From positions 1-52,080 of the forward strand of contig JAAYVH010000254.1 of assembly GCA_012517255.1 (NCBI GenBank): a DNA stretch of 52,080 bases. Direction: 5' to 3'. Each line of letters starts with the position of its first letter. Position 1 is the stretch's first letter. The translations under genes and the position numbers were made by a program. Origin of the DNA: Chthonomonadales bacterium. Lineage in GTDB: Bacteria; Armatimonadota; Chthonomonadetes; Chthonomonadales; CAJBBX01. This document shows positions 1-52,080 of this stretch, one piece after another. The notes under the pieces are model-generated. The model saw only the letters and a program-made list of their open reading frames with translations. It made no database searches and was not told the DNA's origin.

Positions 1-387
1 AGGACCCGGGTCCTTCTCGTGCGCGACCTTCCCAAAGGTCATCCGATCAGCTACGGCTCGACACACATACTGGCCACCGCCAGCCGCGTGGCAGTGCTGG
101 GAATCGGCTACGCCGACGGGTTCCGACGCGAACTGAGCAATCGGGCGACCGCCATCATTCGGGGTCGCCCGGCTCCGGTCATTGGGCGTGTGTGCATGGA
201 TATGACCATGGTGGACGTGACGGATATTCCGGGAGTTGTCGCCGGTGATGTGGCCACTCTCATCGGTCGTGACGGGACGCAGGAGATTCGCGCGGTCGAC
301 CTCGCGCGGATGATTGGCGCCACCGAGCACGAGATCACGACCGGCCTGTCGGCGCGCGTTCCTCGGCGGCTGGCTGACGTATGCTAG
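1..387 (+). CDS. alr: Alanine racemase, C-terminal part (5' end outside window)
   Basis: PLP-dependent alanine racemase converts L-alanine to D-alanine for peptidoglycan in the cytoplasm. Only the C-terminal beta-domain is present; the frame is open from base 1, so the gene starts upstream of the window. The visible part reads RTRVLLVRDLPKGHPISYG, then GIGYADGF, whose Tyr matches the catalytic tyrosine of the family, and APVIGRVCMDMTMVDVTD, the conserved strand around the second active-site loop. The stop is TAG at 385-387. The FmdB-type gene follows 46 bases downstream on the same strand. Identification by motif is strong; nothing can be said about the lysine that binds PLP, which lies upstream. 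Confidence 0.95.
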   Translation, partial: RTRVLLVRDLPKGHPISYGSTHILATASRVAVLGIGYADGFRRELSNRATAIIRGRPAPVIGRVCMDMTMVDVTDIPGVVAGDVATLIGRDGTQEIRAVDLARMIGATEHEITTGLSARVPRRLADVC

Positions 388-433
388 AATAGCTCGGTAC
401 ATACCAGAGGTCAAACCGGGAGTTGGTTCGGCT

Positions 434-679
434 ATGCCTATCTACGAGTTTCGATGCAACGCATGCTCAACGACGTTCGAGTCGTTGCAGCGATCCTATA
501 ACTCCGAAGGCGTTCGGTGCCCGGAATGCGGCAGCGATCGCCTTGCGAGACTCATTTCGTCGTTCGCTGTCGCTCAGGGGCTCACTCCCTGTGGAACCCG
601 CGCATCAGACGCTCCTGCGAGTTGCGGGATTGGGTCCGGTGGCGAAGCCTGCAGCTCCTGTTGCAGGCTCGGCGGCTGA
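434..679 (+). CDS. FmdB-type zinc ribbon protein
   Basis: Small 81-residue protein starting MPIYEFRCNACS, the hallmark of the FmdB/CxxC_CxxC_SSSS zinc ribbon family. Two CxxC pairs (CNAC near residues 8-11 and CPEC near 27-30) should bind one zinc. The tail is rich in Cys, Gly and Ser, as in other members. The ATG at 434 has a GGGAG about ten bases upstream; longer upstream starts would only add sequence read from the alr end. It lies between alr and the ppx-like gene with gaps of 46 and 14 bases, so the three probably form one transcript. The family is often called a putative regulator, but the real role is not known. Confidence 0.88.
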   Translation: MPIYEFRCNACSTTFESLQRSYNSEGVRCPECGSDRLARLISSFAVAQGLTPCGTRASDAPASCGIGSGGEACSSCCRLGG

Positions 680-693
680 GACTCCGCTCCCCG

Positions 694-1635
694 ATGAGCC
701 GATCCGGCGCAGCCGTAGGGGCTCGCTACGCCGCGATTGACATCGGCTCGAACACAGTAAAGCTTGCCATAGCTGAGGTCCAGCCTGACGGCAACCTGAT
801 CTCGTTGTTCGACGGAGGCGTGACGACTCGGATCGGCGAGGGCATGCAATCGCGCCGCCTCGGAGAGCGTCCGATGCAGCGCACCCTTGACGCTCTGACG
901 CAGTGTCTTGGGGTCTGCGTTCAGCATGGATGCGCGCGGGTATTCGCAGTCGGAACTTCGGCGCTCCGCGACGCCGATAACCGTGATGATTTCCTGCAGC
1001 GCGCCCGCACGGCTGGGCTCGACGTGACGGTGCTGTCGGGCGAAGAGGAGGCCCGTCTCTCCGGTCTCGCTGTTCGTCGGGATCCCCTCTGGCGTGATGC
1101 CGAACGACTGGTTGTGCTGGACATTGGCGGCGGCAGCACAGAACTCACTTTCCTCGGCAAGGACGACTTGTCCCGGTCCGTCAGCCTGCAGTTGGGCGCC
1201 GTTCGCCTTACCGAACGGTATCTCCACGGTGACCCGCCGCTGCCAGCGGAACGCCGCCTCGCCGCGCGCGCTGCAAGCCGGGCCCTCACGCGGGCGCGCC
1301 TCTCGAGCGAAGACGGCTGTGTGAACGTGGTCGGAGTTGGCGGCACGGTGATCAACATGGGCTCGGTGGCGGCAGCCAGTGAAGCCGGTGGGAGGGCGCA
1401 TGTACACGGCATGAAGCTGACCGGAAAGGAGGTCAGGCGCCAGATTCGCCTGTACGCGGGACTGACCACGGCACAACGGAAGGGCCTTCAGGGCCTGGAC
1501 CCATCGCGTGCTGATGTGATCCTGGGCGGAGCCATCGTCCTGCTGAGCGCGATACGCGCCCTTCGGGTTGAGCATGTATCAGTCAGTTGCCGGGGTCTTC
1601 GATGGGGCGTGCTGTACGACAGACTGGCGACATGA
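694..1635 (+). CDS. ppx: Ppx/GppA family phosphatase
   Basis: 313-residue member of the exopolyphosphatase / guanosine pentaphosphate phosphatase family (ASKHA fold), which removes phosphate from polyphosphate or pppGpp. Visible motifs: AAIDIGSNTVKL (phosphate-1 loop) near residue 13, SALRDADNRDDF, SGEEEARLSG with the catalytic Glu, DIGGGSTEL (phosphate-2 loop), VVGVGGT, and a terminal SCRGLRWGVLYDRL. It is the short two-lobed form and lacks the C-terminal HD-like domain of the 500-residue E. coli Ppx. The ATG at 694 comes 14 bases after the FmdB stop and directly before the first loop; earlier starts in frame run back through the FmdB gene. Substrate preference cannot be read from the sequence. 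Confidence 0.93.
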   Translation: MSRSGAAVGARYAAIDIGSNTVKLAIAEVQPDGNLISLFDGGVTTRIGEGMQSRRLGERPMQRTLDALTQCLGVCVQHGCARVFAVGTSALRDADNRDDFLQRARTAGLDVTVLSGEEEARLSGLAVRRDPLWRDAERLVVLDIGGGSTELTFLGKDDLSRSVSLQLGAVRLTERYLHGDPPLPAERRLAARAASRALTRARLSSEDGCVNVVGVGGTVINMGSVAAASEAGGRAHVHGMKLTGKEVRRQIRLYAGLTTAQRKGLQGLDPSRADVILGGAIVLLSAIRALRVEHVSVSCRGLRWGVLYDRLAT

Positions 1636-1686
1636 CGACGCGCATCGCGCCCTGACGTCGCGGCCGAGAGGAGTCGAAGAGCATCC

Positions 1687-2361
1687 ATGAGCTGGGATAC
1701 ACGGAGCAGGTCGAGCCGGACGCGACGTCGGCGACGGCGTTCACCGGTCTTCGGCTGCATCGCGATGGTCTTGATCCTCCTCGCCGGGCTCCTCGCGGTC
1801 GTTCTCTTCACGCTGTCGGGAAGCGATCCGCCGCCGGTGATGACGGGCGGAGACCGAGAACGGGTCGCAGGAGAACTGCGCGAGCTTCAGAGTGACATCG
1901 AATCCATCCGCAGGGACGCCGATCGCGGCGTAGCCCGCGACTTCACGATCCATGTGACCGAAGATCAGTTGAACCTGTGGCTATCTGAGGACGAGAGTAT
2001 ACGCCGAACCCTTCGAGAGAAGGACATTGAGGACGCCTGGGTCAGGCTCCACGATGGCGACATGGAAGTGACGGTCCTCAGGGCTGTGGGTACGCTGACG
2101 GTTCAGGTGAAGGCGTCCATGGTTGCCGAGATCGACGAGGCCAACACCGTGCGCGTGCGCATCACCAGCATGTCGTTCGGGCGCCTCGGCGCCCCGCGTT
2201 CGGCATCCGAGAGACTCGCCGAGCAGATCGGCAGAATGATGACCTCGAAGCTCCAACGACCGAACGTCCGGTTGGTATCGCTCAAGGTTCGACCTGAGGG
2301 AATCGAAGTCGTCGGCCGAACCGCGGGCAGCAGGCCTCCCGCACCCACTACGCCGAGCTAG
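1687..2361 (+). CDS. Membrane-anchored protein of unknown function
   Basis: 224 residues. An arginine-rich start (residues 5-18) is followed by one hydrophobic segment at about 22-43, so the protein should be anchored with its bulk outside the cytoplasmic membrane. The rest contains FTIHVTEDQLNLWLSEDESI and a series of alternating strands (VTVLRAVGTLTVQVKASM, VRVRITSMSFG). This resembles the membrane-anchored lipid-binding or DUF2140-like proteins in which a short 'T(E)xQLN' motif recurs, but I cannot assign a family with confidence. The gene follows ppx by 51 bases. Its TAG stop overlaps the stop codon of the convergent reductase gene by two bases (2359-2360). Confidence 0.75.
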   Translation: MSWDTRSRSSRTRRRRRRSPVFGCIAMVLILLAGLLAVVLFTLSGSDPPPVMTGGDRERVAGELRELQSDIESIRRDADRGVARDFTIHVTEDQLNLWLSEDESIRRTLREKDIEDAWVRLHDGDMEVTVLRAVGTLTVQVKASMVAEIDEANTVRVRITSMSFGRLGAPRSASERLAEQIGRMMTSKLQRPNVRLVSLKVRPEGIEVVGRTAGSRPPAPTTPS

Positions 2362-4037
2362 CAGCCCGCCTGCTGTGCCGCTTGCCAGGTCAGGTAGGCG
2401 CCCGAGACATTCGTGGCTCGGAAGCCGTTCTGGGTCAGTATCCGGCAGGCATAGTAGGACCGCAGACCCGACCGACAGTACGCGATGATCTCCTTGTCGC
2501 GAGGCAGCTCGTTGAGCCGCGCTCGTATCTCGCCGAGGGGTATATGAATGGCCCCTGCGATATGTCCCTCGGACCATTCTGACGGCTCGCGCACATCCAG
2601 CAGTACCGTCGTGTTCGGGTCACGGCGCGACACCTCGGTCGGCGAAATGGAAGACACAAGTCCCGTCCGGTGGTTCGACGCGATCATGCCGGCCAGATTC
2701 GCCGGGTCCTTGGCCGAGCCGAACGGCGGGGCATAGCCCAGCTCAAGCTCCGCTACATCCTCGACGGTAAGACCGGCCTGAATGGCAGTCGCCAGCACGT
2801 CAATCCGCTTGTCAACGCCATCCCGACCCACGGCCTGCGCGCCCAGGACGCGCCCCGTATCAGGATCGAACAGCAACTTCATGGCGATCAGGCACGCTCC
2901 GGGATAGTAGCCGGCGTGCGAAGACGGATGCAGATGCACGGCGCGGTACTGCATACCGGCCGAGTCGAGCGCCCGGCTGTTGGCGCCTGTGCTTCCTGCC
3001 ACCAGATCGAAAACCCGCATGATGCCCGTGCCAAAGGAGCCTTTGTAGGTTCGAGGAGTCCCAAGGATGTTGTCGGCCACGATCCGGCCCTGCCTGTTGG
3101 CCGGCCCGGCCAGCGGAAGCAGCGACGGCGCTCCGGTGACGCCATGACGGACTTCGATCGCATCTCCGATCGCCCAGATAGCGGGGTCGCTGGTGCGCAG
3201 GTGATCATCCACTTTGATGCCGCCGGTGACGCCAATGGCAAGTCCGGCATCGCGAGCCAGAGACGCCTCAGGTCTCACCCCCATAGCGAGGATGACAAGG
3301 TCGGCCGGAAGGCGAGCGCCCGACCGCAGGACCACCACCGAAGCCGCCGCCCGTTCGCCGCTGCGCGCGTTCTCAAAGGCACTGACTGCGTCCGAAAGGT
3401 ACAGCCCGACCCCGTGCGCGCGAATCTCTTCGTGAAGCAGGGCCGCCGTCTCCGGATCCAGGAAGGCCGCAACCTGAGGAAGGGCTTCGGCGATGGACAC
3501 CTGCATGCCGCGTCGGTGGAGCTGCTCGGCCATTTCGAGCCCGATGTAACCCCCGCCGATCACCACGGCTTGCCCGCCCGGGTAACGATTGGCCCATTCC
3601 TCGATGGCTAGCGCATCGGGCACGTTTCGAACCACGAAGTGGCCCGGTCTCTCTATGCCGGGTACCGGAGGTCGCACGGGAGCCGCGCCCGTCGCCAGGA
3701 TGAGAACGTCGTAGGGCTCCGAATACTCGCGATCGGTAACGAGGTCTCTCAACACGACCGTTTTCGCTGCTGGCTCAATCCTGACGGCTTCGGTATTCAC
3801 CCTGATGTCGAGGTTGAAGCGTGCGGTGAGCGCTGCTGGCGTTGAGACAAGCAGATCATCGCGGCTGGCTATCTCCCCTCCCACGTAGTAGGGGAGGCCG
3901 CAGTTGGCGAACGATACGTGGGGACCACGCTCGACCATGATGATCTCGGCGCTCTCCGATAAACGACGCGCTCGGGCAGCCGCACTTGCGCCTCCTGCTA
4001 CGCCGCCGATAATGAGTATCTTGGGACCACGTGACAC
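2358..4037 (-). CDS. CoA-disulfide reductase-like flavoprotein with C-terminal rhodanese domain
   Basis: 559 residues. The N-terminal 440 or so form a pyridine-nucleotide-disulfide oxidoreductase: FAD-binding GGVAGGASAAARAR, then SFANCGLPYYVGG with the single redox Cys (Cys46) typical of CoA-disulfide/NADH-polysulfide reductases. VVIGGGYIGLEMAEQL binds NAD(P)H, and a C-terminal dimer domain follows. The last 110 residues are a rhodanese domain with the active-site loop YCRSGLRS (Cys521). The fused form (CoADR-Rhd / Npsr) reduces CoA disulfide, CoA persulfide or polysulfide. GTG at 4037 is chosen because GGAGG lies eight bases before it; longer frames run back into dapA. It is the third gene of an asd-dapA operon, an odd partner for lysine/threonine synthesis. 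Confidence 0.92.
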   Translation of the reverse strand: MSRGPKILIIGGVAGGASAAARARRLSESAEIIMVERGPHVSFANCGLPYYVGGEIASRDDLLVSTPAALTARFNLDIRVNTEAVRIEPAAKTVVLRDLVTDREYSEPYDVLILATGAAPVRPPVPGIERPGHFVVRNVPDALAIEEWANRYPGGQAVVIGGGYIGLEMAEQLHRRGMQVSIAEALPQVAAFLDPETAALLHEEIRAHGVGLYLSDAVSAFENARSGERAAASVVVLRSGARLPADLVILAMGVRPEASLARDAGLAIGVTGGIKVDDHLRTSDPAIWAIGDAIEVRHGVTGAPSLLPLAGPANRQGRIVADNILGTPRTYKGSFGTGIMRVFDLVAGSTGANSRALDSAGMQYRAVHLHPSSHAGYYPGACLIAMKLLFDPDTGRVLGAQAVGRDGVDKRIDVLATAIQAGLTVEDVAELELGYAPPFGSAKDPANLAGMIASNHRTGLVSSISPTEVSRRDPNTTVLLDVREPSEWSEGHIAGAIHIPLGEIRARLNELPRDKEIIAYCRSGLRSYYACRILTQNGFRATNVSGAYLTWQAAQQAGC

Positions 4038-4051
4038 GGGGCAGACCTCCG

Positions 4052-4981
4052 TCAGTTTTGTTGCGACGCGCTCGGAAGCAGTCCGAATTCCACCAGCGCA
4101 GCGCGCACGCGTCCGCTCTCTGCCTCGTCCGCGGTCACGAGCGGCAGGCGCAGGTGGTTGCCGATGATGCCGAGCATGGCAAGCGCGCACTTCAGTGGTG
4201 CCGGGCTGGGGGTCGTCGGCTGGAAACACGCGCGAACGATGGGAAGCATGCGCTGGTGCAGCCGCGCCGCCTCATCGGGCTTGCCCTCCAGATGAGCCAT
4301 GACCATGGCGCTCATCGCGCGGCCGACGAGGTGGGACGTCACGCTGACCACGCCATAGCCTCCGACGGCCAGCAGCGGCAGAAGCAGGCCGTCATCGCCG
4401 CTGTAGATGAGCTTTCCAGGGGGAGCGCCGGCGGCTATCTCCGAGACCTGCATGAGGCTTCCGCTGGCTTCCTTGACCGCCACAATGTTGGGAACGTCCC
4501 TGAACAGACGCAGACAGGTTCGAGCCTCAAGGTTTACGCCGGTCCGTGTCGGCACATTGTAGAGCATGATCGGCAGCTCCGCCGCTTCAGCCACGGCACG
4601 AAAGTGCGCGTAGAGCCCCTCCTGCGAGGGCCGGTTGTAGTACGGCGTGATGAGCAGGAGACCGTCGGCGCCGCGCGACGCGGCATCCCTCGACAACGCG
4701 ATGGTGTGCGCAGTGTCGTAGTTGCCCGTGGATGCAATCATCGCCGCACGCCCATCGGTTGCGGCGCGCACCAGCTCGAACATTCGCAGTTTCTCGGCAT
4801 CCGAGAGGGTAGGGGCTTCGCCGGTCGTGCCGCAGACGACGATGCCCTCGGTGCCATTGGCGAGGAGATGGTCTACCAGACGCCCAACCGCCGGTTCGTC
4901 AATCTCGCCGCTGGCATCGAACGGCGTCACCATGGCGGTGACCACCCGTCCCCAGGCTGGGCTGAAGGCATCACCGGTCAT
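4052..4981 (-). CDS. dapA: 4-hydroxy-tetrahydrodipicolinate synthase
   Basis: DapA condenses pyruvate with aspartate semialdehyde, the first committed step to diaminopimelate and lysine. The 309-residue TIM barrel shows the key residues: TTGE at 52-55, Tyr141 in LYNVPTRTG, and the Schiff-base Lys170 in IVAVKEASG. SGDD follows near residue 193. Its ATG at 4981 overlaps the TGA stop of asd (ATGA), so the two are translationally coupled. The substrate of DapA is the product of Asd, made by the preceding gene. The reductase/rhodanese gene follows after 14 bases. Confidence 0.97.
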   Translation of the reverse strand: MTGDAFSPAWGRVVTAMVTPFDASGEIDEPAVGRLVDHLLANGTEGIVVCGTTGEAPTLSDAEKLRMFELVRAATDGRAAMIASTGNYDTAHTIALSRDAASRGADGLLLITPYYNRPSQEGLYAHFRAVAEAAELPIMLYNVPTRTGVNLEARTCLRLFRDVPNIVAVKEASGSLMQVSEIAAGAPPGKLIYSGDDGLLLPLLAVGGYGVVSVTSHLVGRAMSAMVMAHLEGKPDEAARLHQRMLPIVRACFQPTTPSPAPLKCALAMLGIIGNHLRLPLVTADEAESGRVRAALVEFGLLPSASQQN

Positions 4982-5997
4982 TGCGCGTACCTCTCGATCA
5001 GTGTCGCGGCTATCTGGAATCCGTTCAACGCGGCTCCCTTCAGGATTTGATCGCCGCACACAAACATCTCAATGGCGTTGTCGTTCGACGCGTCCTCGCG
5101 AATGCGTCCTACGAGCACGGAATCGCGTCCCGTCGCATCCAGGGGCATCGGGAACCGGCCGTGTTCGACATCATCCACGACCTCGATGCCGGGGCTGTGG
5201 AACAGAGTCTCGCGCACGGCGCCAACACTCGGCCTGGCTCCTTCGAACTCAACGTTGATGCTCTCGGCATGAGCGCGGAGCACCGGCACGCGGATGCATG
5301 TCGCTGTGATCCTCAGGCTCTCGTCGTGGAGAATCTTGCGCGACTCGAGGATCATCTTCCGTTCTTCGTCGTTGTATCCGTCCGAGCCAACCGGCGTGTT
5401 ATGCGAAAACAGATTGAAAGCGATCGGGTGCGGAAAGACCTCGGGCTGAAGCGGCTGACCCTCAAGGTACCGCCGGGTCTGTTCGATGAGCTCATGCATC
5501 GCCTGAGCGCCCGCACCGCTGGCAGCCTGGTAGGTTGAGACGACGATCCGCTTGAGTTTGCCGAGCTGGCGCAGCGGAGCTACAGCCATCAGGGCTATGA
5601 TCGTGGAGCAGTTGGGATTGGCGATGATCCCCTTGTGGCTGCCGATGTCTTCCGGATTGATCTCCGGCACGACGAGCGGCACCTCAGGATCCATCCGAAA
5701 TGCCGACGAGTTGTCGATGACGACGGCTCCGGATCGGACGGCAGCGGGACCGAACTCACGACTTCTTGATGCTCCGGCGGAGAAGAAGGCGATGTCGCAG
5801 CCCTCGAACGACTCCGGTCCGAGAACCTCAACGGGAATGAGTTCGCCGCGAAACTGCAGCGACTTGCCCTTCGAGCGTTCTGAGGCGAGAACGCGCAGCG
5901 ATGCCAGGGGGAATGGGCGCTCTTCGAGCAGCTTCCTGAACTCCTCGCCGACAGCGCCGGTCGCGCCAGCGATCGCCACGTGATACTGCCTTGCCAT
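4978..5997 (-). CDS. asd: Aspartate-semialdehyde dehydrogenase
   Basis: Asd reduces aspartyl phosphate to aspartate semialdehyde with NADPH, feeding lysine/diaminopimelate, threonine and methionine. 339 residues: an N-terminal Rossmann loop (VAIAGATGAVGEEF, residues 7-20), DNSSAFR near 95-101, the catalytic Cys130 in NPNCSTI, and a conserved RVPVLRAH segment. ATG at 5997 has GGAGG seven bases before it (rc of 6003-6007); the 14 extra codons upstream have no ribosome site. It is the first gene of the asd-dapA-reductase operon and is divergent from the ThuA-like gene, with about 140 bases between the starts. I saw no clear promoter in that gap. Confidence 0.97.
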   Translation of the reverse strand: MARQYHVAIAGATGAVGEEFRKLLEERPFPLASLRVLASERSKGKSLQFRGELIPVEVLGPESFEGCDIAFFSAGASRSREFGPAAVRSGAVVIDNSSAFRMDPEVPLVVPEINPEDIGSHKGIIANPNCSTIIALMAVAPLRQLGKLKRIVVSTYQAASGAGAQAMHELIEQTRRYLEGQPLQPEVFPHPIAFNLFSHNTPVGSDGYNDEERKMILESRKILHDESLRITATCIRVPVLRAHAESINVEFEGARPSVGAVRETLFHSPGIEVVDDVEHGRFPMPLDATGRDSVLVGRIREDASNDNAIEMFVCGDQILKGAALNGFQIAATLIERYAQ

Positions 5998-6137
5998 CCC
6001 AGTCCTCCAGAGGTACAAATGCGCCTGGCCGCAGAGCATTCGCCGGCCGGCGCTTCTTCAGCATGGCACACAAGGACAGCGAAGCGCAAGCGCAGAATGG
6101 TGAAATGAAGCGACCACTATCCTCAAGGAGACGAAAC

Positions 6138-6782
6138 TTGGATCCACAGGCTTCACGCATTAAGCTTGCTATCGTCACCGGCGGTCATCCCTTTGATGTC
6201 CCGGGATTTCACGCCCTCTTCCGGGGTCACGCCGACATTGATCCGTACCCTCAGGAGTTCGACAACTGGGTCCACGATTGGGGGCACGTCCGGCGCATCT
6301 ACGATGTGACGCTTTTCTACAACATGCACATGGATGAGCCGACCGGTCCGTTCCGCGAGGCCATTGAGGAGCTTCGGGATCGCCCTCAAGGCGTGGTCGT
6401 TCTCCATCATGCGTTACTGGCCTGGCCCAAGCTCGAGGCTTGGAACGACATGGTCGGCGTGGCGGATCGCTCCTTCGGGTACCACCCGGAGCAAGCATTG
6501 CCCGTGCGGGTTGCTTCACCGGATCATCCGATCACGCGCGATCTCTCGGATTGGGAGATGCCCGAAGAGACGTATGTCATGGCCGATCCCGGCAACGACA
6601 GCCAGACGCTGCTGACCACCGACCACCCGCTGAGCATGCGTTCGCTCGCATGGACACGGCGCTCAGGCCTCGCGCCGGTCTTCTGCTTCCAGTGCGGCCA
6701 CGACCGTCGCTCATGGGAGCATCCCTCCTTCCGTGAGGTACTGGCGCGGGGGATTCGGTGGGCGGCCGGACGGCTTAGCTAG
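6138..6782 (+). CDS. ThuA-like domain protein
   Basis: About 214 residues matching the ThuA (trehalose-utilisation-like) fold: KLAIVTGGHPFDVPGFHALF at the start, DVTLFYNMHM, then GVVVLHHALLAWPKLEAW and a late FCFQCGHDRRSWEHPSFREVLARG. ThuA-like proteins are class-I-amidotransferase-like enzymes of sugar metabolism; the activity of most is unknown. I chose TTG at 6138 because AAGGAG lies seven bases upstream and the fold begins right after it. ATGs in frame at 6063 and 6105 would add Arg/Lys-rich residues without a good ribosome site. There is no signal peptide with this start. It stands alone between asd and the nrf promoter. Confidence 0.82.
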   Translation: MDPQASRIKLAIVTGGHPFDVPGFHALFRGHADIDPYPQEFDNWVHDWGHVRRIYDVTLFYNMHMDEPTGPFREAIEELRDRPQGVVVLHHALLAWPKLEAWNDMVGVADRSFGYHPEQALPVRVASPDHPITRDLSDWEMPEETYVMADPGNDSQTLLTTDHPLSMRSLAWTRRSGLAPVFCFQCGHDRRSWEHPSFREVLARGIRWAAGRLS

Positions 6783-6800
6783 TAACCGGCCACGGATTGC

Positions 6801-6829
6801 TTGACTCTGGCGTCTGGGCAGGCTATACT
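6801..6829 (+). promoter_or_regulatory. Promoter of nrfHA
   Basis: TTGACT at 6801-6806 and TATACT at 6824-6829 are 17 bases apart, close to the sigma-70 consensus. Transcription would start near 6836, about 46 bases before the nrfH GTG. No clear FNR- or Nar-type operator was seen beside it. Confidence 0.7.
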
Positions 6830-6881
6830 GCCGGTGACTGCTGATAGGCGTATCTGGATATCAGACTTGGAGTGGTGGCCC

Positions 6882-7463
6882 GTGTTAGGCAAAGCTCTCA
6901 GGGTAGCATCGCTTGCTGACGTGCCCGGTCGGTTGCGCATTGCGTGCTTTGTCGCTCTCGGCCTGGTTGCCGGTCTCGGCATATACACCATCCGCGTTTC
7001 CGAGGCTGCATCGTATCTGTCAGACGATCCCGAAACGTGCATCAACTGCCATATCATGGTCCCCGAGTACGCATCGTGGCAGCACTCCAGTCATGCTCGA
7101 GCGGCAACCTGCAACGATTGCCACGTGCCTCACACCAGCGTCTTCGCCAAATACTACTTCAAAGCGAAAGACGGATCCCGGCACACCGCGTTGTTCACCT
7201 TGCGACGGGAGCGGCAGGTCATCTTCGCCATTCCGGAGTCGCGCAAGGTGATCCAGGACAACTGCGTTCGCTGCCATTCGAACGTCTTTGAAACTCCGCA
7301 GGTTCACACGCGACAGGATCGTGCGTGCATAGATTGTCATCGCGAAGTGCCCCACGGTCGCCAGCACAGCCTCTCAGCGACGCCCAACGCGGCGGTACCG
7401 CCGCTTGGCGCTTCAGTCCTGCCATTTGTCGAACGCAATCGCATGAAGGGGGATGAACGCTAG
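6882..7463 (+). CDS. nrfH: Cytochrome c nitrite reductase small subunit (NrfH), quinol dehydrogenase
   Basis: NrfH is the membrane-bound tetraheme cytochrome that takes electrons from menaquinol and hands them to NrfA in the periplasm. The 193-residue protein has one N-terminal membrane segment (about 20-37) and four heme motifs: CINCH (53-57), CNDCH (77-81), CVRCH (128-132) and CIDCH (149-153). Met59, two residues after the first heme His (CINCHIM), matches the unusual Met ligand of heme 1 in NrfH. GTG at 6882 is used; it directly precedes the typical cytoplasmic stub, and codons further upstream lie close to the promoter. The TAG stop is followed at once by the nrfA ATG. Confidence 0.95.
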   Translation: MLGKALRVASLADVPGRLRIACFVALGLVAGLGIYTIRVSEAASYLSDDPETCINCHIMVPEYASWQHSSHARAATCNDCHVPHTSVFAKYYFKAKDGSRHTALFTLRRERQVIFAIPESRKVIQDNCVRCHSNVFETPQVHTRQDRACIDCHREVPHGRQHSLSATPNAAVPPLGASVLPFVERNRMKGDER

Positions 7464-8906
7464 ATGAGTGAACGCAAGTCCGGCGAGAGCCGGAAGGGAC
7501 TCGTGTTAGGCTGGGTTGTGCTCGGCGGCTCCGCCGTGGTATTCGCCGCACTTGGTCTCCTCGCCGGTTCGATTATCGAACGACGCGCCGAGCGCTCAGT
7601 GAACCGCGTCCAGATGATCACCCCCATCGGCGATTGGGAAACCGACAACGAGAAATGGGCCATCAACTTTCCGCGGGAGTACAACTCCTGGGAACGGACC
7701 AGGGAACTGGCTGAGGCGACGAAGTACGGCGGCAGCGAGGTGAAGGACTATCTCGCGAAGGACCCGCGACTTGTGATCCTGTTCGCGGGCTTCGGCTTCT
7801 CCAAAGAGTACAACTCGCCGCGAGGGCACTATCATTCGATCAAGGATGTCACCTCGACGGCGCGCGTGTCTGAGAAGACGCCTGCGACATGCTGGACGTG
7901 CAAGAGCCCCATGGTTCCCAAGCTTATGCATGATAAGGGAGTGGCGGAGTTCTACAAAGGGAAGTTCAAGGACCACGAGGGCGTCATGAAGGACCCGATA
8001 GGCTGCCTGGACTGTCATGACCCCAAGACCATGGCGCTTCGGATATCGCGTCCGGCGCTCAAGGAGGCATTCGCCCGACGGGGCCGCGACATCACCAAGG
8101 CGTCGCATCAGGAGATGCGGTCGCTCGTGTGCGCCCAGTGCCATGTCAGCTACTACTTCAGAGACAAAGAGACGAACTATCTCGTGTTCCCGTGGGATGA
8201 CGGCTTCAAGGCTGATGACTTCGACAAGTACTACGAGCGGACGAAGTTCGTGGAGTGGGTCCATCCGGTAAGCGGCACGCCCATGACGAAGGCTCGGCAT
8301 CCCGACTACGAAGTGTGGCTGCAAGGCACCCACGCGTTCCGGGGCGTCTCATGCGCCGACTGTCATATGCCGTACAAATCGGAAGGCGGAGTGAAGTTCA
8401 CCGATCATCAAGTGCGCAGCCCGCTGTACAACATCGCCAACTCCTGCCAGGTGTGCCATCGCTGGTCGGAGGACGAGGTGAAGCAGCGCGTCGAGAGTAT
8501 CCAGGATAAGAACCGCGAGCTTCTCGACATCGCTGAGGATGCCATGGTTCGGGCGCACATCACGCTCGGCGATGCCGTCAAACTGGGCGCGACCGATGCC
8601 GAGCTTGCGGCTCCCCGCAACATGCTGCGGCGCGCCCATACCTACTGGGACTACATAGCCGCGGCCAACGGCATGGGCTTCCACGCCCCTCAGGAAAGCG
8701 CCAGAGTCCTTGCCAAGGCAGCCAATCTCGCGCAGGAATGCCGCATTGCCACGGAGCGGATCCGAACGAAGTACGGCGCCAAGTCCGAAGCCCCGATGCC
8801 AGACCTCTCCACGAAGGAGAAGGCCGCAGCGTTCGTCAGGCCGTTCGTAGAGGCTCAGAAGGCAAAGCAGGCGCGTGCCCCTCAAGGGCGGACGGCATCG
8901 CGCTGA
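7464..8906 (+). CDS. nrfA: Cytochrome c nitrite reductase catalytic subunit (NrfA), calcium-site variant
   Basis: Pentaheme enzyme reducing nitrite to ammonia with six electrons outside the cytoplasmic membrane. 480 residues: an uncleaved or signal-anchor segment at 13-37, active-site heme CWTCK (143-147) with the diagnostic Lys ligand, then CLDCH (181-185), CAQCH (223-227), CADCH (297-301) and CQVCH (328-332). Catalytic residues of the family are present: Arg134 before heme 1, Tyr230 and His279. Two calcium ligands of the classic enzyme differ: the Glu before the Tyr is Ser229, and the Gln before the His is Arg278 (TKARH). That pattern is known from the calcium-free, arginine-containing subclass described for Geobacter lovleyi. 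It forms one operon with nrfH with no gap. Confidence 0.96.
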   Translation: MSERKSGESRKGLVLGWVVLGGSAVVFAALGLLAGSIIERRAERSVNRVQMITPIGDWETDNEKWAINFPREYNSWERTRELAEATKYGGSEVKDYLAKDPRLVILFAGFGFSKEYNSPRGHYHSIKDVTSTARVSEKTPATCWTCKSPMVPKLMHDKGVAEFYKGKFKDHEGVMKDPIGCLDCHDPKTMALRISRPALKEAFARRGRDITKASHQEMRSLVCAQCHVSYYFRDKETNYLVFPWDDGFKADDFDKYYERTKFVEWVHPVSGTPMTKARHPDYEVWLQGTHAFRGVSCADCHMPYKSEGGVKFTDHQVRSPLYNIANSCQVCHRWSEDEVKQRVESIQDKNRELLDIAEDAMVRAHITLGDAVKLGATDAELAAPRNMLRRAHTYWDYIAAANGMGFHAPQESARVLAKAANLAQECRIATERIRTKYGAKSEAPMPDLSTKEKAAAFVRPFVEAQKAKQARAPQGRTASR

Positions 8907-8936
8907 GACAGCCGCGTGACGTAAGGAGACCACGGT

Positions 8937-8963
8937 CCGGCCTCGCTGCTATGGCGAGGCCGG
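8937..8963. terminator. Bidirectional hairpin between nrfA and acr3
   Basis: Ten-base perfect stem (8937-8946 with 8954-8963) and a 7-base loop, lying between two convergent genes and over the acr3 stop codon. On the + strand it is followed by CTCCGTCTTTCC, a modest T-rich tail. It can serve both directions. Confidence 0.6.
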
Positions 8964-10046
8964 CTCCGTCTTTCCTCCTGCCCAGAACCTCCTCATAGCC
9001 AGCGAGACGTTGACAAGTCCGATCAGGACCGGGACTTCCACGAGCGGCCCTATGACTGCCGCGAACGCAGCCCCGGAGTTGATGCCAAACACCGCCACCG
9101 CTACCGCGATAGCCAGCTCGAAGTTGTTGCTCGCCGCCGTGAACGACAATGTGGCGGACTTGGCGTAGTCGGCTCCGAGCTTGCGACTCATGTGAAACGA
9201 CACGAGGAACATTCCGACGAAGTAGATCAGCAGCGGGATCGCAACGCGGATGACATCCAGCGGAATACGCACGATGTACTCGCCTTTGAGCGAGAACATC
9301 ACCACAATGGTGAAGAGCAGCGCGATGAGGGTGATCGGGCTGATGCGCGGGATGAACCTCTGCTCGTACCATTCGCGCCCTTTCGCCCGAAGCAAGAAGA
9401 AGCGGGTCAACATCCCTGCGATGAACGGAATGCCGAGGTAGACAAACACGCTCTCGGCAATGGCGGCGATGGTGATTTTGCTCAGATCCACGTCGCCGAA
9501 GCTCACGCCGAGCATCCCCGGGAGCACCTTGACGAAGATGTAGGCATAGACCGAGTAGAACAGCACCTGGAAAATCGAGTTGAATGCTACGAGCCCTGCG
9601 GCGTACTCCGTGTCGCCCTTCGCGAGATCGTTCCACACGATCACCATGGCGATGCACCGGGCGAGCCCGATCATGATGAGGCCGATAGCGTACTCTGGCT
9701 TGTCGTGCAGCAGAGCGATGGCCAGGAAGAACATCAGGAGCGGGCCAACCACCCAGTTCTGGATGAGAGACAGCGTCAGGACCTTCGTATTGCGGAAGAC
9801 CTCGCCGAGCTCTTCGTACTTCACCTTGGCCAGCGGGGGGTACATCATCAAGATCAGACCGATCGCAATCGGGATTGACGTCGTACCAACCGACATGCCC
9901 GTGATGGCCTTGACCACGCCAGGCGATGCATAGCCAAGCCCAACCCCAAACGCCATGGCAAGGAATATCCAGAGCGTCAGGAAGCGATCCAGAAACGATA
10001 GGCCCGTCCGGTGATCTGACGGGCATCCGATGTCAGGCGCACTCAC
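8949..10046 (-). CDS. acr3: ACR3-type arsenite efflux permease
   Basis: Membrane carrier of the ACR3 (BART) superfamily that expels arsenite using the proton gradient. 365 residues with about ten hydrophobic segments. The conserved [13 protein letters not shown] contains the essential Cys of the family; [16 protein letters not shown] and [13 protein letters not shown] are the other ACR3 signatures. GTG at 10046 is chosen because GGAGG stands nine bases upstream, inside the end of arsC; the two genes overlap by 14 bases. Last gene of the arsR-arsM-arsC-acr3 operon, so it exports the arsenite made by ArsC. Confidence 0.95.
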
Positions 10047-10437
10047 TTAGCAATGCCTCCACTCTGTTGATGATCTCGTCACGAATGCGACGCACTGTCT
10101 CGATCGGCTGCCCAGCCGGATCATCAAGCCCCCAATCGTCCGTCACGAGGAACCGCGCCGGGCAGGCTTCGGCGTCCACGCCGCAGCCCATCGTGATGAT
10201 CTTGTCTGCTCGATCCGCCATCTCCTGTGTTAGCTGCTTGGGTCGCTGGTCGGCGAGCGAGATGCCGATCTCCGCCAGAACCTGCGCGGCAACGGGATTG
10301 ATGCGCTCGCCCGCGACAGTGCCGGCCGATTCGGCCCGAACAGGCAGGCCACGCTGCGCGGCGAGATGGTTTGTAATGGCCTCCGCCATCTGCGAGCGGC
10401 CCGCATTGTGGACGCAGACATAGAGGATGTGTGTCAT
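10033..10437 (-). CDS. arsC: Arsenate reductase, LMW-phosphatase type (thioredoxin-coupled)
   Basis: Reduces arsenate to arsenite in the cytoplasm. 134 residues in the low-molecular-weight tyrosine phosphatase fold. The P-loop is CVHNAGRS (Cys8 to Arg14), with two further cysteines, Cys85 (MGCG) and Cys92 (EACPA), forming the thiol relay typical of the thioredoxin-linked class. [10 protein letters not shown] holds the general-acid Asp. The ATG at 10437 overlaps the arsM stop (ATGA). Its product is the substrate of both ArsM and Acr3 encoded beside it. Confidence 0.96.
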
Positions 10438-11285
10438 GAGGTCGGCTTCTCTGCTCGGATGAACGCACTCATCATCGCGTCTTCCAGAGCCTCGTGCAGG
10501 GCTGGATCCTGCCGCCGACCTTTGTCGGATGCAATGAGGTCCTGCATATCCCGCAGCGTGTAGACCCGGGTCGGGGTGATGCTAACTCTCTCGAAGCCCG
10601 CCGCGACGAGCTTCTCGAGGTACTCGCTCTCCAGCAGCGCGCCCGCGATGCAGCCTGCCCATAGATCGGCGCTGCGGCGAATCGAGTCGGGGAGGGGGCG
10701 GCGCCAGACGATATCCGATACCGCCAGACGTCCACCCGGCTTGAGGACGCGGTAAGCTTCCCTGACCACCCGATCCTTGTCAGCCGCAAGGTTGATCACG
10801 CAGTTCGATATGATCACGTCAACGCTGCTGTCGGGCAACGGGACGTCCTCGATAGTTCCTTTGAGGAATCGCACATTCGTAACGCCCGACTTCTGGCGAT
10901 TGCGTTCGGCGAGTTCGAGCATCTCGTCCGTCATGTCCAGCCCGTAAGCGAAACCTGTGGGACCGACTCGCTTGGCCGAAAGCAGCACGTCAATGCCGCC
11001 GCCGCTTCCAAGATCCAGCACGACCTCGCCTTCGGCGAGGCTTGCTAGCGCCGTGGGATTGCCGCATCCCAGCGAAGCTAACACCGCCTCTTCTGGCAGA
11101 TCGCGAACATCGCCGTCCGCGTACAAGCCGGCAGTGATCGGATCGTTACCGGCAGTGCCCTCGCAACATGCAGATTCTCCACAACAGGAAGTGCGCTCGC
11201 CTTGTTCAAGGACCAGGCGAGCGATGGAGCCGTAACGCTCCTTCACTGTGTTGACAACCCCAAGGGTCGTGGTTATGTCATCCAT
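10434..11285 (-). CDS. arsM: Arsenite S-adenosylmethionine methyltransferase
   Basis: ArsM methylates As(III) step by step to methylated, volatile arsenicals. 283 residues: a Rossmann SAM site [15 protein letters not shown] (88-102), and the three arsenic-binding cysteines of the family at Cys74 (SLGCGNP), Cys162 (SNCVINL) and Cys212 (WAGCIAGAL). An extra cluster of four cysteines at 34-41 (SCCGESACC) precedes the core, as in many members. The ATG at 11285 shares one base with the arsR stop (TGATG), so the genes are translationally coupled. The operon therefore combines methylation with export. Confidence 0.95.
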
Positions 11286-11656
11286 CACGTTCGTGTCTCC
11301 TCTGGCGCACCATGGCTCGCAGGGCACCCATCAGGCTCGAGACCGAGGAAGTCGAGCAACTCCTGGACAGCATCGCGGTCTACCGAGCAGACGATGTGTT
11401 TGCCCCGCCGTTGGGTCTGTATTAGTCCAGCCTGACGCAACGCCTTCAGGTGGAACGACACTCCGGACGTAACCCGCTGGATGCCGGTCACGTGGCAGCA
11501 CACGTCGCCTACAGTAGGCCCGGCCACCTTGCGAACGGCGCCCGTGGAGTCGACCGTCACCTCCGAGCAGCAGGAGCTCAGAAAGGCGAAGATCCGAAGC
11601 CGCATCGGATCGCCGAGCGCCTTGAACATAGCCGCTAGTCTGTCCGTGTCAGTCAT
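11285..11656 (-). CDS. arsR: ArsR-family arsenic-responsive repressor
   Basis: 123-residue winged-helix repressor: FKALGDPMRLRIFAFLSS is the classic first helix, VSFHLKALRQAGLIQTQRRG the recognition helix and wing. The arsenic site is unusual: a vicinal pair Cys29-Cys30 and a second pair Cys53-Cys54 (DVCCHV), instead of the CVC...C motif in the recognition helix of E. coli ArsR. About 20 residues appear inserted between helix 1 and the recognition helix. First gene of the ars operon and presumably its own repressor. Its ATG lies nine bases after a TATAAT box, so the message is leaderless or nearly so. Confidence 0.93.
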   Translation of the reverse strand: MTDTDRLAAMFKALGDPMRLRIFAFLSSCCSEVTVDSTGAVRKVAGPTVGDVCCHVTGIQRVTSGVSFHLKALRQAGLIQTQRRGKHIVCSVDRDAVQELLDFLGLEPDGCPASHGAPEETRT

Positions 11657-11664
11657 GCGACATC

Positions 11665-11693
11665 ATTATACAACAGTTCAACAACCGTTGCAA
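11665..11693 (-). promoter_or_regulatory. Promoter of the ars operon
   Basis: On the minus strand, TTGCAA (11688-11693) and TATAAT (11665-11670) are exactly 17 bases apart. The expected start of transcription, 7-9 bases after the -10, is 11656-11658, so it coincides with or just precedes the arsR ATG. Confidence 0.8.
11671..11690. promoter_or_regulatory. Probable ArsR operator in the promoter spacer
   Basis: The spacer holds two copies of CAACnGTT: CAACAGTT (11671-11678) and CAACCGTTG (11682-11690), three bases apart, each nearly self-complementary. Its position between -35 and -10 suits a repressor that blocks RNA polymerase. Assignment to ArsR is inference from position. Confidence 0.6.
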
Positions 11694-11740
11694 TATCACC
11701 CGTGCAGGAATCTGGTAACGGTCTACGAAACATTAGAACC

Positions 11741-12631
11741 ATGACGCACGCCAACCGTAGAGCCTCATCATGGATCCTCGTGGGGGCTATGCTGCTCCCT
11801 TCGGTCGCCCTGCTGCTCGTGTTCAACTACACGCCGGCGATCATCGGCCTGTATCGAGCCTTCACGCACTGGGAGACCGGTGAGGCGCCGCAGTGGTGCG
11901 GGATGGCTAACTTCGCTGCCATGGGCCGCGACGAGTTCCTACGGATCGGTATCGGCAACCAGCTCGTGCTCCTCGTGGCGAGCCTGGCGAAGACCCTCAT
12001 AGCGCCCTTCATCGTGGCCGAGCTGTTGATGAGCCTGCGTTCGCCAAGGTTGCAGTATGCGCTCCGAACCCTGTTCATCCTGCCGATGGTGGTACCGGGG
12101 ATGGTGACGATGCTTCTGTGGGCGTTTGTCTACGACGGCAGCATCGGCCTGCTGAACATGGTGTTGGAGGCCATGGGGCTGGGCTCCATGACACGCGCGT
12201 GGCTCGGCGAAGCAAGCACGGCGCTGCCGGCGATCATCGGCGTCGGGTTTCCCTGGGCAGGCGGCCTCGCGCTGCTAATCTACCTGGCCGGGCTCAACGG
12301 CATCTCTGCCGACGTCTGGGATGCCACGTCGCTCGACGGCGCAACAGGTTGGCGGCGCATTCTTGCTGTGGACTTGCCGCTGCTCAGGCCACAGATCAGA
12401 CTGCTCGCGACGCTGACCATCATCGGTACGCTGCAGGATTTCGGGAGCATCCTCATCCTGACGGGCGGCGGTCCCGGGCTCTCCACCCACGTGCCCGCCC
12501 TCCACATGTACTTCCAGGCGTTTCGGTTCGGGCACATGGGCTATGCAAGCGCGATCGGATTCGCGCTCTTCATCGTCATCTTCGTGCTTGCCGTTGCCAA
12601 CCAGCGATGGGGCCGGCACGAGGCTACATAA
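11741..12631 (+). CDS. Lone sugar-type ABC transporter permease (MalF/UgpA family)
   Basis: About 296 residues with six predicted membrane helices. The cytoplasmic EAA loop reads DVWDATSLDGATGWRRILAV, followed by DLPLLRPQIRLL, the signature by which such permeases dock on their ATPase. This is the first-permease type (MalF/UgpA/LacF) of carbohydrate ABC importers. No substrate-binding protein, second permease or ATPase gene is adjacent, which is unusual. I chose ATG 11741; a GTG at 11702 is possible, and no good ribosome site is visible for either. It diverges from arsR and converges with the GH2 gene. Confidence 0.88.
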   Translation: MTHANRRASSWILVGAMLLPSVALLLVFNYTPAIIGLYRAFTHWETGEAPQWCGMANFAAMGRDEFLRIGIGNQLVLLVASLAKTLIAPFIVAELLMSLRSPRLQYALRTLFILPMVVPGMVTMLLWAFVYDGSIGLLNMVLEAMGLGSMTRAWLGEASTALPAIIGVGFPWAGGLALLIYLAGLNGISADVWDATSLDGATGWRRILAVDLPLLRPQIRLLATLTIIGTLQDFGSILILTGGGPGLSTHVPALHMYFQAFRFGHMGYASAIGFALFIVIFVLAVANQRWGRHEAT

Positions 12632-12636
12632 GCCTC
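12620..12636. terminator. Short hairpin at convergent stops
   Basis: A 6-base stem (GAGGCT / AGCCTC) with a 5-base loop spans the permease stop and the GH2 stop; on the + strand it is followed by ACCGTTTCTCG. It is weak but well placed. Confidence 0.35.
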
Positions 12637-14911
12637 ACCGTTTCTCGTCTTTGCCGAACAACACCCCGACGTCAATGTACTGCCCGCCCGTGGTTTGCCG
12701 ACAGTGCACCGCCATCACGTTGGTTCCCGCAACGAGCGCCTCCCTGAGGGCCCTGGTAGCCTCGACCTCTTCGTAGCGTCCAGTGTATCCCGAGAGGTTC
12801 GCAACCAGCTTCCCGTTGATGAACACCTGCGCATCTTCGTCGTGATGTATGTCGAGAGCTGCGAGCTCAAAGTCAAGGTCGCTCAGCACAAACGTTCGCC
12901 GCAACCAGATCGTGCCGGACTTCCACTCGGTGCGAACCACTGAGCCGGGCGTGCCCTCGGCGCCGAATCCGCCGGGGGCTTCGCTCCACGACGAGTCATC
13001 AAAGTCGGGCCTGTACCAGCCATCGCCCGGATTGTCGATGGTGTAGCGCCATGTCTGGGCTATCTCACGGCTCGTCGGTACTACCGCTCGCCATCGAACG
13101 CTGCGAACGCGCGGACCCTGCGTCTCGTAGGCGGCCGGACGAGCATTGATCGCGCGGAGGAGGGCTGGGTCGTACTTCGCTTTGCGGTCGTAGAAGTAGA
13201 TGCCATTCTGTTCCTGCTCGACATCGGTCAACTGCGTGTAGCAGAAGGCAAACATGTTGGGGTTATCGAGAAGGGCGTCTGTCAGGCCCTTGTACCGCTC
13301 GATGAACCCGGTGAGGTCCGTCTGACCGTACCCCCATCCGGGCTCTCCGGTATCACGATCGGTCTTGAGCCGGATGCCGCCATATTCGCTCACGAAGTAG
13401 GGCTGTCCGAGGTAAGCGCTTCGAGCATCGCTCAGATTGTTGTTATAGGGGCGGGTGCCGGTCTGACCGAAACCGGCGTACCGCGCTGCGAAGGAATCCG
13501 GGTTCTGGTCGTAGTCGTGGCAGTCGTAGACGTCGGTCCGTGGGTCCAGATGGACGTACCCGCTTGTGTCGAGGTACGGCCTCGTCGGGTCCATCACCTG
13601 CGTCAGGCCGAGGATGAGTTGGGCGGCAGCAACGGCGTTTCCAGGCCCGGTTTCGTTGAGCGGACACCACCCCACGATGGACGGGTGATTCCGGTCTCGT
13701 TCGACGACCTGGCGCCATTCGTTGGCTACGTGCGCGACAGCGGCCTGATCCGCGAGATTCACTCCCCAGCTCGGGTATTCACCCCAGACGATGTACCCCA
13801 GCTTATCGGCCCAGTAGAGCAGCCGCGGCTCGAACACTTTCTGGTGGAGGCGAGCCCCATTGAACCCCGCCGCCATGGAGAGCTCGATGTCACGCTTCAG
13901 GTCCTCGTCGGTACGGGCGGTATAGATGCCGTCGGGGTAGAAACCCTGGTCTAGAATGAGCCGCTGAAACACCGGCTTGCCGTTGATGAGGAAACGGTTG
14001 CCTTCGATGGCCAGCGTGCGCATGCCGAAGTAGGAACGGACGCTGTCGGTGACCTTGCCCTTGCGGATCACCTCGATCGTCAGCGTGTAGAGGTAGGGCT
14101 TGCCGGGCTGCCAGAGCCTCACAGAAGGGAGCCTCAGAACAGCGAGGGTGTTCCGCCAGTTGGCAGGCACGGTCTCCACGGCGACGGCTTTGTCGCCGGC
14201 AAACGCCGTCACCCTCACCGTCGTTCCGGTCAACGGACCGTCAACGCTGCCCGTAAAGATGAGCCGCTTTCCGGCCGGATCGGGGACGAGGCTGAAGTTC
14301 CGGATCGCAGCCTCGCCGACGGCTTCGAGCCACACCGTCTGCCAGATGCCCGTTGTGCGCGTATAGACGCAGCCCTCGCTGTTCTGCGAGTGGGCCTGCT
14401 TGCCGGTCGCCTGCAGCCCCGAGCGCGTGTCGTCATGAGCGTGCACCACGAGCTCATTGGCTCCCCTGCGCAGATAAGGCGAGATGTCGAAGGAGAACTG
14501 GACGTAGCCGCCTCGATGCTCGCCAACGAACGTGCCATTGAGCCACACGCGCGCATGCCAGTCCACAGCGCCGAAATGGAGCAGAATGCGCCGCCCCGTC
14601 ATGGATTTCGGAAGCTCGAAGGTGCGCCTGTACCAGACATCCTTCATGAAGTCCGTGATGCCGATGCCTGAGAGCTTGCTCTCGGGGCAGAACGGGACGA
14701 GGATCCGCTGAGCGAGCCGCTTGCCCGACGTCAGTCCGCGCGCTTCGCCGTCACCGGCCTCGTCCACTTCGAACTCCCACTCGCCATTCAGGTTGAGCCA
14801 CGACTGGCGCTCGAAGTCAGGCCGGGGATGTTCGGGCCGCGGGATGGCAGCGCAGGCCGAGGCCGCCAGGGCGACGGCGAAACAGATGATCAACGCAGAA
14901 GAAGGATGCAT
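12635..14911 (-). CDS. Secreted glycoside hydrolase family 2 protein
   Basis: 758 residues with an N-terminal signal (ALIICFAVALAASACAA); cleavage by signal peptidase I is likelier than lipidation because the lipobox is poor. Domains in order: a jelly-roll sugar-binding domain (about 35-200; DVWYRRTFELP, ARVWLNGTFVGEHRGGY), an Ig-like domain (200-300), and a TIM barrel (from about 305). The barrel has the acid/base Glu420 after Asn419 (CPLNETGPG) and the nucleophile Glu509 in VSEYGG. After about 610 a second galactose-binding-like domain follows (IWLRRTFVL, DAQVFINGK). The family includes beta-galactosidases, mannosidases and glucuronidases; the substrate is not readable. ATG 14911 has AAAGGA seven bases upstream and lies 12 bases after the GH106-like gene. 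Confidence 0.93.
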   Translation of the reverse strand: MHPSSALIICFAVALAASACAAIPRPEHPRPDFERQSWLNLNGEWEFEVDEAGDGEARGLTSGKRLAQRILVPFCPESKLSGIGITDFMKDVWYRRTFELPKSMTGRRILLHFGAVDWHARVWLNGTFVGEHRGGYVQFSFDISPYLRRGANELVVHAHDDTRSGLQATGKQAHSQNSEGCVYTRTTGIWQTVWLEAVGEAAIRNFSLVPDPAGKRLIFTGSVDGPLTGTTVRVTAFAGDKAVAVETVPANWRNTLAVLRLPSVRLWQPGKPYLYTLTIEVIRKGKVTDSVRSYFGMRTLAIEGNRFLINGKPVFQRLILDQGFYPDGIYTARTDEDLKRDIELSMAAGFNGARLHQKVFEPRLLYWADKLGYIVWGEYPSWGVNLADQAAVAHVANEWRQVVERDRNHPSIVGWCPLNETGPGNAVAAAQLILGLTQVMDPTRPYLDTSGYVHLDPRTDVYDCHDYDQNPDSFAARYAGFGQTGTRPYNNNLSDARSAYLGQPYFVSEYGGIRLKTDRDTGEPGWGYGQTDLTGFIERYKGLTDALLDNPNMFAFCYTQLTDVEQEQNGIYFYDRKAKYDPALLRAINARPAAYETQGPRVRSVRWRAVVPTSREIAQTWRYTIDNPGDGWYRPDFDDSSWSEAPGGFGAEGTPGSVVRTEWKSGTIWLRRTFVLSDLDFELAALDIHHDEDAQVFINGKLVANLSGYTGRYEEVEATRALREALVAGTNVMAVHCRQTTGGQYIDVGVLFGKDEKR

Positions 14912-14923
14912 TCCAACGTCCTT

Positions 14924-17900
14924 TCAGGGAGATACGTCTGTGGCATGCTCTGGCGCATACACGGCTATGGCAACGATCCGCGAGTACATCTCGTCGTTTG
15001 CCGAGCGCACCAGTATGCGCACGCGGTCGCTGCGGATGCCTGGCACTCCAACGACTATGGACGCGCTCGCGTTGTCACGTACTTCGGCGACCGTGACCCA
15101 GTCTCCAGCATGACGCACCTCTACGTCGAAGTCGCGAATCCCGTAGCGCTCCGCTGGATCGAGCGTGATGATCTTCACGGCGCGTATCTCCACGGGCGAC
15201 GGCAGGGCCACTTCGATCCAGTCCGGGAACTCGCCCTCGGTGCCGTCGTTCCATCCGCCGCCGCGAGCCCACCGCTCCCCGGTTGTGAGGCCCGCTATGA
15301 CCGTATCGGCGAGATACTGCCCCGAGGGGTGTTCCGACGAGGCGGTCGCTACGGCTCCGCGGGAGGCTAGCGCGACGTTCGTGAGGCCAGACAGGCTCGG
15401 CTGAGGCGGAGGAGGGGCAGGCGGTCCGGTGAGGCGCACGGGTCCAAACAATCCGGACGCCTCCTGGCCAGCGAACACGTACGGAGTGGGGTAGCCAGCG
15501 CCAAACTGCGGCGCCAGCGTGTTGAACACCGTGACTTCGATCCTGTTCAGGCCGGCCTTGAGCAGATCGGTGACATCGAACCGGTACGGTCGCCATATCC
15601 GCACGCCGGCCGGCTTGTCATTGACCGTAACCTGAGCGGTGCCGCGCACGCGTCCGAGATCAAGCATCAGCGGAGCTCCGACGTACGAAGCCGGTATGGT
15701 GATCTCCTGCACATAGCGGACGCCGCCGGAGTAATGGGGGAGACCCAGCTTCGTCCAGTCGCCGGTCTTCATCGCGCCGACGCCCACCGTGAACCGTACG
15801 GGGCTATCGAAGGCTGCCCCGCCGTAGCGGCCGGCAGGCTGCTCGATGCGAATCGCCGCGACCTGGCTGTGCTCCTGCAGATCCAGAGGCACTTCCACGA
15901 TGTTGCCGTCGGTCACCTCGCAGGCGCGTCCGGCAATCCACACGTTGAAGCGCCCCGCCGTCGGCACGATCATCTGGCGGGTGCCCGGAGGAGTTCGGAA
16001 CCTGTACCAGCCGACGCGCTTGTGTATCCCGGGCAGAGGATCAATGACGAGATCAGGGACCCAGGGCAGCACCGTGCGGTTCAGCCACGCCGAACCTGGC
16101 AGGATCGCGGGACGGGTTCGCGTCAGCCTGTCAACGACGCCCCACGGTTCACAGGGATGAACACCAACGACACGGGCACGCGACCAGCGCGCATCGTCAA
16201 ACCCGATCTGAACCCAACCTGCCGGCGCGGCCCGGATCACACGCCATGCGCTATCGGTCATGATGGTTTGACCTGCCGGATCGCCACGAGCGCCGTAGCG
16301 TAGAATCGCCACGATGCCAGCCGGTCCACCGAGGTTCATTCCGTGGATGGCGATGACGTTGCGTCCCGGTCGGAGGTAGCGTTCGACCGGGTAGCGCTCG
16401 GCGACGGACCACTGAGCCGAGCTGTTGCCGATCTCACGCCCGATCCGCGTGCCGTTCACATAGAGCTCATACCCGTTGTCCGCCGATACGGTGATGGCAG
16501 CCCAATCCGGACGGGACTTCAGGTCAAAGGTGCGCCTCGCATAGCAATCGGAGATGTCTGAGGTCTGGTCGGTCCAGATCCACGCAGGCTCGTCCATCGC
16601 TGCGTCGGGACGACCGATGTGCACGTAGGTTCTGAGAGGACTGGATCCCGCGTGCCTGAACTGCGCAGCCACCGCGTTGTAGCCTGCGAGCAGCCGAACG
16701 GGAACCGGATTCCCTGCAGGCAGCCACCGTCCATTCACGGCAACGCGAGCATCTCCGGCGCCACAACGAATGAGCGCATCGCAGGCCGTGGGTACATGAA
16801 CGAACGTCACAGCGAAGCGGACGGTGCCGGCAGGAGCCGTCCCGAAATCCAGGAAGTTGTCGGGTACACGGCCCTTTGGCCCAAGCCATTCGTTGTAGAT
16901 GCTGTCTTTCTCGATGCCGCTGCGTAAGGAGAACACCGCAGGGAGCCACACGTCGGGATCGGGTCTCCAGTCACCGTCGTCAGGACCGGGCATCTTGAGA
17001 GGCTTGTCACCCACGTCGGCCCGGCTGATCCACCAGCGCAGTCCGTAACCAGCCGTGACTGTCTGCCAGTCATCATCCTCGTGGTCCGGGTCATACCACT
17101 CGGACTCCACGCCGTTCTGTTCGTCCGTCTCCTCGCGGCATTTGAACCGGCGGCACTCCACCGGCACCGGATCGGCAGATGCCGGAAGCGCGAAGTCGCC
17201 CCAGCGATTGTCCAGAGTCGGCGCGAGGGCGACCCTCCATTCGTCGCGAATATTGATGGCCGGCGCCGAAGGGGTCGCCGTCGACGGCCTAACCCTGACC
17301 CGAGCACTGGCTGGCCACACGACGCCTTTTGGCTTCGTCTCGATCCTTTCCGAAGGCGCCGAGAGCTGCTTCGACGATAGAATGACGAACAAGGCCCGGC
17401 TCGATGCGAAGCTGACACGCGCCGTGACGCGGCCTGGCGATGCCGGACGCGACGGGACGGGGTGGATCGAGCCGGTCCACGGGTCTGCCACCCACGCGCG
17501 CCCGCTTCCCTTGAGCGTGACTTCCTGCGGTCCATCCTGGCCCGCACGACCCTCCAGGAAGTACACGTCCCTGCCGGCGATGCGCCGATGCAGGTACCGT
17601 CTGACGCCTGAGGCATGCGGCGGGACGCGCGCGGCGAGAAGGCGCGCCAGATGGGCGGCATTGGACTCCTCTGCGAGCGACATGCCTTTGCCTATGCGCT
17701 GCACCCGAGGCTGACCGATCGCGGCCGACTGTGCCGGTGGAAAGAGGGCAGATGTCGCGGCGGCCATTCCCGGATCATCGGATCCCGTCTCGGTAGCCAT
17801 CGAGGGTACGGCGCCGAGCGCCGCCACAATGCCGCCATCGCGAGCCAGATCGAGCAGCTTGCGCAGATCCGCGCGGCTCATGGCAGTGACGGAGGGCAAG

Positions 17901-19666
17901 GCCACGCAGCGGTACCGCTCGGACCCGACGCGCAGGAACCCAGATTGAATGGTGCCGCGCCTGAGAGACGCCTCGTCGAGAATGTCGTAGTCAATGCCAG
18001 CCTGCTCCAGCTCCCGGCAAAGCGTCAGGTAGGCATCGCGCGCCTTAGCGCCGGTCGCCGATACAGCGCCCGCATACGTGGATGCAGCGTGAATTGTGGA
18101 CGACGGATAGAGGACGGCGATATCCGAGACATGCGCTCCTCTGCTCAGCAGGAAGCTCAGGCGGGTCACATAGTCGGAGAACAACCGGTAGTGTTGCCAG
18201 TATGGCTGCCGAAATGAGGTACAGGGGGGAGCCCATTCCCACCACCCTCCCAACGTGGTGTAGTACCACGCGTGGGGATTGTACAGGTTGGCCCCCTGCG
18301 CATAGAACTCATGGATTCGCCCGGAAAGCTCCTCGAGGGTCTGCCCCCATCCGCTGTTGTAGAAACCCTCCAACCAGACGCGAGGCCGACCGTAGAGATG
18401 GGCGAGCGAGCTGTGGGGCTTGCTGCTTCCAGTCTGGTCGTTGCCCGGCGCCTGATACCATCGCATGGTGCGCATGTAGTCTACGTAGTAACGGTTAGCG
18501 GACACCGGATCGGCGTCACGCGTCATCTGATCGTACGCGCAGATCATCCCGTGCCTGCGATGCCATTCGTAGAGAGGCTTGAAGAACGCGCGCTCAAGCA
18601 ACTGGGCCTGCACATCGGCAACGTCGCATCGCACCTTCCCGGTGCGCGGTCCGATGTCATACCATAGCATGGGCAGAAGAGGCCGCAAATCGTATCCCTT
18701 GCGTCGCCGGAACTCCTGCAAGAACTCCCGAGTCCATCGGTTCATCGGCGGCAGCTCATCCTGAAAGGTTCCCGGGATGGTCGTGCCGAGGTAGGGCTTC
18801 AGCTTCCGCTCAAACTCCCCATGCACGAAGTTCAGCAGCTTGCCCGCGGCTACCGGGCTCATGTAGTCGAAGCCGCCCGGCGCTTCATGAAACAGCATGA
18901 TCCGATATCGCCCCGCCGGCAGTTGCCTGCTCAATCTGCCGTCTTGCAGTGATGAGCTGAGATCCTCGACAACGCCCGTTGGTCGTCCTTCCTTGTCGAG
19001 TTCGACGGCAGAAGCCGCCAGCGCACGCCCGGGCGCCGCCATGCGTACCAGTTTGGGTCCCACTACATCCTGCTCAAGCACGGCGAGCTCAACGGCGCGC
19101 CATGCCGGCTCTCGCTCCATCAGACGGTCCTGGATGCGCGCAGTGGAGAACCCGAGCTGGTCGTACAGCCATATCCGCATGCCCAGGGTCTGTGCCTTCG
19201 CCAGAACCCGTCGCACGAGGCTCCACCATGCAGCGGAGAAGAACGGCGGGTTATCGGCAGCCGAACCATAAAGCGGGCCTGACGGAGCGAGATTCAGGAT
19301 AACGGTGTTGTACACGTGGCCTTCGACCATTCGCTCCATTTGCCATTCGAGGCGCCGCCAGTCGAGGCGCTCGCCGCTCCACCACCATATCGGCACAGGA
19401 CTGTAGGATCGCGGAGGTGACGCGAACCTGGCCAGAATGTCCGCGAAGGCGCGATCCTCGGGAGAGAGCGGATCAGATTCGAGATGCGGGTGGACCGCTC
19501 GGCCGGCCTCGGCCGGGTTGGGCGTCGCAGGGGAAGGGGATTGGTTCGATCGGGACTGGAGTTTCCCCGCGCCAGTGGCCGCCGTCAGCATGCCCAGTGC
19601 GCCGACAGCCCACAGCACACGGACGGTCGCACGGGGGACGATGCTCCCGATCGGTTTGCCACTCAT
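14924..19666 (-). CDS. Very large secreted GH106-like (alpha-L-rhamnosidase-like) protein with F5/8 type C domain
   Basis: 1580 residues with an N-terminal signal segment (about 14-33). The catalytic part begins at PVPIWWWSGERLDW (91-103). It carries family-like features: FQDELPPMNRWTREF with Asp303-Glu304, RRKGYDLRPLLPML, AHLYGRPRVWLEGFYNSGW with Glu433, and a HDSD-like AHVSDIAVLYPSS. These match the GH106 layout; the two Glu are candidate catalytic residues. Galactose-binding-like domains follow (YELYVNGTRIGREIG and LDLGRVRGTAQVTVND), and a discoidin/F5/8C carbohydrate-binding domain fills the last 150 residues (ASSEHPSGQYLADTVIAG). ATG 19666 follows GGAGG by seven bases. It is the first gene of a two-hydrolase operon; GH106 assignment is by pattern, not search. 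Confidence 0.82.
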   Translation of the reverse strand: MSGKPIGSIVPRATVRVLWAVGALGMLTAATGAGKLQSRSNQSPSPATPNPAEAGRAVHPHLESDPLSPEDRAFADILARFASPPRSYSPVPIWWWSGERLDWRRLEWQMERMVEGHVYNTVILNLAPSGPLYGSAADNPPFFSAAWWSLVRRVLAKAQTLGMRIWLYDQLGFSTARIQDRLMEREPAWRAVELAVLEQDVVGPKLVRMAAPGRALAASAVELDKEGRPTGVVEDLSSSLQDGRLSRQLPAGRYRIMLFHEAPGGFDYMSPVAAGKLLNFVHGEFERKLKPYLGTTIPGTFQDELPPMNRWTREFLQEFRRRKGYDLRPLLPMLWYDIGPRTGKVRCDVADVQAQLLERAFFKPLYEWHRRHGMICAYDQMTRDADPVSANRYYVDYMRTMRWYQAPGNDQTGSSKPHSSLAHLYGRPRVWLEGFYNSGWGQTLEELSGRIHEFYAQGANLYNPHAWYYTTLGGWWEWAPPCTSFRQPYWQHYRLFSDYVTRLSFLLSRGAHVSDIAVLYPSSTIHAASTYAGAVSATGAKARDAYLTLCRELEQAGIDYDILDEASLRRGTIQSGFLRVGSERYRCVALPSVTAMSRADLRKLLDLARDGGIVAALGAVPSMATETGSDDPGMAAATSALFPPAQSAAIGQPRVQRIGKGMSLAEESNAAHLARLLAARVPPHASGVRRYLHRRIAGRDVYFLEGRAGQDGPQEVTLKGSGRAWVADPWTGSIHPVPSRPASPGRVTARVSFASSRALFVILSSKQLSAPSERIETKPKGVVWPASARVRVRPSTATPSAPAINIRDEWRVALAPTLDNRWGDFALPASADPVPVECRRFKCREETDEQNGVESEWYDPDHEDDDWQTVTAGYGLRWWISRADVGDKPLKMPGPDDGDWRPDPDVWLPAVFSLRSGIEKDSIYNEWLGPKGRVPDNFLDFGTAPAGTVRFAVTFVHVPTACDALIRCGAGDARVAVNGRWLPAGNPVPVRLLAGYNAVAAQFRHAGSSPLRTYVHIGRPDAAMDEPAWIWTDQTSDISDCYARRTFDLKSRPDWAAITVSADNGYELYVNGTRIGREIGNSSAQWSVAERYPVERYLRPGRNVIAIHGMNLGGPAGIVAILRYGARGDPAGQTIMTDSAWRVIRAAPAGWVQIGFDDARWSRARVVGVHPCEPWGVVDRLTRTRPAILPGSAWLNRTVLPWVPDLVIDPLPGIHKRVGWYRFRTPPGTRQMIVPTAGRFNVWIAGRACEVTDGNIVEVPLDLQEHSQVAAIRIEQPAGRYGGAAFDSPVRFTVGVGAMKTGDWTKLGLPHYSGGVRYVQEITIPASYVGAPLMLDLGRVRGTAQVTVNDKPAGVRIWRPYRFDVTDLLKAGLNRIEVTVFNTLAPQFGAGYPTPYVFAGQEASGLFGPVRLTGPPAPPPPQPSLSGLTNVALASRGAVATASSEHPSGQYLADTVIAGLTTGERWARGGGWNDGTEGEFPDWIEVALPSPVEIRAVKIITLDPAERYGIRDFDVEVRHAGDWVTVAEVRDNASASIVVGVPGIRSDRVRILVRSANDEMYSRIVAIAVYAPEHATDVSP

Positions 19667-19698
19667 CACAGACCTCCTCGCTGCCACAGGACGCACGC

Positions 19699-19704
19699 AG
19701 TATA
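19699..19704 (-). promoter_or_regulatory. Possible -10 box for the hydrolase operon
   Basis: TATACT on the minus strand lies 33 bases before the GH106-like ATG; the -35 at the right distance (AACATT) is poor. The 8-base AGTATACT is palindromic, so it also reads TATACT on the + strand. Confidence 0.35.
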
Positions 19705-19853
19705 CTGTCAAGACGCGGTGCAATGTTAGGGCGTTCTCACGAGGGAACGCGGTAGGAAGTATGCCGCGTAATCCCGTTGTCTCGCGAGCCGCGCAGGGCG
19801 CCGACGGCGTGCCGCGGGTCGCACCAGTGTCAGTCAGAAGGGAGCAGACCACC

Positions 19854-22800
19854 TTGGAGCATGCTCGCCCATCCCCCGTCCGGGCGTTCCCGCTCGCGGC
19901 TTTTGTCCTCGCCTCGCTCGCATGTGGCGGCTCAGCATTTGCTCAGCAGTACAGGAATGTCGTCAACGAGCCGTTCCGAACCGTTGCTTCCGGGCCAATG
20001 AGCGCCATCGTCGTCGATGTACCCGCCACCCGAGCGACAGCCGACCGCGGCGCTGTGTACTCGGCGGTGCGCGCCGCTCGATCGCGCAGGGACCGGTCCG
20101 TTGCCCGGTACCTTGAAGTATTCCGGCGTGTGACGGGCTATCGCGGCCGTCTGCACCCATGCGTACCCGACATCGTCGTTGAGCGCATGGGTGGCAAGCC
20201 CATTCTGCCGGCGCTGGCGCCGACACGCGCCGCCAACCAGCTGAGCTTCGCCTTCTTGCCAACCGGAACCGCTGGGGGTTGGACGGCCGCGTGGCAAAGC
20301 GACCTCAACACGATCATTGGCGTCGTCTACGCGGAGCTCGTGAACGTCTATGGCCCTCCGTCATGGTCCGGTACCGTCACGATCATCAACGGCGACAGCC
20401 TGCCAGCGGGCGAGATCATTTCGGACCCCGATGCTCTGTCGGGCGGCATCTACAACGTGTCGAGAGGCGAGATCACCATCCCGCAGAACCTCTCGGTGCA
20501 ATCGGCCATCCTCAACCTGACCCAGATGCTCGCCGTCGCATTCCACGGCCCGGCCCTCATTTCGTATGACCCCTGGGAGCGGGGCATGGCTCGTGCTGCG
20601 ACTCTGGCCACGCTTCGCAATGTCAAGCCTGTGCTCCAAACCAAACCGTCGGCGGTGTTCGGCGGCAGCCTCGGCGACTTCGAAGTCTACGATCCGATGT
20701 GGCACGCCCTGGATAGGTACGACTGGCTGAATCAGCCCGCGCTCGGCAACGACCGGTTCTACCCGGTCAGCCGCCAGAACACGCAGGCCAACACGGCGGG
20801 CTTTCCGCTGATGCTCGTGCCTCGGTTGCAGATGGCGGGATCGGCGTGGCTCAAGGTTCTCACCGAGGCGCCCACGTTTCTGGCGGCCTTCAACTCCGCG
20901 TACTACGCCGCGCTGTCGGCCGATCCCGGTCTGCGCAATCGTGTGCCCGACCTGGTCGCGGTGGCAAGGCAGGCGCTCGCCAGTATCGGCGTGACCTCTA
21001 TCGAGGGACTCCCGTTCGACGACTGGTTCCTCCGCCAGCACGTCCTCGACTCCAGCGTCTCGCCGGGTCCCAAGTTGTACGCGATGCCTTCGGCTCTACG
21101 ACCCGATGCGACGGACGATGACTTTGCTCTCGGAGTGATCCTGGCCTACTATCGCACGACGTTCGACGGCTCTGGCAACAGCGATGAAGTGGACCTCAAC
21201 GCCATCGGATATCCCATATACCGTGACTTCACCTTCGACAACCGGCTGTTCATTGGCGCCCAGTATGAGCGGGTGGACATTCGCGATGGGATCGGGACGG
21301 TGGCTCCGACCTTCTTCAACACGATCGGCGGAGATGCGGCGCTCCAGGGGCGCATGCGGATTACCATGGACTTCCCGATGGGTGCGGAGTCCGTTCGGAT
21401 CGAGGCCGCGCCGCGATCCATGGGGAAGGTCGGCCAGCCGAATAACCTCTGGGGTGTTGTCGTCGGAGCCGACACGGGCACCCTGAGGCTCGAGGCTGAC
21501 GGGATCGCCACGGCCGATATACCGGTACGTCAAGGGGCGTTTGGGGCGGCAGTGGATCCCGTTCTTCTCAATCAGCCTCGGAGAGCGACCGTGACCTTCA
21601 CGGATCCCACGAACAACGTAACGCAGCGCCGGTTGATCAGTGGGGTCGGCGAGCAGATCCTGGTGCTGGATGTGGCCCCGAGCATAGATGCGCGCGAGGT
21701 GACGCTTCCGGCAGGACCTGCGATGGTGGCGTTTCCCATCCGGCCTCTCCAGTCTCGAGCTGCAGACGCGCTGGTGAGCCCCACGACCGGGCTGCCGCTC
21801 TTCTCCGATGCCAGCCTGCTGATGGCGCAATGGCGACAGAGCCAACCCGGCGAGGACAAGTACCTGCGATACCCGAGCATGGAGCCCATCACCCCGGGCA
21901 AGGGATACTGGCTGTCCTTGCCGGCGGCGACAACCGTCAAGATCACCGGCCGTCTGGCAAGTCGCGAGCGTGATGTCACCGTGGGTCTCCTGTACGGATG
22001 GAATCAGATTGGCAACCCCTACGAGACGGCTATCACGCCCAATGACCTTCAGTTCCAGTACATGGCAGACAACGTTCCCGTGGATCTCTCCACGGCCGTG
22101 GCCCGCGGCTGGGTTGTGTCCCATACCATCCCTGGGGTCGGCCAATCGGCAATATGGGGCTATAGCCCTGCGACCGGCTATCGGCCTGCGCTCGTCCTGG
22201 AGCCGTGGACCGGATACTGGATTCGCGTATTGGTGTCCGAAGGGCTGACGCTGACCTACCGATCTCCGGCCGGCAGAGCGGCGCCAACGGCCGCTGCCGT
22301 GCGCTCATCCTCTGCAGGATGGTCTGTGGCGCTAACCGCCACCGATGTATCAGGAAGAGGCGCCACGGCGATGTTTGGCCAAGTCGCCGGCGCCACCCGT
22401 GGGCGAGATGCCCATCTCGACGCTGCTGCGCCTCCTGCGTTTGCGACGGGGGCTCCTGTGATCGGCTTTGACCATCCTGAGTGGACGGTGCAGGACGGTC
22501 TCTGCTACTCGGACTTCCGCGGCGCCGGCGACCGCTCCGTCTGGCGCCTGACCGTGGACACGCCCCTCCCGAACACCGCGTACACTCTCCGATGGGATGG
22601 ACTGGCTCGTGTGCCGAGAGCCACGCGACTGTGCATTGTTGATACCGCGACGGGCACGCGCCGATACATGCACGCTGCATCGAGCTATGCGTTCTCGTCG
22701 GGCACGTCACGGACACGAGTGTTCGAGATCGTGCCCGAGGTCCGGGGCTCCAGCGCTTTGCGCATTCTGAACGTACGGAGCGATCAGAGCCGAGCCGGTC

Positions 22801-23060
22801 GGGGACGGCCCGTGAGCATGAGCTTTGATCTTTCGGCTCCGGCCTCGATCAGTGCGCATATCGCGGACGGGGCAGGCCGGCTGATTCGCCGTCTTTCGCA
22901 GGGCAGATCGGCATCCGCAGGCACGACATCGCTCCTGTGGGACACACGCGATGACCGTGGCATTTCGGTTCCCGCTGGCGCATATACTGTCGTCATCACT
23001 GCACGAACTGCCGACGGCGATCTCGCCCGGGCAATCTCGCCGCTGGTGCTGACCAGATGA
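19854..23060 (+). CDS. Large secreted protein with degenerate peptidase-like domain and FlgD-type C-terminal tail
   Basis: About 1068 residues. A clear signal peptide ends at GGSAFAQQ, near residue 30. Residues 130-540 resemble a gluzincin-type peptidase region, but the place where an HExxH helix would stand reads LTQMLAVAFHG (about 222-232), and DPWERGMARA follows, so catalysis looks lost. Two blocks typical of secreted Armatimonadota-like proteins follow: PITPGKGYWLSLP and LLYGWNQIGNPYET. The C-terminus is a FlgD-like Ig domain (WDTRDDRGISVPAGAYTVVI), common on surface or secreted proteins. TTG 19854 is chosen because AAGGGAG precedes it and the signal peptide begins directly; GTG 19827 and ATG 19761 are alternatives. 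The lipoprotein gene follows at once. Confidence 0.75.
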   Translation: MEHARPSPVRAFPLAAFVLASLACGGSAFAQQYRNVVNEPFRTVASGPMSAIVVDVPATRATADRGAVYSAVRAARSRRDRSVARYLEVFRRVTGYRGRLHPCVPDIVVERMGGKPILPALAPTRAANQLSFAFLPTGTAGGWTAAWQSDLNTIIGVVYAELVNVYGPPSWSGTVTIINGDSLPAGEIISDPDALSGGIYNVSRGEITIPQNLSVQSAILNLTQMLAVAFHGPALISYDPWERGMARAATLATLRNVKPVLQTKPSAVFGGSLGDFEVYDPMWHALDRYDWLNQPALGNDRFYPVSRQNTQANTAGFPLMLVPRLQMAGSAWLKVLTEAPTFLAAFNSAYYAALSADPGLRNRVPDLVAVARQALASIGVTSIEGLPFDDWFLRQHVLDSSVSPGPKLYAMPSALRPDATDDDFALGVILAYYRTTFDGSGNSDEVDLNAIGYPIYRDFTFDNRLFIGAQYERVDIRDGIGTVAPTFFNTIGGDAALQGRMRITMDFPMGAESVRIEAAPRSMGKVGQPNNLWGVVVGADTGTLRLEADGIATADIPVRQGAFGAAVDPVLLNQPRRATVTFTDPTNNVTQRRLISGVGEQILVLDVAPSIDAREVTLPAGPAMVAFPIRPLQSRAADALVSPTTGLPLFSDASLLMAQWRQSQPGEDKYLRYPSMEPITPGKGYWLSLPAATTVKITGRLASRERDVTVGLLYGWNQIGNPYETAITPNDLQFQYMADNVPVDLSTAVARGWVVSHTIPGVGQSAIWGYSPATGYRPALVLEPWTGYWIRVLVSEGLTLTYRSPAGRAAPTAAAVRSSSAGWSVALTATDVSGRGATAMFGQVAGATRGRDAHLDAAAPPAFATGAPVIGFDHPEWTVQDGLCYSDFRGAGDRSVWRLTVDTPLPNTAYTLRWDGLARVPRATRLCIVDTATGTRRYMHAASSYAFSSGTSRTRVFEIVPEVRGSSALRILNVRSDQSRAGRGRPVSMSFDLSAPASISAHIADGAGRLIRRLSQGRSASAGTTSLLWDTRDDRGISVPAGAYTVVITARTADGDLARAISPLVLTR

Positions 23061-23071
23061 AAGGAACGGGG

Positions 23072-23989
23072 ATGCAACGAATGCGCAGCGCGCTGGCCAT
23101 CATCGGCGCGAGTCTCGGGGTTGCCCTTGCCGCAGCTGGATGCGGCGGAGGCGGAGGCGGAGGCACTCCTGCTGATATCGTGGGTCGGGTCCTGCTGACG
23201 ACAACCGGTCAACCGCCCAATCCGGCCGCGACCGTAACCGTCGCGGGAGCCGCATCGGTGTCAACGGGCGTGGATGGCAGCTTCACCATACGGAACGCCT
23301 CATCGGCAGCGAAGGAGATCACCGTCTCGGCAACCGGAATGACCACGCTCCGACAGGCGCTTCCAACGCTGACGCCCAACGCGGTCAATGATCTCGGCGA
23401 CATCTTCCTCACTGATAGCACCTACAACGCTGATGTGGATGGCGTCGTGGTGCGCGCTGACACGCTGGCTGCCGTCAGCGGCGCGGTGGTGCTCATTTCC
23501 GGCTTGCGCACGACGACCGACGCCTCTGGAGCGTTCTCGCTCAAGGGTCTTCCCGTCGGGTTGGGCGGAACCAACCAACCGGTGGGTAAGGTCATCGCAA
23601 CCGGGTTCGAGCCGAAGTCACTCATTCTCGATCTGCCGCTCGGCCCGACCGCGCCGCCCGATAACCTCGTGAACCACCTCGGAGAGATCCTGGTCTCGCC
23701 GCCGGTTGGCAGCATTCCGGGCGGGCCCTTCACGGTAGGCGGCAAGGTCACTTTGCAGGGTCAGACGGTCCATTCGGGCGTAACGGTGACGCTGATCAGG
23801 GTCTCCGATGACGTGACGCTTGGCTCGGTGCTGACGAATGACGCGGGGGCGTTTGGCTTCTGGGCTCCGGTGGGCGCCTATCGTGTGCGCGCGGAGAAGG
23901 CAGGCTTCGAGACCCAAGCGATGACTGTCACGCTCACCCGTCTCGACCAGCCAGTCACCGCGAACATCACTCTGGCGCCTGCACCGTAG
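23072..23989 (+). CDS. Lipoprotein with carboxypeptidase-regulatory-like Ig repeats
   Basis: About 305 residues. The start MQRMRSALAIIGASLGVALA leads to AAGC with Cys24 followed by eight glycines, a bacterial lipoprotein pattern with a flexible tether. The rest holds three repeats of the CarboxypepD_reg / DUF4480-like sandwich type: GVDGSFTIRNAS, TTDASGAFSLKGLPVG and LTNDAGAFGFWAPVGAYRVRAE. Such domains bind partners or serve as rods on the cell surface. ATG 23072 has AAAGGA six bases before it; an ATG at 23057 overlaps the preceding stop as ATGA and is the alternative. It is probably cotranscribed with the FlgD-tailed protein. Confidence 0.8.
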   Translation: MQRMRSALAIIGASLGVALAAAGCGGGGGGGTPADIVGRVLLTTTGQPPNPAATVTVAGAASVSTGVDGSFTIRNASSAAKEITVSATGMTTLRQALPTLTPNAVNDLGDIFLTDSTYNADVDGVVVRADTLAAVSGAVVLISGLRTTTDASGAFSLKGLPVGLGGTNQPVGKVIATGFEPKSLILDLPLGPTAPPDNLVNHLGEILVSPPVGSIPGGPFTVGGKVTLQGQTVHSGVTVTLIRVSDDVTLGSVLTNDAGAFGFWAPVGAYRVRAEKAGFETQAMTVTLTRLDQPVTANITLAPAP

Positions 23990-24009
23990 GCCCCCCGCCT
24001 CCCTATCTG

Positions 24010-24777
24010 ATGCTCGACAGCCATTGCCATCTGAACCACCCGGACTTCGCCGAAGATGCCGCGGCCGCAGTCGAGCGTGCCGTGGACGCGGGTGTCCGGT
24101 GCATGGTCACCGTCGGATACGATCTCGACAGCTCGACAAGGGCTGTCGAGATCGCTTCTCGGCACCGTGAAGTCTGGGCCGCCGTCGGCGTGCATCCTCA
24201 TGAAGCGCGCGCCTACGATCGAGCGGCAGAGGACCGCCTCCGCGAACTGGCCCGGCATCCGCGTGTTGTTGCGATCGGCGAGATCGGTCTCGACTACCAC
24301 TATGACTTCTCGCCTCGCGATGCGCAGCGGGCAGCTTTCCGGCGGCAGCTCGAACTCGCTGATGAGACGGACCTTCCGGTGATCATCCATTGCCGCGAGG
24401 CACACGATGATGCTCTGGAGCTGGTCGAGCGCCGACCGCCTCAGCGGCGAGGGGTGATGCACTGTTGGTCCGGATCGGTCGCCGAGGCCCATCGTGCGGT
24501 TGAACTGGGTCTGCTTGTCGGCGTGGCAGGCGTCATCACGTTCAAGAAGCGGGGTCAGCTGGCCGACGTAGTCCGTGGTGTTCCTCCGGAGACGCTCCTT
24601 GCTGAGACCGATGCGCCCTACCTCGCGCCTGTTCCCTGGAGAGGAAAGCGCAACGAGCCCTCCTATCTCCCGCATGTGATCGAGCGCCTGGCCCAGGATC
24701 TCGGCTATGGGACGGCTGAGACAGCCAGGCTCACCGAGGACAATGCTCGAACGCTCTTCTACCGCCTGGGGCTATGA
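24010..24777 (+). CDS. tatD: TatD family metal-dependent DNase/hydrolase
   Basis: 255-residue TIM-barrel metallohydrolase. All family motifs are in place: DSHCHL (first metal pair), AVGVHPHE, AIGEIGLDYHYD (Glu and catalytic region), IIHCREAHDDAL, HCWSGS and ETDAPYLAP (Asp ligand). TatD enzymes act as 3'-5' exonucleases on DNA/RNA in repair and RNA quality control, in the cytoplasm. No strong ribosome site precedes the ATG. It follows the lipoprotein gene by 20 bases and its last six bases overlap the end of the convergent wzt-like gene. Confidence 0.95.
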   Translation: MLDSHCHLNHPDFAEDAAAAVERAVDAGVRCMVTVGYDLDSSTRAVEIASRHREVWAAVGVHPHEARAYDRAAEDRLRELARHPRVVAIGEIGLDYHYDFSPRDAQRAAFRRQLELADETDLPVIIHCREAHDDALELVERRPPQRRGVMHCWSGSVAEAHRAVELGLLVGVAGVITFKKRGQLADVVRGVPPETLLAETDAPYLAPVPWRGKRNEPSYLPHVIERLAQDLGYGTAETARLTEDNARTLFYRLGL

Positions 24778-25533
24778 GCTTGCCTCGATGTATGCGCGAA
24801 CGACGTCCTCGGTCGAGCCGTCCAGACGAATGACACCATCGGCAAGCCAGATCACCCTCGTCGCGGCGCGTCGAACCACGTTCATGTCGTGGGATACAAA
24901 CACGATGGTCTTGCCCTGGGCCTGTATCTCCTCGATTCTGCGGAAGCACTTCGCCTGAAACGCCTCGTCGCCAACCGCGAGCACCTCATCCACCAGGAGG
25001 ATGGAGGGGTCGGTGTGGATGGCGATCGAGAACCCGAGGCGCATCTTCATACCCTCGGAGTAGTTCCGGAGCGGGGTGTCGATCTTGGCGGCTAGATCGG
25101 GCGCGTCAAAGGCGAAGGCGACGATCGCATCGAGCTTGGCGCGAACTTCGGCGCGGCGCATGCCCAGAATGGCGGCATATAGCTCGATGTTCTCAATGAC
25201 CGTCAGGTCGGGGTGGAAGCCCGCTCCGAGCTCCAGCAAGGGGGCGATGGCTCCGTTCACTTCGACGGTTCCGCTCGTCGGGCGGTACACACGCGCGATC
25301 AAGGACAGCAGCGTGGACTTGCCGGATCCATTGCGGCCTATGAGTGCGACCGTCTGCCCGGTCGGGATCGTGACGTTCAGGCCTTTCAGGACTTCGATGG
25401 TCTCCCTGGGCCGTCGCCGGAGGGCGTTCACCGCAGCGACCTTCACGGAGCCGTATACCTGATGCTGAACCGTGAACGACTTCCGCAGATCACGACAGAC
25501 GATCGCATTGGCTTCATGCCTGGCAGATGTCAT
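24772..25533 (-). CDS. Polysaccharide-exporter ABC ATPase (Wzt/TagH type)
   Basis: 253 residues, nucleotide-binding subunit of an ABC-2 glycan exporter. Walker A GRNGSGKST, signature NYSEGMKMRLGFS and Walker B ILLVDEVLAVGDEAF are the wording typical of O-antigen/teichoic-acid exporters; VFVSHDMNVV is the H-loop. The C-terminal carbohydrate-binding extension of long Wzt proteins is absent, so this is the short TagH/KpsT-like form. ATG 25533 overlaps the permease stop (ATGA). No glycosyltransferase genes are in the window, so the cargo is unknown. Confidence 0.93.
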   Translation of the reverse strand: MTSARHEANAIVCRDLRKSFTVQHQVYGSVKVAAVNALRRRPRETIEVLKGLNVTIPTGQTVALIGRNGSGKSTLLSLIARVYRPTSGTVEVNGAIAPLLELGAGFHPDLTVIENIELYAAILGMRRAEVRAKLDAIVAFAFDAPDLAAKIDTPLRNYSEGMKMRLGFSIAIHTDPSILLVDEVLAVGDEAFQAKCFRRIEEIQAQGKTIVFVSHDMNVVRRAATRVIWLADGVIRLDGSTEDVVRAYIEASS

Positions 25534-26399
25534 GGCCGCTCCACAAACTGCCACTTGCGGCTGTTGAAGTAGGCATAGCAGGCGAGGAGTATGCCCAGGG
25601 ACACCGCTCCGGTGATCAGCATAGCGACCGGATCCAGCGGCAGAGATGGCCGGCCGCCGATGGCGGCCGGGTGGGGAGGCTGCAGCAGGCATTTCCGGTA
25701 ACCGGTTATGATTGCGCTCATGGGGTTGTACATATAGGCCAACCTGAGCCACTCGCGGCCAGGAGCCGCAAGCGCCGGGGCATTCGCAACCTGCTCGGCG
25801 ACGTACATGATCGGCAGGAGGAAGAACAAGAGGTTCAGCAGAACCGTCGCCATGTACTTGATGTCTTCATAGAAAACGTTGAGGCAAGAGACGAGCAGGG
25901 CGAGCCCCGTAACCAGCATCATCTGCACAACGATGAGATAGGGGAACCAGATGATGGTCGGCAAGATCGGCGCCCGGACGTAGAAGATGAGGTATGCAAA
26001 GAAGACAAGCCACGACAGCATGAAATGGATGAAGTTTGCGATCGTACTGCTGAGCGGCACCACCTCGCGGGGGAGATAGACTTTCTTGATAACGCCGTAC
26101 ATATGGAGGATGGACTGGCTCGCATCAAGGATGGCTGTCTGGAAGAACGTCCAGGGGATGATGGCGACGAGCACGTAGGCTGAATAGCTCTGGAAACGGT
26201 TGGCGAAGCCGGCGTACTTGAACACGAAGGTGATGCACGCAACCTGCATGAGTGGCGGGGCGATGGACCAGAAGAAACCGAACCGTGAGTTCTTGTAGCG
26301 GACCTTGAGGTCACGGCGCACGAGCTGCCACAGCAGTTCACGGAATCGCCAGAGCTCTTGTAGTTCCTTGATCAATGGTGAGAATGCTCCCAGTGTCAC
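25530..26399 (-). CDS. Polysaccharide-exporter ABC-2 permease (Wzm/TagG type)
   Basis: About 289 residues with six hydrophobic helices. LLWQLVRRDLKVRYKNSRFGFFWS is the conserved cytoplasmic entry helix, VIKKVYLPREVVPLSS the gate-helix region and YNPMSAIITGYR the late loop of the family. It pairs with the overlapping ATPase gene to export a polysaccharide or lipid-linked glycan. A strong promoter (26409-26438) places the message start close to GTG 26399. A TTG at 26375 with GGGAG eleven bases upstream is the other likely start, giving a protein nine residues shorter that begins directly at the usual family start. Confidence 0.9.
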   Translation of the reverse strand: MTLGAFSPLIKELQELWRFRELLWQLVRRDLKVRYKNSRFGFFWSIAPPLMQVACITFVFKYAGFANRFQSYSAYVLVAIIPWTFFQTAILDASQSILHMYGVIKKVYLPREVVPLSSTIANFIHFMLSWLVFFAYLIFYVRAPILPTIIWFPYLIVVQMMLVTGLALLVSCLNVFYEDIKYMATVLLNLLFFLLPIMYVAEQVANAPALAAPGREWLRLAYMYNPMSAIITGYRKCLLQPPHPAAIGGRPSLPLDPVAMLITGAVSLGILLACYAYFNSRKWQFVERP

Positions 26400-27610
26400 G
26401 AGCGATTGAGTATACGTGCGTGTGCTTCCTGCTGTCAACGCAGGCGGCGGTGGCGGCGCCTCTCGACACCAGTGCCCAGAGCCGTGAGGTGCCCCTTGCC
26501 TATGTACGGCGTCTGGCCATGCCTCGCGTTACCGTGCGCGTCACTTCGTCGGAGGGCGCCACCGGTACCAGATCTGCAACAGCCAGGTCCGCCGACCGAC
26601 AGAAGGAGCTCGGCGCCAGGGCTGCGGAGATGCTCGACGCGGCATTGCGTCGCGGCGTGAGCCAACTGGGCGGCTGTACCCTCGCTTCTGAGGTGCCAGG
26701 GCCGATATGGCCGGATTCCTCCGACGCCGGCTCCCATGGTAGGCGCTCTGGCGTGGGCGGCGCCGATGCCATTCTGGCCATAGCGGTGGATCGATTCGGC
26801 GTCAGGACGGCGTTCTTCCGCGACGTCTGGTTACGCGCCGTTGCCTATGTGCTCATCGAACGTACCGGCGAGCTGAGGGGCCCCGTGTACGCCGTGGGTC
26901 TCGGGAGGAGCGCACCGCGGCTCGTTCGGGCAGGTTTCATGCGTTCAGACGAAGAGATCCTGGAGGAAGCCGTTGCTGATGCGTCGGCGAGGTTGATCCG
27001 CGCACTCGACCGAGGCGAGACGCCGCTCTTTGCGGCTGATGTGCGCGTGGCCGTCGTGCCGTCGCGGGTGCCCGATCACGCCCTGGTTCGGGACGCTGAT
27101 GGCGGATCCGCGAGGCCGCTGCCCGTGCCGGCTCTCAAACGGCAATCGGACGTGCTGTTTCAGCCAGATGTGGGACCTGTCGCGGTCCTGCTGCCGCCCG
27201 CCGAGGTCCAGAGCGCACTGAAGACGCGCGGGATCGACATTGGCGACCTGTGGGCGGGCAGCACACCGAACATGCCGGCAATCGTGGAGCTGGGCAGGAG
27301 CCTCAGGGCGGACTATCTGTTCATGACGGCCGTCAGCTCTGCATCCATCGGCACATTCACCGGTGAAGACGGCTTTGAGAGCATCGGCGATGCTGCCGAA
27401 GTGTCAGCGCTGGGCGTGCTCGTTGGCATACATGATCGCCGGTCACTGTGGGTATCCGAAAAGTTGGGAAGCGCGCGCAGCCACATCGTCACGCCAGAGG
27501 GCTCTCGGAGGATTCGGAACAGCGAGCAGTGCGTGATGGACGCTGCGGTCGCGGCCATGGCATCGGTGCGCTTTGCCCTGGAGGAATGGATGCGTCGCAG
27601 GAAGAACTAG
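26375..27610 (+). CDS. Secreted protein of unknown function
   Basis: 411 residues. An N-terminal signal segment (CVCFLLSTQAAVAAPLD, about 15-31) indicates export. The body alternates helices and strands: ADAILAIAVDRFGVR, FFRDVWLRAVAYVLIERTG, LRADYLFMTAVSSASIGTF. This is reminiscent of TolB-N/CsgG-like alpha/beta domains but without a motif I can name. The first ATG at 26375 (or 26384) lies inside the 5' end of the divergent permease gene, and the permease promoter lies inside this gene. I see no promoter of its own. Confidence 0.65.
   Translation: MVRMLPVSRAIEYTCVCFLLSTQAAVAAPLDTSAQSREVPLAYVRRLAMPRVTVRVTSSEGATGTRSATARSADRQKELGARAAEMLDAALRRGVSQLGGCTLASEVPGPIWPDSSDAGSHGRRSGVGGADAILAIAVDRFGVRTAFFRDVWLRAVAYVLIERTGELRGPVYAVGLGRSAPRLVRAGFMRSDEEILEEAVADASARLIRALDRGETPLFAADVRVAVVPSRVPDHALVRDADGGSARPLPVPALKRQSDVLFQPDVGPVAVLLPPAEVQSALKTRGIDIGDLWAGSTPNMPAIVELGRSLRADYLFMTAVSSASIGTFTGEDGFESIGDAAEVSALGVLVGIHDRRSLWVSEKLGSARSHIVTPEGSRRIRNSEQCVMDAAVAAMASVRFALEEWMRRRKN
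26409..26438 (-). promoter_or_regulatory. Promoter of the wzm/wzt-like operon
   Basis: Minus strand TTGACA (26433-26438), 18-base spacer, TATACT (26409-26414). Near-consensus. Start expected near 26402, three bases before GTG 26399. Confidence 0.75.
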
Positions 27611-27718
27611 AAGGCGAGGTATCGCCCGGCCAGTCTGGAAGTGCACGCACGGCGCATCGGCGTGAAGGCGCGCCGAGTGCCCGAGGTGCAGTGATCAACG
27701 ACGATGGGAGGTGGTGCA

Positions 27719-27934
27719 ATGCGCAAGTGGAAGTATCGGACCATGGTGCTGCGAGACCTGTCAATCGCCGAATCGAAGCTCAATGCCGAGGGCGAAAAGG
27801 GCTGGGAGCTCGTTAGCATGTGCTTGATGGACAGCAACACAGCCCGAGCGTTCTTCAAGGCCCCCATAGAAGAGGATCAGCAGCAGGCGGCTATCGCGAC
27901 GGAGACCGGACTAGAAGGTCACAGCCCGTTCTGA
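27719..27934 (+). CDS. Small DUF4177-like protein
   Basis: 71 residues: MRKWKYRTMVLR, then LNAEGEKGWELVSMC and ARAFFKAP. The pattern 'strand, LN..G..GWELV.., FfKrp' matches the DUF4177 family of small cytoplasmic alpha-beta proteins. Function unknown. ATG 27719 has GGAGG seven bases upstream. It stands in a 108-base gap after the secreted unknown and converges with the RbsA-like ATPase. Confidence 0.72.
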   Translation: MRKWKYRTMVLRDLSIAESKLNAEGEKGWELVSMCLMDSNTARAFFKAPIEEDQQQAAIATETGLEGHSPF

Positions 27935-27949
27935 GACCAATCGAACCTC

Positions 27950-29458
27950 TCAGGTTCCTCCTGTGGCGAGGTGCATGATTCTCTCCTGCGTCGCCTCGGA
28001 GGCTGGAAGCTCGCCGACGATGCGTCCCTCGTGCATAACGAGGATGCGGTCGCTCATGCCAAGGACTTCCGGGAGTTCTGAGGAGATCATCAGTATCCCG
28101 ACTCCCTGAGCGGCAAGATCGTTCATGAGCTGGTAGATCTCGGTCTTCGCGCCGACGTCAATGCCGCGCGTCGGCTCATCGAAGATCAGCAGCTTCGACT
28201 GGGTGAAGAGCCACTTGGCCAGCACAACCTTTTGCTGGTTGCCGCCGGAGAGGTTCTGCACCGTCTGCTCGATGCTCGGCGTCTTGATGCTCAGGCTGGA
28301 CACGTATTCGCGAGCCACCTGACGCTCGCGCCCGGCCATGATGAAGCTAAGGCGTGTTAGCGCTCCCAGATTGGCGAGCGTCACGTTTTCGCGCACAACC
28401 ATCCCGAGAACGAGCCCCTGAGCCTTCCGGTCTTCGGTCACGAGCCCGATGCCGAGGCGGATCGCTTCCTGGGGAGAACGAACCCGCACCGGCTTCCCGT
28501 CGATCAGGATCTCGCCGCTGTCGATCCTGTCGGCGCCGAATATGGCTCGCGCCAACTCGGTTCGCCCGGCCCCGACGAGACCGGCAATGCCAACGATCTC
28601 ACCCTTGCGAACTGTGAGGGAGACGTCGTGAAGCAGCCCCTTGCGGTTCAGCGAGCGCACTTCGAGGATGTTGTCGCCGAGCGGAGCAGGGACCTTCGGT
28701 ATCATCTGTGTCAGTTCGCGGCCCACCATGAGGCGAATGATCTCCTCGCGCGTGAGGTCGCCAATGTTCCGTGTGTCGATGCGCTTGCCGTCGCGGAGGA
28801 CCGTGACCCGATCCGCGATCTCGAAGACCTCTTCGAGCCTGTGCGAGATGTAAACGATCGCGACGCCCTCCGCCTTCAGTTGCCGGATCAGAGCGAACAG
28901 GCTCGCGAGCTCGTGGTCGGTCAGGGTGGCCGAGGGCTCGTCCATCACAATGATGGAGCTGCGCCGCGACGTGGCTTTGGCAATCTCCACCATCTGTTGC
29001 TGAGCCACCGAGAGACGGTTCACGGGCGTTCGGACGTTCAGCGGCACGCCTAGCCTGTCAATGACCTGCTGCGACTCCCGGTACATCGTGCGGAAATCCA
29101 CGAAGCCCGGGATGCGCGAGCGCGGTTCGCGCCCAAGGTAGATATTCTCTGCAGCGTTCAGGAACGGGACGAGGTTGAACTCCTGGTAGATAATGGATAT
29201 GCCTAGATCCATCGCCCGCTGCGGTGAGTCGATCTGCACCGGCTCGCCGTTGAGCAGGATCGTGCCGGAATCCTTGGTCTGCGCGCCGGCGAGTATCTTC
29301 ATCAGCGTGGACTTGCCGGCGCCGTTCTCGCCAACCAGAGCGTGGACCTCGCCTGCGCGCACATCGAGGTCAACATTCTCGAGCGCGCGCACCCCGGGGT
29401 AGGTCTTGGTGATGTTGCGCATCTCGAGTACAGGTGCGTTACGCGCCGTGTCAGTCAT
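27950..29458 (-). CDS. Sugar ABC importer ATPase with two nucleotide-binding domains (RbsA/MglA family)
   Basis: 502 residues, the usual length. First half: Walker A GENGAGKST, LSVAQQQMVEIAKA, Walker B IIVMDEPSATLTD. Second half: the altered Walker A GLVGAGRTE, LSGGNQQKVVLAKWL and LLIFDEPTRGIDVGAKTEI, as in ribose/galactose/xylose CUT2 importers. It should power uptake of a pentose or hexose. No CUT2 permease or binding protein is beside it, so its partners are elsewhere. ATG 29458 has a GGAG about seven bases before it. The promoter shares its -35 region with the divergent beta-barrel gene. Confidence 0.94.
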   Translation of the reverse strand: MTDTARNAPVLEMRNITKTYPGVRALENVDLDVRAGEVHALVGENGAGKSTLMKILAGAQTKDSGTILLNGEPVQIDSPQRAMDLGISIIYQEFNLVPFLNAAENIYLGREPRSRIPGFVDFRTMYRESQQVIDRLGVPLNVRTPVNRLSVAQQQMVEIAKATSRRSSIIVMDEPSATLTDHELASLFALIRQLKAEGVAIVYISHRLEEVFEIADRVTVLRDGKRIDTRNIGDLTREEIIRLMVGRELTQMIPKVPAPLGDNILEVRSLNRKGLLHDVSLTVRKGEIVGIAGLVGAGRTELARAIFGADRIDSGEILIDGKPVRVRSPQEAIRLGIGLVTEDRKAQGLVLGMVVRENVTLANLGALTRLSFIMAGRERQVAREYVSSLSIKTPSIEQTVQNLSGGNQQKVVLAKWLFTQSKLLIFDEPTRGIDVGAKTEIYQLMNDLAAQGVGILMISSELPEVLGMSDRILVMHEGRIVGELPASEATQERIMHLATGGT

Positions 29459-29495
29459 TGCCCACTCCACTCCCAGCATGAGGGTAGCCGCGCCC

Positions 29496-29524
29496 ATTGT
29501 AGCAGACCCCGCTTCGGTTGACAA
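29496..29524 (-). promoter_or_regulatory. Promoter of the RbsA-like gene
   Basis: Minus strand TTGTCA (29519-29524), 17-base spacer, TACAAT (29496-29501). Its -35 overlaps the + strand -35 of the next promoter by five bases. Start expected near 29489. Confidence 0.7.
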
Positions 29525-29546
29525 CGCGATTCGCCGAAGCTATACT
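29518..29546 (+). promoter_or_regulatory. Promoter of the beta-barrel protein gene
   Basis: TTGACA (29518-29523), 17-base spacer, TATACT (29541-29546). Start expected near 29553, giving a leader of about 59 bases with GGGAGG before the ATG. Confidence 0.8.
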
Positions 29547-29611
29547 CACCGTGGCGGCTCATGTCCGCCGTATCTTTGATGGATGTAGCTTGCTGGGAGG
29601 CATAGGGGCAT

Positions 29612-30166
29612 ATGCGTTCGGTCTTCACATGGGTAGTTGCTGTCGGTGTGATGGTGATGATCGCGGGTTCGGCTTCGGTGGCCCGAGCGGACTCCGACGA
29701 GACCGGCTTGACTGTGTCGGCCAAGCTCGGCGTGTTCTATCCGGTCCACGGTACCATGCGGAGCCAGACTGCGCGCGAGTGGTGGTATGTCGGCGTTGAT
29801 CTGGATCCGGGCTTCAGGTACAAGCCCGCCAACGGCACCGTGCACTTTGGCGTGGATTTCGACTATCGTGACGCACAGGGTAGAGGGGTCTTTACGATAC
29901 CGTTGCTGGCCAAGGTCACCTGGCCCATAACCACCTCCGAGGAAGAGCCGCGCCTGTACGGCGGCCTGGGGCCGGGGGCTTACTTCATCAACTCGCGCTA
30001 CAGCGGCGCTGTTCTTCGTCCCGGCATGCAGTTCGTCGCGGGGGTCAATCTCGGCGACCGCGCGTTTGTGGAAGCGGCGTACGATTGGGTGGGCGCCTTC
30101 TATGATGACGCCGGCACCCCGGTGCGCGCTGACGCCCTGAAGTTCGCTATCGGCATCCGGTTCTAG
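29612..30166 (+). CDS. Probable outer-membrane beta-barrel protein
   Basis: 184 residues. Signal peptide to about residue 26 (VARA/DSDE). The mature part is built of alternating hydrophobic/polar strands with aromatic girdles (LTVSAKLGVFYPV, WWYVGVDLDPGFRY, VHFGVDFDYRD, RLYGGLGPGAYF). It ends in KFAIGIRF, the terminal-Phe signal used for outer-membrane insertion. This implies a cell with an outer membrane. No sequence motif gives a transport or enzyme role. It is preceded by a near-consensus promoter and its own ribosome site (GGGAGG), and followed 33 bases later by prs. Confidence 0.8.
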   Translation: MRSVFTWVVAVGVMVMIAGSASVARADSDETGLTVSAKLGVFYPVHGTMRSQTAREWWYVGVDLDPGFRYKPANGTVHFGVDFDYRDAQGRGVFTIPLLAKVTWPITTSEEEPRLYGGLGPGAYFINSRYSGAVLRPGMQFVAGVNLGDRAFVEAAYDWVGAFYDDAGTPVRADALKFAIGIRF

Positions 30167-30199
30167 CACGTTGTCTGCGAGCAGCAGGAGATCGGTGGG

Positions 30200-31153
30200 A
30201 TGGTAGACGACCCACCGATCCGTGTCTTCTCAGGCACGGCTCATCCAGAGCTGGCGCGCGCCATCGTTGCACATCTCGGCATCGACGCAGGAAGGCTCAC
30301 AATCCGGCACTTCTCCGATGGCGAGATTCATGTGCGGTTCGAGGAGAGCGTGCGCGGAGCAGATGTCTACGTCGTTCAGCCGACGTGCCCTCCCGTCGAC
30401 GACAACCTCGTCGAGCTGATGATATGCCTGGACGCGCTCCGGCGAGCATCGGTGCGGCGGCTTACCGCCGTCATCCCGTACTATGGATATGCGCGACAGG
30501 AGAAGAAGGATCTGCCCCGCGAGCCGATCACTGCGAAGCTCGTGGCCGATCTGCTCGTCGAGGCTGGCGCGAACCGCCTGATGGTGATGGACCTCCACGC
30601 CGGAGCCATCCAGGGTTTCTTCAACATCCCGGTGGGCCATCTGACTGCCGAAACCGCGCTGGCGGCACACCTCGCCCAGGAGCACGTGGCGGACCTGGTC
30701 GTAGTGTCGCCCGACGAAGGACGGGTCAAACAGGCCCGTCGGGTTGCTTCGGCGCTTGGCGCTCCGCTTGCGGTGGCGTACCGCGGCGAGGAGGGCTGCG
30801 CCGGACACTCGGGACTGCGGTTAGCCGGCGACGTTCGCGGACGTGCGCCGCTCATCGTAGAGGATATGATCACCACGGGTCAGAGCGTACTCGATGCCTG
30901 CGAGTCGCTGATGGCATGCGGGTGCCGGCCCGAGATTCGTATCGCCTGCACGCACGGCGTACTGACGGGCGATGCCATTGATCGGCTTGTGTCCAGGCCG
31001 GAGATCACCGAGATCGTAACCACCGATACGGTCCCTCAGGACCGTGCGCGTAAGGAACCGAAGTTCACGGTGCTGGGGATAGCCGACGTATTTGGCGAGG
31101 CGATCCGCCGGGCCAATCAGAATCTCTCGATATCCTCGTTGTTTCACTGGTAG
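30200..31153 (+). CDS. prs: Ribose-phosphate pyrophosphokinase
   Basis: Makes PRPP from ribose 5-phosphate and ATP for nucleotide, histidine and tryptophan synthesis. 317 residues, the usual class I length. RVFSGTAHPELARAI starts the fold; HFSDGEIHVRFEESVRG, YYGYARQEKKDLPREPITAK (catalytic loop) and VMDLHAGAIQGFF (metal site) follow. The PRPP loop reads PLIVEDMITTGQS instead of the common DDMIDTGGT. AGGAG lies about nine bases before the ATG. Its neighbours (beta-barrel protein, carboxypeptidase) give no functional hint. Confidence 0.95.
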   Translation: MVDDPPIRVFSGTAHPELARAIVAHLGIDAGRLTIRHFSDGEIHVRFEESVRGADVYVVQPTCPPVDDNLVELMICLDALRRASVRRLTAVIPYYGYARQEKKDLPREPITAKLVADLLVEAGANRLMVMDLHAGAIQGFFNIPVGHLTAETALAAHLAQEHVADLVVVSPDEGRVKQARRVASALGAPLAVAYRGEEGCAGHSGLRLAGDVRGRAPLIVEDMITTGQSVLDACESLMACGCRPEIRIACTHGVLTGDAIDRLVSRPEITEIVTTDTVPQDRARKEPKFTVLGIADVFGEAIRRANQNLSISSLFHW

Positions 31154-31215
31154 TCGTGGATGCCGCTTGCGAATAACCGGTCATCCGCGGGCAAACCTCT
31201 GGGGGAGGCATTGTC

Positions 31216-32931
31216 ATGAGCGATGGGATGCGGTTTGATGTCTATTACAACTATGAGGACCTCGGGAATCATCTCCATGATCTTGCGGCCCGCTTCCCCG
31301 AGCTGCTTCATGTCCATAGCATCGGCGAGAGCTACGAAGGGCGACCCATCTGGTGCGCTACGCTCACGCAGAGCAGCGCCGGGCCGGCAGAGGACAAGCC
31401 TGCCCTGTACATAGACGGCAACATCCACGCGACCGAAGTGTCCGCCAGCACTGCCTGCCTGTACTTCCTGCAGTGGATGCTGGAGCACTACGGTTCGGAT
31501 CCCGACGTTACGCGATGCCTCGAGACTCGCGCCTTCTATGTCGTGCCTCGACTGAATCCTGACGGACCGGAACGCTATCTGTCTCCCAAGCGCGAGACCC
31601 TTCGATCGAGCGTTCGTCCCTATCCATACGACGAAGAGCCTATCGGCGGACTCAAGCGTGAAGACCTGGATGGCGACGGCAGGATCCTCACCATGCGCAT
31701 TCCGGATCCCAACGGACCATGGAAGATTGACGACGAGGACCCGCGCCTCATGGTCCGCCGAGAGCCAACAGAGACCGGCGGCAACTACTACCGATTGCTG
31801 CCGGAGGGGACGATCGAGGATTGGGACGGGGTCACCATCGGCATGCGCCCGACGAAGGAAGGGCTCGATCTCAACCGCAACTATCCTGCGCAATGGCGGC
31901 CTGAGAACGAGCAGTCGGGCGCTGGGCCATTCCCGACAAGCGAGCCCGAAATCCGCGCGACCGTAGCATTCATCGCCAGCCATCCCAATATCATCGGAGG
32001 GATCTCATTCCACACGTACAGTGGAGTCCTGTTGCGGCCCTACGGCACTCAGAGCGACGAAACGCTGCCGGCCGAGGATCTCTGGACCTACCAGGCCATC
32101 GGCGACAAGGGCAAGGAGCTGACCGGCTATCCGGCCATTTCCGTGTACCATGACTTTCGGTATCACCCCAAAGAGGTGATTACCGGCGTTTTCGACGACT
32201 GGCTCTATGACCACTTCGGCGCTTACGGTTGGACCGTCGAGATCTGGTGTCCACAGCGTGAGGCCGGCATACCGTGCTTCGGCCCTGACAAGCCTGACGG
32301 CGGCTACCGGTTCATAGACTGGTACCGCGAGCACCCGCTGGATGACGATCGCAAGCTGCTCAAGTGGAACGACGAGGTCCTTGGCGGCAAGGGATTCGTT
32401 GAGTGGCGATCGTTCGATCATCCTCAGTTGGGTCGGGTAGAGATCGGCGGATGGGATTCGGCGTACTGCTGGCGCAATCCCCCGCCTGAGCGTCTGGAGT
32501 CCGAGGTCGCGCGATTTCCACGGTGGCTGCTCTGGCACGCGCTGATTTCGCCGAGGATCGTGATCGAGCGGTTCGAGGCCACGAAGCTGAGCGACGGTGT
32601 GTACCGTGTCAGGCTTGTAGTGGACAATGAAGGCTGGCTGCCGACCTATGTGAGCAAGAAGGCGCTGGAGCGCAAGGCCGCGCGAGCGCCGGTGGCCGAG
32701 CTTGCCCTGCCAGATGGGGTTGAACTTCAGGTCGGCAAGATACGTGAGGAACTGCCCCATCTCGAGGGCAAGGCGTACAAGAGCCCGGGCGCGATCGGTT
32801 GGGTCGCCGATCCATCTGAGGAGCGCACGAAGAAGGACTACATCCTTCGGGGCTCCGCGGGCGACACGGTCAAAGTAACGGTACGTTGCCAGCGCGCCGG
32901 GGCTGCCTGTGCGGTGGTCACGCTGCCCTGA
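31216..32931 (+). CDS. M14 family zinc carboxypeptidase-like protein
   Basis: 571 residues without a signal peptide. Zinc ligands fit the family: His71 and Glu74 in DGNIHATEVS and His266 in SFHTYSG; Arg221 in DLNRNYP binds substrate, and Glu342 in WTVEIWC is the catalytic base. Between NPDGPERY and DLNRNYP about 95 residues are inserted, including a DGDGR stretch, DPNGPWKIDDEDPRLM and YYRLLPEGTIEDWDG, as in a widespread cytoplasmic M14 branch. The C-terminal 150 residues form an extra beta domain. The ATG follows GGGGGAGG. Substrate unknown. Confidence 0.92.
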   Translation: MSDGMRFDVYYNYEDLGNHLHDLAARFPELLHVHSIGESYEGRPIWCATLTQSSAGPAEDKPALYIDGNIHATEVSASTACLYFLQWMLEHYGSDPDVTRCLETRAFYVVPRLNPDGPERYLSPKRETLRSSVRPYPYDEEPIGGLKREDLDGDGRILTMRIPDPNGPWKIDDEDPRLMVRREPTETGGNYYRLLPEGTIEDWDGVTIGMRPTKEGLDLNRNYPAQWRPENEQSGAGPFPTSEPEIRATVAFIASHPNIIGGISFHTYSGVLLRPYGTQSDETLPAEDLWTYQAIGDKGKELTGYPAISVYHDFRYHPKEVITGVFDDWLYDHFGAYGWTVEIWCPQREAGIPCFGPDKPDGGYRFIDWYREHPLDDDRKLLKWNDEVLGGKGFVEWRSFDHPQLGRVEIGGWDSAYCWRNPPPERLESEVARFPRWLLWHALISPRIVIERFEATKLSDGVYRVRLVVDNEGWLPTYVSKKALERKAARAPVAELALPDGVELQVGKIREELPHLEGKAYKSPGAIGWVADPSEERTKKDYILRGSAGDTVKVTVRCQRAGAACAVVTLP

Positions 32932-32951
32932 GGGGATCCTGGGCGCAGGAG

Positions 32952-33257
32952 CTACCCATCCGGTGCGCCTTCATCCGATTCGCCTCTGGTGCGCAAGGAA
33001 GCGTGCTGCAGAAGCTGGTCGTAGATCTCAGCGGGTACCGGCTGACGAAGATGCCGGTCCAACACCTTCTTCTTGGCGGCAGCAGTGATGCAGGCCGGGC
33101 TGCAGCAGACGTAGGCGCCGCGGCCTGCCAGTTTCCCGGTCAGGTCAACGCATATCTGTCCCTCAGGGGTCCGCGCGATGCGAATCAGTCCGCGCTTGTC
33201 ACCCGACGAGCGACAGCCGACGCACGTGCGCAATGGCACATGGCGGCCACGGGTCAT
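32952..33257 (-). CDS. ylxR: YlxR-type RNA-binding protein (DUF448)
   Basis: 101 residues: PLRTCVGCRSSGDKRGLIRI is the family signature, then GRGAYVCCSPAC and AAAKKKVLDRHL, a basic RNA-binding surface. YlxR proteins bind RNA and have been linked to the RNase P holoenzyme and regulation in Bacillus. ATG 33257 stands four bases after the nusA stop, so it is cotranscribed with nusA, the classic pairing. The usual next gene, infB, is not here; the convergent carboxypeptidase gene ends 20 bases away. Confidence 0.93.
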   Translation of the reverse strand: MTRGRHVPLRTCVGCRSSGDKRGLIRIARTPEGQICVDLTGKLAGRGAYVCCSPACITAAAKKKVLDRHLRQPVPAEIYDQLLQHASLRTRGESDEGAPDG

Positions 33258-33261
33258 GGAC

Positions 33262-34356
33262 CTATCCCTCGGTCGGCGTTGCGGTCGATTCCGGTGTTGG
33301 CGCGGGCCCCGCATCGGATCGGGCGGCCTGGGACTCCGACCGGATGTCGATGCGGCACCCGGTCAGCCTGGCGGCAAGCCGGACGTTCTGGCCGCATTTG
33401 CCGATCGCCAGCGAGAGCTGCACATCCGGAACGATGGCAAGAGCGGCTTTCCCGCCCTCGGTGATGTGGACGGCCACAGGCTTGGCCGGAGACAGCGCCT
33501 CGCTGACGAACTGTGCGAGGTCTGGCGACCATCGGATCACGTCGATCTTTTCGTCGTACAGCTCGTTGACGACCGCCTGAACACGGCTTCCTCGATGTCC
33601 GACGCAGCTTCCCACAGGGTCAACCTTGTCATCACGGGAGAAGACCGCGATTTTCGATCGAGCGCCGGGCTCTCGCGCAACTGCCTTGATGATGACCGTA
33701 CCGTCGGCGACTTCCGGCACCTCAAGTTCAAACAGGCGTCGGATCAGGCTCGTGTGCGTGCGCGATAGCGTAACCTGCGGTCCTCGCGGAGTGGCGCGCA
33801 CATCGGTGACATAGACCTTGAGACGATCGTTGATGCGGTACGGCTCTGACGGCACTTGCTGGTCTGGAGGGAGAACGCCGTCTATCTTGCCGATATTGAT
33901 CAGAACATTGCGATACTCGCGGCGCTGCACCTGGCCAGTGAGGACCTCGCCGACACGCTGGCTGTACTCGGCCAGTATGCGGTCGCGCTCCATCTCGCGC
34001 AGCTTCTGCACGACCACCTGTTTGGCGGTCTGCGCCGCTATGCGGGCCAGGGCAGGCTGAACGACCTCGGTCTCGATGGTATCGCCGGACTCACAGTCGG
34101 GATACAAGAGCCGCGCTTCGTCTATATGCATCTCGTCCGGCTCCATGACCTCGTCGTCAACAACCGTGCGAGACCGGTAGACGTGGATGCTGTTGTCCGT
34201 CGGGTCTATGTGAACGCGGATCTCACCGGTGTAGCCGGCGAAGTTCTTGCGGTACGCGGTGACAAGCGCCTGCTCGACCATGCTGCGAAGGTCCTCGAAG
34301 GCGATATCCTTCTCGCGGGCGATCTGTTGCAGTGCATCCATGAAGTCTTCGTTCAC
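33262..34356 (-). CDS. nusA: Transcription termination/antitermination factor NusA
   Basis: 364 residues. N-terminal RNA-polymerase-binding domain (to about 120), S1 domain (GEVLTGQVQRREYRNVLINIG), then two KH domains with GSCVGHRGSRVQAVVNEL and AIGKCGQNVRLAARLTG. The C-terminal acidic repeats of E. coli NusA are absent, as in most bacteria. GTG 34356 is chosen because GGGAGG lies seven bases before it; this ribosome site lies within the first codons of a longer ATG 34371 reading. First gene of a two-gene operon with its own promoter. No rimP gene precedes it. Confidence 0.96.
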   Translation of the reverse strand: MNEDFMDALQQIAREKDIAFEDLRSMVEQALVTAYRKNFAGYTGEIRVHIDPTDNSIHVYRSRTVVDDEVMEPDEMHIDEARLLYPDCESGDTIETEVVQPALARIAAQTAKQVVVQKLREMERDRILAEYSQRVGEVLTGQVQRREYRNVLINIGKIDGVLPPDQQVPSEPYRINDRLKVYVTDVRATPRGPQVTLSRTHTSLIRRLFELEVPEVADGTVIIKAVAREPGARSKIAVFSRDDKVDPVGSCVGHRGSRVQAVVNELYDEKIDVIRWSPDLAQFVSEALSPAKPVAVHITEGGKAALAIVPDVQLSLAIGKCGQNVRLAARLTGCRIDIRSESQAARSDAGPAPTPESTATPTEG

Positions 34357-34383
34357 AGACCGGCCTCCCATAACAAAACCGAA

Positions 34384-34402
34384 GCCGCCCGTACAAGGCG
34401 GC
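34384..34402 (-). promoter_or_regulatory. Hairpin in the nusA leader, possible attenuator
   Basis: A perfect 6-base GC stem (GCCGCC / GGCGGC) with a 7-base loop sits in the roughly 100-base leader. On the minus strand it is followed by TTCGGTTTTG, then by the ribosome site. The shape resembles an intrinsic terminator, with a weak U-run. Confidence 0.5.
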
Positions 34403-34466
34403 CACAGAGCCAGAAAACCTATGCGCGAACGCGGTCGCCGCGCGATGCTCGGTGAAGTGTTAGGCT

Positions 34467-34475
34467 ATTATAGCA
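34467..34475 (-). promoter_or_regulatory. Extended -10 promoter of nusA-ylxR
   Basis: Minus strand TGCTATAAT (TG-N-TATAAT) at 34467-34475; no good -35 at 17 bases, as is usual for extended -10 promoters. Start near 34460, leader about 104 bases. Confidence 0.65.
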
Positions 34476-34529
34476 CAGCATCCGGCAGAGATTACACCGG
34501 CTGGGATCGGCAGGGAGGGATTAGCCCAC

Positions 34530-35303
34530 GTGGCACGCACTACGACACGAGCACGAACGACCGCCTTCGTGGATGAGGTGTTCCTCAGCGTTCAAGGCGA
34601 GGGTATCTGGGTGGGCGAACGTCAGGTGTTCGTCCGGTTCTCCGGCTGCGCTCTGGACTGCGCATACTGCGATTCCCAGCGCGCGCGTCGGCTGACGGAC
34701 CGCCTCTTGCTCAAATCGGAAGACGTAAAAGGGCACTACGTGGACAACCCTGTGGCCCAGACAGACCTAACGCACATAGTCGCCAATCTCGCGCCAGCAT
34801 CGGCAATCCATTCCGTCGCGGTCACCGGCGGCGAACCGCTACTGCAGGATGCGTTCTTGGCAACCTGGCTCCCGGACCTCCGAGGGATGGGCTACCGCGT
34901 GTACCTGGAAACTGCCGGGACGCTACCGGAGCGACTCGCGAGAGTGATCCATGCTGTGGACTTCTGTTCCATGGATATCAAACTTCCGTCGGCCACCGGG
35001 TTGCGCGCCTACTGGCAGGAGCACCGTGCGTTCCTCATCTGCTGCCGCGAGGCTGGTGTGCCGACCATGGCCAAGGCCGTCGTCAGCTCCACAACGACAA
35101 GCGAAGAGGTGAGAGAGACGGCTCGCATGATTGCCGAGACGTGGGATGCAGTCACGCTCGTGCTGCAGCCCGTGACACCCATGCATCGCGTCGCATCTCG
35201 CCCGGACCCGAAGGCTGTCCTCGCCTTGCAGGCGGAAGGGTTGCGGTGGCTCCGGAGCGTGCGCGTGATTCCGCAGACCCATCGGCTGGTCGGGATGCCA
35301 TGA
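34530..35303 (+). CDS. queE: 7-carboxy-7-deazaguanine synthase
   Basis: Radical SAM enzyme that contracts the ring of 6-carboxy-tetrahydropterin to CDG, a precursor of preQ0, queuosine and deazaguanine DNA bases. 257 residues: FLSVQGEGIWVGERQVFVRF is the QueE opening, CALDCAYC (Cys40, Cys44, Cys47) binds the 4Fe-4S cluster, and VTGGEPLLQ the SAM. GTG 34530 has GGGAGGGA nine bases upstream. Its stop overlaps the queC start (ATGA). queD and folE are not in the window. Confidence 0.95.
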   Translation: MARTTTRARTTAFVDEVFLSVQGEGIWVGERQVFVRFSGCALDCAYCDSQRARRLTDRLLLKSEDVKGHYVDNPVAQTDLTHIVANLAPASAIHSVAVTGGEPLLQDAFLATWLPDLRGMGYRVYLETAGTLPERLARVIHAVDFCSMDIKLPSATGLRAYWQEHRAFLICCREAGVPTMAKAVVSSTTTSEEVRETARMIAETWDAVTLVLQPVTPMHRVASRPDPKAVLALQAEGLRWLRSVRVIPQTHRLVGMP

Positions 35304-36028
35304 GCGCCATAGAACCATCCGAAGGCGTCGTTCTGGTCTCTGGGGGCATGGATAGCTGCGTCGCGTGTGCGTGGGCGCTCGCTCAAGGCTGGCGGGTGCG
35401 GGTTCTTCACGTGACATACGGTCAGCGCACTGCGGAGAGAGAGCTGCGAGCGTTCCACGACATCGCCAATCACTTTGGCATCGAGCCGGAGCGGCGACTC
35501 GTGGCCTCGATTGCGTACCTGAGCGCTATCGGCGGCTCGTCCCTCACGGACCTGACCATGGAAGTTGAGCATGCGGATCTGGATCGGAAGGGCATCCCGA
35601 CATCGTATGTACCTTTCAGGAACGCGCACTTGCTTGCCATTGCGGTCAGTTGGTGTGAAGCGGTCGGCGCGACCAACATCGTGATCGGCGCCGTGCACGA
35701 GGATTCGAGCGGCTATCCGGACTGCAGGCCAGAGTACTATGCTGCGTTCAACGAACTGCTTCGCGTCGGTACGGTAGATGGCGTCCTACGTGTTCACACG
35801 CCGCTCATCCACATGCGGAAGTCCGAGATCATTCGGATGGGGATGAGCCTTCATGCTCCCTTGCACCTGACCTGGTCATGCTACCGCAATACGGATGTTG
35901 CCTGCGGGAACTGCGACTCCTGCGCGCTGCGGCTGCGGGGTTTCGCGGAAGCGGGTGCGAAAGACCCTATACCGTATCTGACCGACTCACGTGCGGCTGA
36001 CAGGCCTCGCTCACACAATCCCCAATGA
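35300..36028 (+). CDS. queC: 7-cyano-7-deazaguanine synthase
   Basis: ATP-dependent enzyme turning CDG and ammonia into preQ0. 242 residues: PP-loop VLVSGGMDSC (11-20), YVPFRNAHLLAIAVSWCEA, and a terminal zinc site (CYRNTDVACGNCDSC). It uses the product of QueE encoded by the overlapping upstream gene. Its TGA overlaps the start of the next gene (ATGA), so three genes are translationally coupled. Confidence 0.96.
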   Translation: MSAIEPSEGVVLVSGGMDSCVACAWALAQGWRVRVLHVTYGQRTAERELRAFHDIANHFGIEPERRLVASIAYLSAIGGSSLTDLTMEVEHADLDRKGIPTSYVPFRNAHLLAIAVSWCEAVGATNIVIGAVHEDSSGYPDCRPEYYAAFNELLRVGTVDGVLRVHTPLIHMRKSEIIRMGMSLHAPLHLTWSCYRNTDVACGNCDSCALRLRGFAEAGAKDPIPYLTDSRAADRPRSHNPQ

Positions 36029-38043
36029 AAGGGAAGATGATGATCGCATTTGGTTCGGGACAACCGGCGAACACGCCCTCTGGCGCCATTCGCGTGGGTC
36101 CGTTTCCGCAGACCGCTGCGGTGCGCTATACGAAGGCCGATGGGCTGGACGGTGAGATCACCGCCATTGTGACGGCAGAGGATCGAGTGTTCGTGCGCAC
36201 TTCCGCCGGTGTCTTCACGCTGGATGAGACACGATGGCGCGCTCTGAACTCCAGCGAAACGCCCCCTGCGTTCGCTCCCACGCTTCCGCAGTCAGACGCC
36301 GCGCCTGGCATGGTTCTGAGCGCCGCGCGCACACGGCGGGGCGATTGGTGGGCCGTCACATCGCAGGGACCGTACAGGCTGTCCAACGGCACATGGACTC
36401 CGCTGGAGCTGCCCAGGCGCTATGCCATCCATCAGCCGATGCCCAACATCGATCTGGAGATTCGGCACATCAGCGCCGACGCCAGCGGCCACGTCTGGCT
36501 GGCGACAACATTCGGAGCCTATGTCACGGATGGAGCAGACTGGTGGCAGGGCATAGACCGCACGGACGGCATGCCATACCAGGTCCTGAACTGCCTCGGC
36601 CACGCCCCCAACGGAGATCTGTGGGGCGGGACCGATCAGGGCGTCTGGCGCATGCGCAACGGCCAGTTCCGGTACTACTGGGGCAAGCGATGGCTGCCCG
36701 GAAACAGGGTTGTGGGGCTTGCCGTCGACGGTCGTTCACGCGCATGGGTGGCTACCGACGGCGGCGTGGCAATGATCGAAGACAGGACCATGACTCTGCC
36801 GGAGAAGGCCGCCCACTATGAGGATATCACGCAGGCTCGGCATAGCCGATCCGGGTGGGTCGCAGGCTGCCGTCTGAAAGAGCCCGGTCGGCCGGAAGCC
36901 GGCTTTGTCCACGACGCAAGTGACAATGACGGCTTGTGGACCGCCATCTATGTTGCAGCAGAAGCGTTCCGATTTGCTGCCACCAAGGACGAGGAAGCTG
37001 CCAGGTTCGGACGCACGAGCATGAACGCGCTTCTGGACCTGGTCAGGCTGAGCGGCTATCCCGGCTTTCCCGCTCGCGCGATCATCCGCAAGGGCGAGAC
37101 GGTGGATGGATACGATCCCGGCGAGACGGTACGCGTGGTCGGCGAATCCGACAAGATCTGGTATGAGTCGCCGACGCATCCTGGGGTCCTCTGCAAGGGC
37201 GATACGTCGTCCGATGAACTGGACGGCCACTACTTCGCCTGGTACGTTTACCATGAGCTGGCCGCAACTGCCGACGAGAAGCGGGAGATCGCGCGAATCT
37301 GCAGAGCCGTCACCGACAACCTTCTGAAGAACGACTTCACGCTCGTCGGTCACACGGGCCGCAAGACGCGCTGGGGGGTATTCGCTCCGCAGTATCTGAA
37401 TGAGGATCCGGCCTGGGTCGAGGAGCGCGGGCTCAACTCCATCGAGATGCTCTGCTATCTGAAGGTTGCACACCACATCTGCGGTGACGCTCGCTTTGCT
37501 GAGGCCTACGAGATGCTCATCCGCGAGCATCACTACCTGCTCAACACGCTGCTGTACCGACGAAACACGCCGTGGTGGGCGATCAACTTCTCGGATGATG
37601 AGCTGGCCTACTGCGTGTACTATCCGCTGCTGCAACTGGAAAAGGCGCCCGACCGACGCGCCATACTCCTGCGAAGCCTGGCCACCACCTGGGAAGGGCT
37701 TCGGCAAGAGGATCGCGCCTGGTATAACGCCTCATACGCCGCGTTGACAGGCGATGCCGCAGCCATGGACCGCGCTGTGGCGTGTCTACAGGAGTGGCCG
37801 TGGGAGCTTGTGAACTGGGCGACCCGCAACAGCCATCGCCACGATGTATCGCTGAGGCACGCGCCGATGCTTGGCCGCGCCATGATGGATCGAGTGCTGC
37901 CGTGGAGCGAGCAACGGATCATGCGGTGGAACGGCAATCCCTTCGCGCCCGACAGCGGCGGCGACGGGACTTCCGAGGACGATGGCGGCGCCTGGCTGGT
38001 GGCCTACTGGATGGCACGCTACCACGGGCTCATCGAGCACTGA
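36025..38043 (+). CDS. Beta-propeller / (alpha/alpha)-barrel-like protein of unknown function
   Basis: 672 residues, no signal peptide or membrane segment. Residues 25-260 hold two-component-regulator-propeller-like repeats: DASGHVWLATTFGAYVTDG, APNGDLWGGTDQGVWRMRNG, DGRSRAWVATDGGVAMIED. From about 295 a helical domain follows (DNDGLWTAIYVAAEAFRF, YHELAATADEKREIARIC, INFSDDELAYCVYYPLLQL) that looks like an (alpha/alpha)6 toroid as in glycan lyases or unsaturated-glycan hydrolases. No kinase or DNA-binding domain is present, unlike most proteins with these propeller repeats. ATG 36025 overlaps queC (ATGA); ATG 36040, preceded by AAAGGG, is the alternative. Confidence 0.72.
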   Translation: MKGKMMIAFGSGQPANTPSGAIRVGPFPQTAAVRYTKADGLDGEITAIVTAEDRVFVRTSAGVFTLDETRWRALNSSETPPAFAPTLPQSDAAPGMVLSAARTRRGDWWAVTSQGPYRLSNGTWTPLELPRRYAIHQPMPNIDLEIRHISADASGHVWLATTFGAYVTDGADWWQGIDRTDGMPYQVLNCLGHAPNGDLWGGTDQGVWRMRNGQFRYYWGKRWLPGNRVVGLAVDGRSRAWVATDGGVAMIEDRTMTLPEKAAHYEDITQARHSRSGWVAGCRLKEPGRPEAGFVHDASDNDGLWTAIYVAAEAFRFAATKDEEAARFGRTSMNALLDLVRLSGYPGFPARAIIRKGETVDGYDPGETVRVVGESDKIWYESPTHPGVLCKGDTSSDELDGHYFAWYVYHELAATADEKREIARICRAVTDNLLKNDFTLVGHTGRKTRWGVFAPQYLNEDPAWVEERGLNSIEMLCYLKVAHHICGDARFAEAYEMLIREHHYLLNTLLYRRNTPWWAINFSDDELAYCVYYPLLQLEKAPDRRAILLRSLATTWEGLRQEDRAWYNASYAALTGDAAAMDRAVACLQEWPWELVNWATRNSHRHDVSLRHAPMLGRAMMDRVLPWSEQRIMRWNGNPFAPDSGGDGTSEDDGGAWLVAYWMARYHGLIEH

Positions 38044-38055
38044 GCGCTGAAGAGG

Positions 38056-38096
38056 AGGCGGGCTTGCGCTCTCTGGAGCAGCCGGCAAGCCCGCCT
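38056..38096. terminator. Twelve-base hairpin between convergent genes
   Basis: AGGCGGGCTTGC (38056-38067) pairs perfectly with GCAAGCCCGCCT (38085-38096) across a 17-base loop. It lies between the propeller protein and ybaB, which converge. No U-run is present on either strand. Confidence 0.5.
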
Positions 38097-38104
38097 GACC
38101 GAAC

Positions 38105-38458
38105 CTAGAACAATCCTCCCGGGAGCCCGGCGGCGCCGGCAATGCCCTTCATGGTCTCCTCAGCTTCAGCCTCGGCGCGATCCTGAGCTTCGCGCACCGC
38201 CGTTACGATCAGATCCTGAAGCATCTCGACGTCATCGGGATCCACCGCGTCGGGGCTCACTTCGATGGACACAAGCTTTCCCTTGCCGTTCACCGTAGCC
38301 TTGACGGCTCCTCCGCCAGACGCAGCTTCCACGCGCGCCGCTTCGAGCTGCTCTTGAGCGGCAAGCATGTCCTCCTGCATCTTCTGGGCTTGTTTCATGA
38401 GCTTGCCGATATCTCCGAGACCGCCCAGCGGGTTGCGGCCTCCGAATGCTGGCGCCAT
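38105..38458 (-). CDS. ybaB: YbaB/EbfC nucleoid-associated protein
   Basis: 117 residues. GDIGKLMKQAQKMQEDMLAA starts the family helix; VKATVNGKGKLVSIEVSPDA is the conserved strand pair; the C-terminal helix follows. Dimeric tweezers-shaped DNA-binding protein. AGGAGG lies upstream of the ATG. It follows dnaX after 80 bases, the usual order, but recR, normally third, is absent. Confidence 0.93.
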   Translation of the reverse strand: MAPAFGGRNPLGGLGDIGKLMKQAQKMQEDMLAAQEQLEAARVEAASGGGAVKATVNGKGKLVSIEVSPDAVDPDDVEMLQDLIVTAVREAQDRAEAEAEETMKGIAGAAGLPGGLF

Positions 38459-38538
38459 AGTGATCCTTCCCTCCTGCTAAGTATGGTGGTGCGGCAAACA
38501 GTCTCTGCAGCCTCGTGGGGCAGCGCCGAGCGGCATAG

Positions 38539-40215
38539 CTACTGGGCGTCCTGATCGTCCACGACCGCAGCCGGGAACTCGACGAGGACTTGCTGGAGCA
38601 GCGCGCTGCCCGCCGGCCCGGGCTGGTCTTGATCTGGAACCTCCTGCACTGTCGGGGACGCCTGCGCCACCACGTAACGGACGGTATAGCCCGGCAGACG
38701 GAGCTCTTCGCACAGCAAGCTCTCAACCATCTGGCGGGCCTGGGGCCGATCGGCCCGGCTGCGCGCGAACTCCGTGGGGAACGCGACTGTCACAGTAGTT
38801 CCGTCGAGCCGCGTCACTTCCTCGGAACCGAAGATGGCCGCTGCAGCCCTTGACCGCTGCAGCACTCGGCTGCGCACTCTCGGCCAAATCCGCTGCAACA
38901 CCGCAAGGTCAACTTCGGTCGCGAACGGCGCCGAATCGGCGGCAGCGCTTGACGGCTCCGGTTGAGCTTGTTCTACAGGCGCCGGAACCGACTTCGGCTC
39001 GACTGTCGGCGACGGAGCCGAGATGCGTGGCGCATGGCTAGCCGCAACACCCCCGGTCGGTGCCGTCACCGCGCGCCTACTCTGCGCCGCCGCTGGCGCC
39101 TCCGCCGCTTGCCGTGAGATGGCCGATGGCATGATCTGCCAAAGCGCTCGCTCCAACACCAGCCGATGCTGGTTCGTGAACCGGATGTCGCGCTCAGCCT
39201 GGGCGAGCGCTCCCAGCATGGCGACAAGCTGATCGGACGTGAAGCGGAGAGCCTGGCGGCGCAGCGTCTCCAGCCGCTCCTCGGTGGCGCCCTCAAGCCC
39301 GTGGACCGATCCTGCAAAGGCAACGACCAGCATGTCCCTCAGATGGTTCTGCAGCGCCGTCAACACCTGACGAGCATCGGCGCCCGAGGCAAGAACGCGA
39401 TCGCCGGCATCGAGGACGGCTCTCAGATCGTCGCTGCCGATGGCCTCAACGACCGTGTCGAGCATCTCGGTTGTGACGGCTCCGATCGCCTGGTGGACCG
39501 CATCCGGCGTGATCGGACCGTCCGTGAAGGCCATCACCTGCTCGAGCAGGCTCAGCGAATCCCTGAAGGAGCCCTCTGCGGCGCGCGAGAGCAGGAACAG
39601 CGCCTCGGCTTCGTACGGCCGTCCCTCGGCGTCCAGCACTCTGCGCAGATTGGCGGTCAGGTCCCCCGTGGCTCCACGACGGAAGTCCAGGCGCTGGCAC
39701 CGCGAACGAATCGTGATGGGAACCTTGTGGGCCTCGGTTGTGGCCAACACGAAGACAACGTGGGGAGGCGGCTCCTCGATCGTCTTGAGCAGCGAGTCGA
39801 AGGCTTTCTGAGACAGGTCATGCACCTCGTCGATGATATACACCTTGTAGCGCGACTCGGCGGGCGCGTAGCGGGCATTCTCGATGATCTTCTCGCGCAC
39901 ATCATCAATGCCGGTCTCAGACGCCGCGTCCATCTCGACGACGTCCATGGCGTTGCCGTCGCGAATGCGAATGCACGAAGGGCATGAACCGCAGGGATCG
40001 GGTGTCGGCCTGTCGAAGGCCATGCAGTTCAGGGAGCGCGCCAGCAGGCGGGCAGTCGAGGTCTTGCCGCATCCGCGCGGGCCGCAGAACAGATAGGCGT
40101 GCGCAATCCGGCCTGCGCTGATCGAGTTTCGCAGCACACGCGTGATGTGCTCCTGGCCGAGCAGCTCCGAGAAGCTCTGCGAGCGATACTTGCGGTAGAG
40201 GGAGATGTATGCCAC
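38539..40215 (-). CDS. dnaX: DNA polymerase III subunit gamma/tau
   Basis: Clamp-loader ATPase of the replicative polymerase. 558 residues: YISLYRKYRSQSFSELLGQE is the invariant start; Walker A GPRGCGKTS (45-53); zinc site Cys64, Cys75, Cys78, Cys81 (CGSCPSC); DEVHDLSQKAFDSLLKTIEE is Walker B; CQRLDFRR the SRC/arginine-finger region. A proline/alanine-rich linker (about 385-430) leads to a tau-like C-terminal domain. GTG 40215 has GAGG about eight bases upstream. The SRP RNA gene ends about 30 bases before it, the same order as scr-dnaX in Bacillus. Confidence 0.97.
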   Translation of the reverse strand: MAYISLYRKYRSQSFSELLGQEHITRVLRNSISAGRIAHAYLFCGPRGCGKTSTARLLARSLNCMAFDRPTPDPCGSCPSCIRIRDGNAMDVVEMDAASETGIDDVREKIIENARYAPAESRYKVYIIDEVHDLSQKAFDSLLKTIEEPPPHVVFVLATTEAHKVPITIRSRCQRLDFRRGATGDLTANLRRVLDAEGRPYEAEALFLLSRAAEGSFRDSLSLLEQVMAFTDGPITPDAVHQAIGAVTTEMLDTVVEAIGSDDLRAVLDAGDRVLASGADARQVLTALQNHLRDMLVVAFAGSVHGLEGATEERLETLRRQALRFTSDQLVAMLGALAQAERDIRFTNQHRLVLERALWQIMPSAISRQAAEAPAAAQSRRAVTAPTGGVAASHAPRISAPSPTVEPKSVPAPVEQAQPEPSSAAADSAPFATEVDLAVLQRIWPRVRSRVLQRSRAAAAIFGSEEVTRLDGTTVTVAFPTEFARSRADRPQARQMVESLLCEELRLPGYTVRYVVAQASPTVQEVPDQDQPGPAGSALLQQVLVEFPAAVVDDQDAQ

Positions 40216-40244
40216 GCCGGGGCCTCGAATAGGTGAGGATGAGT

Positions 40245-40520
40245 GTGATCGTGCGCCCTGCTGTTGTCGCGTCGGCGCCCGGAAGCCCTCGTCCAACGGC
40301 TACGGCCAGGTAGTCACGCGGCACTCGGGAAGTCATCCTTAGTGCTGCTGCCTTCCGGCCCTGACACGGTTCAGATGCTTGCCGATGCGCGGAGCCCAGC
40401 CATCTGCGCCGCTGCCGAAGGGTTGAACCGGTATCGTGCGCGCCGCCAGCAGGTACATCGACCCCGCTAGAGCGGATTGCGGGTACAGGGCACCGCTAGC
40501 TCCCCGTCTAGCACGATCAC
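40245..40520 (-). ncRNA. ffs: Large signal recognition particle RNA (with Alu domain)
   Basis: About 276 bases on the minus strand. The 5' part has GACGGGGAGCTAGCGG, TGCCCTGTACCCGCAATCCG and CTCTAGCGGGG, which match the Alu domain of the Bacillus subtilis scRNA. The 3' half carries the universal SRP hairpin GTCAGGGCCGGAAGGCAGCA then GCACTAAG (about 40340-40366), the Ffh-binding site. The ends are complementary over ten bases: GTGATCGTGC (5', 40511-40520) with GCACGATCAC (3', 40245-40254). This defines the limits well. It pairs with Ffh to deliver nascent membrane proteins. The rest of 40216-40630 holds only its promoter and a terminator. Confidence 0.93.
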
Positions 40521-40525
40521 ACTAC

Positions 40526-40531
40526 ATTGTA
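40526..40531 (-). promoter_or_regulatory. -10 box of the SRP RNA gene
   Basis: TACAAT on the minus strand; the predicted start seven bases on is 40519, one base from the 5' end set by the closing helix. The -35 (TAGCGA) is poor. Confidence 0.6.
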
Positions 40532-40580
40532 CGCGATTCTGGCGCCGGTCGCTACACGGATTGCGAGCGGACCATGCAGA

Positions 40581-40606
40581 AACGGGGCGACCCCAAGGCC
40601 GCCCCG
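40581..40606 (-). terminator. Terminator of the ABC-2/TPR-like operon
   Basis: On the minus strand CGGGGCG (rc of 40600-40606) pairs with CGCCCCG (rc of 40583-40589) over a 10-base loop, followed by TTTCTGC. It is 25-50 bases after the last stop. Confidence 0.65.
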
Positions 40607-40630
40607 CTCAATCGGACCCAACGTGCCAGA

Positions 40631-42115
40631 CTACTCGGACCGCGTTCCCTGTGCCTGCGTCTGGAGTTCCACGTACTTGGCAGTGGGGAAGACATCCGCC
40701 TCCGTGATGGGCGTCCGACGCAGCACCTGCGCCCGGCTGATCCTGTACACCTTCCGGAGGATGCGGTTCGGCGGATCCTTCTCCTTCTCCTCCCACAGGT
40801 ACTTCTTGTCGGTCATACCCTCGCCGGACCAGCCGAAACGGTCGTGGACAAACGGCGAGGTGCCCCGGGGATCGAACTCGAACACCAGGAAGTAATACGG
40901 GCTCTTGAAACTGTACATCTTGGGGTCTTTGCTCATGTCGATCTTGCGCCCCCAAGTGCCCTGGCGCACCGAATGCTGGTCCTGCATCAGCGTAACGTTC
41001 TGATCAATGTCGAAGGTGAACTCCTTGAGTTGAGGAGGTCGCCAGTCTTCATCGTGCAATCGGATGGTGACGCGCGCGCCATCGCCCACGTTGAAGCGGC
41101 CCTTCAGCTCAAGCACCTTGTCCGCGGTGAATGTCGGTCGCACATCGAACGCGGTTTCCCACTTCGGCACCACGGCAGGCGGCCTTGGCTGGCCAACGGC
41201 CATGGGAGGCGGCGTCTCGCCAACGATCTTGAACTGCTCCAGCTTGCGCTGGATCTCGTCCTGATTCAGGAACAGGTACGAATCGCGCGGGCGCGGCTCG
41301 CCGGTAATGGGGTCAATGCCTTTCGTAAGCTTGCCGTCGAGCTCCCAGTCTATTTCGTGCTGATAGCGGCTGAACTTTCGCTTCAGAGTGAGCTCCAGGT
41401 TATGGCGCTCACTGTCGCGCACGTTCCGCTTGCTGTAATCTTTCGGGTCTTTGCGAACGATCTCGGTGCTCATGGCCAGCGCTTTGCGCCACACGGCGAT
41501 GCACTCGTCAATCCTTCCGAGTCTGGCCAGACTATGCGCCAACTGGTGCCATACGAACATAGGTACCGGCTGGGTCAGCTCGCCACGCTCGTCCATGCCC
41601 TTGCGCTCTTCGGCACACTTTTTGTACCAGTAGTGCGCACGGACGTAGTCCTTGATCTTGTCGGTGTTCTGCCAGCCCAGTTCAAACGCGATGTCGTAGA
41701 CGCCCGGATTGTTGGCGTCTCCTTCTTCAAGCAGCTTCTGCGCAGCGGGGATGTAGCGCCGATCCGATCTCTCGCTCGAGTCCGTGAAGTTGTACGCCAG
41801 GTGCCACGCGCCGGTGATATACACATCGAGATTGTGCGGATCCAGCCACGTCACAATGCGCACCATGGGGAGAATGGCGTCGTAGTCGCCTTCGTGGAAG
41901 AACTCGTCGGCCCGGACCCAGAGCAGACCGGCAACGGCTTGCTGCATGCCGAGAAGCGGGCCCAATATGAACTCAGTCGAAAGCCCCGCGAAGGGAGTCT
42001 TTCGGCCCTGGTTCATGTCGGCGACCGTCGGGTCAATGCGCACCTGCAGCACGACGGTCAGCGCGAACAGCACGACGATCGCCGCGATGAGGTTCCGACG
42101 GGTGGACGCAGTCAT
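40631..42115 (-). CDS. Membrane-anchored TPR-like protein of unknown function
   Basis: 494 residues. One N-terminal membrane segment (about 8-26, NLIAAIVVLFALTVVLQVRI). Helical repeats of TPR type follow: FHEGDYDAILPMVRIVTWLDP, YDIAFELGWQNTDKIKDYVRA, WHQLAHSLARLGRIDECIAVW. The C-terminal half has a beta-rich domain (GDGARVTIRLHDEDW, YFLVFEFDPRG). The gene follows the ABC-2 permease by 12 bases with GGAGG before its ATG and is followed by a terminator. It is therefore the third gene of the ABC operon and may be an accessory part of that exporter. No known family recognised. Confidence 0.82.
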   Translation of the reverse strand: MTASTRRNLIAAIVVLFALTVVLQVRIDPTVADMNQGRKTPFAGLSTEFILGPLLGMQQAVAGLLWVRADEFFHEGDYDAILPMVRIVTWLDPHNLDVYITGAWHLAYNFTDSSERSDRRYIPAAQKLLEEGDANNPGVYDIAFELGWQNTDKIKDYVRAHYWYKKCAEERKGMDERGELTQPVPMFVWHQLAHSLARLGRIDECIAVWRKALAMSTEIVRKDPKDYSKRNVRDSERHNLELTLKRKFSRYQHEIDWELDGKLTKGIDPITGEPRPRDSYLFLNQDEIQRKLEQFKIVGETPPPMAVGQPRPPAVVPKWETAFDVRPTFTADKVLELKGRFNVGDGARVTIRLHDEDWRPPQLKEFTFDIDQNVTLMQDQHSVRQGTWGRKIDMSKDPKMYSFKSPYYFLVFEFDPRGTSPFVHDRFGWSGEGMTDKKYLWEEKEKDPPNRILRKVYRISRAQVLRRTPITEADVFPTAKYVELQTQAQGTRSE

Positions 42116-42127
42116 AGGGCGCCTCCG

Positions 42128-42895
42128 CTACACTTCGCGCCGGTCAAAGACGATGATCGCCAGCAGCAACAGCACCGCCGAATAGATCAGCGCATAGGCG
42201 ATGTTCTGCATGATGAACACGTTCATGTCTTTGATGACGACCTGCGGATGGATGAGCTTGTTCTGGATGTTGAAGTTGCCGAAGTTGGGGATCGCATAGT
42301 GGACCGCTCCGGCGATCAGGCGAGTCGCCACGTTCTTGTTGTTGAGCAGCGATTCGGTCACGGCTGACATGTTGCCGACGATGAACAGACCGAAGCTCAA
42401 GAAGAAGTTGACCACCGGCGTTGCGAACGTGCTGAAGAAGATGGCGAGCGCGCCGAGCAGGGTCATCTGGAAGAACGTCATCATGACGCCCTGTATCATC
42501 TCGGTGGCGAAACGCCCCTCCTGGTACCGGAGCACTCCGATGAACACGATTCCCATGGAGGCGATCATCACGAAGACCGTGAAGAGCCCGCCAAGGAACT
42601 TCCCCAGAACGAACTCGTAGCGCTGGACCGGCTTCGACAGCACTGTGTAGACGGTCCGACGTTCGATTTCCGTTGGGATCACCTGAATGCCTGTGAGCAC
42701 CGTGATCAGCAGTCCTGCGAGGAGGATCACGGCGAGGCCCAGGGATCGAAGCACTGCGGAGCTTTCGCGCGGGCTCAAGAACCCGACCGAGGGTCCGAGC
42801 GCGATCATAGCTACCGCGACGATCAGAAGAATGAGCAGAATCTTGCGCCGGAGCATGTCCTCCAACGTCTGCTTGGCGATGGCAAGGGTGACCAT
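42128..42895 (-). CDS. ABC-2 type transporter permease
   Basis: 255 residues with six membrane helices. EIERRTVYTVLSKPVQRYEFVLGK is the typical ABC-2 coupling region ('sexually' named SKP motif: LSKPVxRxEF), followed by alternating helices. It forms an exporter with the ATPase encoded two bases upstream. Family members handle drugs, lipids or gliding/copper-processing cargo (NosY-like); the cargo is not readable here. Confidence 0.9.
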   Translation of the reverse strand: MVTLAIAKQTLEDMLRRKILLILLIVAVAMIALGPSVGFLSPRESSAVLRSLGLAVILLAGLLITVLTGIQVIPTEIERRTVYTVLSKPVQRYEFVLGKFLGGLFTVFVMIASMGIVFIGVLRYQEGRFATEMIQGVMMTFFQMTLLGALAIFFSTFATPVVNFFLSFGLFIVGNMSAVTESLLNNKNVATRLIAGAVHYAIPNFGNFNIQNKLIHPQVVIKDMNVFIMQNIAYALIYSAVLLLLAIIVFDRREV

Positions 42896-42897
42896 GG

Positions 42898-43830
42898 TTA
42901 GTTTGCTCCTGCCTTCATCACCGTGTCAACGAACACCTCTTCGAGCGTTCGCCGATGCGGCACAACCGACACAACCGAAGCCTTGGCGCCGCGAATGAGA
43001 TCCACGATGTCGTTGACTTTCTGCGGATCAACCGCCGGCACGCGGCACGTGCCGTTCTTGGCTTCGCATGTCCCGGCGACCGCCTTCACCTTCTCGGCAA
43101 GCGCAGCATCGCCGCCGGAGAAGGTAATCTCCACCTTGTCACCGGCCGTCAGTTCCTGCGTCTTGCCGCTTGTGAGCAGCTTCCCGCGATGGATGATGGC
43201 GACTCGCGAGCACGTCAGCTCAACGTCCGGCAGTTGGTGGGAGCTCAGGAACACGGTCTTGCCCTGACGCCCGACGTTCACGATGATCTCGCGGAGCTCG
43301 GCATGGGCTATGGGATCAAGACCCGAGGTCGGCTCATCGAGGAACAGGAGCTTGGGGTCGTTGATCAGGGCCTGCGCGATGCCGATGCGCTGGCGCATGC
43401 CCTTTGAATAGCCTCTGATCGGTCGCCGCCACGCAGATTCATCCAGGAACACATCCTTCAGGCACTGCCGGATACGCTCGGACCGTTTGGGTTCGGGGAT
43501 CCGGAACAGGCGGGCGTAGAAGTCCATCGTGTCCCAGCCGGTCATGCCCTCATAGAAGTACGCTTCTTCTGGGAGATAGCTGACCTGGGCTTTGGCGTCG
43601 GTGTCGCCGATGGGTTTGCCGAGCACCGTTGCCGTGCCCAGCGTCGGGAAGATGAGGCCGAGAAGCATCTTGATCGTTGTGGTCTTGCCTGCTCCGTTGC
43701 GGCCCAAGAAGCCGAAGATCTCTCCTTCTTCGACCTCCAATGTCAGGTTGTCCACGGCCCGGATTTCGGTCTTGCTCCAGACATCGAGATACGTCTTTGT
43801 CAGGCCTTGGATACTGACGGCTGCAGCCAT
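42898..43830 (-). CDS. ABC-2 exporter ATPase
   Basis: 310 residues: Walker A GRNGAGKTTT, Q-loop region VSYLPEEAYFYEGMTGWD, signature YSKGMRQRIGIAQAL, Walker B LLFLDEPTSGLDPIAHAEL, H-loop FLSSHQL. The C-terminal extension (about 230-310, DKVEITFSGGDAAL, EVFVDTV) is typical of the CcmA/NosF/DrrA branch. ATG 43830 has AAGGAGG nine bases upstream. First gene of a three-gene operon with a near-consensus promoter. Confidence 0.93.
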   Translation of the reverse strand: MAAAVSIQGLTKTYLDVWSKTEIRAVDNLTLEVEEGEIFGFLGRNGAGKTTTIKMLLGLIFPTLGTATVLGKPIGDTDAKAQVSYLPEEAYFYEGMTGWDTMDFYARLFRIPEPKRSERIRQCLKDVFLDESAWRRPIRGYSKGMRQRIGIAQALINDPKLLFLDEPTSGLDPIAHAELREIIVNVGRQGKTVFLSSHQLPDVELTCSRVAIIHRGKLLTSGKTQELTAGDKVEITFSGGDAALAEKVKAVAGTCEAKNGTCRVPAVDPQKVNDIVDLIRGAKASVVSVVPHRRTLEEVFVDTVMKAGAN

Positions 43831-43871
43831 TCGGGGGCCCTCCTTGATGCGATTGCGTGAGCCACAAGAAA

Positions 43872-43898
43872 GCGGGGCGTGTCGCGACGGCGCCCCGC
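43872..43898 (-). promoter_or_regulatory. Hairpin at the start of the ABC operon leader
   Basis: GCGGGGCG and CGCCCCGC form a perfect 8-base stem with an 11-base loop; on the minus strand TTTCTTG follows. It begins two bases after the predicted start of transcription (about 43900). Confidence 0.5.
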
Positions 43899-43906
43899 AA
43901 CGCGCG

Positions 43907-43936
43907 AGTATAGCCGTTTGCCTACGGGAGTGTCAA
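43907..43936 (-). promoter_or_regulatory. Promoter of the ABC-2 operon
   Basis: Minus strand TTGACA (43931-43936), 18-base spacer, TATACT (43907-43912). Confidence 0.78.
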
Positions 43937-43957
43937 CGCGCCACGGATGGCTCAGTT

Positions 43958-43987
43958 TTGACGATCCGAGGCACCCGGTGATACAAT
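43958..43987 (+). promoter_or_regulatory. Promoter of the aspartic-protease-like gene, leaderless
   Basis: TTGACG (43958-43963), 18-base spacer, TACAAT (43982-43987). The position seven bases on is 43994, the A of the ATG. Confidence 0.7.
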
Positions 43988-43993
43988 ACCGAG

Positions 43994-45016
43994 ATGAACG
44001 GCTTCGTAAGTTCCCGGGTGCTTCTGAGCACGATGTGCGGCGCCACTGCCATCTCGCTAGCGGCCGCGCATCCCGTTGGGCAGGGGACTCAGCCTCGCGT
44101 CTCCGCTGTCACGGCCCTACCGATCGCCATGCCGTTCGAGCTGCGACACGGCGCGGTCACCGTCGAAGCAGGCATCGGCGCCGGCCTGCCGATGGCCGCC
44201 GTCCTGGATACCGCCGCTTCCGACTGCATGGTCTCGGATGCGCAGGCATCGCGACGCGCTCTGCAGGGCAGCGGGCAGGTGGTGGTAGCCTCCGCGTTCG
44301 GCCAGCTTCATGCGACCCCCATCGGGACGCACAACGTACGGTTGGGGCGGGTACTGGTCGAGGCGCTGCCGCTGTGCATTGGGGACCCTCTTGCCCAGTG
44401 GACCGAGAAACCGCCCGACCCCCCCGTCGACGCATGGCTCGGAACTGCTTGTCTGTCGCTGTTCACCCTCGAGATTGACGGTCGGGCCGGCGAGATCTTG
44501 CTCGGCAGACCCGATGCGCCGCCCATGCGGGGAGCGAGCGCTTTTCCGTTTAGTCTGGATCAGGGCAGAGCGCTTGTCCGCGCGTTGGTCAACGGATCGG
44601 CTGAGCTGACCGCGCTTGTGAGCACCGGTATCCGCGGGACGCTGGTGACTCCCGCAGTCTACCGTCGTCTGGATCCACAGTCCGGGCCGGAACGTACCGT
44701 GAAGCTGCCGGCAGGCGGCACGGTTCGCGTCGCGTCGGTGCGCCTCAAGGAACTCAGGCTTGGGGCCACCAAGATACCGAACGTGGATGCTCTCGCCGTG
44801 CTCGATGACGTTCCGGGCATCGGCGGAGAGATCGGGATCATCGGAACAGACGTGTTACTGCGCTACCGTATGCAAGTCAGCTATAGTCGTATGCAGATTC
44901 AGTTGGCGCCGTCGCGGGCTACCGGAGGCGAACGGGAGCGGGCGATCGGGCGTCCAACCATACAGCAGCCGTCACGAAGCGGGCTTCAGGGGCAGCTCGG
45001 GCGACCGAGGCTGTGA
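43994..45016 (+). CDS. Secreted aspartic-protease-like protein (second site changed)
   Basis: 340 residues with a signal-like start (RVLLSTMCGATAISLAAAH). Two retropepsin-like lobes are visible. In the first, VLDTAASDCMVS carries Asp72 in a DTA triad; in the second, ALVSTGIRGTLVT has Ser210 where the second catalytic Asp would be expected. Each is followed by family-like strands (VRLGRVLVEALPL, LRLGATKIPNVDAL) and a late IGTDVLLRYRMQVSY. It may be inactive, or act as a homodimer using the first lobe. The upstream promoter predicts a leaderless message. Confidence 0.75.
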   Translation: MNGFVSSRVLLSTMCGATAISLAAAHPVGQGTQPRVSAVTALPIAMPFELRHGAVTVEAGIGAGLPMAAVLDTAASDCMVSDAQASRRALQGSGQVVVASAFGQLHATPIGTHNVRLGRVLVEALPLCIGDPLAQWTEKPPDPPVDAWLGTACLSLFTLEIDGRAGEILLGRPDAPPMRGASAFPFSLDQGRALVRALVNGSAELTALVSTGIRGTLVTPAVYRRLDPQSGPERTVKLPAGGTVRVASVRLKELRLGATKIPNVDALAVLDDVPGIGGEIGIIGTDVLLRYRMQVSYSRMQIQLAPSRATGGERERAIGRPTIQQPSRSGLQGQLGRPRL

Positions 45017-45025
45017 TCACGATCG

Positions 45026-45049
45026 GCGTCAGCGGCTCCGGGCTGACGC
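45026..45049 (+). terminator. Hairpin before the DUF1080 gene
   Basis: GCGTCAGC / GCTGACGC, 8-base stem and 8-base loop, between the two genes. It lacks a U-run and may be only a processing or leader structure. Confidence 0.3.
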
Positions 45050-45065
45050 TGCGACGGAGGATATC

Positions 45066-46028
45066 ATGACGAGAAGGATACTAATGCTGGCCGTTGCGCT
45101 CTTCGCGCTCCATGCAGCCACCGCGACAGTGTCTGCCCAGTCGAAGACGTCTGGCCAGAAGAAGAGCCAGACCTCGCAGCAGACGAAGAAGTCGACTCAG
45201 CAGAAGAAGGCCAGCACCCAGAAGAAGCAGCAACAGTCGAAACAGACGCAGAGCAAGGGAAGTTCAACGGCAGCGTCATCGGACCAGAAGACCAGGACGG
45301 GAGACACTGCCACCACAGGGCAGCCGAAATCGGGCAAGACGGAGCAGAAGACCGAACCCGTCGTCAACTTCGGCGCTCTACCGGTTGCGCGGTTGTTCAA
45401 CGGCAAGGACCTGGCAGGCTGGAAGCTGCGGGATCCCAACGGTAAGCAGTCGTGGAGCGTGGTAGACGGGGTGCTAACGAACACCGACAAAGGCACGGAC
45501 CTCGTGAGTGAAGAGAAGTTCACAGACTTCGAGCTCCACGTGGAGGTCCGTGTCCCCAAGGGCGGCAACAGCGGCGTGTACCTGCAGGGACGCTATGAGA
45601 TTCAGATTGGCGATACCGCCGGCATGACCGACCTGACGAACTCCATGATGGGCGCGATCTACAGCAAGATCGCTCCGAAGATGAACGCGGCGAAACCAGC
45701 CGGCGAGTGGCAGTCGCTGGACGTGCACTTCATGCAAGCCGTGCGGGACAAGACCGGAGCCGTCGTGCTCAAGCCAATGGTCACCGTGATTCTCAACGAT
45801 GAGATCATCATAGACAGGGGCGAGATAGACGGACCTACGGGCGGCGCGCTCGACGCAGACGAAGGCACGCCTGGTCCCATCATGCTGCAGGGCGACCACA
45901 CCGCCGTGGAGTACCGGAACATCATCATTCGCAAGCTCCCGCCACGTGAGCTCCCGGCGGAAGACGAGGAGGAGGAGCCGCCTATCCCGCCGAAGAAATC
46001 CGACACAGGCACCAACACGGAACCCTAA
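45066..46028 (+). CDS. Secreted DUF1080 (3-keto-disaccharide hydrolase-like) protein
   Basis: 320 residues. Signal peptide to about residue 24 (ATVSAQ), then a low-complexity tether rich in Lys, Gln, Ser and Thr (26-95). The DUF1080 domain begins at ARLFNGKDLAGW, with WSVVDGVLTN, DFELHVEVRVPKGGNSGVYL, RYEIQIGD and GPIMLQGDHTAVEYRNIIIR, all family signs. Characterised members act on 3-keto-glycosides in the periplasm; the sequence supports the fold. GGAGG stands five bases before the ATG. It ends in an acidic, proline-rich tail. Confidence 0.9.
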   Translation: MTRRILMLAVALFALHAATATVSAQSKTSGQKKSQTSQQTKKSTQQKKASTQKKQQQSKQTQSKGSSTAASSDQKTRTGDTATTGQPKSGKTEQKTEPVVNFGALPVARLFNGKDLAGWKLRDPNGKQSWSVVDGVLTNTDKGTDLVSEEKFTDFELHVEVRVPKGGNSGVYLQGRYEIQIGDTAGMTDLTNSMMGAIYSKIAPKMNAAKPAGEWQSLDVHFMQAVRDKTGAVVLKPMVTVILNDEIIIDRGEIDGPTGGALDADEGTPGPIMLQGDHTAVEYRNIIIRKLPPRELPAEDEEEEPPIPPKKSDTGTNTEP

Positions 46029-46033
46029 CCGAC

Positions 46034-46073
46034 CCGGGATGCCGAGACTGCCACATCGGCGCAGGCATCCCGG
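46034..46073. terminator. Intergenic hairpin after the DUF1080 gene
   Basis: CCGGGATGCC pairs perfectly with GGCATCCCGG over ten bases with a 20-base loop, six bases after the stop. No U-run follows. Confidence 0.45.
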
Positions 46074-46152
46074 TGGGCCAATGCCCGATGCGCGTCGTGG
46101 GCGCAGGCATAAGGCTTGAGACTCGATCACAGCTCGTCGAAAGGACACTGCT

Positions 46153-46845
46153 ATGCGCTCCAGCAAATGCGAGGGCTTCACTCTGATTGAGTTGCTCGTG
46201 GTGATCGCCATCATCGGCATACTTGCTGCGATGCTGTTTCCTGTGTTCGCGCAGGCACGCGAGAAGGCCCGCGCAATCGTGTGCATCTCCAACGTGAGCC
46301 AGCTGGGCAAGGCCATCCTGATGTACTCGATGGACCACGACTCGATGGCGCCGTGGCAAGAGCACCTCTATATCGAAGGGGACTGTCCGTTCTGGATGGA
46401 TGCTGCCTATGGCGTACCGAACTGGCGCAACGGTCCATTCACCAACTGGGCAGCCGGCATTTTCCCCTATGTCCGCAGCGCTGAGATCTACAAGTGCAGT
46501 TCCAACAAGGGATGGACGCAGAACTCTGATACCACGCAGCCCGGTCTCAGCTTCATCTTCAACGGCTTTGCCGCGGGCCGGAGCGACGCGGCGGCGCAGG
46601 ACCCCTCACAGACCGCGTTGCTTTGGGACTACCGCTATCTGACATCATACGCCGTCGTCAACCCTGCGCCGCCCATCCCGGGGCTGTGCACAGAGCCCGG
46701 ATGCTACTGCTACTACGACGGATGGTGGGCGCATAACAATCAGTTCAACGTGCTCTACTATGACGGACATGCCAAGAACCTGCCCGACGGCGCTCTCCGG
46801 AGTAACCTTTTCGGACTCCCGCCGGGGAACATCTTCGCGTTCTAA
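46153..46845 (+). CDS. Prepilin-type N-terminal cleavage/methylation protein (DUF1559-like)
   Basis: 230 residues. [18 protein letters not shown] is a type IV prepilin leader cut after Gly8; the following [13 protein letters not shown] and [20 protein letters not shown] are wording I associate with Armatimonadota pseudopilins, where such genes are numerous. The C-terminal head is Trp- and Tyr-rich and ends in [15 protein letters not shown], as in the H-x-G DUF1559 tail. It should be processed by PilD and held in the inner membrane or a type II secretion/pilus-like fibre. AAAGGA precedes the ATG. Confidence 0.93.
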
Positions 46846-46880
46846 CGCTTGAGATCGATCACGGAGAGGCAGCGAGCGCG

Positions 46881-47600
46881 ATGCAACCATCTCGTCAATC
46901 TGCAGCCCGCGAGACGCTCAGCGAGGGTGCGGCCGAGGTCAAGGCAAAGCTCAAAGAGGACCTTTCGCGCTGGTCGCGCGCGCGTCGCGTGGTGAGCCTC
47001 AAGCCCATCATTCCGTGCCTGGAGTGCGATGGCGCCGGCAAGCATCAGTGTTCTGCGTGTGAAGGTTCCGGTCACTCGCGACTTGTGCTGGAAGACGGGT
47101 CTCAGGATGCTTGCTCGAAGTGCGGCGGGTCGGGCGCCATTACGTGCGTGGTCTGCGCCGGACGCGGCACCGTCACCAATGCCTATCGCAAGCCCATGCT
47201 GTGGCTTCTCGCGGCAGGCGGTCTCGCCTGGCTGTTGATCCTATTCCAGCTATGGGGCCGTGACGTGCTGCCCGAGCAGCGCGCGAGAGTGTTCCAACGC
47301 GGCGAACATGGGAGAGCGGTCGTTGCGCCGGCGATCCGGCAGCCGAGCGGGGGTCAGGGAATCGTATCGCCGGGCCCGGCTGCAGGTTCAGCGGCTGCGC
47401 CTCAGGGTTCAGCGCCGCCTCTGCAGCAGGGCTATGGCGCGGCTCCCCAGCCCTCCATGGGCCGCCCCGGTCAACCGCCCGGGGCACATGGCAACTCGCT
47501 CCAACCCGGACCTGGACCTGCAACGCAAGGCTTCGGCCAACCGTATGGCGGCAACTCCGTACCGTACGGAGGAGCCGGTAGCCCTCAATCAGGACGCTGA
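46881..47600 (+). CDS. Membrane protein with DnaJ-type cysteine-rich zinc fingers
   Basis: 239 residues. Four CxxCxGxG repeats (CLECDGAG, CSACEGSG, CSKCGGSG, CVVCAGRG, about residues 46-100) match the zinc domain of DnaJ, but no J domain is present. One membrane segment follows (MLWLLAAGGLAWLLILFQLWG, about 110-130), then a 100-residue Gly/Pro/Gln-rich tail outside. The tail is probably disordered. It follows the prepilin-like gene by 35 bases. Function unknown; a thiol or folding role at the membrane is a guess. Confidence 0.8.
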   Translation: MQPSRQSAARETLSEGAAEVKAKLKEDLSRWSRARRVVSLKPIIPCLECDGAGKHQCSACEGSGHSRLVLEDGSQDACSKCGGSGAITCVVCAGRGTVTNAYRKPMLWLLAAGGLAWLLILFQLWGRDVLPEQRARVFQRGEHGRAVVAPAIRQPSGGQGIVSPGPAAGSAAAPQGSAPPLQQGYGAAPQPSMGRPGQPPGAHGNSLQPGPGPATQGFGQPYGGNSVPYGGAGSPQSGR

Positions 47601-47784
47601 CCGACCTCTGCGTCTGCAGGCCCGTGGCCCCTCACAACGTGCGGGCGCCTGACCGCTATGGTCTGGCATTGCACGGGTATTGCTGACTGAGGCAACGCGT
47701 CCCTCTCTCGGCGACTCAGCCGCCGTCGCAACTCCTTCGGCCGACTGTCGAAACGGGAACCTCGCATCCCGGTAGGGCGTACGG

Positions 47785-47790
47785 TACAAT
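47785..47790 (+). promoter_or_regulatory. Possible -10 of the suf operon
   Basis: TACAAT 40 bases before the rrf2 ATG; no clear -35. The 229 bases between 47601 and 47829 hold nothing else I can name. Confidence 0.35.
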
Positions 47791-47829
47791 GCATCTACGA
47801 CCGAAACAGTCCGGGTTTCTTCTACGATC

Positions 47830-48273
47830 ATGCTTGGCATCTCGAAAAGAACAGATTACGCGCTGATGGCGCTGACGCACCTCGCCCGCTCAACCGCCAA
47901 GCAGTCGGTTCGCGCGCGCGAGATTGCCGAGCGCTACGATATTCCCGGCGATCTTCTGGCCAAGATCCTTCAGAAGCTTGCCAAGGCCGGTGTGCTTGCA
48001 TCAACACCGGGGCGCTCCGGCGGATACTGCCTTGCGCGACCCGCCGAGGAGATTACGATCGGCGCAGTGCTGGAGGCTGTAGAAGGCGCGCCTGCGTTGG
48101 CACAGTGCATGCGCGGGGAGCAATCGGAATGCGATCAGCTCGATCGCTGCAACATTCGTCATCCGCTCGCCCGCATCAACGCTCGCGTGTTTCACATGCT
48201 GGACGCGATCCCGGTAAGCGAGTTGGCCCATCCGACTGGAGATGCGCCCGTTACGATAGGCACGATGAGGTAA
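47830..48273 (+). CDS. Rrf2-family Fe-S regulator (SufR/IscR-like)
   Basis: 147 residues: winged helix MLGISKRTDYALMALTHLAR, then SGGYCLARPAEEITIGAVL, with three cysteines Cys93, Cys101 and Cys107 in the C-x7-C-x5-C arrangement that binds an Fe-S cluster in IscR/RsrR/SufR-type sensors. It leads the suf operon and presumably adjusts it to Fe-S demand, likely including its own promoter. Its stop lies three bases before sufB. Confidence 0.93.
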   Translation: MLGISKRTDYALMALTHLARSTAKQSVRAREIAERYDIPGDLLAKILQKLAKAGVLASTPGRSGGYCLARPAEEITIGAVLEAVEGAPALAQCMRGEQSECDQLDRCNIRHPLARINARVFHMLDAIPVSELAHPTGDAPVTIGTMR

Positions 48274-48276
48274 GGG

Positions 48277-49725
<1,449 letters not shown>

Positions 49726-49728
49726 GGA

Positions 49729-50514
49729 ATGGGACAGATAGAACCAATGCTGAAGATAGACAACCTGCATGCCAGCGTGGAAGGCAACGAAATACTGCGC
49801 GGCATATCGTTGACGGTGAACGCCGGCGAAGTGCACGCGATCATGGGACCCAATGGGTCGGGCAAAAGCACTCTGGCCCGCGTCATCGCCGGACACCAGG
49901 ACTACGAAGTGACGGCAGGCGAGGTGCTGTTTGACGGCCAGAGCCTTCTCGAGCTCGAGCCCGAAGAGAGGGCGTGGGCCGGCGTGTTCATGGCATTTCA
50001 GTATCCGATCGAGATACCGGGAGTGAACAACGCCTACTTCCTCAAGGCCGCGCTGAATGCCCAGCGCAAGGCCCGTGGAGAGGATGAACTGGATGCCATG
50101 GAGTTCATGAGCCTCATCCGGGGCCGGATCAGGGATCTGGACATGGATCCGGCTCTCCTGAACAGGCCTGTCAACGAGGGCTTCTCGGGCGGCGAAAAGA
50201 AGCGGAACGAGATCCTGCAGATGGCCGTTCTGAGCCCGAAGCTCGCCATTCTGGACGAGACGGACTCTGGCCTCGACATTGATGCGCTGCGTATCGTGGC
50301 CAATGGTGTGAACGCCTTGCGGTCGCCCGAGAGAGCCATCATCGTCGTGACGCACTACCAGCGGCTGCTTAACTACATCGTGCCGGACTTCGTGCATGTG
50401 CTGTCTGACGGACGCATCGTGCGGTCGGGCGGCAAGGAGCTTGCGCTCGAGCTTGAAGAACGGGGCTACTCGTGGATCGAAGCCGAGACGCGGCCCGCGG
50501 CAGTGGTGGCGTGA
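49729..50514 (+). CDS. sufC: Fe-S cluster assembly ATPase SufC
   Basis: 261 residues: Walker A GPNGSGKST, signature FSGGEKKRNEILQM, Walker B AILDETDSGLDIDAL and H-loop VTHYQRLL, all in SufC wording. It drives structural change of the SufBCD complex. The first ATG at 49729 follows the sufB stop by three bases; an ATG at 49747 is possible. Confidence 0.97.
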   Translation: MGQIEPMLKIDNLHASVEGNEILRGISLTVNAGEVHAIMGPNGSGKSTLARVIAGHQDYEVTAGEVLFDGQSLLELEPEERAWAGVFMAFQYPIEIPGVNNAYFLKAALNAQRKARGEDELDAMEFMSLIRGRIRDLDMDPALLNRPVNEGFSGGEKKRNEILQMAVLSPKLAILDETDSGLDIDALRIVANGVNALRSPERAIIVVTHYQRLLNYIVPDFVHVLSDGRIVRSGGKELALELEERGYSWIEAETRPAAVVA

Positions 50515-50515
50515 C

Positions 50516-51859
50516 ATGAGCGGTGTACAGACGCATACCGGCACGGCAAGCCACTATGGGCGGCTGCGCGAGCGCGTTGGCCGCCACGAGCCTGCATGGC
50601 TCACGGACTTCCGTGATCGCTCGCTCGGTCGCTTTGAGGACCTGGGGTTTCCCCTGGGCTCCGACGAGGAATGGCGGTTCACGCCCGTCGGGGCCATCGC
50701 CGAGACGCCATTCGGGCCTGCAGACGTGCCAAACGAGGACGACATCCAGGCGGCGCTCGCTCGAGCTCTCTACGGTTCAGCCGACTTCGCGCAACTGGTC
50801 TTCGTCAATGGCATGTTCCGCTCGGACCTCTCGGACATCAACGGTCTGCCACGTTCGGTTGAAGTCGGTTCGCTCCGGAACGCCTGTCAGAGCCATTCCG
50901 ACATCGTGCGCGCCAACCTTGGCGCGGTCGCGTCTGGCGGTCCCAGCTTCACGTCCCTGAACGGGGCGCTCATGGACGATGGGGCGTTCATCCATCTTCC
51001 AGCCGGAGTCCTGGTGGATCGGCCGATCCACATCGCCCATGTTTCCCTGTCAGGCGATTCACCGATCGGCGTTCATCCGCGATCGCTGGTGATCGTGGGG
51101 GAGGGAAGCTCCGCGGTGATCGTCGAGAGCTTCCACGGAGCCGGCGACATGCCGTATCTCACCAATGGTGTCTTCGAGGCAGTCGTGGGTCCGAACGCCG
51201 GTCTCGAACACTACCGGTTGCAGATGGAGGCCGAGTCGGCGTACCACGTGGGCCGAACCGCGGTGAGGTTGGCGCGTGACGCTCGCTACACCTCCCACTC
51301 GGTGGCATTCGGCGCCGCCATCTCCCGCCACGATCTCGGCGCAGTTCTGGGCGGCGAGAATGGCGTGTGTACCTTCAATGGCCTGTACATGGGCGACCGG
51401 CGTCAGCTCCTTGACAGCCACACCGTCATCGACCATGCTACGCCGCATTGCGAGAGCCACGAGCTCTATAAGGGCATTCTCAACGGGCACGCGCATGGGG
51501 TATTCAACGGGAAGGTATTCGTACGCAAGGACGCGCAGAAAACGGATGCCAAGCAGACGAACCAGGCGCTCCTGCTGTCGGACACCGCCAGAATCGACAG
51601 CAAGCCGCAACTCGAGATTTTCGCCGACGATGTGCGCTGCACCCATGGCGCAACGGTCGGTCAGCTCGACGCGGACTCGCTGTTCTATTTGCGGTCACGG
51701 GGTATCTCGCTAGAGGATGCGCGGAGCGTGCTGATCCACGCATTTGCCAGCGACATCATAGACCGCATGTCTCTTGCCGAGATCAGATCGCAGCTCGAGG
51801 GCGTGCTGCTGGCTTCGCTGCCCAAGACATCGACAGCGTTCTGGGAGATGGCAGAGTAA
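50516..51859 (+). CDS. sufD: Fe-S cluster assembly subunit SufD
   Basis: 447 residues, homologous to Suf[21 protein letters not shown] and [18 protein letters not shown] are typical; the His in CTHGAT matches a conserved SufD residue. The ATG at 50516 stands one base after the sufC stop. It completes the SufBCD scaffold. Confidence 0.96.
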
Positions 51860-51872
51860 GGAAGATGAGATC

Positions 51873-52080
51873 GTGCTAGACGGCGCTCCACCGGTCCACG
51901 CCGAAGAGATGAACGTAGAGGCCATCCGGGCGGACTTCCCGGTACTCCATCAGGAAGTCCACGGAAGGCCTCTGGCCTATCTCGACAACGCGGCGACAAC
52001 GCAGAAGCCGCGCGCAGTGCTGGACGCTCTGCATACATACTACGCCCGCGACAACGCCAACATCCATCGCGGGGTGCATA
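51873..52080 (+). CDS. sufS: Cysteine desulfurase SufS, N-terminal part (cut by window end)
   Basis: About 69 residues are visible: [20 protein letters not shown], then [16 protein letters not shown] and [14 protein letters not shown], the SufS/class V aminotransferase opening. SufS draws sulfur from cysteine for the SufBCD scaffold. GTG 51873 is preceded by AAGGA; ATG 51909 is an alternative. The 3' end lies outside the window. Confidence 0.94.

Follow-up and report, generated by a model that had tools for sequence, protein, structure and literature searches.

The signal recognition particle (SRP), built around an RNA core, delivers newly made membrane proteins, and the Alu half of that RNA is the part that slows translation. 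How does an Alu domain come to sit in the SRP RNA of a bacterium with an outer membrane, and would it still be at work there? Bacterial SRP has been described as split, with Gram-positives carrying an Alu domain and Gram-negatives doing without it (PMC4359368, PMC8137916). The locus that raises the question lies in 52,080 nt of DNA from a Chthonomonadales bacterium of the Armatimonadota (contig JAAYVH010000254.1, positions 1 to 52,080; this whole stretch is hereafter the window). An earlier, sequence-only reading had placed a large SRP RNA with an Alu domain on its minus strand, just upstream of dnaX, and had taken the host to be diderm. The genome encodes an Omp85 match (E 4.1e-39), which supports the outer membrane.

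To identify the element, we compared it with the Rfam families. In cmscan, RF01854 (Bacteria_large_SRP) matches positions 40516-40249 of the minus strand over its full length (model 1-256 of 256) with 150.2 bits (E 4.5e-24; gathering threshold 60 bits), and within the clan this model outscores the small-SRP model, RF00169 (Bacteria_small_SRP), which finds the S domain alone. This is the Rfam search that the sequence-only reading had proposed, and it bears out the large SRP RNA. The universal hairpin that had been seen is there too, as the GTCAGGGCCGGAAGGCAGCAGC tetraloop region. In fact, the whole architecture of the family can be followed along the RNA: an S domain with a GGAA-type tetraloop and an asymmetric loop (RF00169 match and RF01854 alignment), helix 1 joining the 5' and 3' ends, helices 2-4, the loop-loop pseudoknot (AGCGG with CCGCU) and the UGU motif (CUGUACC). 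Over the first 57 model positions the Alu domain is nearly letter for letter the RF01854 consensus.

Minimum-energy folding was uninformative and was dropped as support, the fold being no better than that of shuffled sequence (z -0.72), so the case stands on family score and covariation. Score, completeness and covariation also rule out a chance match or a pseudogene. Judged by its sequence, the element is a genuine long-form SRP RNA, the single scr gene of this armatimonad and an ordinary new member of the known family RF01854. No second SRP RNA was found in the genome (4.77 Mb, rated 100% complete), a single absence of this kind being weak evidence in a search whose control list missed B. 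subtilis for both SRP families although its scRNA is present; our classification of long and short forms therefore rests on SRP RNA sequences actually found.

The ends of the RNA were set by the closing helix, in which AGTGTGATCGTGC (40523-40511) pairs with GCACGATCACACT (40254-40242). A perfect helix at the ends had been noticed before and stands, with 13 pairs instead of the 10 first counted. The limits first given, 40245-40531, take in the -10 element as well; the hexamer does precede the helix, as had been said, and the RNA itself runs from about 40242 to 40523 (Table 1). An AT-rich, -10-like element occupies the matching place in 11 relatives from the same order, and no -35 consensus is recognisable upstream of the window RNA.

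Table 1. Features of the SRP RNA locus and its neighbours in the window.
Feature	Position	Strand	Basis
ybaB/ebfC, next gene after dnaX	38105..38458	-	PF02575 E 2e-32
dnaX (DNA polymerase III gamma/tau)	38539..40215	-	PF13177 E 1.7e-42, PF22608, PF12169
Large SRP RNA gene (scr)	40242..40523	-	RF01854 core 40249-40516; ends predicted from 13-bp closing helix
Helix 1, 3' strand GCACGAUCACACU	40242..40254	-	complement of 40511-40523
S domain (Ffh-binding hairpin)	40301..40401	-	RF00169 66.6 bits, E 2.7e-14
Alu 5' domain: helices 2, 3, 4 and UGU motif (CUGUACC)	40458..40517	-	RF01854 alignment; covariation
Helix 4 loop CCGCU, pseudoknot 3' side	40471..40475	-	pairs with 40493-40497; covariation
Helix 3 loop AGCGG, pseudoknot 5' side	40493..40497	-	pairs with 40471-40475
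Helix 1, 5' strand AGUGUGAUCGUGC	40511..40523	-	perfect 13-bp complement of 40242-40254
-10-like hexamer TACAAT	40526..40531	-	sequence; relatives
TPR protein gene, upstream on the same strand	40631..42115	-	weak TPR matches; outside the SRP unit

The closest known counterpart is the B. subtilis scRNA, the 6S-type SRP RNA, with which the window RNA shares a full-length family match, helices 1-5 and 8, the UGU motif, the pseudoknot and the S-domain tetraloop. The surroundings are alike as well, with dnaX and then ybaB/ebfC downstream. In contrast to B. subtilis, the host here is a diderm armatimonad without a detectable HU protein, and helix 1 measures 13 bp. The RF00169 type, that of the E. 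coli 4.5S RNA and of about 101 other Armatimonadota, has the S domain in common with the window RNA but lacks helices 1-4, which the window RNA possesses. Archaeal SRP RNAs also close their Alu domain with helix 1; they bind SRP19, a protein which, to our knowledge, is not to be expected in bacteria.

The sequence-only reading was right to place the RNA just upstream of dnaX, whose GTG start at 40215 lies 26 nt past helix 1, but the order scr-dnaX is not the Bacillus trait that it was taken for. The closest DnaX in our named collection comes from an Armatimonadetes MAG (L032, JANYKG010000110.1). When 20 named dnaX loci were scanned, a long SRP RNA adjoined dnaX upstream, besides in Firmicutes, in a Hydrogenedentota MAG, and a short one lay upstream of dnaX in Latescibacterota (L070), Coriobacteria (L066) and Negativicutes, a diderm Firmicute (L039). 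Within the Armatimonadota, dnaX directly follows the 3' end of the SRP RNA in 27 of the 38 long and 20 of the 27 short loci examined. The order is thus broad and outlasts the loss of the Alu domain. The Hydrogenedentota gene (L094:1998-2266) is a large SRP RNA scoring 176.8 bits, so that the long form occurs in that diderm phylum too. No intrinsic terminator was found between the window's SRP RNA and dnaX. Three short SRP RNAs of family f8 (L138, L140, L141) lie away from dnaX and have an intrinsic terminator of their own; the dnaX-linked forms are terminator-less.

How well is the Alu domain maintained? GATCGTGCTAG on the 5' side and GCACGATC on the 3' side are invariant in the 11 relatives from the order; the Alu loops and the S-domain hairpin are conserved too, whereas the stem linking the two domains is variable. 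Across the phylum, 30 distinct Alu 5' domains have 98.3% of cells in the Alu structure paired, and 11 of its 16 pairs change on both sides; none of 500 shuffles attained the observed values, and sliding the pairing partners destroys the signal. The five-pair pseudoknot is paired in 100% of these sequences with double changes at three of its five pairs, which come in A-U, G-C and U-G versions. By eye, L170 (G019) has a U-A version, UGCGG/CCGCA, and L172 (G064) a swapped core in which AGCCG faces CGGCU. Several of the covarying sequences come from families without HU (f1, f3, f8 and f9), and a covarying, intact pseudoknot in those families argues that the fold has been maintained without HU. A few variants stand apart: L175 (G201:C135:2886-3179) has a much enlarged helix 4 arm within its 294-nt match, L163 (G287:C452:1740-1945) combines an intact Alu domain with a shortened stem and an altered S domain in 206 nt, either by deletion or as an assembly artefact, and G268 and G271 each yield two large SRP RNA matches (L166-L169), all near contig ends and probably strain or assembly duplicates.

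We then have to ask how far the long form extends. RF01854 was found at E<=0.001 in 244 of 291 Armatimonadota genomes, several of which are incomplete MAGs, and 147 scored above the cut-off. Taking a passing score as proof of an Alu domain was abandoned, since six genomes just above the cut-off have no Alu helices (G054, G211, G020, G158, G037 and G027), and the gathering score was replaced as definition by a reading of the borderline sequences; G287 scores low and has the helices all the same. In the final tally 141 of the 291 genomes carry the long form and about 101 the short, Alu-less one; G004 and G274, in which RF00169 found nothing, were left unclassified. Direct reading of the sequences established the short form in families f2, f8, f9, f15, f16, f28 and f35; in f14 the short calls are RF00169 matches accompanied by no passing RF01854 match. 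The Alu-loop pattern was present at all 38 long loci and at none of the 27 short loci tested. That the lineage keeps the long form, as had been supposed, is true of the genus and of most of the family (f1), but two members of this same family, G037 and G027, are Alu-less, as is the whole sister family f2. In G037 (L164, G037:C565) a strong hairpin, GGTGGCTGCATCC...GGATGCAGCCACC, stands in the place of the Alu helices, as the terminator of the preceding gene or as a replacement.

Mapped onto an RpoB tree covering 77 genomes (one gene, quick search, no outgroup, midpoint root), the Alu character changes nine times, at least eight of these changes being forced by well-supported branches; if regain is forbidden, ten losses are required, and overall we count about 8-10. 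The natural reading of these changes is loss and not gain: long RNAs occur across the phylum's deep branches and share homology with the long form of other phyla. One RpoB frame (L264, G238:C76), about 1774 residues long, carries large insertions; the SRP RNA of that genome is short and not linked to dnaX.

Which partners does the window RNA have? The genome encodes the matching Ffh that had been looked for (M domain PF02978, E 4.2e-34), and two PF00448 loci account for the G domains of Ffh and FtsY. The idea that Ffh has adapted to the type of RNA was dropped: no feature of the protein separates long from short genomes, two alignment columns discriminate weakly, and the variable C-terminal tails do not track the RNA. 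The Alu domain of B. subtilis has a reported protein ligand, the HU homologue HBsu (Nakamura 1999, as relayed in PMC4359368). Such an HBsu-like protein, also suggested by the sequence-only reading, did not turn up: PF00216 (HU/IHF/HBsu) is absent at E<=0.001 from the 100%-complete genome of the window and from all 12 genomes of its family, in a search whose controls gave a match for 9 of 14 known genomes, B. subtilis among them. The search could have overlooked an HU of divergent sequence, or some other protein that binds Alu. A large armatimonad clade, including the window's own genome (G000) and family f1, has no detectable HU/IHF-family nucleoid protein.

We envision, with a probability of about 0.88, that the window's scr produces a functioning long-form SRP RNA. 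Ffh and the signal sequence would be bound by its S domain. The Alu end, held by the 13-bp helix 1 and the five-pair pseudoknot, would enter the factor-binding site of the ribosome and slow elongation during the hand-over of the nascent membrane protein to FtsY and the translocon. The arrest step is drawn by analogy with B. subtilis, and we know of no other case of arrest by a bacterial Alu domain. There, according to PMC8137916, arrest proceeds by "dock-and-block": the S domain and Ffh hold the signal sequence, and the Alu domain keeps the factor-binding site blocked for as long as targeting lasts. Transcription would start from the promoter just upstream of scr and, as a terminator is lacking, would probably continue into dnaX, with the mature ends trimmed at or near helix 1.

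Since HU/IHF was found neither in the genome nor in the family, the Alu fold most probably functions as bare RNA, or else with some other protein. A non-HU protein may have taken the place of HU, doing for armatimonads what SRP9/14 or HBsu does elsewhere; 78 genomes in which no HU was detected still have the Alu domain, and eukaryotes and Bacillus each place a protein on it. We find this unlikely, given that helix H1 and an extended five-pair pseudoknot substitute for SRP9/14 in bacteria (PMC8137916) and that no Ffh feature sorts long from short genomes. A different objection is that the cell produces the full-length RNA although selection on the Alu half has relaxed in this lineage without HU, leaving a relic close to being lost as in the sister family, with the S domain alone of importance. 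The Alu-less members of f1, the loss throughout f2 and the repeated losses in lineages without HU speak for this, and such recurrent loss among close relatives means that the domain is dispensable and that its contribution in the window lineage may be modest. A relic should accumulate broken pairs, yet in f1, f3, f8 and f9, all families without HU, compensatory changes have preserved helices 2-4 and the pseudoknot, and the window's own Alu domain stays close to consensus. Thus we regard decay as distinctly improbable and retain a functioning Alu domain as the reading of this locus.

Why, then, has the domain been lost so often? A PF00216 protein is encoded in 77 of the 291 genomes (two matches being marginal). 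Genomes with HU comprise 63 long, 1 short and 11 unclassified forms, against 78 long and 100 short among those without. Because shared ancestry confounds such counts, we fitted a rate model on the tree: Alu is lost at a fitted rate of 0.76 per unit on branches that lack HU and of about zero on those that have it (LR 10.85, p 0.001; 8.65-10.85 under four prunings), and none of 100 parametric simulations under independence reached the observed ratio. The association is real in these data, as an association and not as causation, and the Alu losses are essentially confined to lineages without HU. We tentatively propose, at somewhat less than even odds, that the Alu domain was ancestral in the Armatimonadota and was deleted on some ten independent occasions, with essentially every deletion following the loss of HU. 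This would suggest that HU stabilises the domain or gives it a purpose, that its loss permits an Alu-less SRP, and that the window lineage is an intermediate, with Alu and without HU.

The chances are evenly balanced, in our estimate, that the link instead reflects shared ancestry, through one large clade that lacks HU and loses Alu, and no functional dependence. HU changes only about seven times on the tree, nearly all the Alu losses fall inside one HU-less clade, and an independent-pairs sign test has too few changes to reach significance, which is why we relied on the rate model with simulations; the contrast in loss rates, stable under pruning, is what stands against ancestry as the whole explanation. 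HU is also no guarantee that Alu is retained elsewhere: E. coli, Thermus and Lactococcus have small SRP RNAs, and HU was detected in all three among the PF00216 controls. In E. coli, HU is thus able to coexist with an Alu-less SRP. Within the open-access literature, repeated HU-linked Alu loss appears to be unreported.

Diderm Armatimonadota keep the Alu domain in about half of the genomes examined and have lost it repeatedly, down to genus level, with HU varying too. Such variation makes the cause of Alu loss testable by paired comparison of long and short members. This comparison bears on whether HU matters for the Alu domain and on Shine-Dalgarno-like early pauses in the membrane-protein genes of Alu-less members, as proposed for E. 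coli.

Away from the SRP locus, the window also encodes two tandem SufBD-core proteins of Fe-S cluster assembly (48277-51859, plus strand) and a cytochrome c552 family protein of the ammonia-forming nitrite reductase type (7464-8906, E 6.9e-150).
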